41,662 nucleotides of DNA from Syntrophobacterales bacterium (lineage in GTDB: Bacteria; Desulfobacterota; Syntrophobacteria; Syntrophobacterales; Thermodesulforhabdaceae). Below are positions 1 through 41,662 of this stretch, one piece after another (position 1 is the first letter of the stretch; each line of letters begins with the position of its first letter). The translations under genes and the position numbers were made by a program. The notes beneath the pieces are model-generated. The model was not told where the DNA came from. It worked only from the letters and a program-made list of their open reading frames with translations, and did not search any database. The stretch is from positions 1 through 41,662 of the forward strand of contig JAOACS010000013.1 in NCBI GenBank assembly GCA_026417655.1. Reading direction: 5' to 3'.

Positions 1-1
1 T

Positions 2-436
2 CAGCTGCTCATTGGAGGCACCTTCGCAAATAATCCCCTCACATTCCAGATTGGACAGACAAATGGCGCTGATTTCCAATTAGGCATCTTACTAGCTACT
101 GCTACAGCTGAAGCTCTTGGTGTTGGCAGCGGCACTATCAACGTTAACGATGCTACAAACGCTAGATCAGCTATGGACGCCATCGACACTGCTATCTCCA
201 GTATAAACCAATACATGAGTAACGTCGGAGCTTACCAGAATAGGCTTCAGTATGCTATGGAAAACCTCGAAATAAGCATTGAAAACTTCTCCGCTTCCGA
301 ATCTACCATAAGGGACGTGGATATGGCCCAAGAGGTAATGAATTTCACCAAGAATCAAATTCTCCAGCAGTCCGGTATTGCAATGCTTGCTCAGGCTAAT
401 ATGGCTCCGCAGCGTATACTCCAATTGCTCGGATAA
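2..436 (+). CDS. fliC: Flagellin, C-terminal part (5' end outside window)
   Basis: This is the C-terminal 144 residues of flagellin, the filament subunit exported through the flagellar type III apparatus. The reading frame is open from base 2 and ends TAA at 434-436. The piece FQIGQTNGADF (near residue 15) is the usual entry into the C-terminal D1 helices. The last ~85 residues (AMDAIDTAISSINQYMSNVGAYQNRLQ, then FSASESTIRDVDMAQEV and NMAPQRILQLLG) are the conserved C-terminal D1/D0 coiled coil that packs the filament core. A strong terminator follows at once, so flagellin is transcribed separately from fliD. The start, the N-terminal D0/D1 domains and the promoter lie outside the window. The identification is secure; the symbol fliC rather than flaA/hag is conventional. 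Confidence 0.96.
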   Translation, partial: QLLIGGTFANNPLTFQIGQTNGADFQLGILLATATAEALGVGSGTINVNDATNARSAMDAIDTAISSINQYMSNVGAYQNRLQYAMENLEISIENFSASESTIRDVDMAQEVMNFTKNQILQQSGIAMLAQANMAPQRILQLLG

Positions 437-468
437 TGAGGAATTGACAAATCATAGACATGGACAAG

Positions 469-506
469 TAAGGGGCACGATATACCGTCGTGCCCCTTAT
501 TATTTT
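469..506 (+). terminator. Intrinsic terminator after flagellin
   Basis: A perfect 12-bp inverted repeat (469-480 with 488-499) has a 7-base loop and is followed by TTATTTT. It sits 32 bases after the flagellin stop. This is a textbook Rho-independent terminator and separates flagellin from the fliD unit. Confidence 0.93.
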
Positions 507-520
507 CTAACATTTACTAA

Positions 521-536
521 TGGCATATTCATTGCA
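521..536 (+). promoter_or_regulatory. Sigma-54 (RpoN) type promoter for fliD
   Basis: The sequence TGGCATATTCATTGCA matches the -24/-12 consensus TGGCAC-N5-TTGCA, with the GG and GC elements at the required spacing and one mismatch in the -24 box. It lies in a true intergenic region, after the flagellin terminator and about 84 bases upstream of the fliD start. RpoN control of mid/late flagellar genes is common in Proteobacteria and Desulfobacterota. The match is seen directly; use of the site is inferred. Confidence 0.75.
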
Positions 537-619
537 TTTAAAAATTATTGAAGATCTAATCTTACAAGATCGATATATAAATTGAGAAAACTGGTTTTTA
601 GCAAAAGGAGGCTTCAGCT

Positions 620-1912
620 ATGGGAATCAGTTTAAGTGGCCTCAGTAGTGGAATAAATTGGCAGGACATCCTGGATAAGCTCCAAACAGTAATGGAAAAG
701 AAAGTAAATCTTATCCAGGATCAGAAAAAAACCCTTAACGACAGACTAACGGCCTGGAAAGATCTAGGGTCGAAGCTTTCTGAGTTAAAAAACTCCATAG
801 GCGATCTACAGGACCCATGGGATTATAATAAACTTACAGCTAAAGTGACCTCCTCTGACCCTTCAGTATCCCCTTCCTCCCTTTTCTCCGTAAATGTTGG
901 TAACACAGCTTCGATGGGAGTGCATAATATTAAGGTTCTTCAGATGGCAGACTATAAGAAGGTCTTCAGTGAATCCTTTGGCTCTCCAGATCAGGTCGCT
1001 GGGAAAACGGGCTCCATTGTTATCAACGGATCAAGTGTAGAACTTGATGGGAAAAGTCTTAATCAAATTAAATCGGATATTAATGCCCTTAATGCAGGAG
1101 TGTCGGCAAGTATCTTGAAGGTAGCAGAAAATGACTATCGACTCATTATCACAAGCAAAACCACAGGAGCTCAGGGATTTACCTTCAACTCGTCCAATTC
1201 CGATATGACCTTTACGGAACAAGCCGGAAAAAATGCCATCATTTCCATAGATGGGCTTCAAATTGAAAGACCTACCAATACCATTTCTGACGTCATTAAA
1301 GGGGTCACCTTTCAACTCAACAAAGCGGATTCTTCAACGACTGTGACACTTTCTGTTGAAAGAGACCTTTCATCAATTAAAGATAAGGTTAAAAAATTCG
1401 TTAATGCCTATAACTCTGTTCTTGACGAAATCGGGAAACACATTACAAGCAATACAACCCCTGGAGCTAAAACGGGTGCTCTAGGTTCGGATTTCACACT
1501 CCAGACCGTAAAATCTAATATCCAAAATGTGTACTTAAAGGGAGAATTGTTTAATCTAGGGGTAAGGATAAATGACAAAAACCGTCTAGAATTTGACGAA
1601 TCGACCTTCGATCAAGCACTCCAGTCTAACTTTGAAGGCACAACCTCAAAACTTAGAGCTTTTGCAACTAACATGTATACTCAACTCGATAGACTGATGG
1701 ATCCTATTGACGGAACCCTAACTCTTAAGGAAAACAGTCTGGAAAATACCATTAGGACCCTCGATAAACGAATTGATTCAGAAAAGAGTCGTATTGACAG
1801 ACAAATCGAAATGATGAGAAAACAGTTTGAGACTATGGAATCGGCTCTGTCGGATATGCAAACTCAGTCTAACTGGTTAAGTGCCCAGCTATCAAGCTTG
1901 GGCGGCAGGTAG
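620..1912 (+). CDS. fliD: Flagellar filament cap / hook-associated protein 2 FliD
   Basis: FliD forms the cap at the tip of the growing flagellar filament and directs folding of exported flagellin. The 430-residue product begins MGISLSGLSSGINWQDILDKL, the family's N-terminal FliD_N signature, followed by a coiled coil (about residues 20-60). The middle carries a flagellin-hook-IN-like segment (about 130-190). The C-terminal third is the FliD_C helical domain, ending in heptad-rich helices (IDSEKSRIDRQIEMMRKQFETM) and the tail NWLSAQLSSLGGR. The length is at the short end of the normal range. The start is supported by AAAGGAGG (604-611) 8 bases upstream. It is first in a unit with a small coiled-coil gene (gap 19) and fliS (gap 20), and a sigma-54 promoter lies upstream. 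Confidence 0.95.
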   Translation: MGISLSGLSSGINWQDILDKLQTVMEKKVNLIQDQKKTLNDRLTAWKDLGSKLSELKNSIGDLQDPWDYNKLTAKVTSSDPSVSPSSLFSVNVGNTASMGVHNIKVLQMADYKKVFSESFGSPDQVAGKTGSIVINGSSVELDGKSLNQIKSDINALNAGVSASILKVAENDYRLIITSKTTGAQGFTFNSSNSDMTFTEQAGKNAIISIDGLQIERPTNTISDVIKGVTFQLNKADSSTTVTLSVERDLSSIKDKVKKFVNAYNSVLDEIGKHITSNTTPGAKTGALGSDFTLQTVKSNIQNVYLKGELFNLGVRINDKNRLEFDESTFDQALQSNFEGTTSKLRAFATNMYTQLDRLMDPIDGTLTLKENSLENTIRTLDKRIDSEKSRIDRQIEMMRKQFETMESALSDMQTQSNWLSAQLSSLGGR

Positions 1913-1931
1913 AAACTTTTGAGAGAACGGA

Positions 1932-2342
1932 ATGGTAAAGCCTGAGGAATGGTCAAATAGCTGGCTTGAGAGATTTCAACTACTGCTCGAGGAGTCTCTT
2001 AAGGCTATCGATGAACTTAAAGCCCATACCTACATGATCGCAGAAGGGCTATATAATGAACCGGAAGAGCTAGAGAGGATAGTTAGGGAGTGTCAAACAC
2101 TAAGATTGCAAATTGATAAAAATCTTGCCAAAATGAACGAGCTTTCGGCCGCTACATCGAGATATTTCTTTAGCGATGACAGGTTAAGATCCCTATATAG
2201 TCTTTTTCGAGAAAAACTTCGAGAAGCTCAAGATGTTACATTGCGAGCTATGCACAGTCTTAAGGTGAATATGGAAAAGCTTGATAACGAGATGGTTCGT
2301 GTGAGACAAAAGCACAAGGCCATAAAGAATTATAAAAAGTAA
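1932..2342 (+). CDS. Small coiled-coil protein in fliT position (putative flagellar chaperone)
   Basis: A 136-residue, highly charged, almost wholly helical protein with no signal peptide or membrane segment. Helical stretches run over about residues 8-45, 48-75 and 83-130, with a very basic C-terminus (RVRQKHKAIKNYKK). I do not recognise its family from sequence alone. Genes of this size between fliD and fliS are commonly FliT-like or FlgN-like export chaperones, which bind FliD or hook-associated proteins and keep them unfolded for export. That function is inferred from position and helical character. The start ATG is preceded only by a weak GAGAGAACGG, which suggests translational coupling to fliD. 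It could also be a lineage-specific flagellar protein unrelated to FliT. Confidence 0.8.
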   Translation: MVKPEEWSNSWLERFQLLLEESLKAIDELKAHTYMIAEGLYNEPEELERIVRECQTLRLQIDKNLAKMNELSAATSRYFFSDDRLRSLYSLFREKLREAQDVTLRAMHSLKVNMEKLDNEMVRVRQKHKAIKNYKK

Positions 2343-2362
2343 GAGACAAGGAGGAAATTCTC

Positions 2363-2761
2363 ATGACTCGTCCAGCTGATATTTATAGAAAGACTCAAGC
2401 CGAGACGATCAGTCCAATGCGACTTGTGGTAATGTGTTATGAGGCTATTGTGAAGGACTTGCAGGAGGCAAAAAAATTTCATCAAGAGAGAAATATCGAA
2501 GCATTATACGACAAGGTTCGACATGCTCAAGACCTAATTACAGAACTCCTAATAGGCCTTGATTATGAACAAGGGGGCGAAATTGCCGTTAATCTAGGCC
2601 GAATTTACAACTTTATCCTTAGGCAACTTATCGCCGTAAACACAAGAACTTCTCCTGAATATTATGATCCTCTTATAGAGATAATGTCGGATTTGAAGGA
2701 AGCATGGGAACAGATAGCTCGCCAGGCACCATCTCAGGCCCAAGGTTCCATTAAGGCCTAA
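2363..2761 (+). CDS. fliS: Flagellar export chaperone FliS
   Basis: FliS binds the C-terminus of flagellin in the cytosol, prevents premature polymerisation and delivers it to the export gate. The 132-residue product has the FliS four-helix pattern: an N-terminal Y-rich start (ADIYRKTQAETISPMRLVVMCYEAIVKDL), the central segment NIEALYDKVRHAQDLITELLIGLD, and the helix IYNFILRQLIAVNTRTSPEYYDPL leading to the conserved LKEAW. Length fits the family (about 125-140). A strong AAGGAGG (2349-2355) precedes the ATG. It is the last gene of the fliD unit, and its substrate, flagellin, is encoded just upstream. Confidence 0.95.
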   Translation: MTRPADIYRKTQAETISPMRLVVMCYEAIVKDLQEAKKFHQERNIEALYDKVRHAQDLITELLIGLDYEQGGEIAVNLGRIYNFILRQLIAVNTRTSPEYYDPLIEIMSDLKEAWEQIARQAPSQAQGSIKA

Positions 2762-2790
2762 TGTTCACAGGGCAAAAATTTAGGCATAGA

Positions 2791-2838
2791 TCTCCCACCC
2801 TAGCTCATAAAATAGATCCATCCTATGAGCCAGGGAGA
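2791..2838. terminator. Interrupted hairpin between convergent genes
   Basis: A 7-bp perfect inner stem (2803-2809 with 2824-2830) is extended by an outer 6-bp stem (2791-2796 with 2833-2838) across a small bulge. It lies in the 163-base gap between fliS (+) and the glycosyltransferase (-). No strong U-tract follows on either strand, so it is only a possible bidirectional terminator. Confidence 0.35.
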
Positions 2839-2924
2839 AAGCTCTATAAAAAGTGGTTCAAATAATACTTGGGAATGAGTTCTATCTCGATATAATCGGG
2901 AAAGCAAGAGGACGAAAGGAGTAA

Positions 2925-3692
2925 TTAAAAGTTCTTCTCAAGGGCTTTAAGAAACGAATACTTTGCCCAAGTTGCAATAGCTCCAATGACCGCTAATTCA
3001 AAACCATAGAAGCCATCCAAAAAGCCAAGCCTTATTAAATAGCGATAAATGAAGGTGTATAGAGGACGTAGAGTATAGTGATACCACCTCGCTCTTACTC
3101 CACGATCGTGGAGATCCAGAGCACCAAGCTCGGCATATCGAAGCTGTTTTAAGAGATAGCTTCTCAAATGTCCCGTTTGATAATGAAGAATATCTCCTTT
3201 AAGCTTTTTCCAAGGTGGATCCGTAACAAATCTCTCGTGGACTCTTCCAAGACTCCATCGCCCCTTGAGTTTGTTGTAAAGACGACCTTTGTAGTCGGGA
3301 TAAAACCCTCCATGTCGTATCCAGCGACCTCCAAAAAAGTTCCTTCGCCTAAAGAAGAAACAATTGTAACGAAAAAAATCCTCTTTAGACAAAGCAATAA
3401 TTGAGTCTTTCATCTCTTCAGAAACACGCTCATCGGCGTCAATTTCAAGAACCCAATCGTATTTTGTAAGAGATAGGGCAAAGGATTTTTGAGAGCTAAA
3501 ACTGTCAAACCTATTTCTATAAAACCTAACATTATTAAAGGATCTACAGATCTCCTCCGTTCCATCACTGCTGAAATCGTCAACTACAACAATATCATCA
3601 AGAAAAGAGATAGAAGAAAGGCATTCACCAATTGAAGGCTCCTCATTTTTGGTAATCACAAAGGCCGAAATTTTCTGAAGAGACAATTCCAT
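2925..3692 (-). CDS. Glycosyltransferase family 2, WaaE/KdtX-like
   Basis: A 255-residue GT-A fold glycosyltransferase. The N-terminal motif ISAFVITKNEEPSIGECLSSI and VVVDDFSSDGTEEI are the nucleotide-sugar-binding start of GT2 enzymes. IDADER (D85-A-D87) is the metal-binding DxD. The overall pattern, including RRRNFFGGRWIRHGGFYPD, is that of the WaaE/KdtX group that adds a hexose to the lipopolysaccharide inner core. The C-terminal ~50 residues are hydrophobic (RPLYTFIYRYLIRLGFLDG), consistent with membrane association. It is last in a unit with acylphosphatase and a small membrane protein (gap 17). The exact sugar and acceptor cannot be read from sequence; a role in LPS or another surface glycan is inferred. 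Confidence 0.88.
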   Translation of the reverse strand: MELSLQKISAFVITKNEEPSIGECLSSISFLDDIVVVDDFSSDGTEEICRSFNNVRFYRNRFDSFSSQKSFALSLTKYDWVLEIDADERVSEEMKDSIIALSKEDFFRYNCFFFRRRNFFGGRWIRHGGFYPDYKGRLYNKLKGRWSLGRVHERFVTDPPWKKLKGDILHYQTGHLRSYLLKQLRYAELGALDLHDRGVRARWYHYTLRPLYTFIYRYLIRLGFLDGFYGFELAVIGAIATWAKYSFLKALEKNF

Positions 3693-3709
3693 TTCCCACC
3701 AAGTTTTAA

Positions 3710-4048
3710 CTACTCCCGAATAAACAAAAGATAAAAGTCAAGTGCTGCAATAACTATAGTCCCCAAAAAAAAACCGAGAAGATTCTTAATTTCTAAATTC
3801 TCCAAATCTGAAGGTAGAGTTTTACCCATCAAAAAAACAAAAGCCACAATAGAAAGAGCGACAATGATATACTTATATCTCTTGGTAAGCACTATGATAA
3901 AGAGAATAACACCTGCCACTGTCCAACTTATGGGAGATTTAGCTAACTCTATCCAATCGATGCTATGAACAAGCTGAAGAATCTTCTGAAAATTGTAGGT
4001 TTTAATTATCTCCCAAAGATCGGATAACCATCTACCCAAACTCTCCAT
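3710..4048 (-). CDS. Small three-helix membrane protein, unknown function
   Basis: A 112-residue protein that I do not recognise. The N-terminal ~38 residues form a soluble, tryptophan-containing helical part (MESLGRWLSDLWEIIKTYNF). Three hydrophobic segments follow, at about residues 40-56, 59-75 and 90-110, the first two separated by the basic turn KRYKY. There is no signal peptide and no catalytic motif. It lies between acylphosphatase (gap 21) and the glycosyltransferase (gap 17), so it is probably co-transcribed from the promoter at 4385-4413. A structural or accessory membrane role is all that can be suggested. Confidence 0.72.
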   Translation of the reverse strand: MESLGRWLSDLWEIIKTYNFQKILQLVHSIDWIELAKSPISWTVAGVILFIIVLTKRYKYIIVALSIVAFVFLMGKTLPSDLENLEIKNLLGFFLGTIVIAALDFYLLFIRE

Positions 4049-4069
4049 AGGCTCTTGAAGCCTCCCAAA

Positions 4070-4345
4070 TTAGCGGCGTATAATAAAATCTGAAAACTCA
4101 TCTTGAAAGAGTTCTTCTTTAACTATAACATCATCAACCCGACTAAGGGGACTTCCCTTATGACACCAAGCGATCATTTTATTTATCGCTTCTGCATCAC
4201 CTTCCATCACAGCCTCAACTTTACCGTCGGGAAGATTTTGTACCCATCCTTTTACCCCTTCCTTAATTGCGGCATCTCTCATGTAAGCCCTGAAGAAAAC
4301 TCCTTGAACTCTTCCATCAATCCATACGTGGACTCTTCTCTTCAT
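4070..4345 (-). CDS. acyP: Acylphosphatase
   Basis: Acylphosphatase hydrolyses acyl phosphates such as 1,3-bisphosphoglycerate and carbamoyl phosphate in the cytosol. The 91-residue product matches the family length. It shows the phosphate-binding loop GRVQGVFFR with the essential arginine R19, then GWVQNLPDG with the catalytic asparagine N37 and VEAVMEGD in the next strand. It is the first gene of a unit that continues into a small membrane protein and a glycosyltransferase. A promoter lies at 4385-4413, and the leader is built of tandem Shine-Dalgarno repeats. The nearest AGGAGG is 8 bases from the ATG. The identification is secure; why it is co-transcribed with surface-glycan genes is unclear. 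Confidence 0.95.
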   Translation of the reverse strand: MKRRVHVWIDGRVQGVFFRAYMRDAAIKEGVKGWVQNLPDGKVEAVMEGDAEAINKMIAWCHKGSPLSRVDDVIVKEELFQDEFSDFIIRR

Positions 4346-4350
4346 AAACC

Positions 4351-4384
4351 CTTCCTCCTGTAGTTTCCTCCTGTAGCCTCCTAG
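4351..4384 (-). repeat. Tandem Shine-Dalgarno repeat in the acyP leader
   Basis: Read on the minus strand, a 13-base unit CTACAGGAGGAAA/G occurs twice back to back (4364-4376 and 4351-4363). It is preceded by a third partial copy, CTAGGAGG (4377-4384). Each copy holds an AGGAGG ribosome-binding core. The copy nearest the gene is 8 bases from the acyP ATG; the next is 13 bases further away. Confidence 0.85.
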
Positions 4385-4413
4385 CTTATAATAAAAACAT
4401 GCCAGAAGGACAA
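4385..4413 (-). promoter_or_regulatory. Sigma-70 type promoter for acyP unit
   Basis: On the minus strand, TTGTCC (4408-4413) and TATAAG (4385-4390) are separated by exactly 17 bases. Four of six and five of six bases match consensus. Transcription would start near 4378, giving a leader of about 33 bases. The site lies just downstream of the probable ligA terminator, which fits a new transcription unit. Confidence 0.6.
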
Positions 4414-4430
4414 GAACTTACAACTTCCAA

Positions 4431-4459
4431 GCCAAAAAACCCCGAGAGGAGTCCCTCTC
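4431..4459 (-). terminator. Probable terminator of the ftsE-ligA unit
   Basis: On the minus strand, a 6-bp stem (4454-4459 with 4444-4449) with a 4-base loop is followed by GGGG and then TTTTTT. A second small hairpin (4471-4476 with 4483-4488) lies upstream of it. The position, between the ligA stop and the acyP promoter, supports termination, although the G-run between stem and U-tract is not ideal. Confidence 0.5.
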
Positions 4460-4570
4460 TTAACTCCCTTAAAGCCTAGTTGGGCTTTCAACTGAAAATC
4501 CAAAAACTTTCTCCCCTCTCAAACCGGCCACCAATAAACGAAAACATCCCTCCCCAACTCAACACAATCC

Positions 4571-7386
<2,816 letters not shown>

Positions 7387-7397
7387 GACCTATCCAA

Positions 7398-8201
7398 TCA
7401 AAGAACAGATGAAAAGTCTTCCTTCAACTTACCAAACACAAGTCCCCCAACAAAGTAAAGTATAATAGATATACCCACTAAATATGTCAAACCTAGCAAA
7501 TCAACTCGTCCCTCTCCCAAGAAAACCCACCGATAGCTTTCAATGAGGTGGAAGGCTGGATTTAGATATGTTATGGACCTAAACATCCCAGGAATAATCT
7601 CATAGGGATAAATTATAGGGGTTATATAAAACCAGACATTCATAAGAAGAGAAAGCACATGTCCCACATCTCTCCAGAAAACGTTTATAGATCCAACAAA
7701 CCATCCAAGACCTGCAGAGAGTGTGAATTGAATGAGAAATAGCAAAGGCAAGAAAAGCAGATGCCACCAGTAGGTCACCAGGAGTTCAACCTTCGATATT
7801 AAAAGGTATATGCCAAAGACACCAAGTCCCATAGCGAGTTGAACCATACTACTTAATACTACAACAGGGATTAAAACCTCTGATGGAAAAAAAACTTTCT
7901 TTACAAGGTATCCCTGTTCTACAACAACCATAGACGATCGATTAAGACTTTCTCCAAAGGCGAGCCATGGAAGTAGCCCACAAATAAGAAATTCAAAAAA
8001 GTTGTAGTGAACCCCCTTTAATGCTAGCCGGAAAATAATGGAACATACAAAATAGTAAATCACAACGAGAGTAAGGGGTTGAACCACTGTCCATAAAAAC
8101 CCAAAGAAGGACCCCCTATAACGGCCTATCAGATCCCTTTTGACAAGACTTTTAATAAGCTGCCATCTAATAAGAGGGCTAAAAAGGAGTGTAGTAAACA
8201 T
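7398..8201 (-). CDS. ABC-2 type polysaccharide/O-antigen export permease (Wzm-like)
   Basis: A 267-residue inner-membrane permease of the ABC-2 family. The N-terminal KSLVKRDLIGRYRGSFFGFLWTVVQPL is the characteristic start of Wzm/KpsM/TagG polysaccharide exporters. About six hydrophobic segments follow, including the motif WFVGSINVFWRDVGHVLSLLMNVWFYITPIIYP, which contains the conserved reentrant FxRDxxH region, and the late signature YLNPAFHLIESYRWVFLG. Such permeases work with an ATPase (Wzt/KpsT/TagH) to move lipid-linked glycans across the inner membrane. No partner ATPase is adjacent; both neighbours, yibQ and the phosphorylase, are unrelated, and the two ABC ATPases elsewhere have their own partners. 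Only 11-12 bases separate it from its neighbours, so it belongs to the same unit. Confidence 0.9.
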   Translation of the reverse strand: MFTTLLFSPLIRWQLIKSLVKRDLIGRYRGSFFGFLWTVVQPLTLVVIYYFVCSIIFRLALKGVHYNFFEFLICGLLPWLAFGESLNRSSMVVVEQGYLVKKVFFPSEVLIPVVVLSSMVQLAMGLGVFGIYLLISKVELLVTYWWHLLFLPLLFLIQFTLSAGLGWFVGSINVFWRDVGHVLSLLMNVWFYITPIIYPYEIIPGMFRSITYLNPAFHLIESYRWVFLGEGRVDLLGLTYLVGISIILYFVGGLVFGKLKEDFSSVL

Positions 8202-8213
8202 TGAGCTTTGGTC

Positions 8214-9215
8214 TTACCTTGAAGTAGATTTAATCTCGTTAATGGAAACCAATTCGATATTTCCACTTTGAATATCCTTTAGACCCCTTTTCAAGGTATC
8301 CAGCGTAACCCTATGAGGATGTCCGATAGCAATAGTTACATCCCCCCGTTCTTTGGCTATGTCTATAAGTCTCACCAGCTGAGTATTAACAAAAGTCACC
8401 GTTGGCTCATGATCCAGAAAAACATTTCTTCTGAAACACTTGACTCCCACATCTTTTGCCACGTCACAGGCTACAGTTTTATCGGTCGTTACGCTATCAA
8501 CAAAAAAGAGGTTTCTTTCCTTCAGTATTTCCATGAAAAATCTCATGCTATCCCTGTTCTCAGTAAATCTAGAACCCATGTGATTATTAACCCCCACCGC
8601 ACCAGGCACCTGTTCTAGAGCTTTCATAAAGAGCTTCCTTTGGGTTTCCCTACTTTGGCTTAAAAGGAGCGCTCCTTTTCCAGGATTCTTGTCAGGATAT
8701 TCATGGGGTTCCATAGGCATATGAAGTAATAATACCCTCCCATTTTTTCTGATCATCTTAGCCACTTCCCGGGAATATGATTCATAGGGCAATACAGCAA
8801 AGGCCATAGGATAAGGAAGCTCCAAAAATTTGCGAGCAATATCAAGGCTTCCTCCCATGTCGTCTATGATAATACTTATGCGACCTTGAGAAACAATTCG
8901 ATTCTTTAGATCCCCTGATGATTGTCGGTTAGGTCCATCATTTAGTAAGGTCTTCTCTTTGTTGTTATCCTGATAAGATTTAGTAGTTAATGATAGACTT
9001 TCTTTAACTTTCTCCAAGCCAGTTTTTTCAGAAAGCCCTATTTTAGTCTCGGTTACTTTTATGTTGCCCTCCCGGGATGACCAATAGACCCAGAAAAGAA
9101 GCCCTATCCATATTAGAGCTACAAAACTCCACAGTCTAAAAAACCACCTTCTTAGGATAGGGCTTTTACTGAAACCTTTGGCTTCCTTTTTCTCTCGCCT
9201 GAAGATTTTTGCCAT
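8214..9215 (-). CDS. Divergent polysaccharide deacetylase family protein (YibQ-like)
   Basis: A 333-residue protein anchored by one N-terminal membrane segment (about 25-46, after a basic stretch) with a periplasmic linker rich in Ser/Thr/Lys and a C-terminal domain from about residue 110. The domain opens RISIIIDDMGGSLDIARKFLELPYPMAFAVLP and holds LLLHMPMEPHEYP, VGVNNHMGSRFTENRDSM and FVDSVTTDKTVA. These are the hallmarks of the divergent polysaccharide deacetylase (YibQ/DUF610) family, a barrel related to NodB enzymes. The second and third Asp of IIDDMG and the histidines in HMPMEP and NNHMGS are plausible metal ligands. In enterobacteria yibQ sits beside envC, as here with ctpA between, which suggests a role in septal cell-wall turnover; its substrate is not established. 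Confidence 0.9.
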   Translation of the reverse strand: MAKIFRREKKEAKGFSKSPILRRWFFRLWSFVALIWIGLLFWVYWSSREGNIKVTETKIGLSEKTGLEKVKESLSLTTKSYQDNNKEKTLLNDGPNRQSSGDLKNRIVSQGRISIIIDDMGGSLDIARKFLELPYPMAFAVLPYESYSREVAKMIRKNGRVLLLHMPMEPHEYPDKNPGKGALLLSQSRETQRKLFMKALEQVPGAVGVNNHMGSRFTENRDSMRFFMEILKERNLFFVDSVTTDKTVACDVAKDVGVKCFRRNVFLDHEPTVTFVNTQLVRLIDIAKERGDVTIAIGHPHRVTLDTLKRGLKDIQSGNIELVSINEIKSTSR

Positions 9216-9232
9216 CTATAAACTACAACCCA

Positions 9233-10603
9233 TTAAGAAGGCTTTGCAAGAATTGTTAAGCCCTTTAACAAATCGAGGGCTCTTTGAAGTTGATTATCCT
9301 GCTCAAGCATCCTTTGAACCTCATCTAACTGTTTGGTTTTTGCGCCAATGCTTCTCCGCTTTTGTGAAGTATCGCCTTCTTTTTTAAGCTCCTCTTCTCC
9401 TCCACCATCTCCTTGCATATGTCCAGGAAGATCCTTTTCGCGTATGGAAAACCTACTTCTGGTCTGATCTGTATCCTTTGCCACTCTTTCTTCCCTTGGA
9501 ACGTAAATATCAGGTTCAATCCCCTTAGCCTGAATCGACCTGCCAGATGGGGTATAGTAAAGGGCTGTCGTAAGGCGAACTGCGGAACCATCCTCGAGAG
9601 GTATCACAGTTTGAACCGAGCCTTTACCAAAAGTAGGTTCTCCAAGGACAAGGGCTACCTTATGATCCTGGAGAGCTCCAGCAACAATTTCTGAGGCACT
9701 GGCACTTCCACCATTTACTAAGACGACTATGGGATACTTATGGGGTTTATCGTTTTTTCTAGCTTCAAACTTCATCTGCTGTTCTTCTTTTCTACCCTTG
9801 GTGTAAACAATAAGACCACTTTCTAAGAACTCATCGCTTACTTGAACAGCCTGTTCTAGAAGGCCACCGGGGTTATTCCTCAGGTCAAGAATCAATCCCT
9901 TCATGGGCTTGTTTTCCTGTTCCAGGACATCCAGAGCCTTTCTAAGCTGTTGAGAGGTATCACTTTGGAAGCTAGCAATCCTTACGTATCCAAAGCCAGG
10001 TTCTAGAGTCCTATATTTTACGCTCTGAATATGGATAAGAGCCCTTACAATCTCAAACTCCAGCGGTTTAGGCTCACCTTCTCGAATAATAGTAATACGC
10101 ACCTTGGTTCCTTCCGGTCCCCTTAAGCGCTTTACCGCCTCGGTAATACTCATGTCCTTGGTCGACTCGCCATTTATCTTAATGATCTGATCATTGGCCT
10201 TTATCCCAGCCTTGTCGGCAGGTGTCCCCTCAATTGGTGATACAACCGTCAAGATCCCATCTCTTATGGTAATCTCTATACCTATCCCACCAAAACTCCC
10301 TCTAGTCTCTACCTGTAACTCCTTATACTCATCCGGTGTCATATAGGTTGAATGGGGATCGAGGGACTGAAGCATCCCTTTGATAGCACCTCGAATTAAC
10401 TTTCCATCATCTACAGGTTCTACATACTGATCTTCCACGAGATTGAGAACTTCGCTGAATAGCTTAAGTTGTTTGAATATCGTATCACCCCTACTTTTCT
10501 TCTCCTCAGAACAGTAGGCAGTAATACCTTGGAAGATACCCCATAGACCCAAGAATACCAATAATCCCATTGGGATAAAAAGTTTTTTCTTGTTCTTTCC
10601 CAT
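9233..10603 (-). CDS. ctpA: C-terminal processing peptidase, S41 family (CtpA/Prc)
   Basis: A 456-residue periplasmic serine protease. The N-terminus has a membrane anchor (about 8-28). A PDZ domain (about 100-185) includes GGIGIEITIRDGILTVVSPIEGTPADKAGI. The S41 core follows, with LILDLRNNPGGLLEQAV and the catalytic set S302 (in NGGSASASE), K327 (in FGKGSVQ) and Q331, spaced exactly as in characterised CtpB. The hydrophobic LTTALYYTPSGRSIQAKGIEPD motif completes the core. The C-terminal ~75 residues are charged and low in conservation. CtpA enzymes trim or degrade periplasmic proteins, often cell-wall hydrolases. It lies between envC (gap 9) and yibQ (gap 17), in an order seen in several proteobacterial groups, so hydrolases or EnvC itself are reasonable substrates. 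Confidence 0.95.
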   Translation of the reverse strand: MGKNKKKLFIPMGLLVFLGLWGIFQGITAYCSEEKKSRGDTIFKQLKLFSEVLNLVEDQYVEPVDDGKLIRGAIKGMLQSLDPHSTYMTPDEYKELQVETRGSFGGIGIEITIRDGILTVVSPIEGTPADKAGIKANDQIIKINGESTKDMSITEAVKRLRGPEGTKVRITIIREGEPKPLEFEIVRALIHIQSVKYRTLEPGFGYVRIASFQSDTSQQLRKALDVLEQENKPMKGLILDLRNNPGGLLEQAVQVSDEFLESGLIVYTKGRKEEQQMKFEARKNDKPHKYPIVVLVNGGSASASEIVAGALQDHKVALVLGEPTFGKGSVQTVIPLEDGSAVRLTTALYYTPSGRSIQAKGIEPDIYVPREERVAKDTDQTRSRFSIREKDLPGHMQGDGGGEEELKKEGDTSQKRRSIGAKTKQLDEVQRMLEQDNQLQRALDLLKGLTILAKPS

Positions 10604-10612
10604 ACTCTTTAA

Positions 10613-11686
10613 TTAGTCTCCTTTCTTTGTATTAGTTTTTAAGGCAAACCACTGCCTTACATCCAATGGTTTTCCCTTGTGTCTCCACTCAAAATATATA
10701 CCACTTTCTCCCAAGACCTCAGATTGAGCCACTTCTCCGATTACATCACCCTGCTTAACATCGTCACCTTCGCTAACTCGGATCGATCCCAGGTAGGCGA
10801 TAACGCTAAAGTAATGATTTCCATGATCCACAATAACTGTGCGTCCAAACTCTCTAAACCATCCCGAATACACAACTTGTCCACTAGCAACCGCCCTAAC
10901 GGGAGTTCCATCCTTCGCTCTTATAAAAACTCCTTTACTATATACTAAAGGCACAGAATCGGCTTTCTTTTTTAGCTCCACACTGGTCTCCAGAACTCCG
11001 TCTTCTACAGGAAAAAGCAATGATCCCAAAGAGGCAAAGGAAGTTTTCGTTAGTTTGGACCTATTATGAGTTGTCTCATCACGTTGAAAGAAACTCCCAA
11101 AAGATCTGTCTTCTCTCCTATCCTCATCCTCTAATGCCTGCCTTTTCAAAACCTCTCTACTAAGGGATGCAAGATGTTGCAAATTCTTTTTGAAAGTTCC
11201 TTCCGCCTCTGTAAGTTCACGTAAATTCTTCTCCAGCACCTTTTCCAAGCGCCTTAGCTCTTCCATTTGCATTTTACAAGCCGCCTGTCTCCTAAGGCTT
11301 TCTTCAATATGAGCTCGAAGAACCAGTTCGGCATTCCACCAAACCTTCCCACCTAGAATCTTTTGGTTCGATAGAAACCGATTAAATACCATGATTCTAT
11401 GAAGTCTTATTAAATTTTCACTAGCCAGCCTCTTTTCTCGAACTAGCTCTTCTTCTAATAAATCGTAGACTCTTTTGTTTTCTCTAAGGGTCCTTGCAAT
11501 CTCAATTTTTCTTCTTTCACTCTCATTAACAATTTTTGCCATTTCGTCTATAGGAACCAATGACTGTTCTAAGGAAAAAGAGCGTGAAGGTGCCGTTAAT
11601 AGAGTAGCTAAAAATATCAATAAACATCCAGCAAAAACAGCTCTCCTCTTAGAAACCGATTTTTTTCTTAATCGGTCCATGTCCAA
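10613..11686 (-). CDS. envC: EnvC-like murein hydrolase activator with degenerate LytM (M23) domain
   Basis: A 357-residue protein with a membrane/signal segment (about 17-33), a long coiled coil (about 50-185) and a C-terminal LytM domain (about 225-345; KDGTPVRAVASGQVVYSGWFREFGRTVIVDHGN). The zinc ligands of active M23 peptidases are missing. The usual HxxxD is replaced in KGVFIRAKDG, the YAHL histidine is absent (VIAYLG), and the HLHFE pair has become SGIYFE. This is the signature of EnvC, which does not cut peptidoglycan but activates septal amidases and is itself gated by FtsEX. The gene overlaps ftsX by 19 bases and is followed by ctpA. An AMIN-Amidase_3 amidase, the expected partner, is encoded at 16725-17984. 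Confidence 0.92.
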   Translation of the reverse strand: MDMDRLRKKSVSKRRAVFAGCLLIFLATLLTAPSRSFSLEQSLVPIDEMAKIVNESERRKIEIARTLRENKRVYDLLEEELVREKRLASENLIRLHRIMVFNRFLSNQKILGGKVWWNAELVLRAHIEESLRRQAACKMQMEELRRLEKVLEKNLRELTEAEGTFKKNLQHLASLSREVLKRQALEDEDRREDRSFGSFFQRDETTHNRSKLTKTSFASLGSLLFPVEDGVLETSVELKKKADSVPLVYSKGVFIRAKDGTPVRAVASGQVVYSGWFREFGRTVIVDHGNHYFSVIAYLGSIRVSEGDDVKQGDVIGEVAQSEVLGESGIYFEWRHKGKPLDVRQWFALKTNTKKGD

Positions 11687-12594
11687 TCCATCTTAATGGA
11701 CAGGTTCCAACTCTTCCTAAAGGCCCATTCCGCCATTATCAAAATGAAACTTGCTACTACAAAAAGGGTTACAATAGAAGACCCCAGAAGGGTTTCTACG
11801 GAAAGAGAGCAGCTCTGGTTCGTTCCAAAGAAGTGTTCCAAATGTTTCAAGTATCTCTTGCTATATAAGAGAGCAAGGAGAGAAAGGGGCCACGCCAAAA
11901 CGATTATAGAAACGGCTTGAGTGTAACAAGCAAGGCGCTTAAATAGAGGTGATGCTCCTAGAAGATCCCAAAGATAAATCTCCCTCATACGGCGATAAAA
12001 GGAGATGCGAGTTAGCAAAAAGACCATAGTTACCATCACAAAAAGGAATAAAACAGTAAGGATTATAAAGAAACGCCTTATTCTTTCAAACCATAATTTG
12101 GTCTCGGATGCCAAAGCTACCCCTGAAAAGACGCTGTCAACAGCAGCATTAGAAGCGAGCTCATCCATAAAGGCTTGACACTTTTGAGGCTCCTCTAAAC
12201 AATGTCTACTCAAGGTGATCTCAAGATAGCCAGGCATAGTTGATGGATCCGCTAAAAAAGACTCTTTACCAAAGCTTTTAGCAAGCATTTCTACCTCTTT
12301 AGCCACCTCCTCTCCTGGAACTTCCCTAAGAGTTTCATACCACTTGCTATTCTGAATAATTTCAATAACCTTTTTACGGTCCTTTTCAGAGGCCTTAGCA
12401 TTCCACGAAATCATTGCAGCAGCCCTATTAGCCCATGGTGGCATAAGACAGGCCAAAACATTTTTGCCTCCCATTACAATTGGGCATGTAAAACAGACCA
12501 ATGTCGCACAAAGAACAGTTGCCGCGAAAGTGAAGGGTTCTTTAAGAATGTCCTGTAGGACCCGAGAAATAACAAATCCCCATGGAATTTTCAC
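11668..12594 (-). CDS. ftsX: Cell division permease-like protein FtsX
   Basis: FtsX is the membrane half of the FtsEX complex, which couples ATP hydrolysis at the divisome to activation of periplasmic cell-wall hydrolases. The 308-residue product has the family's four membrane segments (about 20-42, 174-196, 222-245 and 268-290). A large periplasmic loop of roughly 130 residues lies between the first two; it is the part that contacts EnvC in other bacteria. The cytoplasmic RRMREIYLWDLLGAS motif after the second helix is typical. The start overlaps the ftsE stop by 4 bases and its end overlaps envC by 19, so the three are translationally coupled. Confidence 0.95.
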   Translation of the reverse strand: MKIPWGFVISRVLQDILKEPFTFAATVLCATLVCFTCPIVMGGKNVLACLMPPWANRAAAMISWNAKASEKDRKKVIEIIQNSKWYETLREVPGEEVAKEVEMLAKSFGKESFLADPSTMPGYLEITLSRHCLEEPQKCQAFMDELASNAAVDSVFSGVALASETKLWFERIRRFFIILTVLFLFVMVTMVFLLTRISFYRRMREIYLWDLLGASPLFKRLACYTQAVSIIVLAWPLSLLALLYSKRYLKHLEHFFGTNQSCSLSVETLLGSSIVTLFVVASFILIMAEWAFRKSWNLSIKMDWTWTD

Positions 12595-13292
12595 AACCTG
12601 CTTTCTCCCGTTTTGGTCGGCCCAATCTCTACCAAATCTTTCTCATGAATCATAAGAACTTTGGCACCCTCAACCCATAGAGGAAGGCGGCGATCATGGG
12701 TCGCAACGATTAGAGTTTGTCCCCGCCTATGAAAGGCAGAAAAGAGTTTTAACACTCGTTTTGCATGTTCATCATCTAAATTTCCTGTGGGCTCATCGGC
12801 AAGAATCAAGATTGGGCTATGAACAATAGCGCGCCCAATAGATACAAGCTGGCGTTCACCTCCCGAAAGAAATCTACACCTGACTCTACGCTTTTCCTCA
12901 AGATTAACAAGTCTCAAAACGGCCATTACTCTTACTTTGATCTCTTCCTTTGAAAAACCCATTATAATTAATGGAAGCGAAATATTATCTTCCACGGTAA
13001 GATCCATAAGAAGTCTAAAATCCTGAAATACTATACCAATATGCCGACGCCATGTATGGATTCGAGAGGGGTAGAGTTTTCTAAGATTTTTCCCGGCAAC
13101 AAGAACTGTTCCCCCATCAAAGGATTCCTGACCTGAAATGATCTTTATAAGGGTTGTCTTCCCCGAACCACTAGATCCGAGAAGGAAGAGAAAATCTCCC
13201 GAACTAACGGAAAAGCTTGCGTTTTCAAAAATCCATTCACCTCCACTATAACGCTTATATAAATGTTCTACGAAGATGATGGGGTCTTTCAC
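12591..13292 (-). CDS. ftsE: Cell division ATP-binding protein FtsE
   Basis: FtsE is the ABC ATPase of the FtsEX complex. The 233-residue product has all ABC motifs: Walker A LGSSGSGKTTL (about 37-47), Q-loop GIVFQDFRLLMDLTVEDN, signature LSGGERQLVSIGRAI, Walker B ILILADEPTGNLD and the H-loop VATHDRRL. QDFRLL and the EPTGNLD block are characteristic of FtsE. The start is GTG at 13290-13292 with an AGAAGGG sequence upstream. It is the first gene of the eight-gene unit running to ligA and overlaps ftsX by 4 bases. Upstream is a 205-base divergent region shared with the gene at 13498. Confidence 0.97.
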   Translation of the reverse strand: MKDPIIFVEHLYKRYSGGEWIFENASFSVSSGDFLFLLGSSGSGKTTLIKIISGQESFDGGTVLVAGKNLRKLYPSRIHTWRRHIGIVFQDFRLLMDLTVEDNISLPLIIMGFSKEEIKVRVMAVLRLVNLEEKRRVRCRFLSGGERQLVSIGRAIVHSPILILADEPTGNLDDEHAKRVLKLFSAFHRRGQTLIVATHDRRLPLWVEGAKVLMIHEKDLVEIGPTKTGESRL

Positions 13293-13408
13293 CGGCTAAA
13301 ACCCTTCTGCCTATTTCTTTGGGATTTTTTCAGATGAAAATTATAAGAAATTCAGGAGAAAATATCATCCAGAAATTTGACTATCTTTCGGTCGCTAAAA
13401 AAGGTTCT

Positions 13409-13436
13409 TTGCCGAAAATCATAATTGGGGTAATTT
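13409..13436 (+). promoter_or_regulatory. Candidate promoter for the 13498-mutS unit
   Basis: TTGCCG (13409-13414) and TAATTT (13431-13436) are 16 bases apart in the divergent ftsE/13498 intergenic region, and a start near 13443 would suit the downstream gene. The -10 match is poor. On the opposite strand a TATAAT-like box at 13340-13345 could serve ftsE, but without a clear -35. Both are tentative. Confidence 0.3.
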
Positions 13437-13482
13437 AGAAAGTCATGTTTTGTAATGGACATCTATCAAAAACCAAGGGGTG

Positions 13483-13497
13483 AAAGGAGGCGGGAGG
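13483..13497 (+). promoter_or_regulatory. Ribosome binding site fixing the start at 13498
   Basis: AAAGGAGG (13483-13490) lies 7 bases before the ATG at 13498. A GTG at 13480 in the same frame would place this near-perfect site inside the coding region, so the ATG is preferred. Confidence 0.85.
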
Positions 13498-14034
13498 ATG
13501 GCTGAAATAAAGAGTACTATTGAGCTTGTAATGGAGCGAACTAAGCATCTCATTATGAGTAGTGAGGAAAAAGCCCAGCAAGAAGCAAAGGAGCTTATAG
13601 AGAAAATACCGGGATATATTCAGAAATTTCTAGATGGGTCTATAAAGGAGGAGGCTGTAACAGCGGCTTATCGGGAAATTCCAGAAGGATATAAGAGAGA
13701 AGCTAGGAAGAAGCTTATAGAATCGGTCCTTGAACGTGTCGATTTGGAAAGCCCAAAATCCCTATTTGTTCTCCTTCAAAATTTGCTTGGTGAGAAGGAC
13801 TTTCTCCTTTTTCAAGTAGCCGAATTAAGAGATATTCTTGCAACATATCACGAAAAGGCCGAAAAGCTTAAGGAAGAGATAAAACAAAAAATATCTACAC
13901 AGCTTACCGAAAAGAACATAAGTGGTGACGCTATACTCTTGATTCCAGAAGAGACCCCAGCTTATTACAATCTCACAAGGGATTATGAAAAAAGACTTCA
14001 CGATTTAAAACAGCGAATAACTAAAAATCTTTAA
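13498..14034 (+). CDS. Conserved-looking helical protein upstream of mutS, unknown function
   Basis: A 178-residue, soluble, charged protein, nearly all helix, with no signal peptide or membrane segment. It starts MAEIKSTIELVMERTKHLIMS. A regular helical middle holds YREIPEGYKREARKKLIESVLERV, LFVLLQNLLGEKDFLLFQ forms a hydrophobic helix, and the C-terminal half is a probable coiled coil (EKAEKLKEEIKQKIS and NLTRDYEKRLHDLKQRI). I do not recognise a named family and give no function. It is 12 bases upstream of mutS and very likely co-transcribed with it. The ATG was chosen over an in-frame GTG at 13480 because the latter would cover the ribosome binding site. Confidence 0.85.
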   Translation: MAEIKSTIELVMERTKHLIMSSEEKAQQEAKELIEKIPGYIQKFLDGSIKEEAVTAAYREIPEGYKREARKKLIESVLERVDLESPKSLFVLLQNLLGEKDFLLFQVAELRDILATYHEKAEKLKEEIKQKISTQLTEKNISGDAILLIPEETPAYYNLTRDYEKRLHDLKQRITKNL

Positions 14035-14046
14035 TGAAAGGGAAAG

Positions 14047-16728
14047 ATGAATTTCGAAGGTCAACCTAAGTTCTCTTCTCTCACTCCCATGATGCAGCAG
14101 TATCTTGCTATAAAAGCCCAGTATCCTGACGCTCTTCTCCTTTACAGAATCGGTGATTTTTACGAACTTTTTATGGATGATGCTATTGTGGCTTCAAAGA
14201 TTCTAAATATCGCTCTTACTTCTAGGGACAAAAATAGCGACACGGCAGTGCCCATGTGCGGGGTGCCTCACCATGCGGCTGAGCAATATATCGCAAAGCT
14301 TGTTTCAGCAGGCTACAAAGTGGCCATCTGTGAACAGGTTGAAGATCCAAGGTTTGCAAAGGGAATTGTAAAGCGAGAGGTAACTCGTGTTATCACTCCA
14401 GGGCTAATTCTAGAGGAACAAAATCTTTCAGCAAAACTCCCAAACTATATCTGCAGCTTAGCCCATAATGGGACTCTCTGGGGTGTTGCTTACATGGATG
14501 TATCGACCGGTGAATTTAGAGTAGTCGAAATATCGAATTTCACCGATGCCCTTGAAGAGCTCCATAGAATCGATCCTAGAGAACTCTTAGTGTCGGAAAG
14601 CCTCGAAAGTTCGATTATAGAAGAGATAGGAAAGCATTTCCAGATCGCCATTCCCACTCTTCCACCTGAATATTTTGATCAAGAAGCTGCTGAGGAGCGA
14701 CTATGCCATCTTTTTTCGGTCCATTCCCTTGAAGGCTTTGGCCTCCAGGGATTTTCGGTTGCTATAGGGGCCGCAGGAGCTCTTACAAGATATGCCGAGG
14801 ATAACAAGATATCGCTTTCCCACATTAAAGGACTCATCCCCTACAGCAGATCGGATTTTATGAATCTTGACGAAAATACCGAAAAGCATTTGGAAATCTT
14901 TTACTCCCAGAGTTTCCGTGGCCGAAAGGGATCCCTTATTGATGTGGTAGATAGGACCTGCACCCCCATGGGGGGAAGAATGTTACATCGCTGGCTCCGC
15001 TATCCCCTCCTTAAGAAGGCTCATATTATGGAGAGGCAAGATGCCATCGATGAATTGGTAAACCATCCTCAACTCCTTCGGGAAATACGATCCCATCTAG
15101 AATCCGTGGGAGACATTGAAAGAATACTTAGTCGGATAGCTGTAGGATCGGCAACACCAAAGGATATTTACGCTCTTAAGCTCTCTTTAAAGAAACTCCC
15201 TGATATTTATCAGCTAATAGACTCCTTAAAAAGTAACCTCTTTCAGGATATCAAAAATCAGTGGGATAATGGGGAGGAGATAGTATCCCGTATAGATTCA
15301 ATACTTATTGAGAATCCTCCTCTCAACTGGATATCCCAATCAATAATCAAGGATGGAGTAGACTTACAATTAGATGAATATAAACAGATTGCAAAGGATA
15401 GCAAGGGATGGCTTTTAAGGTTTGAGCAGCAGGAGCGTTCAAAAACCGGACTTTCATCTTTGAAGGTTAGATACAACAAGGTCTTCGGGTATTTTATCGA
15501 ACTTTCCAAAACTCAGGCATCCCAGGCACCCCCTCACTACCAGCGAAAGCAAACTCTTACAAACGCAGAAAGATTCATAACCGAAGAAATCAAAGCCTTC
15601 GAAACAAAGATCCTAGAGGCAGAATATCGAAGGCAGGAAATAGAAGAAGAATATTTTGAAAAGCTCAAGAGGGATATCTCCTCCCAAAGTGATCGGATTC
15701 ATCGCATGGCAAATATTGTTGCTATGCTAGATTGTATCGCCTCTTTAGCAGAACTAGCTATAACGGAAAGATACTGTAGGCCTCTTCTTACAAATGACGG
15801 CTCCATCATTATTAAAGAAGGGAGGCATCCAGTAGTTGAAAAATACCTTCCTAGGGGAACCTTTGTTCCCAATGATGTTGAGCTTAACATGAGCGATCAG
15901 CAGATACTTATCATCACCGGACCGAATATGGCTGGAAAATCTACTATCCTACGTCAAACAGCCCTCATAGTTTTGCTGGCCCATATAGGGAGTTTCGTTC
16001 CGGCTAAGGCTGCATATATAGGTTTGGTGGATCGAATATTTACTCGCATAGGGACTTCCGATGATCTTGCCAGGGGAAGATCAACCTTTCTGGTAGAAAT
16101 GCAGGAGGTAGCCTCTATACTTCACCGAGCAACGCCCCAAAGTCTTGTCATACTAGATGAGATAGGAAGAGGAACAAGCACATACGATGGAATGAGCATA
16201 GCTCAGGCCGTTATAGAGTATCTTCATGACCTACAGGGTGCTGGAGTGAAAACACTCTGTGCTACCCACTACCATGAACTAACGGAGCTTTCGGAGAAGT
16301 TCCCCCGTGTGAAAAACTTTAGTGTAGCTGTAAGGGAATGGCAGGATCGGATTATCTTTACCCATCGACTTGTCCCAGAAAGGGCCAGTAAAAGCTATGG
16401 GATCTACGTAGCAAAACTTGCGGGACTTCCGGAGCAAATCATAGAAAGAGCGAAAATCATTCTTAGGGAATTGGAAGCCCGTCAAGACGTGATGGCAGTG
16501 GAAAACCCAACTCGAGGCCAATCGGCGGTCAATAATATTTCCTATAATGAAGTTCCTCGTCGAATGTTACCAAAAAAGGTAGGATTCCAACTACCTATAT
16601 TAGGTCCTGCCGAGGAGTGGCTAAGGCAAGAAATCCTTTCCATCGATCTCGATAGAACCACTCCTTTGGGAGCTCTCCAAATCCTTTATGCAATCCAAGA
16701 ACGGCTGAAGAAGGAAAAAACACGATGA
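14047..16728 (+). CDS. mutS: DNA mismatch repair protein MutS
   Basis: MutS dimers bind base mismatches and small loops and recruit MutL. The 893-residue product has the full MutS1 layout. The N-terminal mismatch-recognition domain carries the DNA-wedging F38-x-E40 motif (GDFYELF) and VPMCGVPHHA. A connector and lever/core domains follow. The clamp region is near IDVVDRTCTPMGGRMLHRWLRYPL onward, and the C-terminal ATPase has Walker A GPNMAGKST (625-633). Further ATPase motifs are STFLVEMQEVASIL, Walker B LVILDEIGRGTSTYDG and the H-loop CATHYHEL. Length is normal (about 850-900). A GGGAAAG sequence precedes the ATG. Its stop overlaps the start of the amidase by 4 bases. Confidence 0.98.
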   Translation: MNFEGQPKFSSLTPMMQQYLAIKAQYPDALLLYRIGDFYELFMDDAIVASKILNIALTSRDKNSDTAVPMCGVPHHAAEQYIAKLVSAGYKVAICEQVEDPRFAKGIVKREVTRVITPGLILEEQNLSAKLPNYICSLAHNGTLWGVAYMDVSTGEFRVVEISNFTDALEELHRIDPRELLVSESLESSIIEEIGKHFQIAIPTLPPEYFDQEAAEERLCHLFSVHSLEGFGLQGFSVAIGAAGALTRYAEDNKISLSHIKGLIPYSRSDFMNLDENTEKHLEIFYSQSFRGRKGSLIDVVDRTCTPMGGRMLHRWLRYPLLKKAHIMERQDAIDELVNHPQLLREIRSHLESVGDIERILSRIAVGSATPKDIYALKLSLKKLPDIYQLIDSLKSNLFQDIKNQWDNGEEIVSRIDSILIENPPLNWISQSIIKDGVDLQLDEYKQIAKDSKGWLLRFEQQERSKTGLSSLKVRYNKVFGYFIELSKTQASQAPPHYQRKQTLTNAERFITEEIKAFETKILEAEYRRQEIEEEYFEKLKRDISSQSDRIHRMANIVAMLDCIASLAELAITERYCRPLLTNDGSIIIKEGRHPVVEKYLPRGTFVPNDVELNMSDQQILIITGPNMAGKSTILRQTALIVLLAHIGSFVPAKAAYIGLVDRIFTRIGTSDDLARGRSTFLVEMQEVASILHRATPQSLVILDEIGRGTSTYDGMSIAQAVIEYLHDLQGAGVKTLCATHYHELTELSEKFPRVKNFSVAVREWQDRIIFTHRLVPERASKSYGIYVAKLAGLPEQIIERAKIILRELEARQDVMAVENPTRGQSAVNNISYNEVPRRMLPKKVGFQLPILGPAEEWLRQEILSIDLDRTTPLGALQILYAIQERLKKEKTR

Positions 16729-17984
16729 AAATAATTTCCTCTGCCCTTCTAATAGTGGCCTTTTTAATCCTATCCTCTCCACTAGAGGGAAAGGAGAATT
16801 CCCCATCACGGAAACTACATTACATAAAGGACGTAACCCTTACGAAGAATCTAAGCTCAGCAAAACTTATTCTATCCTTTGACAGTCCAGTCTCTTATCG
16901 TTTTCTAGAAAAAAAACATGGAAGAGCTGAGAAAAAACTCATTCTAAGGATTGAAAACTGTGTGGTTAATCCAAGAATTGAGCGTATTCAACCTGACAAA
17001 ACCTTTATTAGGTTAATACAGATTGCTAATCATTACAGCAACCGATCGGGAAGTTCCGCTGAAATTGTAATATCGTCACCTAGAGATGTGGAATTTAGTC
17101 ATAACAACGAAAATAATCCCTTCCGAATAGTCATAACAATGACAAAACAAATCACTCCCGAAAAACCCTCTATTGTATCCCACCAGGATACTTCGGTTAC
17201 ACCAGAAAAGCAGGCTACCCCTGTCTTTGAAAGGGATAAAGTTGTTGAACCCTCCCCACTGAAGAGCCTGTCGGACTTACGCCTTATTGTAATAGACCCT
17301 GGACACGGGGGACGGGATAAGGGAGCAACAGGTTACAGAGGAATTTATGAAAAGGATTTGACCCTAACCTTAGCTAAGTCCTTAAAAAGTATCATTGAAG
17401 CTAGCGTTTCAGGTATAAGAGTAGAGCTTACACGTTACAGGGATGAATACGTTTCGCTCGAACAGAGGGTAAAAATTGCCAATTCTCTTAAGGCAGACCT
17501 TTTTATTTCTCTTCATTTCAATGCCCACGAAAACCGTTTAGTGCGGGGTATCGAAACCTACTATCTCAACATTTCCCAGGATAAGGAGGCGGCAAGAGTT
17601 GCCGCTATCGAAAACGCTGTCTTAAGAAAAAAAATGACAGACCTAGAGGCAATTCTTCAAGATCTCCTAAAAGCCAGTTCCATAGCCGAATCGGCAAGGC
17701 TTGCTAAAACCATTCATGGAAACATTGTAGACTCACTTAGAGGCCTTACAACTGATATAAAAGACCTAGGAGTGAAAAGTGCTCCATTTTATGTGTTGTT
17801 TGGAACCACTATGCCTGGTATTCTGATTGAAGCAGGATTTATTAGCAACAGGGAGGAACTTGAACTTATCAAATCTTCTCAGTTCGCCCAAGCGATTGCA
17901 AAAGGTATCCTTGAAGGAGTAAAATTGTATGCGGAGGGATCGGTCCATGACAGACCTTCTCTAACTTCACAGAAAAAGAAATAA
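16725..17984 (+). CDS. amiC: N-acetylmuramoyl-L-alanine amidase (AMIN + Amidase_3), AmiC/AmiB-like
   Basis: A periplasmic zinc amidase that cuts the bond between N-acetylmuramic acid and the stem peptide, splitting septal peptidoglycan. The 419-residue product has a signal peptide (about 1-21), an AMIN domain (about 31-140) for septal targeting, a Thr/Pro linker, and an Amidase_3 domain from about 185. Zinc ligands H194 (DPGHGG), E209 (YEKDL) and H264 (SLHFNAH) and the catalytic E369 (LIEAGFISN) are all present. Between the core strands is an inserted helical segment (about 285-325, DKEAARVAAIENAVL onward). It resembles the autoinhibitory helix of E. coli AmiA/B/C that EnvC or NlpD displaces. 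Overlap with mutS (ATGA) implies coupled translation. EnvC and FtsEX are encoded 3.4 kb away on the other strand. Confidence 0.94.
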   Translation: MKIISSALLIVAFLILSSPLEGKENSPSRKLHYIKDVTLTKNLSSAKLILSFDSPVSYRFLEKKHGRAEKKLILRIENCVVNPRIERIQPDKTFIRLIQIANHYSNRSGSSAEIVISSPRDVEFSHNNENNPFRIVITMTKQITPEKPSIVSHQDTSVTPEKQATPVFERDKVVEPSPLKSLSDLRLIVIDPGHGGRDKGATGYRGIYEKDLTLTLAKSLKSIIEASVSGIRVELTRYRDEYVSLEQRVKIANSLKADLFISLHFNAHENRLVRGIETYYLNISQDKEAARVAAIENAVLRKKMTDLEAILQDLLKASSIAESARLAKTIHGNIVDSLRGLTTDIKDLGVKSAPFYVLFGTTMPGILIEAGFISNREELELIKSSQFAQAIAKGILEGVKLYAEGSVHDRPSLTSQKKK

Positions 17985-18054
17985 CAAAAGAAGCGAAGAA
18001 TCCTTTTCTATGGCCATAAAAGAATTTTATCTTACTGGGTCCTGAGGTGATTAA

Positions 18055-20085
18055 ATGAACCAACAACAGGAACTTACACCTGGAACGGTTGTTGAATTCT
18101 ATCACGAGAAGAATATTTGCACAGGAGTTATACTTGGCACAAAGGGACAGCGATTGTTTGTGCTTTCGGATCAGAATAGAGAAATGAATATCTCACAGGG
18201 TAGAATTTTGGAAACGGTGGGTCCTACTTTGGATATAAGAGCAGACAGAGACAAACTTGTGGCTAGCCTTAGGGAGATAAGTGCTAAAAGAGAGGAACTT
18301 GCCGCAGAAATAGATATTGAGGACCTTTGGGGTCTTCTTGAGGAAGAAGGGGGAAGTTATTCCTTACGAGAGCTAGCAAGTTTTCTCTTTAACGACCTGG
18401 ATGTGCATCACCTCTCAGCGTTGGAAAGAGCCCTCCTCACCGATAAATTCTACTTTCAAAAAAAAGATGGTCTCCACATACCGCGTTCTAAAGAGGCTGT
18501 GGAACAGTTAAGAATTCAGGTAGAGCGAGAAGCCCTTAAGGAACGCACCCTTGAAGAAGGAAGCTCATGGCTTAGAGAGATATGGAAGACCCCTGGGGTT
18601 GTTTCTCAGGAACTATCATCTCAACAGCAGGATATTGTTGAGAAATTAAAGGATTTCGCCATAGCGGGAAATGAATCGGAACATTACGAATTCATAAAAG
18701 AACTATTTAAAAGGGCAGATCTAAATACCGATCCTTTGGTAGCCCTTCAGCTTCTTGTCAACATCGGTATATGGAAAGCCGATGAAAATATTCTTATTCG
18801 AAAATTTGAAATACCTCGTTATTTCTCGGAAAACCTTCTAGCCTACGCCGAAACTCTTGTAATGAAGACTCATCACGATCCCGTTGATGAAAAGCGAGAA
18901 GATCTTAGACACCTCTGGACGGTTTCAATAGATAGTGAAGAAACCAAAGACATAGACGATGCTATTTCCCTGGAGCGACTCGATCCTAACACCTTTCGAA
19001 TCGGTATACATATAACCGATGTGGCATCCTACGTCCCCCCCGGTGATCCTTTAGATATAGAGGCCCGATCCAGAATGACGTCCATCTATCTTCCCGATGA
19101 GAAAATTCCAATGCTTCCAACAATTATTTCGGAAAATCTATGTAGTCTTATAGCAAACGAAGACAAAAGGGCTATTTCGTTCCTACTTACGGTGGATCGT
19201 CAAGGTTCTGTAATGGAAACACAGATAAAACCGTCCTTTATTCGGGTCAAAGAAAGACTTTCCTATGAAGAAGTCACCAGAAGGATTCAAGGTGGAGATG
19301 AACATTTTAAAGTGCTTTACGAGATAACCTATGCCTTCAGAGAAGATCGTAAAAGTAGGGGAGCCATAGTTCTACATCTTCCCGAAGTCTATGCTACGGT
19401 AGATAGTGACGGCACTGTTCATATCAAAAAATATGATCGGGAAGAACAAAGTCAGGTCATAGTCTCAGAATGTATGATAGCTGCAAATACCTTAGCCGCG
19501 AAATTTTTTGCGGAACGAAATACTCCTGCCCTTTATCGAATCCAGGGAGAAACAAAGCAGGAAAATGATTCATACGGGGATGTGCACCCACTATTTACTC
19601 TTATGAGGCAGAGACGCCTATTTGCTAAAGCTGAACTCTCTACAACCCCTGAACGCCACTGTAGTCTAGGGGTGGAATGTTATTCAAGCATAACCTCTCC
19701 CATTCGTAGATACATGGATCTTGTACTGCAGCGTCAGCTTAGAGCATGTCTCATTGGCACTCTTCCCCCCTATTCCATCGAAGACCTTGAAGCAATTATA
19801 ACAGAGATGAACTCTACCTTACCCAAGGTGTTTCAGGTTACCAGACGTTGGAACCGTTATTGGATTCTTCGTTATATCGAGCAGGAGAACATCAAGAATA
19901 CAACCGCCCTCATACTGGACCATAACGATCGTAGTATTCATATAGTGCTTCCAGACTTCATGTTGGAGGCCTTTATACCAAAGAAATCAAACCGTTCCTT
20001 TGTTCTAGGGCAACTTGTTCCTGCCAAAATAGAAAGAGTAAAACCTCGCGAAGAGTCGATAATGATTGTCTTAAACACCAATTGA
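18055..20085 (+). CDS. RNase II family 3'-5' exoribonuclease (RNB domain)
   Basis: A 676-residue exoribonuclease that degrades single-stranded RNA from the 3' end. The RNB domain starts near residue 285. Its four metal-binding aspartates in SIDSEETKDIDDAISL (D293, D299, D301, D302) have exactly the spacing of E. coli RNase II D201/D207/D209/D210. Later RNB motifs follow (HITDVASYVPPGDPLDIEA, SIYLPDEKIPMLP, and SSITSPIRRYMDLVLQRQL). The N-terminal ~280 residues carry a short beta-rich segment (7-60) and helical wing-like regions. The C-terminus is short, with a weak S1-like strand pattern. The gene is 70 bases after amiC and 18 before the M20 gene; GAGGTG lies before the ATG. The paralogue, RNase II versus RNase R, is not settled, so no symbol is given. 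Confidence 0.93.
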   Translation: MNQQQELTPGTVVEFYHEKNICTGVILGTKGQRLFVLSDQNREMNISQGRILETVGPTLDIRADRDKLVASLREISAKREELAAEIDIEDLWGLLEEEGGSYSLRELASFLFNDLDVHHLSALERALLTDKFYFQKKDGLHIPRSKEAVEQLRIQVEREALKERTLEEGSSWLREIWKTPGVVSQELSSQQQDIVEKLKDFAIAGNESEHYEFIKELFKRADLNTDPLVALQLLVNIGIWKADENILIRKFEIPRYFSENLLAYAETLVMKTHHDPVDEKREDLRHLWTVSIDSEETKDIDDAISLERLDPNTFRIGIHITDVASYVPPGDPLDIEARSRMTSIYLPDEKIPMLPTIISENLCSLIANEDKRAISFLLTVDRQGSVMETQIKPSFIRVKERLSYEEVTRRIQGGDEHFKVLYEITYAFREDRKSRGAIVLHLPEVYATVDSDGTVHIKKYDREEQSQVIVSECMIAANTLAAKFFAERNTPALYRIQGETKQENDSYGDVHPLFTLMRQRRLFAKAELSTTPERHCSLGVECYSSITSPIRRYMDLVLQRQLRACLIGTLPPYSIEDLEAIITEMNSTLPKVFQVTRRWNRYWILRYIEQENIKNTTALILDHNDRSIHIVLPDFMLEAFIPKKSNRSFVLGQLVPAKIERVKPREESIMIVLNTN

Positions 20086-20090
20086 GCAGT

Positions 20091-20097
20091 GGAGGGG
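20091..20097 (+). promoter_or_regulatory. Ribosome binding site fixing the M20 gene start at 20104
   Basis: GGAGGGG lies 6 bases before the ATG at 20104. An in-frame GTG at 20089 overlaps this site and would bury it in coding sequence, so the ATG is preferred. Confidence 0.8.
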
Positions 20098-20103
20098 AAT
20101 ATT

Positions 20104-21483
20104 ATGGTCGATATGGAAGAGATGATTTCCTCAGCTGTTGATAGAAATCTATATAGGTTCTTAGAAGAGCTATGCGATTTTCTTCGCATCCCCAGCGTAA
20201 GCGCCCGATCTGAACATAGAGAGGATATGGTTAGGGCTTCAAGCTGGCTCAGAGACCAACTGGGCCGTTTGAATATAGAGACTCAAATATATACTGATTA
20301 TGGACATCCCCTAGTCTATGGTTCCTATTGTCCCTACGCGGATAAACCAACGATTCTTATCTATGGCCATTACGATGTTCAGCCAGAGGATCCTGTTGAG
20401 TTATGGGAAACTCCTCCCTTTGATCCGTCAATACGGGATGGTTCAATTTATGCTAGAGGAGCAACCGACGACAAGGGACAGCTTTTTACCTGGATTAAAG
20501 CCTTGGAAGTTCTTAGGGCTACCAGCGGAAGAATTCCTGTTAATGTGAAGATTCTGATAGAAGGTGAAGAGGAAATTGGAAGTCCTAATCTCCATCGTTT
20601 CTTGGTTGATTACAAAAAAAGAGTTTCTGCTAACGTTATAGTCATATCGGATGGATCTAAATATTCCCGAGATACCCCTGCTATTACCTATGGTTTAAGG
20701 GGGCTTTCTTACCTTGAGATTGAAGTTATTGGCCCCCAAAGGGATCTACACTCGGGAGTCTACGGGGGAATTGTAAAGAACCCCCTAAACGCCCTAGTAG
20801 AAATTCTTGCAAAACTTACAGATGAAAAGGGGCAAATTACTATCCCTGGTTTTTACGAAGACGTTGTTCCCCTCGAACCCTGGGAGCGTGAAGAAATGGA
20901 AAAATTGGCTTTGAAGGAAGATGAAGTAAGGGATCAACTGGGGGTGGATTCCCTTTTTGGAGAAGAGGGGTTTTCGGCTCTAGAACGTAAAACCGCCCGT
21001 CCCACCCTGGATATAAACGGCATTTGGGGAGGATACCAGGGAGAGGGTGCAAAAACGGTAATCCCATCAAAGGCAGGGGCTAAATTAAGCATGAGGCTTG
21101 TACCGAATCAGTCTCATCAGAAAATCGACAGACTCGCAAGCGACTTTATAAAAAGCCTCACTCCTCCAGGAGTGAAGGTTTATGTGAAACAGCTACACGG
21201 CACCGACCCCGTCATAGTTCCTCGAAATCTTAAGGAGATGGAAATAGCCATAAAGGCCATTAAAAAGGGTTTTGGGAAAGAGCCGGTTTTCATACGAGAA
21301 GGAGGCTCTATTCCTGTTGTTGTAAGTTTTTCTAGGCTATTAAATATTCAACCCATTTTATTACTTGGCTGGGGTAATCCAGATGATGGTCCCCATGGAC
21401 CTAACGAGCACTTCTCTATTGAAAATTTCAAAGGGGGTATTAAAACGGCTGCCTTCCTTTTGGAAGAATTAGGTAAGTCCTAG
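20104..21483 (+). CDS. M20 family metallopeptidase/dipeptidase
   Basis: A 459-residue cytosolic di-zinc hydrolase of the M20 family (dipeptidase/ArgE/DapE group). Metal ligands and catalytic residues are visible in order: YGHYDVQPEDP (His and the following Asp), ARGATDDKGQ (bridging Asp), EGEEEIGSPNL (catalytic Glu and metal Glu), VISDGS (Asp) and GPHGPNE near the C-terminus (His). The lid/dimerisation domain, with RDLHSGVYGGIVKNPL, lies between. The pattern matches the M20 dipeptidase subgroup that includes carnosinase-like enzymes, and length (about 450-470) agrees. The gene is 18 bases downstream of the exoribonuclease and probably co-transcribed. The exact peptide substrate is unknown. 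Confidence 0.93.
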   Translation: MVDMEEMISSAVDRNLYRFLEELCDFLRIPSVSARSEHREDMVRASSWLRDQLGRLNIETQIYTDYGHPLVYGSYCPYADKPTILIYGHYDVQPEDPVELWETPPFDPSIRDGSIYARGATDDKGQLFTWIKALEVLRATSGRIPVNVKILIEGEEEIGSPNLHRFLVDYKKRVSANVIVISDGSKYSRDTPAITYGLRGLSYLEIEVIGPQRDLHSGVYGGIVKNPLNALVEILAKLTDEKGQITIPGFYEDVVPLEPWEREEMEKLALKEDEVRDQLGVDSLFGEEGFSALERKTARPTLDINGIWGGYQGEGAKTVIPSKAGAKLSMRLVPNQSHQKIDRLASDFIKSLTPPGVKVYVKQLHGTDPVIVPRNLKEMEIAIKAIKKGFGKEPVFIREGGSIPVVVSFSRLLNIQPILLLGWGNPDDGPHGPNEHFSIENFKGGIKTAAFLLEELGKS

Positions 21484-21501
21484 AAGTGGATCTTACATAT
21501 A

Positions 21502-22017
21502 CTATTTTGGAGAGTCTATTAATCTGAACCAGCCTTTATCTTTCCCACAATTTGGACACATTTCGGGACAAATTCCATCCTCAATCCATCCACAATGGGT
21601 ACATAGATAATAGACGGTAGTCCGGTCAGAAATGAGGTGATCCAGCGCATACTTATAAAGTTTTGCATGCCTTTCCTCTACATTCCTTGAAGCCGTAAAC
21701 CACCAAATAGCTGCCTTATCCTCATCTTTCCACGCCTGTTTTAGCATCTCGGGATAAGCTAGCTCGCTTACAAACTTTTCGTTTTCAAAGGATCTTTTTA
21801 AATTTTCTTCTGTAGAGCCAACATGTTCAAGGAGTGAGAAATAATTCCTCGCATGAATCGCTTCCGCTTCAGCCACGGCTCTAAACAGTAAAGCGATTTG
21901 AGGATATCCCTCCTCTTCAGCCTTTTTTGCAAAACTGAGAAGACGAAAATGGGCCTTAATCTCCCCAATAAAAGCCTTCTCGACGTTTTTTCGAGTTTCC
22001 GTCATCAAAGCCCCCAT
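21502..22017 (-). CDS. Rubrerythrin
   Basis: Rubrerythrin is a cytosolic di-iron peroxidase that protects anaerobes from hydrogen peroxide. The 171-residue product has an N-terminal ferritin-like four-helix domain with two EIKAHFR/EAEAIHARNY-type metal-binding helices (about 18-60) and ASRNVEERHAKLYKYAL as the third (about 110-130). A C-terminal rubredoxin-like domain follows, with CTHC and CPNC knuckles (about 138-160). An extra cysteine precedes the second knuckle (CPEMCPNC). Length fits the family. It is only 6 bases downstream of panB and converges with the M20 gene on the other strand. An ATG four codons further in (MTETRKN) is an equally plausible start. Confidence 0.95.
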   Translation of the reverse strand: MGALMTETRKNVEKAFIGEIKAHFRLLSFAKKAEEEGYPQIALLFRAVAEAEAIHARNYFSLLEHVGSTEENLKRSFENEKFVSELAYPEMLKQAWKDEDKAAIWWFTASRNVEERHAKLYKYALDHLISDRTTVYYLCTHCGWIEDGICPEMCPNCGKDKGWFRLIDSPK

Positions 22018-22023
22018 GGATTA

Positions 22024-22848
22024 TCACAACTTTTTAAGCTCTTCCTCAGGCATAGTAAAACTATGTTCAGGACTTGGAAATATCCCCTCTTCTACTTCAT
22101 GTCTATATCGCCTTAGAGCTTCAAGCATTTTCCGTCCCAAGTGATCGTATTGTTTCACAAACCTTGGGACAAAGCGATCGAAGAGTCCAACCATATCATG
22201 AAGCACAAGCACCTGTCCATCGCAGTGTGGTCCAGCTCCAATACCTATCGTGGGAACAGACACTGCCTCAGTTATCCTCTCAGCGATAGGGGAAGGTATA
22301 GCCTCAAGGACAATACTGAAACAGCCAGCATCGACAAGAGCAAGAGCATCATCTATAAGCCTTTTTGCCGCTTCAGCGTTTCTCCCCTGAACCTTAAACC
22401 CTCCAAGTTGAGCAATACTTTGGGGCGTAAGGCCGATGTGTCCTTGAACAGGTATTCCAGCTTTAACTATGGCCCTTACCTGAGCCAACACGGAAACTCC
22501 TCCTTCAAGCTTCACCGCTTGAGCACGTCCTTCCTTGAGAAATCTTCCAGCATTTAGCACCGCCTGTTCTACACTGGCCTGATAGGACATAAAAGGCATA
22601 TCACCAATCACTAGGGCTCTAGAGGTACCCTTTGCCACTGCCCTTGTATGATGAAGCATCTCTTCCATTGTAACCGATAGAGTATCCTCATGCCCTAGCA
22701 TTACCATCGCAAGGGAATCACCGACCAACACCATATCAATACCACTACGATCAACCCAAACTGCGGTGGCATAATCGTAGGCTGTAACCATGGTAAGCTT
22801 TCTAACACCCTTAGCTGCTATAATATCTGGTACCGTTACTTTCCCCAT
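22024..22848 (-). CDS. panB: 3-methyl-2-oxobutanoate hydroxymethyltransferase PanB
   Basis: PanB transfers a hydroxymethyl group from 5,10-methylene-tetrahydrofolate to alpha-ketoisovalerate, giving ketopantoate, the first step of pantothenate (coenzyme A) synthesis. The 274-residue TIM-barrel protein shows VTAYDYATAVWVDRSGIDMVLVGDSLAMVMLGHEDTL with D44, and VIGDMPFMSYQ with D83, the two Mg2+-binding aspartates. It also has VQGHIGLTPQS and VLEAIPSPIAERI with the catalytic glutamate, then IGIGAGPHCDGQVLVLHDMVGL. Length matches the family. It follows panE by 3 bases; panC and panD are not in the window. Confidence 0.97.
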   Translation of the reverse strand: MGKVTVPDIIAAKGVRKLTMVTAYDYATAVWVDRSGIDMVLVGDSLAMVMLGHEDTLSVTMEEMLHHTRAVAKGTSRALVIGDMPFMSYQASVEQAVLNAGRFLKEGRAQAVKLEGGVSVLAQVRAIVKAGIPVQGHIGLTPQSIAQLGGFKVQGRNAEAAKRLIDDALALVDAGCFSIVLEAIPSPIAERITEAVSVPTIGIGAGPHCDGQVLVLHDMVGLFDRFVPRFVKQYDHLGRKMLEALRRYRHEVEEGIFPSPEHSFTMPEEELKKL

Positions 22849-22851
22849 CCT

Positions 22852-23799
22852 TTACGTCTCCATATAGCTAAGCTCAAGAGTTTTAACGAGGTTTGTAAGA
22901 GTCCAATTTATTGGCGTCTCAACCCCTAACTCCTCTCCAAGCTTAACTATTGCCCCATTTATAGCATCAATCTCAGTTCTATGTTTTCTGTCAACATCTT
23001 GCCCCATAGATGATCTGTTTCGCCCCGTGGCTACAGCTACCTTAAGCACATGTTCTTCAATGTCTTCTCGCAAAGGGATACCCAGTTTTGAAGCTACCTG
23101 GAGAGCTTCCTGAACAGCCTTCCTAGATACTTTCTTAGCTGGTTCGTAGCGATAAACCCCCTCATTTAGAATGCCAGTAATAGCCGTGATAGCGTTTATG
23201 CCCACATTTACAAGGAGCTTTTCCCATATAAGTTTCGTTACATCGTGACTTACATGGATCTCTAGACCAGCCCGAATAAATAGTGAGACCACAGTATTAA
23301 TGAGATCCATAGCATCACCTTCCCTATCGGACTTCCAAAGACCAACAAATGTTGGTCCAACCCCCCCATGGCGCACTATTCCAGGCTCTAGAAGAGTTGC
23401 GCCCTGAGCCGTAGTTCCCACAATGAGTCTTTCCGTTCCAAAGATGTCTCCTAGAATCTCAGCATTACCAAGTCCATTTTGAAGTGTTAGAATTATGGTG
23501 TCCTTTGTAATAGCCCGGCTTAAGACTGCCCGGCCTGCTGCTACCTTGGTAGCATAACTTTTCACGGCGAATAAAACCAGATCACACTCTTTACTCAACT
23601 GAGTTGGATCGGTGCATGTGCCTGCAGGGAAAAATCTCCTTTCTCGACCATCTAGTTCCTGTATAACAAGGCCGTGAAGGATAATTCTCTCCATAAGATC
23701 CGCTTTGAGATCACAGAAATAGACCTCTTCTCCAGCTTCGATGAACCGAGCTCCCAAAAAACCTCCTATAGCCCCTGTGCCTATAATGAGTATCCTCAT
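22852..23799 (-). CDS. panE: 2-dehydropantoate 2-reductase (ketopantoate reductase)
   Basis: PanE reduces ketopantoate to pantoate with NADPH, the step after PanB. The 315-residue product opens with the dinucleotide-binding motif IGTGAIGGFLGARFIEAG. The N-terminal Rossmann domain holds LVLFAVKSYAT and LTLQNGLGNAEIL, followed by VVGTTAQGA-like sequence. The C-terminal helical domain contains KLIWEKLLVNVGINAITAI, with the conserved lysine of the active site, and a late RKHRTEIDAINGAIVKLGEE block, both diagnostic of the ApbA/PanE family. It lies 69 bases after the ABC permease and 3 before panB, so two consecutive pathway steps are co-transcribed. Confidence 0.95.
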   Translation of the reverse strand: MRILIIGTGAIGGFLGARFIEAGEEVYFCDLKADLMERIILHGLVIQELDGRERRFFPAGTCTDPTQLSKECDLVLFAVKSYATKVAAGRAVLSRAITKDTIILTLQNGLGNAEILGDIFGTERLIVGTTAQGATLLEPGIVRHGGVGPTFVGLWKSDREGDAMDLINTVVSLFIRAGLEIHVSHDVTKLIWEKLLVNVGINAITAITGILNEGVYRYEPAKKVSRKAVQEALQVASKLGIPLREDIEEHVLKVAVATGRNRSSMGQDVDRKHRTEIDAINGAIVKLGEELGVETPINWTLTNLVKTLELSYMET

Positions 23800-23868
23800 A
23801 GGGTAATATACCCCCTAATGCTGGCTTTTTGTATCTCCCAAAAAGATCGGATACGTTTTTAGGATACT

Positions 23869-24603
23869 CTACTCCCGAGCCCTATCTACGCACCAGACTG
23901 CAATAACAAAACATATGATCCCAAGCACCAAAAGAACCCCATAGGAGAACAGAGCAGGACCATATCCAAAAAGGGCCTGACGGATAGCTATAGCAGCATG
24001 GGTAATAGGAAGATAAGAAAGAACCTCTTTAATTATAAGAGGCATCCGTTCGAGAGGAAAAAAGGTGCCGCCGAGAAACCCCATAGGAGTAATTACAAAA
24101 TTGACAAGAAGAGCTTGATCCGCATGCGATTTGACAACCATAGCAAGACATACTGCTAAGGAGGCGAAAAGGAAGGCATTTAGAATTAGAGCAAGCCAAA
24201 AATAGCCGTTATAGGAAAATCTGACCCCGAATAACCAACTCAAGATTATAATAATTAAGGCTCCCATTACCGCCCTTGTGATCCCAAAAAGGACCTCCCC
24301 TGTTACATAAGCTATGTGACGTATAGGAGCCGCCTGAAATTCTTCGAAGACTCTCCAATAAAACCTAGCTATGTTAATCTCTGCAGCAATACCAAACCCC
24401 TGCACCATACTGTTCATTGCCAGAAGCCCTGGGATCATGAAATTCATATAGGTTACCCCATCTACAGTGACACTCTCACCAATACCATATCCGAAGGCTA
24501 TCATGTAAAGGAGAGGCATAACCGACATGGAGGCCAACTGACGGAAGAACCTCTTCCTGAGAATCAATATCTCTCTATAATATATGGCCGTCCAACCCTT
24601 CAC
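23869..24603 (-). CDS. ABC-2 type exporter permease
   Basis: A 244-residue inner-membrane protein of the ABC-2 (NodJ/YadH-like) group, with about six hydrophobic segments. Motifs include the N-terminal YYREILILRKRFFRQLASMSVMPLLYMIAFG, GLLAMNSMVQGFGIAAEINIARFYWRVFEEFQAAPI (the family's central cytoplasmic loop), and MGFLGGTFFPLERMP. It works with the ATPase encoded just upstream. The start codon is GTG and shares one base with the ATPase stop (TAGTG), so translation is coupled. The transported substrate (drug, glycan or lipid) is not evident. Confidence 0.92.
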   Translation of the reverse strand: MKGWTAIYYREILILRKRFFRQLASMSVMPLLYMIAFGYGIGESVTVDGVTYMNFMIPGLLAMNSMVQGFGIAAEINIARFYWRVFEEFQAAPIRHIAYVTGEVLFGITRAVMGALIIIILSWLFGVRFSYNGYFWLALILNAFLFASLAVCLAMVVKSHADQALLVNFVITPMGFLGGTFFPLERMPLIIKEVLSYLPITHAAIAIRQALFGYGPALFSYGVLLVLGIICFVIAVWCVDRARE

Positions 24604-25460
24604 TACTGTACCTTCTTCCCGGTCATGGAGATAAAGACATCTTCAAGATTCACAGGTCTTACTGAAAAGGAACCAGGATACTGGATGGCTTGAGTCTTCG
24701 CCTCTTCCTGGGTTTTAAAGTAAAGAGTCTTCATGTGTTCTCCCTCTACAATGTCTAGAGCCCATCTACCAAGAGTTTCTATAAGTTCTTGAGGCTTTCC
24801 AACGGTCACAAGAGTCCCTTCGGCAAGAAAGGCAACCCGATCGGCGAGGAATTCTGCCTCCTCGATATAATGCGTTGTAAGAAAAATAGTCGTGCCATCC
24901 ATTTGAATTCTCTTGATCAACGCCCAAATCTTTCTGCGGATAGAGGGATCCAAACCAACAGTTGGCTCATCTAGAAAGAGAATCTTAGGCTCATGGAGAA
25001 GAGCTCGGGCGATCATTACTCGACGTTTCATTCCTCCAGAAAGCTCCTTAACTGGGCTTTTCGCTCGATCTAGAAGTCCTATGTAATCAAGGAGCATGAT
25101 GATGCGGTCTTTAATATAACCCTTTTCTAAATGGAAAAGTCGACCGTGGATATATAGATTTTGTTCCACCGTGAGCTCATTATCAAGATTCAAAGCCTGA
25201 GGAACATAACCACATTGACGCTTAGCATGTATAGAGTCCTTCTCTACATTAAAGCCGTTAACGTAGGCTGTTCCCGCTGAAGGTCTAGCAAGGCCGGTAA
25301 GGATTTTTATGGTTGTGGTTTTCCCAGAGCCATTTGGTCCCAGATAGGCAAAAAGTTCTCCACTATGAACCTGAAGACTCACACCTTTTAGAGCCTTTAT
25401 TCTACCGTAGTTCTTGCTAAGTTCTACGATGTCTATCGCAGGCCTTTCGTTAGCTATCAC
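24603..25460 (-). CDS. ABC transporter ATP-binding protein (exporter)
   Basis: A 285-residue ABC ATPase. It has Walker A LGPNGSGKTTTIKIL (about 38-52), a Q-loop in QCGYVPQALNLDNELTVEQN, the signature ELSGGMKRRVMIARALLHEP, Walker B ILFLDEPTVGLDPSIR and the H-loop TTHYIEEAEFLADR. The arrangement is that of the CcmA/DrrA/NodI exporters, whose partner is an ABC-2 permease, here the next gene. A C-terminal extension of about 70 residues ends RPVNLEDVFISMTGKKV, the usual tail of this group. The gene overlaps the HDOD gene upstream by 4 bases. Confidence 0.95.
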   Translation of the reverse strand: MIANERPAIDIVELSKNYGRIKALKGVSLQVHSGELFAYLGPNGSGKTTTIKILTGLARPSAGTAYVNGFNVEKDSIHAKRQCGYVPQALNLDNELTVEQNLYIHGRLFHLEKGYIKDRIIMLLDYIGLLDRAKSPVKELSGGMKRRVMIARALLHEPKILFLDEPTVGLDPSIRRKIWALIKRIQMDGTTIFLTTHYIEEAEFLADRVAFLAEGTLVTVGKPQELIETLGRWALDIVEGEHMKTLYFKTQEEAKTQAIQYPGSFSVRPVNLEDVFISMTGKKVQ

Positions 25461-26302
25461 GAAAAGATGTCCCCTGCCTCAACTTTAAGCATCTGCTGAC
25501 ACTCTTCAAGCATCCCATCCAGATCGTCAGGAAAAAAGCCTAGAGATATTGCACTAATGGTTTTAGAGAGATCGATTTCAGGTGTCCGGATCGGCCCTAT
25601 CTCAAGTTTATGGGATATAACATTAGCAAGATGAACAACATAACATATATTCGGATTTAAACGAGCTCGTCCCGGCCAGTGGTGATAACCTATAGCCTCC
25701 TCTATATCCTCCGAAAAGAGCCATTTTCTTGCTACAAGCTGCCCTACGTGAGCATGATTAAAGCCAAAGAGCTTAGTCTCTAGCGTTGTTGACTCTTCAC
25801 GTCCTCCTTCATAAAGTTCCTCTATAACTTGGCACATCTTATCGGGGACTCTGAGCTGAAGAACAATTTTTCCAATGTCATGAAGAAGTCCAGCTATGAA
25901 TACCTCTTCAGAAATTCTTACAAATTTTTTTGAGGCGATAAACCTGGAAATAAAACCAACCGCAACCGAATGTTCCCAGAGGAGCTTTTCCACTAGACCA
26001 AACACCTTAAACATTTCCCTTACCGCAGAGGCTATAACAAGCGACCTAAGGGTATTAAACCCTATAATCGCAGTTGCTTCACTTACGGTCTTAATCTTTC
26101 TTGCATGGGCATAAAAGGGGGAATTTGCGAGTTTAAGAATACGAGCAGCAAGAGAGGGATCTCGAAGTATAATACTTTCTATTTCTTTAGGGGTCGCATT
26201 GGGATCCGAAAGTTTTTGAAGGACAGCTTGAGATGTATAGGGAATGGTTGGTAGATCCCCCGTAAGCATAACAATCTTCTTAAGAAGGGTTGGAAGATTC
26301 AT
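25457..26302 (-). CDS. HDOD domain protein
   Basis: A 281-residue protein consisting almost entirely of an HDOD domain, a degenerate relative of HD phosphohydrolases found in signalling and regulatory proteins. The N-terminal LPTIPYTSQAVLQKLSDPNATPKEIESIILRDPSLAARILKLANSPFYAHARKI is diagnostic. ATAIIGFNTLRSLVIASA follows, then FIAGLLHDIGKIVL, which retains an HD pair. FNHAHVGQLVARKW and AIGYHHWP come later. HDOD proteins regulate motility, biofilm formation or other responses without known enzymatic activity. No receiver, GGDEF or EAL domain is attached. It overlaps the LapA-like gene and the ABC ATPase gene by 4 bases each, implying coupled translation within an operon of mixed functions. 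Confidence 0.92.
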   Translation of the reverse strand: MNLPTLLKKIVMLTGDLPTIPYTSQAVLQKLSDPNATPKEIESIILRDPSLAARILKLANSPFYAHARKIKTVSEATAIIGFNTLRSLVIASAVREMFKVFGLVEKLLWEHSVAVGFISRFIASKKFVRISEEVFIAGLLHDIGKIVLQLRVPDKMCQVIEELYEGGREESTTLETKLFGFNHAHVGQLVARKWLFSEDIEEAIGYHHWPGRARLNPNICYVVHLANVISHKLEIGPIRTPEIDLSKTISAISLGFFPDDLDGMLEECQQMLKVEAGDIFS

Positions 26303-26670
26303 TGAGTATTACCTCTGGAAACCCTATCATTTGATAGAGAGCTAGGTTGACCACTCTCCTCCATCTTTCCAATACCACTAGAGTCTACCGCATTTGATAA
26401 AGATAACTCCTTAAGAGAGTTCATGCATTGCTTGAGTTCTCTACGTTTCTTCCAGTAAAGCCTAAAAAACATCCACGACCCTATAATAAACCCTGCGAAA
26501 GCGGAAAATCCCATAATGTTTCCAACGGGATATGACCATCTAACCTCGGGGCGGAAATAAAGGTTTAGAGAAAAGGGTAGATCTATTGAAAGGGTCTGCC
26601 GATTTTGATACAAGGCGATCCCAAAAAAGGAAAGTAAAATAACCCACATAATAATTTTAAATGTTTTCAT
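26299..26670 (-). CDS. LapA-like (DUF1049) small membrane protein
   Basis: A 123-residue protein with two hydrophobic segments (about 5-21 and 50-72) flanking a short polar loop (NRQTLSIDLPFSLNLYFRPEVRW). A cytoplasmic basic stretch (WKKRRELKQCMNSLKEL) follows. This two-helix layout with NRQ-x-V/L-x-hydrophobic in the loop is the lipopolysaccharide assembly protein A (LapA/YciS, DUF1049) pattern. LapA works with LapB (YciM) in controlling LPS synthesis in E. coli, but no lapB is in this window. The C-terminal ~40 residues are Ser/Gly rich and unlikely to be structured. It overlaps both neighbours (HIT and HDOD genes) by 4 bases. The family call is moderate because these proteins are short. 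Confidence 0.75.
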   Translation of the reverse strand: MKTFKIIMWVILLSFFGIALYQNRQTLSIDLPFSLNLYFRPEVRWSYPVGNIMGFSAFAGFIIGSWMFFRLYWKKRRELKQCMNSLKELSLSNAVDSSGIGKMEESGQPSSLSNDRVSRGNTQ

Positions 26671-27161
26671 AGCCTTTTCTCCACAAAGTGCACCGATAAT
26701 TTTTTATATGTTTCCCTAAGATGCTCGGGAATAGTCCTCACGTCTCCAAGCACCGCAATAAAATTTGTGTCACCATTCCACCTGGGCACAATATGGAAAT
26801 GAATATGTTCCTCTATTCCAGCACCGGCGACCACTCCTAGATTAACTCCTATATTAAACCCTTGAGGCTTCATCACCTTCCGAAGAATCTCCGTGCACCA
26901 TTTAATAGCCTTCATAATATCTAACATCTCGACTTCTGTAAGACCCTCAATATCGGAAATGTGACGCCATGGAGCCACCATAAGATGGCCACTGTTGTAT
27001 GGATACTTATTCATTATAATCATCACCCGCTCGCCACGATAAAGTATGAGGCGATCCTCATCACTCTTTCCCCCACCTTCAGGACAGAAAATACAGTAAG
27101 GCTCCCTTTCTCCTAGAATGTAATCTATGCGCCAAGGCGCCCATAGATTCCTAAAACTCAT
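26667..27161 (-). CDS. HIT family hydrolase/phosphorylase
   Basis: A 164-residue histidine-triad protein. The active-site motif HxHxH occurs as EEHIHFHIVPRW (about 117-128), and the N-terminal half has VMIIMNKYPYNSGHLMVAPWRHISDIEGL, typical of the Fhit/Ap4A-phosphorylase-like bacterial group. FCPEGGG with MSFRNLWAPWRIDYI at the N-terminus is also characteristic of this subgroup; some members bind zinc there. Such enzymes cleave nucleotidyl phosphoanhydrides or phosphoramidates, for example dinucleoside polyphosphates. The gene is 12 bases after the phosphodiesterase and overlaps the LapA-like gene by 4 bases. The in vivo substrate is unknown. Confidence 0.93.
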   Translation of the reverse strand: MSFRNLWAPWRIDYILGEREPYCIFCPEGGGKSDEDRLILYRGERVMIIMNKYPYNSGHLMVAPWRHISDIEGLTEVEMLDIMKAIKWCTEILRKVMKPQGFNIGVNLGVVAGAGIEEHIHFHIVPRWNGDTNFIAVLGDVRTIPEHLRETYKKLSVHFVEKRL

Positions 27162-27173
27162 TCCTAACCTCTC

Positions 27174-27650
27174 CTAAAGCATTATTAATTCTGCCCAAAT
27201 TCGCTCTTCAAGATATAAAATAGCAAGGCTTCCTTCTACCTCCCCTCTACCATGAAATAGAGATCCAGGATTTAACCACAAAATGCCATTTTCCACCATC
27301 TGGAAAGGGATATGACTATGGCCAAAGAGGACCACATCCACGTCCCTAAATTCTTTCCTGAGTCGTGGGAGTAGATCATAGGGGGAACCCCATCCGTGGG
27401 TAAGCCCAACTCTATATCCATGAATTCTAACGATCCTCTTTAAGGGAAGTGTTCTTCTAACAGCTTCGGTATCACTATTTCCCGAAACTCCTAAAAGGGG
27501 ATATTGGGAGAGATAGTTAAAAACCTGTATGCCTGTCCAATCTCCTAAATGGATTATTAAATCCGCCCCTTTTAAATACTGGTGGCATATACGTTCAAAT
27601 TCGGGAATTACCTCAGTAAGATGGGTATCGGAAATAACGGCTACCTTCAT
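27174..27650 (-). CDS. YfcE/MJ0936-type metallophosphoesterase
   Basis: A 158-residue calcineurin-like phosphoesterase. All five metal-binding blocks are visible: VISDTHL (D8, H10), IIHLGDWTG (Asp), VSGNSDT (Asn), GLTHGWG (His) and VLFGHSHIPF (GHxH pair). Size and motifs fit the small YfcE/MJ0936 group of Mn/Ni-dependent phosphodiesterases with activity on model diesters; physiological substrates are uncertain. It is probably the first gene of the run through the HIT, LapA, HDOD and ABC genes. The 104-base gap upstream contains a TATAAT hexamer on the minus strand (27697-27702) without a clear -35 partner. Confidence 0.93.
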   Translation of the reverse strand: MKVAVISDTHLTEVIPEFERICHQYLKGADLIIHLGDWTGIQVFNYLSQYPLLGVSGNSDTEAVRRTLPLKRIVRIHGYRVGLTHGWGSPYDLLPRLRKEFRDVDVVLFGHSHIPFQMVENGILWLNPGSLFHGRGEVEGSLAILYLEERIWAELIML

Positions 27651-27754
27651 TGTCAGACCATATATAACGTTAAAAGCAGTTTCACCCCATTGCCGAATTA
27701 TAGGACTTAACCAATAAACCCAAAAGGGTCAACAACTCTCTTTACTCTAAAAGG

Positions 27755-28219
27755 CTAAAAGGGGATATCGTCATCGTTTTGGTCTTTTAGGGGAACACTC
27801 GGAAGATCTTCCGGCATCATGCTATCGGATGCGTATTCCTTCCGGTTTTCCAAATATGGCTTAGAAACCGATTCCTTCTGAGAACTACCAGAATCTAAGA
27901 ATTGAATATCCTTAGCCACAATCTCTGTGGTAGATCGTTTTACGCCCTGACTATCTGTCCATTGCTGAGTCCGTAAACGCCCCTCGACATATATGAGGCT
28001 TCCCTTAGCGAGGTAGTTTCTGCAGGCTTCTGCTAACTTTCCAAAGACTACAATTCTATGCCATTCCGTTCTATCTTCCCAATTCCCTTCGCTCAGAGGA
28101 ACGCGCTCAGTTGTAGCAATGTTGAAACGAGCAACAGCCGTTCCATTAGGTGCAAAACGAAGGTCTGGATCAGCCCCCAACCGTCCTACAAGAATTACCT
28201 TGTTAATACCTCTAGTCAT
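27755..28219 (-). CDS. ssb: Single-stranded DNA-binding protein
   Basis: SSB coats single-stranded DNA in replication, recombination and repair and recruits partner proteins through its tail. The 154-residue product begins MTRGINKVILVGRLGADPDLRF, the classic OB-fold start. It continues with WEDRTEWHRIVVFGKLAEACRNYLAKGSLIYVEGRLRTQQW, covering the tetramer and DNA-binding surface. After a flexible linker (about 115-145) it ends in the acidic interaction tip DDDIPF. Length is normal. It lies 36 bases downstream of tamB; GGGGAG is 9 bases from the ATG. Confidence 0.97.
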   Translation of the reverse strand: MTRGINKVILVGRLGADPDLRFAPNGTAVARFNIATTERVPLSEGNWEDRTEWHRIVVFGKLAEACRNYLAKGSLIYVEGRLRTQQWTDSQGVKRSTTEIVAKDIQFLDSGSSQKESVSKPYLENRKEYASDSMMPEDLPSVPLKDQNDDDIPF

Positions 28220-28255
28220 GCTCCTATTCTCCCCTTAATAGTCTAATTCCGTTAA

Positions 28256-31200
28256 TTATTTTCCAAAATCATACCTCCAAAATAGATCTGCCCCGTTCTG
28301 ATTACCTATCTGAGTTTGAATAGAAAAATGTCGATTTAATCTATATTCCATTTTAACACTATCACTTCCACCTGAGCGTAAATCCTTTTCATAGGTTACA
28401 TAGAAGTCCGGAGTAATATACTTTCCTATCTCAATAACGCTACTTTGCCCCGAGTCGCTTTCTCTCATTTGTATAACATCAGGTGTAAAGGGTGTATCAC
28501 CAATAGCTTTTTTAAGAATTCTCGAAGTCTGGGACCCGATGAAAGCAGCAACCTGTGTTTGAAGAGCTAACCCCTCACGGCCCGTCAAGGTGGTGGCTGG
28601 TCTATTGAAAATAAGGTAGGAAACGATGTCAACCTTATCCAGAGGAGGATCGCTAGACATGAGTAACTGAGGCTCTGAACCCTTACCCAAAAGGTGAAGG
28701 GTAATTTCGATATCCCTTACCTTCTTCACTCCTACAAGAAAAAGATCGGGGTCCGGATCTCCTTTGAAAAGGGCATAGCCCTCGGAAATTTCTATCTTGG
28801 CTTCGTTAAACTGATACCACCCCCTAAGATGCTCAATCTTTCCTTCAAGTCTGATTTTTTCTCCAATCTGTTTAACAAGCCACAGTTTACCAGAAACTTC
28901 ATCATTTAGACCAAAACCAACTACCTTCGCCTTTGCTTCCGTAAGATCTATGAAAAATTTCAGACCAAAGTCCATAGAGAATCTTTTAACTCTTGGGGAG
29001 GCCCGATCCCCTACATAGTCGGTTACCACATCTATATTTTTCTTTATAGAATCCCTGAGGAGACCAAGATTCATAGTGGCCTCTTCTGCCTTGAAGCTTC
29101 CTTCTATAAAGGGGTGTCCCTCTGCTATTTTTAAGGTAGCTTGGCCATTGCCCCTACCTGTTATTCCATAAAATTCAGGCAAGGTAATATGCTGAAATCT
29201 ACCCAACACATTGATCTCTTTCCAGTTTTCGTAGGGCATAAACCCGTCAATGAGTACTTCACCACCAAAGACCTTTGCTCTGATCCCTGAAATTCTTATA
29301 CCACTATGTTCAAATTTTAATAAGCCTTCAATATTAGAAACGACATAATTTCTACGGATTTCTAGTTCACCTTCAGTTATGACCCCCTCTCCATCGGATT
29401 TAAGATTTGTAAGGGTTCCAGAAAATCTAACATTGGCATTGAGATTTCCACGAACTCCTCCCACATTTACAAATAGAGGAACCACATGACCTAGATCGAA
29501 ATCAGTTATAGAAATAGCTCCAGAAAGGGGTCTATCCCTATAGACACCTAATTCAAGAGGGGTTAGGCTAAACTTAATAGGAAGCATCACCTTAGCTTCA
29601 AGAGGCTTCTTCATATTTGGAGATTCCATCACAAGGTTACCTGTAAGATAACCATGACCTAGCTGAGCCGTCACTTCAAATCTATCCCACTTAAGAATTC
29701 CACTTTTCCCAGACTCCCAGGAAAATTCACCAGGATCAGCCTTAATCGACACTGCCAAAAAAGGATCTTTCATAAAACCTCTTATAACAACTTCACCGTC
29801 AATCTCTCCGCCTTTAAGCTTTAGTTTTTGAGATTCAAAGACTGTTTTAGCTAAGCTAATGTCTTCCAGTCGAATTCTTCCCTCAAGTTGACGGGAAGTT
29901 CCTATTTTTAGACTTCCTGTAATAGACTGGCTGCCTTGGTTAATTTTTATCCTTTGAATCTCCAACCCCTCATCGTCTGAAAACATACCGCCTAGCGCTA
30001 TATCGATCTTTCCGAGACTAGGCACAATAAGCGTCGATCGGGTAACGGAAAATAGTGGACGATCCCACAGGTTGCTTACTGACGCATTGAATGTTCCAGA
30101 GGGCATGCCATTTAATCCCTCAATATTTATAGTAACGCTAAGATCCTTATCAAACTGACCGGCGGATATGGTAGCATTTAATTTTCTGCTATCCCCCACC
30201 CTTCGAATGTTTTCAAAAAGTAGCAAAACTCTCTGTTCTAGACTATAAGCCACGTCGCCTATTCTAAGTACCGGGTATCCCTTTCCCACCGATTTCCCAT
30301 CGGAATCATAGGGACGTATCCACCCATCAGACTCGATAGAAAGACGCCTAAGCATAACTCCACCAAAACGGGCATCCTCCAAGGAACTCTTTATATTGAA
30401 CCGAAGACCTTTGTTTGAGCCGCTTAAGGAACCCTTCGCTTTAAACATTCCTTCAACGTCGAAGGGTATCCCTAAAAACTGACTCCACTCCGAAAATCGC
30501 GAAGTTTTACTAAGTAGGGTCAAGCGGAGTTCACTTAAACTTGGCGCCGTTCCCTCTAGGAGAATAAAGGTTTCTTGGGACGAGAGAGTAACATGCCCTG
30601 ACACCTTCATGGCTTTAACATTATTACAGAACCTGTCACTACAATAGGCGCTAATAATCCCAGAGCTTCTTTTAATTGGTATGGATAAAACCTTTCTAAT
30701 AACCTTATCCCATAAACCGCTACCATAACGTAGAGAACCGTCGTAAAAACTCTTATCCTTATCAATATCCCACTCTAGAAGAACCTCTAGTCCCCTTTTC
30801 CATTGTAGGTCCGCCCTAGCGTTTAACCTACCCTGGGCTCCATCGAAAAAAACCTTTTCCAATTCAAAGTTTTTATCATCAAGTCGCCACCTTATAATCC
30901 CTCTGTCGACTACAACCGATCTCCCCGATTCTAAAGAAAGCTCCAGATAATCAAGGGATAACCCACCACTAGAAAGAACCTTTCCCCCAGTATCAAACTG
31001 TAAAGCACCGTCAACTACCCCCTGTAATCTAAGATAAGCTACTGATTTTCCATCCAAAAACAAACCAACCTTTAGAAAGGATCTCACCGTAACTAAAGGA
31101 CTCTCTTGAGAATTAAAAGAGATGAATATCTTCCCCTCCATGCGACCAATTTTAGAATCGACAGCTGAGTAATTTATTTCGACAGAAGAAGAACTTACAG

Positions 31201-32038
31201 TTATTTCTCCTTTTAAGGAAGTAGAACCAAGATATTTTCTAAGGATCAAGGGAAACTCAGGTAGAGTTGAAGCCCTAAGACCCTCCATTGAAAATCTAAA
31301 AAATCCTCGTTCTTCCCTCTCTCCCCAAAATCCGGTCCCTGTAAATACTCCCCAGTGATCCGAAAAGACGGAAACCCTTCTCAAGGAAACACCATCTTTC
31401 GATACTGTAATAACCCCATTCCAATTGAGAGCTTCAACAAGAGGTTTCTCCATAAATAAAGAGCCATTGTTAACTCTAATGTGAAAGATATTCGATTCAT
31501 CCTCTTCTAAAATAACCGAAACCTCTATATTGGCTGAAACCTCCCTCAAAGAAACTATAATATGACCATCCCTTATGGCGATAATGCGACCATTTTTTAC
31601 TTCAATATCGGGATTAGGGACATTATTAAAGGGTGAGTTTCCCTTCCCGATCTTGGTTCCTCCTGAGATTAAAGGAAAGTTGGTTATTTTACCGCCCCTG
31701 TCGAGTTCACCAACAATGAGAGGCTTATCAATTGTAAGCTTTACAGGGATAATGAAAGGTTTCTTCCATGAGAGTCTATAGGAGAGATCAACCCCTTGAG
31801 CTGAAAAAACCTGTCTTCTATCACTATAGATGGCTAAATTCCTAACTAAAATCCCTGAAAGGGGACGCCACCTCACTCCAGAAAAAACACAGTTTAGATT
31901 TGTTTCTCTAGCCACATAGGAGGCTATGTAGTTAGCTATGTATCTTTGGAATGGCTCGGGCTGAATCAATAGAAGCACTAAAAGTAATGATAGTAAAATT
32001 AGCAGAACATAACAGGTTCTTAATATGGCGTTGCCCAT
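28256..32038 (-). CDS. tamB: Translocation and assembly module protein TamB (AsmA-like/DUF490)
   Basis: A 1260-residue envelope protein anchored by one N-terminal membrane segment (about 7-25) and spanning the periplasm as a long beta-rich groove. Such bridges carry phospholipids toward the outer membrane and, with TamA, help insert outer-membrane proteins. The sequence shows the repetitive strand pattern of the family. Its C-terminal ~300 residues contain the DUF490/TamB signature, including ISEGYALFKGDPDPDLFLVGVKKVRDIEITLHLLGKGSEPQLLMSSDPPLDKVDIVSYLIF. The ending, with YITPDFYVTYEKDL and DLFWRYDF, is typical. Length fits (about 1200-1400). No tamA/bamA homologue is next to it. It begins a unit continuing into ssb. 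Confidence 0.93.
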   Translation of the reverse strand: MGNAILRTCYVLLILLSLLLVLLLIQPEPFQRYIANYIASYVARETNLNCVFSGVRWRPLSGILVRNLAIYSDRRQVFSAQGVDLSYRLSWKKPFIIPVKLTIDKPLIVGELDRGGKITNFPLISGGTKIGKGNSPFNNVPNPDIEVKNGRIIAIRDGHIIVSLREVSANIEVSVILEEDESNIFHIRVNNGSLFMEKPLVEALNWNGVITVSKDGVSLRRVSVFSDHWGVFTGTGFWGEREERGFFRFSMEGLRASTLPEFPLILRKYLGSTSLKGEITVSSSSVEINYSAVDSKIGRMEGKIFISFNSQESPLVTVRSFLKVGLFLDGKSVAYLRLQGVVDGALQFDTGGKVLSSGGLSLDYLELSLESGRSVVVDRGIIRWRLDDKNFELEKVFFDGAQGRLNARADLQWKRGLEVLLEWDIDKDKSFYDGSLRYGSGLWDKVIRKVLSIPIKRSSGIISAYCSDRFCNNVKAMKVSGHVTLSSQETFILLEGTAPSLSELRLTLLSKTSRFSEWSQFLGIPFDVEGMFKAKGSLSGSNKGLRFNIKSSLEDARFGGVMLRRLSIESDGWIRPYDSDGKSVGKGYPVLRIGDVAYSLEQRVLLLFENIRRVGDSRKLNATISAGQFDKDLSVTINIEGLNGMPSGTFNASVSNLWDRPLFSVTRSTLIVPSLGKIDIALGGMFSDDEGLEIQRIKINQGSQSITGSLKIGTSRQLEGRIRLEDISLAKTVFESQKLKLKGGEIDGEVVIRGFMKDPFLAVSIKADPGEFSWESGKSGILKWDRFEVTAQLGHGYLTGNLVMESPNMKKPLEAKVMLPIKFSLTPLELGVYRDRPLSGAISITDFDLGHVVPLFVNVGGVRGNLNANVRFSGTLTNLKSDGEGVITEGELEIRRNYVVSNIEGLLKFEHSGIRISGIRAKVFGGEVLIDGFMPYENWKEINVLGRFQHITLPEFYGITGRGNGQATLKIAEGHPFIEGSFKAEEATMNLGLLRDSIKKNIDVVTDYVGDRASPRVKRFSMDFGLKFFIDLTEAKAKVVGFGLNDEVSGKLWLVKQIGEKIRLEGKIEHLRGWYQFNEAKIEISEGYALFKGDPDPDLFLVGVKKVRDIEITLHLLGKGSEPQLLMSSDPPLDKVDIVSYLIFNRPATTLTGREGLALQTQVAAFIGSQTSRILKKAIGDTPFTPDVIQMRESDSGQSSVIEIGKYITPDFYVTYEKDLRSGGSDSVKMEYRLNRHFSIQTQIGNQNGADLFWRYDFGK

Positions 32039-32145
32039 AGAGCTATCCTTCTGGTATAAAATTTTCTCCTTCTTTTAGGGTAAGATATATCAAAATGTAT
32101 GTTACGGCAAAGTTATTTATCGCAACAACTTAATGGAGTCCTACC

Positions 32146-33144
32146 ATGAAGGCGATGCTTTTAAAAAAATGTGCCCCTATAGAATCCCATCCTCTCCTCT
32201 TAGAAGAAATAGCCGATCCTCAGCCTACAGATAAAGAGATCAGAATTAAAGTAGAGGCCTGCGGAATCTGCCGAACTGATCTTCATGTTATCGAGGGAGA
32301 GCTTCCCCCTCTCTCCCATTGGGTTATTCCAGGCCATCAAATAGTGGGAACAGTGGACGCCGTAGGGCGGGGAGTGAAAAAGTTTCGTGAAGGAGACCGG
32401 GTAGGCATAGCCTGGCTAAGGCATACCTGCGGAGAGTGCGAATATTGCCAGACTGGGAGGGAAAACCTGTGTGAAGACCAACGTTTCACTGGTTACCACT
32501 CACCAGGAGGTTTCGCCGAATACGCTGTAGTCTCAGAGGATTTCGCATATCCTATACCGGCTGGATTCAACCCAGTAGAAGCGGCACCTCTTCTTTGTGC
32601 TGGCATCATAGGCTACAGGGCTCTTAAAAGGAGCGGTTGCCGCCCTGGCGATATTGTAGCTCTTTACGGTTTTGGATCCTCGGCCCACATTGTCATTCAA
32701 ATACTTCTGCATTGGGGCTGCAAAGTCTATGTAGTATCAAGAGGAGAACGACATCAAGCCTTTGCTAGATCCATGGGAGCCCATTGGGTCGGCAAAACAC
32801 CTGAGGAGATTCCTCAAAGGGTTGATGCGGCTATTATCTTCGCCCCAGCAGGAGAATTAGTGCCTCAGGCTTTGGCTAATCTAAAAAAGGGAGGGACCAT
32901 TGCTCTTGCAGGTATTTATATGACTCCAATTCCTCCACTCGATTATGAAAGACACCTCTTCTACGAAAAAAATGTCCACAGTGTAACCGCTAATACCCGT
33001 GAGGACGGGCATGAGCTTATTAAACTGGCAGTAGACATTCCAATCCGGCCCCATGTTACCACCTTTCCCTTTGAGCAGGCCAATGAGGCATTGATAATGC
33101 TTAAAAGAGATCTTATTGAGGGAACCGGTGTCTTAGTCTTTTAA
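32146..33144 (+). CDS. Zinc-dependent alcohol dehydrogenase family protein
   Basis: A 332-residue medium-chain dehydrogenase/reductase of the zinc alcohol dehydrogenase family. The catalytic zinc site is visible as C42 and D45 in CGICRTDLH and H64 in IPGHQIVGTV. The structural zinc cysteines are C95, C98, C101 and C109 (CGECEYCQTGRENLC). The cofactor-binding motif in the Rossmann half is ALYGFGSSAHIVIQI rather than the more usual GxGGLG, and VVSRGERHQAFARSMGA supplies the second-strand region. The overall pattern resembles class AdhA ethanol/aldehyde-type enzymes, but substrate and NAD/NADP preference cannot be decided. TGGAG precedes the ATG. It is divergent from tamB and 33 bases upstream of the BON lipoprotein. 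Confidence 0.92.
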   Translation: MKAMLLKKCAPIESHPLLLEEIADPQPTDKEIRIKVEACGICRTDLHVIEGELPPLSHWVIPGHQIVGTVDAVGRGVKKFREGDRVGIAWLRHTCGECEYCQTGRENLCEDQRFTGYHSPGGFAEYAVVSEDFAYPIPAGFNPVEAAPLLCAGIIGYRALKRSGCRPGDIVALYGFGSSAHIVIQILLHWGCKVYVVSRGERHQAFARSMGAHWVGKTPEEIPQRVDAAIIFAPAGELVPQALANLKKGGTIALAGIYMTPIPPLDYERHLFYEKNVHSVTANTREDGHELIKLAVDIPIRPHVTTFPFEQANEALIMLKRDLIEGTGVLVF

Positions 33145-33177
33145 CCTATAACATCATGAAAAAATAGGAGAAATGTC

Positions 33178-33489
33178 ATGGGGAAAAGGAGAATTTTTCA
33201 AGCTATTATGATGCTTATTCTTATTCAATTATTCTGTTCCTGTGTAACGCCTGCAGGGAGAACACCTGGAGAGGTGATAGATGATACCAACATTACCGCT
33301 ACCATTAAGAAAAAACTCTTTGAAGATCCCTACTTAAGTGGGTTAGCCATATCAGTAACTACCTTTAAAGGCGAAGTTACACTTATGGGAGCAGTGGATA
33401 ACCAGTTTGAAAAGAATCGAGCGGAAGCTATAGCTTCATCTATAATGGGTGTGAAAAAGGTAAACAACCTACTTGAAATCAAGAAGTGA
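33178..33489 (+). CDS. BON-domain lipoprotein (OsmY-like)
   Basis: A 103-residue protein with a basic, hydrophobic signal sequence (1-20) ending in a lipobox-like LFCSC, where C22 is the probable lipidated residue, so a lipoprotein anchored in the periplasm is likely. The mature part is a single BON domain. DDTNITATIKKKLFEDPYLSGLAISVTTFKGEVTLMGAV follows the family's helix-strand pattern, and the conserved glycine comes in AIASSIMGVKKVNNLLEI. BON domains occur in osmotic-stress and outer-membrane-maintenance proteins (OsmY, DolP) and bind phospholipid. It follows the dehydrogenase by 33 bases and may share its transcript; a 12-bp hairpin lies downstream. Confidence 0.88.
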   Translation: MGKRRIFQAIMMLILIQLFCSCVTPAGRTPGEVIDDTNITATIKKKLFEDPYLSGLAISVTTFKGEVTLMGAVDNQFEKNRAEAIASSIMGVKKVNNLLEIKK

Positions 33490-33496
33490 TAAACCC

Positions 33497-33526
33497 ATAG
33501 GAGCAGGCCTAAACGCCTGTTCCTAT
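33497..33526. terminator. Hairpin between convergent BON and aspC genes
   Basis: A 12-bp stem (33497-33508 with 33515-33526, one G-U pair) has a 6-base loop CTAAAC. It begins 8 bases after the stop of the BON lipoprotein gene and 20 bases beyond the end of the aminotransferase gene on the other strand. Poly-U follow-on is weak on both sides, but the position and stem strength make a shared bidirectional terminator likely. Confidence 0.65.
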
Positions 33527-33545
33527 AAGGTGCCAATTAATAAAT

Positions 33546-34742
33546 CTACTTAAGAGCCCTTAAAGCAGATTCTAATCTATTGCATCCTTCTTCAAGATCC
33601 TTCATCGACAGAGCATAGGATAACCTTATGCAACGGTCATCCCCAAAGGCAATCCCCGGCACAACGGCAATGTGGGCTTCGTCCATAAGATAGTCCGCCA
33701 TACTTAGTGAGTCGTTAACTACTTTATGTCCATAACTTTTACCGTAAAAGGCGCTTACATCCGGGAAGATATAAAAGGCTCCCTGAGGTTCAACAAATCT
33801 AATGCCGGGTATAGAGCGCAAACGATGGGTAACATAAGCACATCGGGATTCAAAGGACTTTGCCATCCTATCCACATCACTTTGATCTCCCATAAGGGCT
33901 GCTAGTGAGGCCCACTGAGCAATCGAACAGGGATTACTGGTTGATTGACTTTGAATTTTAGAGGCAGCCTTAATAAGTTCTTCAGAACCTACGGCAAATC
34001 CAATGCGCCATCCCGTCATCGCATAACTCTTACTTACTCCGTGTATAATTACGGTCCGATCTCTAAATGAAGGCTCCACAACAACGATATTTGTCCATTT
34101 TGCACCATTAAACAACATATGGGAGTAAATATCATCAGAGATAATCCAGAGATCAGGGTATCCTTTAAGAACCTCTGCAAGTTCTTTTAATTCTTCCTCG
34201 CTGTAATAGACACCCGTCGGATTAGAAGGACTGTTTAATATGATAGCCTTTGTGTTTTGATTAATGGTTGATTTTAAAACCTCCGGAGTAAGTTTATAGT
34301 TATTTTCAAATGACATAGAAACTATCAAAGGCACCCCACCTGCAAGAACCACCATATCTGGATAGGAGACCCAATAGGGAGCAGGGATGAAGACTTCATC
34401 GCCCGGATCCAGTATGGCCTGAAAGACATTGTAAAGAGCATGTTTTCCACCACAGCTTATAAGAACATTAGATGTATTGTATTGAAGTCCATAATAGGAT
34501 TCCACCCACCGGCACACAGCCTCTTTAAGCTCTTGCATACCACTTGCTGGCGTATAGCGGGTCTGGTTTCTAATTACAGCCTGAATAGCCATTTGTTTTA
34601 CGTGAACCGGTGTATGAAAGTCTGGCTCTCCTACAGCAAAGTTTATAATTTTAACGCCTCTTCTTCTAAGTTCCTGTGCCTTAGCATTGATGCTAAGCGT
34701 AGCCGAAGGGCGGACTTCTGAAATTCGCCTTGCAAGTTTCAT
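33546..34742 (-). CDS. Pyridoxal-phosphate aspartate aminotransferase (class I/II, AspC/AspB type)
   Basis: A 398-residue PLP enzyme that moves the amino group of aspartate to 2-oxoglutarate. Landmarks are the N-terminal ISEVRPSATLSINAKAQELRRRGVKIINFAVGEPDFHTP and RYTPASGMQELKEAV. ILNSPSNPTGVYY carries the PLP-contacting asparagine, and HGVSKSYAMTGWRIGF has the lysine that forms the Schiff base (S-K). CIRLSYALSM near the end holds the substrate-carboxylate arginine. The pattern is the type Ib subgroup (Thermus/Bacillus-like). An AGGAGAGGGGA sequence lies about 11 bases before the ATG. That start lies inside the tail of truA, overlapping it by 50 bases, yet it is the family's normal start. Confidence 0.95.
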   Translation of the reverse strand: MKLARRISEVRPSATLSINAKAQELRRRGVKIINFAVGEPDFHTPVHVKQMAIQAVIRNQTRYTPASGMQELKEAVCRWVESYYGLQYNTSNVLISCGGKHALYNVFQAILDPGDEVFIPAPYWVSYPDMVVLAGGVPLIVSMSFENNYKLTPEVLKSTINQNTKAIILNSPSNPTGVYYSEEELKELAEVLKGYPDLWIISDDIYSHMLFNGAKWTNIVVVEPSFRDRTVIIHGVSKSYAMTGWRIGFAVGSEELIKAASKIQSQSTSNPCSIAQWASLAALMGDQSDVDRMAKSFESRCAYVTHRLRSIPGIRFVEPQGAFYIFPDVSAFYGKSYGHKVVNDSLSMADYLMDEAHIAVVPGIAFGDDRCIRLSYALSMKDLEEGCNRLESALRALK

Positions 34743-35529
34743 TATGCTTTCTCCCCTCTCCTATTTCCCCCTCATCATCGTATTCTACTCTCACCAGGTA
34801 TAGGCCATGAGCAGGCGCCGTTATTCCGGCAAGATTTCTATCTTTACTCGCCATGACAGCCGGTATGTCATCAGGGGTCCTCTTTCCCATACCTACTTCT
34901 ATAACCGTTCCTACAATAATTCTCACCATGTGTCGTAAAAAACCATTTCCTAAAAACGAAAATACTAGTAACCCATCCGATTCAACTCTGCAATCGGCTT
35001 GATAAAGCACTCTAACGGATGATTTAACAGAGGAACGAGAAGCCCTAAAGGCTGAAAAATCATGCTCCCCCCTAAAGTATTCCAGAGCCCGGTTAAGATC
35101 TTCTATATTCAACCTGTAAGGGACATGCCATGCATACCTTCGCCATAGTGCAGAAGGCAAGGGACGATTTAAAACAAGGTACCTATAGAGTTTTGCCTTT
35201 GCACTGTAACGGGCATGGAAAGATTGATCCACTTCCTCAGCATGCTTTACCACAATATCATCCGGGAGAAGACTATTAAGCCCTCTTTGGATATCCATCG
35301 GTTGAAGTCTTGTTCTAGCATAGAAATTAACTACCTGCCCAAGGGCATGGACTCCAGCATCTGTCCTTCCGGCTGCTCTAACATGGAGCTCCCTTCCCAG
35401 CATAATAGCCAAACTCGATTCCAACACCTCTTGGACAGTCAAAACCCCCTTCTGCCTTTGCCATCCATGATAACCGCTTCCATCATACTCTAGAATGAGT
35501 TTAAAATTTCTCTCAAGATAATGACCCAT
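34693..35529 (-). CDS. truA: tRNA pseudouridine(38-40) synthase TruA
   Basis: TruA converts uridines 38-40 in the anticodon stem of many tRNAs to pseudouridine. The 278-residue product has FKLILEYDGSGYHGWQRQKGVLTVQEVLE at the start, the catalytic aspartate in AAGRTDAGVHALGQV, FHARYSAKAKLYRYLVLNRPLPSALWR in the core, and FLGNGFLRHMVRIIVGTVIEVGMGK toward the end. The family normally ends soon after APAHGLYLVRVEY. Here about 28 more residues (EIGEGRKHNETCKANFRSP onward) run over the ribosome binding site and start of the aminotransferase gene. That tail is low-complexity and probably not part of the fold. The gene is 6 bases downstream of argC. Confidence 0.95.
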   Translation of the reverse strand: MGHYLERNFKLILEYDGSGYHGWQRQKGVLTVQEVLESSLAIMLGRELHVRAAGRTDAGVHALGQVVNFYARTRLQPMDIQRGLNSLLPDDIVVKHAEEVDQSFHARYSAKAKLYRYLVLNRPLPSALWRRYAWHVPYRLNIEDLNRALEYFRGEHDFSAFRASRSSVKSSVRVLYQADCRVESDGLLVFSFLGNGFLRHMVRIIVGTVIEVGMGKRTPDDIPAVMASKDRNLAGITAPAHGLYLVRVEYDDEGEIGEGRKHNETCKANFRSPPFGYA

Positions 35530-35535
35530 AGAAAC

Positions 35536-36591
35536 CTAGGGCTGCCAGGGTGCAAATTGAAACCCCATAGTCTCAGGTAAGCCTACCATAAGGTTCATGT
35601 TCCAGACCGCTTGCCCAGATGCTCCCCTAGTGAGATTATCTATAGCAGAAACAACAATGAGTTTTCCCGTCCTTTTATCGAATCGCCATCCAATGTCGCA
35701 GTAATTGCTTCCCCTTACCTGGAGGGTAGAAGGTGTTTCAGCCTCTGAACCAAAAATTCTTATAAAGGGTTCGTCCCTATAAAAGGTTTTAAAAGCCTCT
35801 TCTACATCCCTTTCCCCCACACCCTCCTTTGGGATGACGTAAACTGTGCTAAGAATTCCACGAGACATTGGAACCAGATGAGGTGTAAAAACGATCTTAA
35901 CCTCCCTTCCAGCCATAACACTCAGTTCCTGTTCAATCTCTGGAATATGACGATGGACGCCACCAACCTTGTAGGCCTTAAAGGACTCATTTACTTCACA
36001 AAAGTGAGTAGTAAGTGAAAGTCCTCGACCTGCCCCAGTGACACCCGATTTCGAATCAGAAATAATCGAATCCAGCTCGATCATCGCGTATTTTAGAAGA
36101 GGAGCCAAGGCAAGGATGATACTTGTTGGGTAACATCCAGGATTTGCCACCAGATCGGCCCTTTTTATAGCACCTCGATAGAGTTCTGGGAGTCCATAAA
36201 CCGAGCGAGTTAATAGGTCGGGATTCCTATGCTGACCATACCACTCCTGATAAACTCTAGCATCTCGAAGACGATAGTCCGCACTAAGATCCACTACCCT
36301 AAGTCCCCTTTCCAAAAGCTGGGGAACAATGTCCATAGAAGCACCGTGAGGAAGAGCCGTGAAAACAATGTCCGATGCTTCAGCGATCTTTTCTACATCA
36401 ACGGTAGAATAGCAAATATCAATTATACCTTTGAAAGGGGGATAATGTTCAGAAAGGGATGTTTTTTCCTGAGACCTTGAGGAGACAAAAGTAATCTTAG
36501 CTTTCGGATGATAGAGCAAAATTCTTATAAGCTCAAACCCCGTGTATCCAGATGCTCCAAGTATCGCCACTCGAACCAATTGTCCTTCCAT
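35536..36591 (-). CDS. argC: N-acetyl-gamma-glutamyl-phosphate reductase ArgC
   Basis: ArgC reduces N-acetylglutamyl-5-phosphate to the semialdehyde with NADPH, the third step of arginine synthesis. From the ATG at 36591 the product is 351 residues. The N-terminus VRVAILGASGYTGFELIRIL is the dinucleotide-binding fold. VANPGCYPTSIILAL carries the catalytic cysteine, and GVTGAGRGLSLTTHFCEVNESFKAYKVGGVHRHIPEIEQEL holds the substrate-binding and catalytic histidine region. TPHLVPMSRGILSTVYV follows. An in-frame GTG at 36621 would extend it by 10 residues, but that codon lies in the rpsI terminator stem, so the ATG is chosen. It lies 6 bases upstream of truA, and rplM-rpsI precede it. Confidence 0.96.
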   Translation of the reverse strand: MEGQLVRVAILGASGYTGFELIRILLYHPKAKITFVSSRSQEKTSLSEHYPPFKGIIDICYSTVDVEKIAEASDIVFTALPHGASMDIVPQLLERGLRVVDLSADYRLRDARVYQEWYGQHRNPDLLTRSVYGLPELYRGAIKRADLVANPGCYPTSIILALAPLLKYAMIELDSIISDSKSGVTGAGRGLSLTTHFCEVNESFKAYKVGGVHRHIPEIEQELSVMAGREVKIVFTPHLVPMSRGILSTVYVIPKEGVGERDVEEAFKTFYRDEPFIRIFGSEAETPSTLQVRGSNYCDIGWRFDKRTGKLIVVSAIDNLTRGASGQAVWNMNLMVGLPETMGFQFAPWQP

Positions 36592-36610
36592 TGTTTGCTC
36601 ACCCCATAAT

Positions 36611-36635
36611 GAAAAAGGCACCTAAGAGGCGCCTT
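36611..36635 (-). terminator. Intrinsic terminator of rplM-rpsI
   Basis: On the minus strand, an 8-bp stem (36628-36635 with 36615-36622, one G-U pair) with a 5-base loop TCTTA is followed by a U-run ending TTTTTC. It lies 45 bases past the rpsI stop and just upstream of argC. The sequence has the standard Rho-independent form. Confidence 0.85.
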
Positions 36636-36679
36636 GCAGAATCAAAGTCATTATTTTAAAGACCACAGGTTCAAAAAGC

Positions 36680-37075
36680 TTATCGCTTAGAGTATTGACA
36701 GGCTCTCCTCGCCCCTCGAAGTCCGTATTTCTTTCTCTCCTTCACTCTAGCATCTCTTGTAAGGAGCCCATGCTTCTTAAGCACATCTCTTAGTTCAGGA
36801 TTATACTCCACTAAAGCCTTTGCAATACCATGGCGTAGCGCCCCCGCCTGCCCCATGTAACCACCACCAGAGACTGTGGCATAAATATCAACCTTTCCAT
36901 AGGTGCCCGTAAGCATAAGGGGTTGACATATAAGCATTTTTTCTGTTTCAAGATTTACAAACTCATCGATCGGTTCGTGATTGACAATGATTTTACCCTC
37001 CCCCGGTGAGATCCATACTCTAGCTACAGCTGTCTTTCGTTTGCCTGTAGCATAAAATCTTCTATGCTCTGCCAT
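36680..37075 (-). CDS. rpsI: 30S ribosomal protein S9
   Basis: S9 is a small-subunit protein whose C-terminal tail reaches toward the P-site tRNA. The 131-residue product shows [27 protein letters not shown] at the start, [34 protein letters not shown] in the middle and the diagnostic ending [27 protein letters not shown], finishing in the conserved SKR. Length matches. It lies 25 bases downstream of rplM in the usual L13-S9 pair, and a terminator follows. Confidence 0.99.
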
Positions 37076-37100
37076 GATAGATCCACTCCTCTAATATTCT

Positions 37101-37532
37101 CTAAAGTATTTCTACTTTCTGGGGTTGTTGAGCTTCATGAGGATGCTTTGATCCAACATATATCTTAAGTTTTTTGAGAAGCTTTCTTCCAAGTCTATTC
37201 TTTGGGAGCATCCCCTTTACAGCGTAATACAACAACCTTTCAGGATGCTCTTGGAGCATCTTCCTTGCAGAAGTCTCCTTCAGACCACCCATATAACCCG
37301 AATGGCGACGATAAACCTTCTGATCCCACTTCTTACCAGTGAGGCGAACCTTTTCTGCGTTAATTACCACAACAAAATCGCCACCGTCCACATGAGGAGT
37401 GAAGGTAGGAAGATGTTTGCCTCTTAGCCTTATAGCTATGTAGCTAGCAAGACGACCTAATACCTTCCCTTCCGCATCTACCAGTATCCAGCGACGGCCA
37501 TTAGCATCAAATTTAGCGCTCTCTGTTCTCAT
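37101..37532 (-). CDS. rplM: 50S ribosomal protein L13
   Basis: L13 is an early-assembling large-subunit protein. From the ATG at 37532 the product is 143 residues, the usual length. It has [72 protein letters not shown] and the C-terminal [39 protein letters not shown] ribosome binding site lies 4 bases before this ATG. An in-frame TTG at 37577 would add 15 residues not found in L13 proteins and is rejected. A near-consensus promoter lies 89 bases upstream of the ATG. Confidence 0.98.
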
Positions 37533-37620
37533 TACTCCCTCTCCAACATGTTTTATTTCTAAGCCGCCTAGAGGCAACCCACATTAAACCTCTACCTCAA
37601 AGAAACATTCGGAGCAATTG

Positions 37621-37649
37621 CTTATAGGAAATGAAGCATATTTTGTCAA
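37621..37649 (-). promoter_or_regulatory. Near-consensus sigma-70 promoter for rplM-rpsI
   Basis: On the minus strand, a perfect TTGACA (37644-37649) is followed after exactly 17 bases by TATAAG (37621-37626). A start near 37614 gives an untranslated leader of about 82 bases. A TAGAGG/CCTCTA pair in that leader can form a small stem (see findings). Confidence 0.85.
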
Positions 37650-38093
37650 GAATTTACGAGGCTGTTTGATGGATATTTTAGTAACTATAAAGTAATACTT
37701 CTAAGTAGCAGTCTCCTGATAAACACTCTAAAGAAGATACACCATAGCAAAAGGAGACCTACAGGGAGCCCTAGATTACACCAAATCAAACATCACCACT
37801 CTGTCCTAAACGCTATCTCTAGCTTTCTCTTCTCAAATAATAACCCTTCCCCTAATAAAAGATTCCACCAAATAACGCCTCTTTTAAATATCTTTGTAAC
37901 GACTCCATCTCCCCAAACCATCACTCCTACCTTCCCTGAATGCTACCCCATAATAAATGGGAGAGTGTCCACCTGTGCACGCTGGTTATATTTTAGCTCT
38001 ACTCATCCCCCCATGTTATTTTTAAAACTTTTTACCTTTACCTTTTTTTCCAAGTTAACCTCATATTGAGTATTTTTCAAATAGTCTGAGAAC
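37650..38093. other. Gene-free stretch with strong strand skew
   Basis: No protein, tRNA or known structured RNA was recognised in these 444 bases. Between 37781 and 37960 the + strand holds 61 C but only 9 G in 180 bases, a GC skew of about -0.74. A 42-codon minus-strand reading frame (37793-37921) and an in-frame continuation after one TGA to 37685 exist, but they may be a by-product of this composition. No convincing terminator was found for the membrane-protein gene ending at 38094. Confidence 0.6.
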
Positions 38094-38570
38094 TTACGAT
38101 ATTGTCGGCTCCTCCCCTACCTTACCCTTCTGAACCGTATCTTCCGAAGAAACTGGAGGAAGAGCTTTAGGTGAATCAAGGGGTTTCGCCTCTAACATAT
38201 GCCGTGGAGCCTGCTCTATTCTCATTGTAAGAACTCCACCCATTATAGTTATCTCGTAGTTTCTGTCACCAAGGCTTATCTGTTTTATAATATTCTTAAA
38301 CTCTTCCCATTTTCTCTTGGCTTTCCTATAGAGATAATAGCATATGGACGAACCTACCAAAAATATAGCAGCAAATATCCACCAAGGGGTCGAAATTACA
38401 GCCCCAACAAACATCATAAGTCCCATTATTAGAAGCACGAGAGCAATTTGAGAACCAAGGATAAGATACATATAACCCACATTTCTGTTAATATCCTCGT
38501 AGTCTCGCTTCTTGGATTCCTTCTCCAACCTATTCTTTTTGAAAGAAAACATCTCTTTAAACCACTTCAT
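38094..38570 (-). CDS. Two-helix membrane protein, unknown function
   Basis: A 158-residue protein that I do not recognise. It begins with a charged stretch (MKWFKEMFSFKKNRLEKESKKR), followed by two hydrophobic helices (about 33-57 and 62-82) forming a hairpin in the membrane. A cytoplasmic helix follows (RKAKRKWEEFKNIIKQISL), then a short beta segment (YEITIMGGVLTMRIEQAP) and a Pro/Ser-rich tail of ~35 residues. The ATG at 38570 is chosen because AAAGGAG (38577-38583) lies 6 bases before it; an upstream in-frame start at 38609 has no such site. The gene overlaps the preceding membrane-protein gene by 14 bases, so the two are probably made together. Confidence 0.8.
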   Translation of the reverse strand: MKWFKEMFSFKKNRLEKESKKRDYEDINRNVGYMYLILGSQIALVLLIMGLMMFVGAVISTPWWIFAAIFLVGSSICYYLYRKAKRKWEEFKNIIKQISLGDRNYEITIMGGVLTMRIEQAPRHMLEAKPLDSPKALPPVSSEDTVQKGKVGEEPTIS

Positions 38571-39351
38571 TATGGTCTCCTTTCTTATCCTGAATTTCGC
38601 CCGAAGCAATTGAAGGTAACGAACTTTCAGGCAATTCAGGGAACATATCTCGACGGTTTTCTAAAGCGCTTCGCTCAAGCCTTATCTTGGCAAGTTCAAA
38701 CTGGTATCTAACAGCTTCCTTAGCCAGTTTATACTTAAGATATATGACCCATATTACAACCCCAGCTATAAGAACAAAGGTAGCTATAAAAAAACCGGGA
38801 TGCCTTTCCATAAAGCCAATAATCTTTACAGCCAATTCAGAGATCACGTTCGGGATAATCCAAAGGGCTAGAAGGAACAAAAGAATTAGGCCACCGAGGT
38901 GAAACAAGGAGAGGGATTGGATAAATCTTACAGGGGACTTTTTAAAGGAAAATTCCAGGTCTTGGGTTATCTTCTTTCCTCTGCTATCATCAAAAATGGC
39001 CAAAAACCCCCTTATCAGGAAGGCAAGAATGAGTAGTCCACCAATGGGAATACCAATGGCAGCAACTAGCCAAGCTCTAAAAGGAAAGGGCCTTTCGGTG
39101 CTGACAACTCTCACAATGTAGTTTTCTATGGATCCGTATCTACTTTGGAAACTCATTTCCTCATAGCGAGTCAAGTGTTTCCCCGGAGTTTCGTATAATA
39201 TGCGACCGTCCTTATCTTCAATCACTACGCGATAGTCTATCCCAGAGGAGCTCGCTGCGATAAGGTAGATTATAAGCTCCACAACAACCAGAAAAACTAT
39301 TGCTCCCAAAACAACCTTTTTCAGTTTGGAAGTTTCGCCTTCGTAAGCCAT
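38557..39351 (-). CDS. Four-helix membrane protein with periplasmic domain, unknown function
   Basis: A 264-residue protein that I do not recognise. One membrane helix near the N-terminus (about 13-33) leads into a periplasmic domain of about 60 residues with a strand-like pattern (DYRVVIEDKDGRILYETPG and YIVRVVSTERPF). Three further membrane segments follow (about 93-120, 147-169 and 185-206). The C-terminal 55 residues are a charged helix (EAVRYQFELAKIRLERSALENRR) and a polar tail, presumably cytosolic. Two ATGs adjoin (39354 and 39351); the second is used, but either is possible. It overlaps the next gene by 14 bases, and a candidate promoter lies at 39400-39429. Confidence 0.8.
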   Translation of the reverse strand: MAYEGETSKLKKVVLGAIVFLVVVELIIYLIAASSSGIDYRVVIEDKDGRILYETPGKHLTRYEEMSFQSRYGSIENYIVRVVSTERPFPFRAWLVAAIGIPIGGLLILAFLIRGFLAIFDDSRGKKITQDLEFSFKKSPVRFIQSLSLFHLGGLILLFLLALWIIPNVISELAVKIIGFMERHPGFFIATFVLIAGVVIWVIYLKYKLAKEAVRYQFELAKIRLERSALENRRDMFPELPESSLPSIASGEIQDKKGDHNEVV

Positions 39352-39399
39352 CACACTATTTTTGAAAATCCCATTGATTTGTATTCCATCTCCCGGTAA

Positions 39400-39429
39400 G
39401 CCATAACATTGCTAATTGAAGTATGTCAA
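39400..39429 (-). promoter_or_regulatory. Candidate promoter for the two-membrane-protein unit
   Basis: On the minus strand a perfect TTGACA (39424-39429) is followed after 18 bases by TATGGC (39400-39405). The -35 is ideal, while the -10 matches only its first three bases. It lies in the divergent region between the membrane-protein pair and the flippase. Confidence 0.4.
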
Positions 39430-39462
39430 AGAAAAAAGCCATAGGGGAAGGAAATAAGAACA

Positions 39463-40830
39463 TTGAAGAGCTTTACGAATGGTTATATAAAGACCTGGTC
39501 CCGGGAGTTCGGATCAATTATCAAGAATCCGAAAGAGCTTCTTCGTTATAAACTACTTCGCCAAGTCAGTATCCTTTTGTCAGGCGATGCAGGAGCACGA
39601 CTTCTTTCTCTCATCACTCTTACCTTAACTGTGAGAACTACAGGAGCTGAACTATTTGGAGTTATTGTTGTTTCAGAGGCTTATGCAAAACTCATTGACA
39701 GACTTTTTAACTTCCAATCGTGGACAGGAATTATACGTTTTGGCGCTCAGGCCATTCAAGATAACAATCAGACAGCCCTTAAACACTACATTAGAGTTGG
39801 CTTTTACCTAGACATATTATCCTCCTTAGTAGGCTTTCTGTTCGCCTTTTTCATGGCACCCTTTGTTGTAAAGTTCTTCAAATGGGATCCCACAATGGTT
39901 TACGCCATAAAAGCCTATAGCTTCTTGGTGATGTTTAACTTCACAGGAACAGCAATAGGCATCCTTCGACTTACCGAAAAGTTTTCACTTCTTGCATGGC
40001 AACGTATCTTCTATGCCTCCATTAAGCTCATTGCCGTATCTTCGGGATGGCTAATGAAGGAGGGGCTGAAATTTTTTCTCCTTTCATGGGTCCTATCGGA
40101 AATCCTTGGTTATATCTTCTTAATAGTGTCCGCCTTTATAGTGATGAGGAAAAAGAAGTGGATCCGTAAAGACCACGGTTCCTCTCTATCTCAACACTAT
40201 TCCATAGGAGCCTTCATAAGGTTTACTTTATGGACAAATCTTTCTTCTACTGTCGATATCCCCTCCAAGTTTCTTGATACTTTCATAGTATCCTCTTTTG
40301 TTTCTCTAGAAGCTGCTGGAGTTTATAAGGTTTTTCAACAGATCGGACATGTATTGAAGAAACCCATGGAACCCTTTTATCAAGTAATTTATCCTCATTT
40401 TAGCAACGACATAGCTAAGGGACTATCTAGGCTGGCTATAAAAAACGCCTTTAGAAGCATGTTTTTTACCGCGATGATCGTCATTATATTTCTAGTTATC
40501 TCTATAGGCTTTTCAAGCTGGTGGCTTCCTGCAATATTTGGTAAGATGTTTTATCGTTTTGTATCGGATTTTGCTATTTACATGATCATTACCGGTCTTT
40601 CCGTTGTGCTCACCAACATTAATCCTATTTTTATAGCATTAGGTTTTGTAAGAGAAAACTTCCTAATCCAAGCAATTGTTAATCTTCTATTTCTAGTTAC
40701 CGCATGGATAGGGGCTATCCATTGGGAATTAAGGGGTGTTATTATAGCCTTTGGGATTAGTATACTACTATCATCTTTTTTTAAAGTAGTTATCATAGCG
40801 AGAAGATATTATACTGAACCCCTCAAATAA
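39463..40830 (+). CDS. Polysaccharide/lipid-linked oligosaccharide flippase (Wzx/MOP superfamily)
   Basis: A 455-residue multi-helix membrane protein of the MOP exporter superfamily, which flips undecaprenyl-linked glycans across the inner membrane. The N-terminal block LLSGDAGARLLSLITLTLTVRTTGAELFGVIVVSEAYAKLI is the typical first-helix region. Twelve or more hydrophobic segments follow, with the central DKLF-like loop at LDTFIVSSFVSLEAAGVYKVFQQIG and PFYQVIYPHFS. No ATG lies at the start; the most upstream start is TTG (39463) after AGGGGAAGG. The first ~22 residues overlap another frame, so the true N-terminus is uncertain. Its TAA stop (40828-40830) directly touches the left end of an IS3 element, so the native C-terminus could have been altered by the insertion. 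Confidence 0.88.
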   Translation: MKSFTNGYIKTWSREFGSIIKNPKELLRYKLLRQVSILLSGDAGARLLSLITLTLTVRTTGAELFGVIVVSEAYAKLIDRLFNFQSWTGIIRFGAQAIQDNNQTALKHYIRVGFYLDILSSLVGFLFAFFMAPFVVKFFKWDPTMVYAIKAYSFLVMFNFTGTAIGILRLTEKFSLLAWQRIFYASIKLIAVSSGWLMKEGLKFFLLSWVLSEILGYIFLIVSAFIVMRKKKWIRKDHGSSLSQHYSIGAFIRFTLWTNLSSTVDIPSKFLDTFIVSSFVSLEAAGVYKVFQQIGHVLKKPMEPFYQVIYPHFSNDIAKGLSRLAIKNAFRSMFFTAMIVIIFLVISIGFSSWWLPAIFGKMFYRFVSDFAIYMIITGLSVVLTNINPIFIALGFVRENFLIQAIVNLLFLVTAWIGAIHWELRGVIIAFGISILLSSFFKVVIIARRYYTEPLK

Positions 40831-40902
40831 TGGACACGGTTACTTTGTAGAGGTTAAACTTTCTCAAATTAAGAGGATACCCAAAAAGGGGGTGAATTAA
40901 CA

Positions 40903-41190
40903 ATGAAGCAAAGCAAATGGACAGCTGAAGAAAAGATGGCAATAGTTCTGGAGGGAATTAAAGGCAGTAAATCTGTAGCTGAACTTTTTAGAGAACACAA
41001 CATTAGTCAAGCTCTTTATTATCGCCTAAGAGATAAATTTCTTGAAGGTGGAAAGAGTGCATTGGTAAATGGAAGCAGTATAGATAGCTCTTACAAAGCA
41101 GAGATAGAAAGACTTCAAAATGGAGTAGGGAAACAGGCAATCCAGATAGAGATATTAAAAAAAACAGAAGAACTGTTAAGGAGAAAGTAG
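40903..41190 (+). CDS. IS3-family transposase OrfA
   Basis: A 95-residue DNA-binding protein of an IS3 element. The helix-turn-helix region WTAEEKMAIVLEGIKGSKSVAELFREHNISQALYYRLRDKFLEGGKSAL (about 6-53) is the HTH_Tnp_1 domain. The C-terminal KAEIERLQNGVGKQAIQIEILKKTEELL (about 65-93) is the leucine-zipper segment used for oligomerisation. AAAGGGGGTG precedes the ATG. A run of eight A's at the end of the gene provides the phase expected for programmed -1 frameshifting into orfB. Length matches family members of about 95 residues. Confidence 0.95.
   Translation: MKQSKWTAEEKMAIVLEGIKGSKSVAELFREHNISQALYYRLRDKFLEGGKSALVNGSSIDSSYKAEIERLQNGVGKQAIQIEILKKTEELLRRK
41157..41163 (+). promoter_or_regulatory. 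Programmed -1 frameshift heptamer
   Basis: A_AAA_AAA lies in the OrfA phase (codons TTA AAA AAA ACA). Slipping one base back moves ribosomes from the OrfA frame to the OrfB frame, giving the OrfAB transposase normal for IS3 elements. Established for IS150 and IS911; inferred here from phase. Confidence 0.75.
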
Positions 41191-41662
41191 AATTGATAAA
41201 GGAATTAAACAAATAGGGCTATTTAGTAAAGGACTGCTGTAATGTTTTTGAAATGTTAAGAAGCAGGTATTATAGTTTTAACAAAAAAAGAGAAAGTAAA
41301 AAGAAGGGGAGGATACCACAGTGGCAATTGTTGAGCAAGATTCAGCAGATAAAGACAGAGCATCCCTTTTGGGGATACAGAAGAGTAACAGCATGGCTTA
41401 GGCACAGAGAGGGAATCCCTGTAAATCACAAGACAGTAAGAAAGATAATGAAGGAGAATGGCTTAACAGTTATACAGAAAATTCACAAAGCGAAGAGGGA
41501 TGCTAAAACAAAAAAGTTGAAAGCACACAGACCAAAGCAAATCTGGGGAATAGACATGACAAAGTTTATGATACCCAGCACAGGATGGATATATTTAGTT
41601 TTAGTGCTTGACTGGTATACTAAGAAGATAGTTGGGCATGAAGTTTCAATAAGGGGTAGGAC
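41163..41662 (+). pseudogene. IS3-family transposase OrfB, interrupted by an in-frame TAG; 3' end outside window
   Basis: In the -1 frame relative to orfA, the reading frame goes NRRTVKEKVELIKELNK, then TAG (41214-41216), then GYLVKDCCNVFEMLRSRYYSF. From there it is open to the window edge. Downstream segments are clearly OrfB: EHPFWGYRRVTAWLRHREG (HTH_21-like), VNHKTVRKIMKENGL, and the start of the integrase core RPKQIWGIDMTKF with the first DDE aspartate. LVLVLDWYTKKIVGHEV follows. Homologous elements carry a continuous frame here, so TAG probably replaces a sense codon (CAG to TAG is the simplest route). Unless it is suppressed, or translation restarts (ATG at 41253), the full transposase is not made. 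The final glutamate of the DDE triad lies outside the window. Confidence 0.8.

Follow-up and report, generated by a model that had tools for sequence, protein, structure and literature searches.

Does a single locus of a Syntrophobacterales bacterium encode the whole chain of control by which FtsEX, acting through EnvC, switches on a division amidase? The question is raised by a stretch of 41,662 nucleotides (contig JAOACS010000013.1; hereafter the window), in which a sequence-only reading had recognised a complete FtsEX-EnvC-amidase set. Profile matches confirm these genes and their coordinates, and we consider it probable, at roughly three chances in four, that they encode a chain working as in E. 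coli. The relevant features are as follows.

8214..9215, minus strand: divergent polysaccharide deacetylase of the YibQ/SddA type (PF04748, 254.6 bits)
9233..10603, minus strand: ctpA, S41 C-terminal processing peptidase (PF03572, 209 bits; TIGR00225, 380.7 bits, above cut-off; GGSAS and GKGSVQ motifs)
10613..11686, minus strand: gene of the EnvC-like putative activator (PF01551, 87 bits; best NCBIfam match EnvC, 66.7 bits)
10646..11023, minus strand: degenerate LytM domain of the EnvC-like protein, residues 222-347 (alignment and fold match)
11111..11551, minus strand: EnvC coiled coil, residues 46-192 (AlphaFold model and alignment to E. coli EnvC)
11668..12594, minus strand: ftsX, permease-like (TIGR00439, 40.9 bits, and PF02687, 24.9 bits, both below cut-off)
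12591..13292, minus strand: ftsE, ABC ATPase (TIGR02673, 236.3 bits; motifs intact)
13498..14034, plus strand: orf184, conserved gene, function unassigned (conserved MAEIKST start)
14047..16728, plus strand: mutS (NF003810, 1053 bits)
16725..17984, plus strand: Amidase_3 N-acetylmuramoyl-L-alanine amidase (PF01520, 179 bits)
17571..17720, plus strand: regulatory insertion of the amidase, residues 283-332 (alignment to AmiA/B/C and 29 relatives)
18055..20085, plus strand: RNase R/II-like gene (gene order; name read from the sequence)

The genes thus form two blocks. The minus-strand block reads ftsE-ftsX-envC-ctpA-deacetylase and the plus-strand block orf184-mutS-amidase-RNase R; gene-order comparison places the RNase R/II-like gene downstream of the amidase throughout the class. 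The envC reading frame probably starts at the ATG at 11680 rather than at the TTG at 11686, and for orf184, listed with a GTG start at 13480, the conserved MAEIKST sequence points to the ATG at 13498 as the likelier start. No Pfam family matched orf184 above cut-off. Although it adjoins ftsE in several genomes, we rejected the idea that it belongs to the FtsEX pathway, as it is found in 75 of 147 genomes, including nine of the 11 genomes of one genus (g12) in which EnvC was found in none.

The EnvC-like protein had been taken as a probable activator that has lost its zinc ligands, and the alignment bears this out. The five zinc and catalytic columns of the LytM domain read S-F-Y-G-Y in the window protein and W-V-Y-S-Y in E. 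coli EnvC, against H-D-H-H-D in the only other M23 protein of the genome (L001), which carries a Csd3_N2 domain and is Csd3/MepM-like. Neither the window EnvC nor any of its 29 relatives has the full set, the last two of these columns bordering an alignment gap. In contrast, the equivalents of E. coli K321, Y401 and R405, which are needed for amidase activation (excerpts of PMC10336132), align with K, Y and R in the window protein, and the Y401, E403 and R405 positions are invariant in all 15 alignment rows; V324, Y350 and V353 are replaced by F, F and T. These features support assignment of the LytM domain to the activator type. No second EnvC/NlpD-type protein was found in the genome, which is 96% complete.

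As the match to the NCBIfam equivalog PRK11637 (66.7 bits) misses the curated cut-off of 270 bits, we term the protein EnvC-type and place it outside that equivalog. Its PDB relatives are 8tzk, 8i6o, 8hd0, 6tpi, 4bh5 and 8c0j. An AlphaFold model built from three sequences (mean pLDDT 57) contains the N-terminal antiparallel coiled coil, with helices at 46-107 and 113-192 and a pLDDT of about 60-88 over most of residues 46-192, and shows no helix between residue 193 and the LytM domain. Complete loss of the restraining arm was provisionally set aside: compared with E. coli EnvC, the protein lacks about 60 residues, and in the alignment most of these are missing from the coil, so that an arm may be present. 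Residues 154-192 pair with the beginning of the E. coli arm, and E. coli I240 aligns with L172, at a distance of 54 residues from the LytM start compared with 61 in E. coli. The LytM part matches the EnvC LytM structures 4bh5 and 8c0j with Z of 11.3-11.4, which at a pLDDT of about 50-66 indicates the fold class only; alignment with full-length V. cholerae EnvC (8tzl_E) gave an rmsd of 13.8, and unrelated coiled coils score similarly.

The amidase had been read as catalytically complete and as carrying an insertion at the site of the autoinhibitory helix of the E. coli enzymes, and the alignment supports both points. H194, E209, H264 and E369 correspond to AmiA H65, E80, H133 and E242, while the position of AmiA Asp135 is occupied by Asn266, as it is by Asn in all 29 relatives. 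In the insertion, which lines up with the blocking and interaction helices of AmiA, Glu296 corresponds to the latch glutamate of the blocking helix and L307, I310, L311 and L314 to the docking hydrophobics; L314 is kept in 28 of the 29 relatives and the remaining residues in all of them, and AmiA L184 finds no equivalent position. The insertion is predicted to be helical from the AmiA alignment alone, the single-sequence AlphaFold model of the amidase (pLDDT 34.5) being unusable. An AMIN domain scores 16.4 bits in the window protein, short of the Pfam cut-off of 20.5 that four relatives (G002, G004, G007 and G009) reach. A search of the same 96% complete genome found no second Amidase_3.

In FtsE, the Walker A motif GSSGSGKT, the C-loop LSGGE and the DEPTG and TH motifs are intact. 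Its score against the equivalog TIGR02673 (236.3 bits) lies just below the cut-off of 264.85, whereas FtsX falls far short for TIGR00439 (40.9 bits against 255) and narrowly for PF02687 (24.9 bits); having missed the equivalog cut-offs, the pair is termed FtsEX-type here and not assigned to the NCBI equivalogs. The periplasmic region of FtsX contains a cysteine pair, C132/C139, that is family-specific in the alignment.

With an activator-type LytM domain, an intact amidase bearing the insertion and intact FtsE motifs, all components of the proposed chain are encoded. By the helix-displacement mechanism described in excerpts of PMC10268282, FtsE would hydrolyse ATP, and FtsX would grip the EnvC coiled coil and relay the movement into the periplasm. 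The groove of the zinc-less LytM domain would thereby be uncovered and could accept the amidase interaction helix through L307, I310, L311 and L314, an uptake that would pull the blocking helix, with Glu296 as its latch, away from the zinc, and the freed amidase could then cut septal peptidoglycan. We infer how these proteins bind one another, that ATP hydrolysis is coupled to activation, and that the window EnvC is the partner of the window amidase. Amidase_3 occurs in 74 of 77 EnvC-bearing genomes versus 52 of 70 EnvC-less ones (Fisher P 2e-4; P 0.016 without genus g12; both ignore relatedness). In this census, which covers Amidase_3 alone among the amidase families, EnvC presence means a best E<1e-45, a threshold set post hoc. 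Four genomes with matches below it (G117, G106, G069 and G093), all with Amidase_3, were scored EnvC-less, and a further genome (G143) was scored amidase-less by its absence from the match list. The docking helix persists in 11 of 11 EnvC-less genomes examined, so the helix by itself is no proof of an EnvC partner.

This persistence raises the question of whether the amidase has another partner. Within the order, FtsEX-EnvC appears to decay stepwise, beginning with the loss of envC, followed by erosion of the FtsE motifs and finally by disappearance of all three genes. The envC gene is gone and the FtsE motifs are eroded in three genomes (G008, G022 and G031), and in all three genomes of a further genus (g8) ftsE, ftsX and envC are missing between orf184 and ctpA; FtsX was counted as present where matches span most of the profile, excluding partial ones (G024, G029 and G043). 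We report this decay as new; a literature search found no account of FtsEX-EnvC loss in this order, and its gene-loss match concerned mycobacteria. EnvC as the sole partner of this type of amidase is not borne out, many EnvC-less relatives keeping both the enzyme and its docking helix, and the decay together with the retained helix suggests that a second activator exists. It is a tentative possibility that this second, non-EnvC activator is the main switch of the order's single division amidase, in some genomes as a protein with no recognisable LytM domain, with the helix kept for it and FtsEX-EnvC optional and decaying. The related proposal that the amidase has some other main activator, perhaps non-LytM, for which the docking helix is conserved while FtsEX-EnvC is dispensable and restricted to certain lineages, strikes us as somewhat less likely again. 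It draws on the same losses and on G008, G011 and G022, in which no M23 protein passed E<=1e-3 and weak matches appeared only at relaxed E. However, the analysis turned up no candidate partner, LytM proteins that have diverged strongly would escape detection, the helix face may be retained for folding of the autoinhibited state, and FtsEX-EnvC is intact in the window's own genome.

The E. coli-like chain also has to be weighed against two ideas that arise from gene order. It was suggested that CtpA could remove one of the parts of the chain, and envC and ctpA are indeed adjacent in all eight EnvC loci compared, as they are in Pseudomonas aeruginosa (excerpts of PMC12569750). However, CtpA and the deacetylase are kept in the three genomes of genus g8 that lack ftsE-ftsX-envC, and CtpA also stays where envC alone is missing (G008, G031 and, to the contig end, G022). 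Moreover, the known Pseudomonas substrates are mostly predicted endopeptidases, according to the same excerpts, and the MepM/Csd3-like L001 would be the likelier substrate here; we thus regard a reset of the chain by cleavage or degradation of EnvC or the amidase as very improbable. The claim that the whole control chain lies in one region is weaker: the components are present, but their treatment as a single control unit is not supported, as the blocks, each conserved in itself, adjoin only in the two genomes of the window's genus. Even in the sister species, two ORFs on 3.7 kb of DNA lie between orf184 and ftsE, and in other relatives with both blocks on one contig they lie 43 kb to megabases apart. 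On the other side, and also in favour of the chain itself, the distant family f14 (G062 and G134, 2/2 genomes) has a separate array, ftsE-ftsX-envC-ctpA-deacetylase-NaPi transporter-Ppx/GppA-amidase (the transporter and Ppx/GppA named by Pfam in G062), and the chance of two families with the pair within 10 kb is about 0.02-0.04, calculated post hoc, which makes the clustering at most suggestive. A promoter scan of the gap gave two promoter-like sites against 1.0 expected, near chance, and together with the 3.7-kb separation this led us to reject a shared divergent promoter. As orf184 and mutS also intervene between ftsE and the amidase, a co-regulated divergent unit selected for its closeness is improbable, and the proximity probably carries little mechanistic weight.

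The gene set of the window is complete but ordinary for division-amidase activation. Its genome is nonetheless a clean natural case in which a single Amidase_3 is found alongside a single EnvC-type activator, and may be useful as a minimal system. The relatives that lack FtsEX-EnvC but have the docking helix represent natural deletion experiments, and the decay series makes the question of other division-amidase activators directly testable.

The closest known counterpart is the E. coli FtsEX-EnvC-AmiA/AmiB system, which has the same components, as described in excerpts of PMC7668044, PMC10268282 and PMC12505981. The two share a zinc-less LytM domain with the K, Y and R activation residues, intact FtsE motifs, and an amidase with the zinc set, the latch Glu and the docking hydrophobics. 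In contrast to E. coli, the window has a shorter EnvC coil (E. coli residues 128-214 align with 99-146), Asn266 in place of Asp135, a single Amidase_3 in its genome, and ftsEX joined to envC-ctpA instead of located elsewhere. A deacetylase gene of the same name also follows envC in E. coli, and the order envC-ctpA-deacetylase recurs in the envC-ctpA-PA5135 operon of Pseudomonas aeruginosa (PMC12569750, in part), from which the window differs in that ftsE and ftsX precede envC. Cable bacteria have FtsEX, EnvC, AmiC and NlpD (excerpts of PMC7873302). In Caulobacter, the LytM protein DipM regulates several autolysins (PMC10336132, in part). DipM resembles the window EnvC, a putative regulator, in that its LytM domain is without a working catalytic site and conserves the equivalent of EnvC R405. 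However, the equivalents of K321, V324 and Y401 are changed in DipM, while the window EnvC retains the K and the Y and, unlike DipM, has an EnvC-type coil and a gene that adjoins ftsX.

An E. coli-type chain from FtsEX through EnvC to the amidase is the best reading for the window's own species, in which every component is intact and no other candidate is apparent. The genes named by the sequence-only reading (ftsE, ftsX, envC, ctpA and the amidase) are present in this genome of 2.3 Mb and 31 contigs, which is 96% complete and of which the window is contig 24. They are arranged as follows.

Minus strand: ftsE, ftsX, envC (10613-11686), ctpA and a divergent polysaccharide deacetylase, in that order
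Plus strand: orf184, mutS, the amidase and an RNase R-like gene
13498-14034, plus strand: orf184, 184 aa, function unassigned, with a conserved MAEIKST start
16725-17984, plus strand: the amidase

The loss of the zinc site proposed for the LytM domain (PF01551, 87 bits) of the EnvC-type protein is confirmed by alignment, in which its zinc and catalytic columns read S-F-Y-G-Y as opposed to H-D-H-H-D in the other M23 protein of the genome, and neither the window protein nor any of 29 relatives possesses the full set. The E. coli requirements for activation are largely retained: K321, Y401 and R405 of E. coli EnvC align with K, Y and R, while V324, Y350 and V353 are replaced by F, F and T. Y401, E403 and R405 are invariant in 15/15 aligned rows; passages of PMC10336132 name K321, Y401 and R405, not E403, as needed for amidase activation. 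The sequence relatives of the protein in the PDB are FtsEX-EnvC structures. A model of modest confidence, built from three sequences, predicts helices at 46-107 and 113-192 in addition to the LytM fold. This coil is shorter than that of E. coli EnvC, and a restraining arm of approximately 40 residues may be left. On the FtsX side, a cysteine pair (C132/C139, six residues between, window 12178-12201) is present in all five f1 rows of the FtsX alignment and absent from the other four, and may form a disulfide near the EnvC-binding lobe.

The amidase, at 419 aa a short one, likewise keeps its zinc and catalytic residues (H194, E209, H264 and E369), as do 29/29 relatives. All of these relatives also keep the Glu that latches the blocking helix (E296, equivalent to AmiA E167), and both they and the window protein carry Asn in place of AmiA Asp135, which is a zinc ligand in the resting state only. 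The docking residues L307, I310, L311 and L314, which correspond to AmiA L185, V188, L189 and L192, are kept in 29, 29, 29 and 28 of the 29 relatives, and the helix conserves this hydrophobic face while most of its remaining positions vary. AmiA L184 has no counterpart in the alignment; according to PMC10268282, its change had the mildest effect in E. coli. The polar position 313 of this helix varies more among EnvC-less genomes: Asp occupies 95% of 19 rows from EnvC-bearing genomes and 45% of 11 rows from EnvC-less ones, uncorrected for relatedness. The AMIN match falls below the cut-off, which relatives in G002, G004, G007 and G009 meet; a TPR-like stretch was not found in the window amidase, and is over the cut-off in G062 and just under it in G007 and G009.

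The window genome encodes one Amidase_3 protein and two M23 proteins. The second M23 protein (locus L001, 847-1929) has a Csd3_N2 domain and HxGxD, GHL and PHLDF-type motifs, the pattern of the MepM/Csd3 type and of neither EnvC nor NlpD. A second EnvC or NlpD, the refuting case set by the sequence-only reading, was not found elsewhere in this 96% complete genome. The related M23 proteins L098-L107 have the same motifs, the first motif of L099 apart. The usual M23 motif is HxH, and its second His is Asp in all proteins of this second type whose motif was read.

Among 39 genomes of the order, with FtsX counted on full-length matches, 15 have both EnvC and FtsX, three FtsX alone, 20 neither, and one EnvC alone (G035, with EnvC at a contig end); ftsE, ftsX and envC behave as a single losable unit. 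G008, G022 and G031 retain ftsE-ftsX with ctpA next and lack envC; in G031 an envC-like remnant survives, 46% identical over 46 aa and interrupted by a stop. In the FtsE proteins of these three (loci L143, L142 and L141) neither the LSGGE C-loop nor the His of the H-loop is preserved, whereas the EnvC-bearing genomes examined from families f1 and f2, among them the window's own, retain both in 8/8 cases; FtsE of the EnvC-bearing G012 is partly eroded. The latch and docking residues remain in 11/11 aligned amidases from EnvC-less genomes, with one L-to-I change, and no M23 protein was found at E<=1e-3 in the EnvC-less G008, G011 and G022, which gave weak matches only at relaxed E.

Across the 147 genomes of the phylum sample, EnvC (best E<1e-45, a threshold set afterwards) occurs in 77. 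Amidase_3 is found in 74/77 of these versus 52/70 of those without EnvC (Fisher P 2e-4, or 0.016 once genus g12 is left out, both uncorrected for relatedness). The amidase nearly always accompanies EnvC; it is often present without it. In genus g12, which belongs to the order, EnvC matches are absent from 11/11 genomes and Amidase_3 from eight (G016, G021, G023, G025, G030, G032, G036 and G038). The amidase is not tied to EnvC in relatives: either its docking face serves some other function or there is a further activator. The docking helix without EnvC is the part worth following.

The description of these genes as one region is supported for the components, not for a single unit. Over 22 compared loci, the order mutS-amidase-RNase R is found in 15/15 with the amidase and ftsE-ftsX-envC-ctpA in 7/8 with EnvC. 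FtsX (C1:953867) and EnvC (C1:1645301) of G042 lie far apart, unlike the remaining compared EnvC loci. EnvC and the amidase share a contig in 11/59 genomes; the window and the sister species are the only cases with a distance within 10 kb, and the others range from 43 kb to >2 Mb. The sister species has two ORFs, in a stretch of 3.7 kb, between orf184 and ftsE. A promoter scan of the orf184-ftsE gap gave promoter-like sites at a near-chance count. The gene orf184 itself, without a Pfam family over the cut-off, is found in 75/147 genomes, divergent from ftsE in several and adjoining other genes in G002 and G003. Against this spacing stands the distant family f14 (G062 and G134), in which ftsE-ftsX-envC-ctpA-deacetylase and the amidase share one strand with two further genes between them, which Pfam identifies in G062 as a Na/Pi transporter and Ppx/GppA. 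Such closeness in 2 of 37 EnvC-bearing families is slightly above chance (P about 0.02-0.04, post hoc). Taken together, the closeness of the two blocks is suggestive, no more.

Gene losses bear on a trimming role for CtpA within the chain. In genus g8, 3/3 genomes have orf184 beside ctpA-deacetylase with ftsE-ftsX-envC absent between them; neither CtpA nor the deacetylase depends on the presence of the unit, which speaks against such a step. The interpretation in the sequence-only reading is supported in part: the zinc-less LytM domain and the intact amidase stand, and the role given to CtpA is not supported. In Pseudomonas, the order envC-ctpA-PA5135 is the same as that of envC-ctpA-deacetylase in the window, and CtpA degrades mostly predicted endopeptidases, according to PMC12569750. 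The FtsEX-EnvC-amidase set of the window is a further case of the known type.
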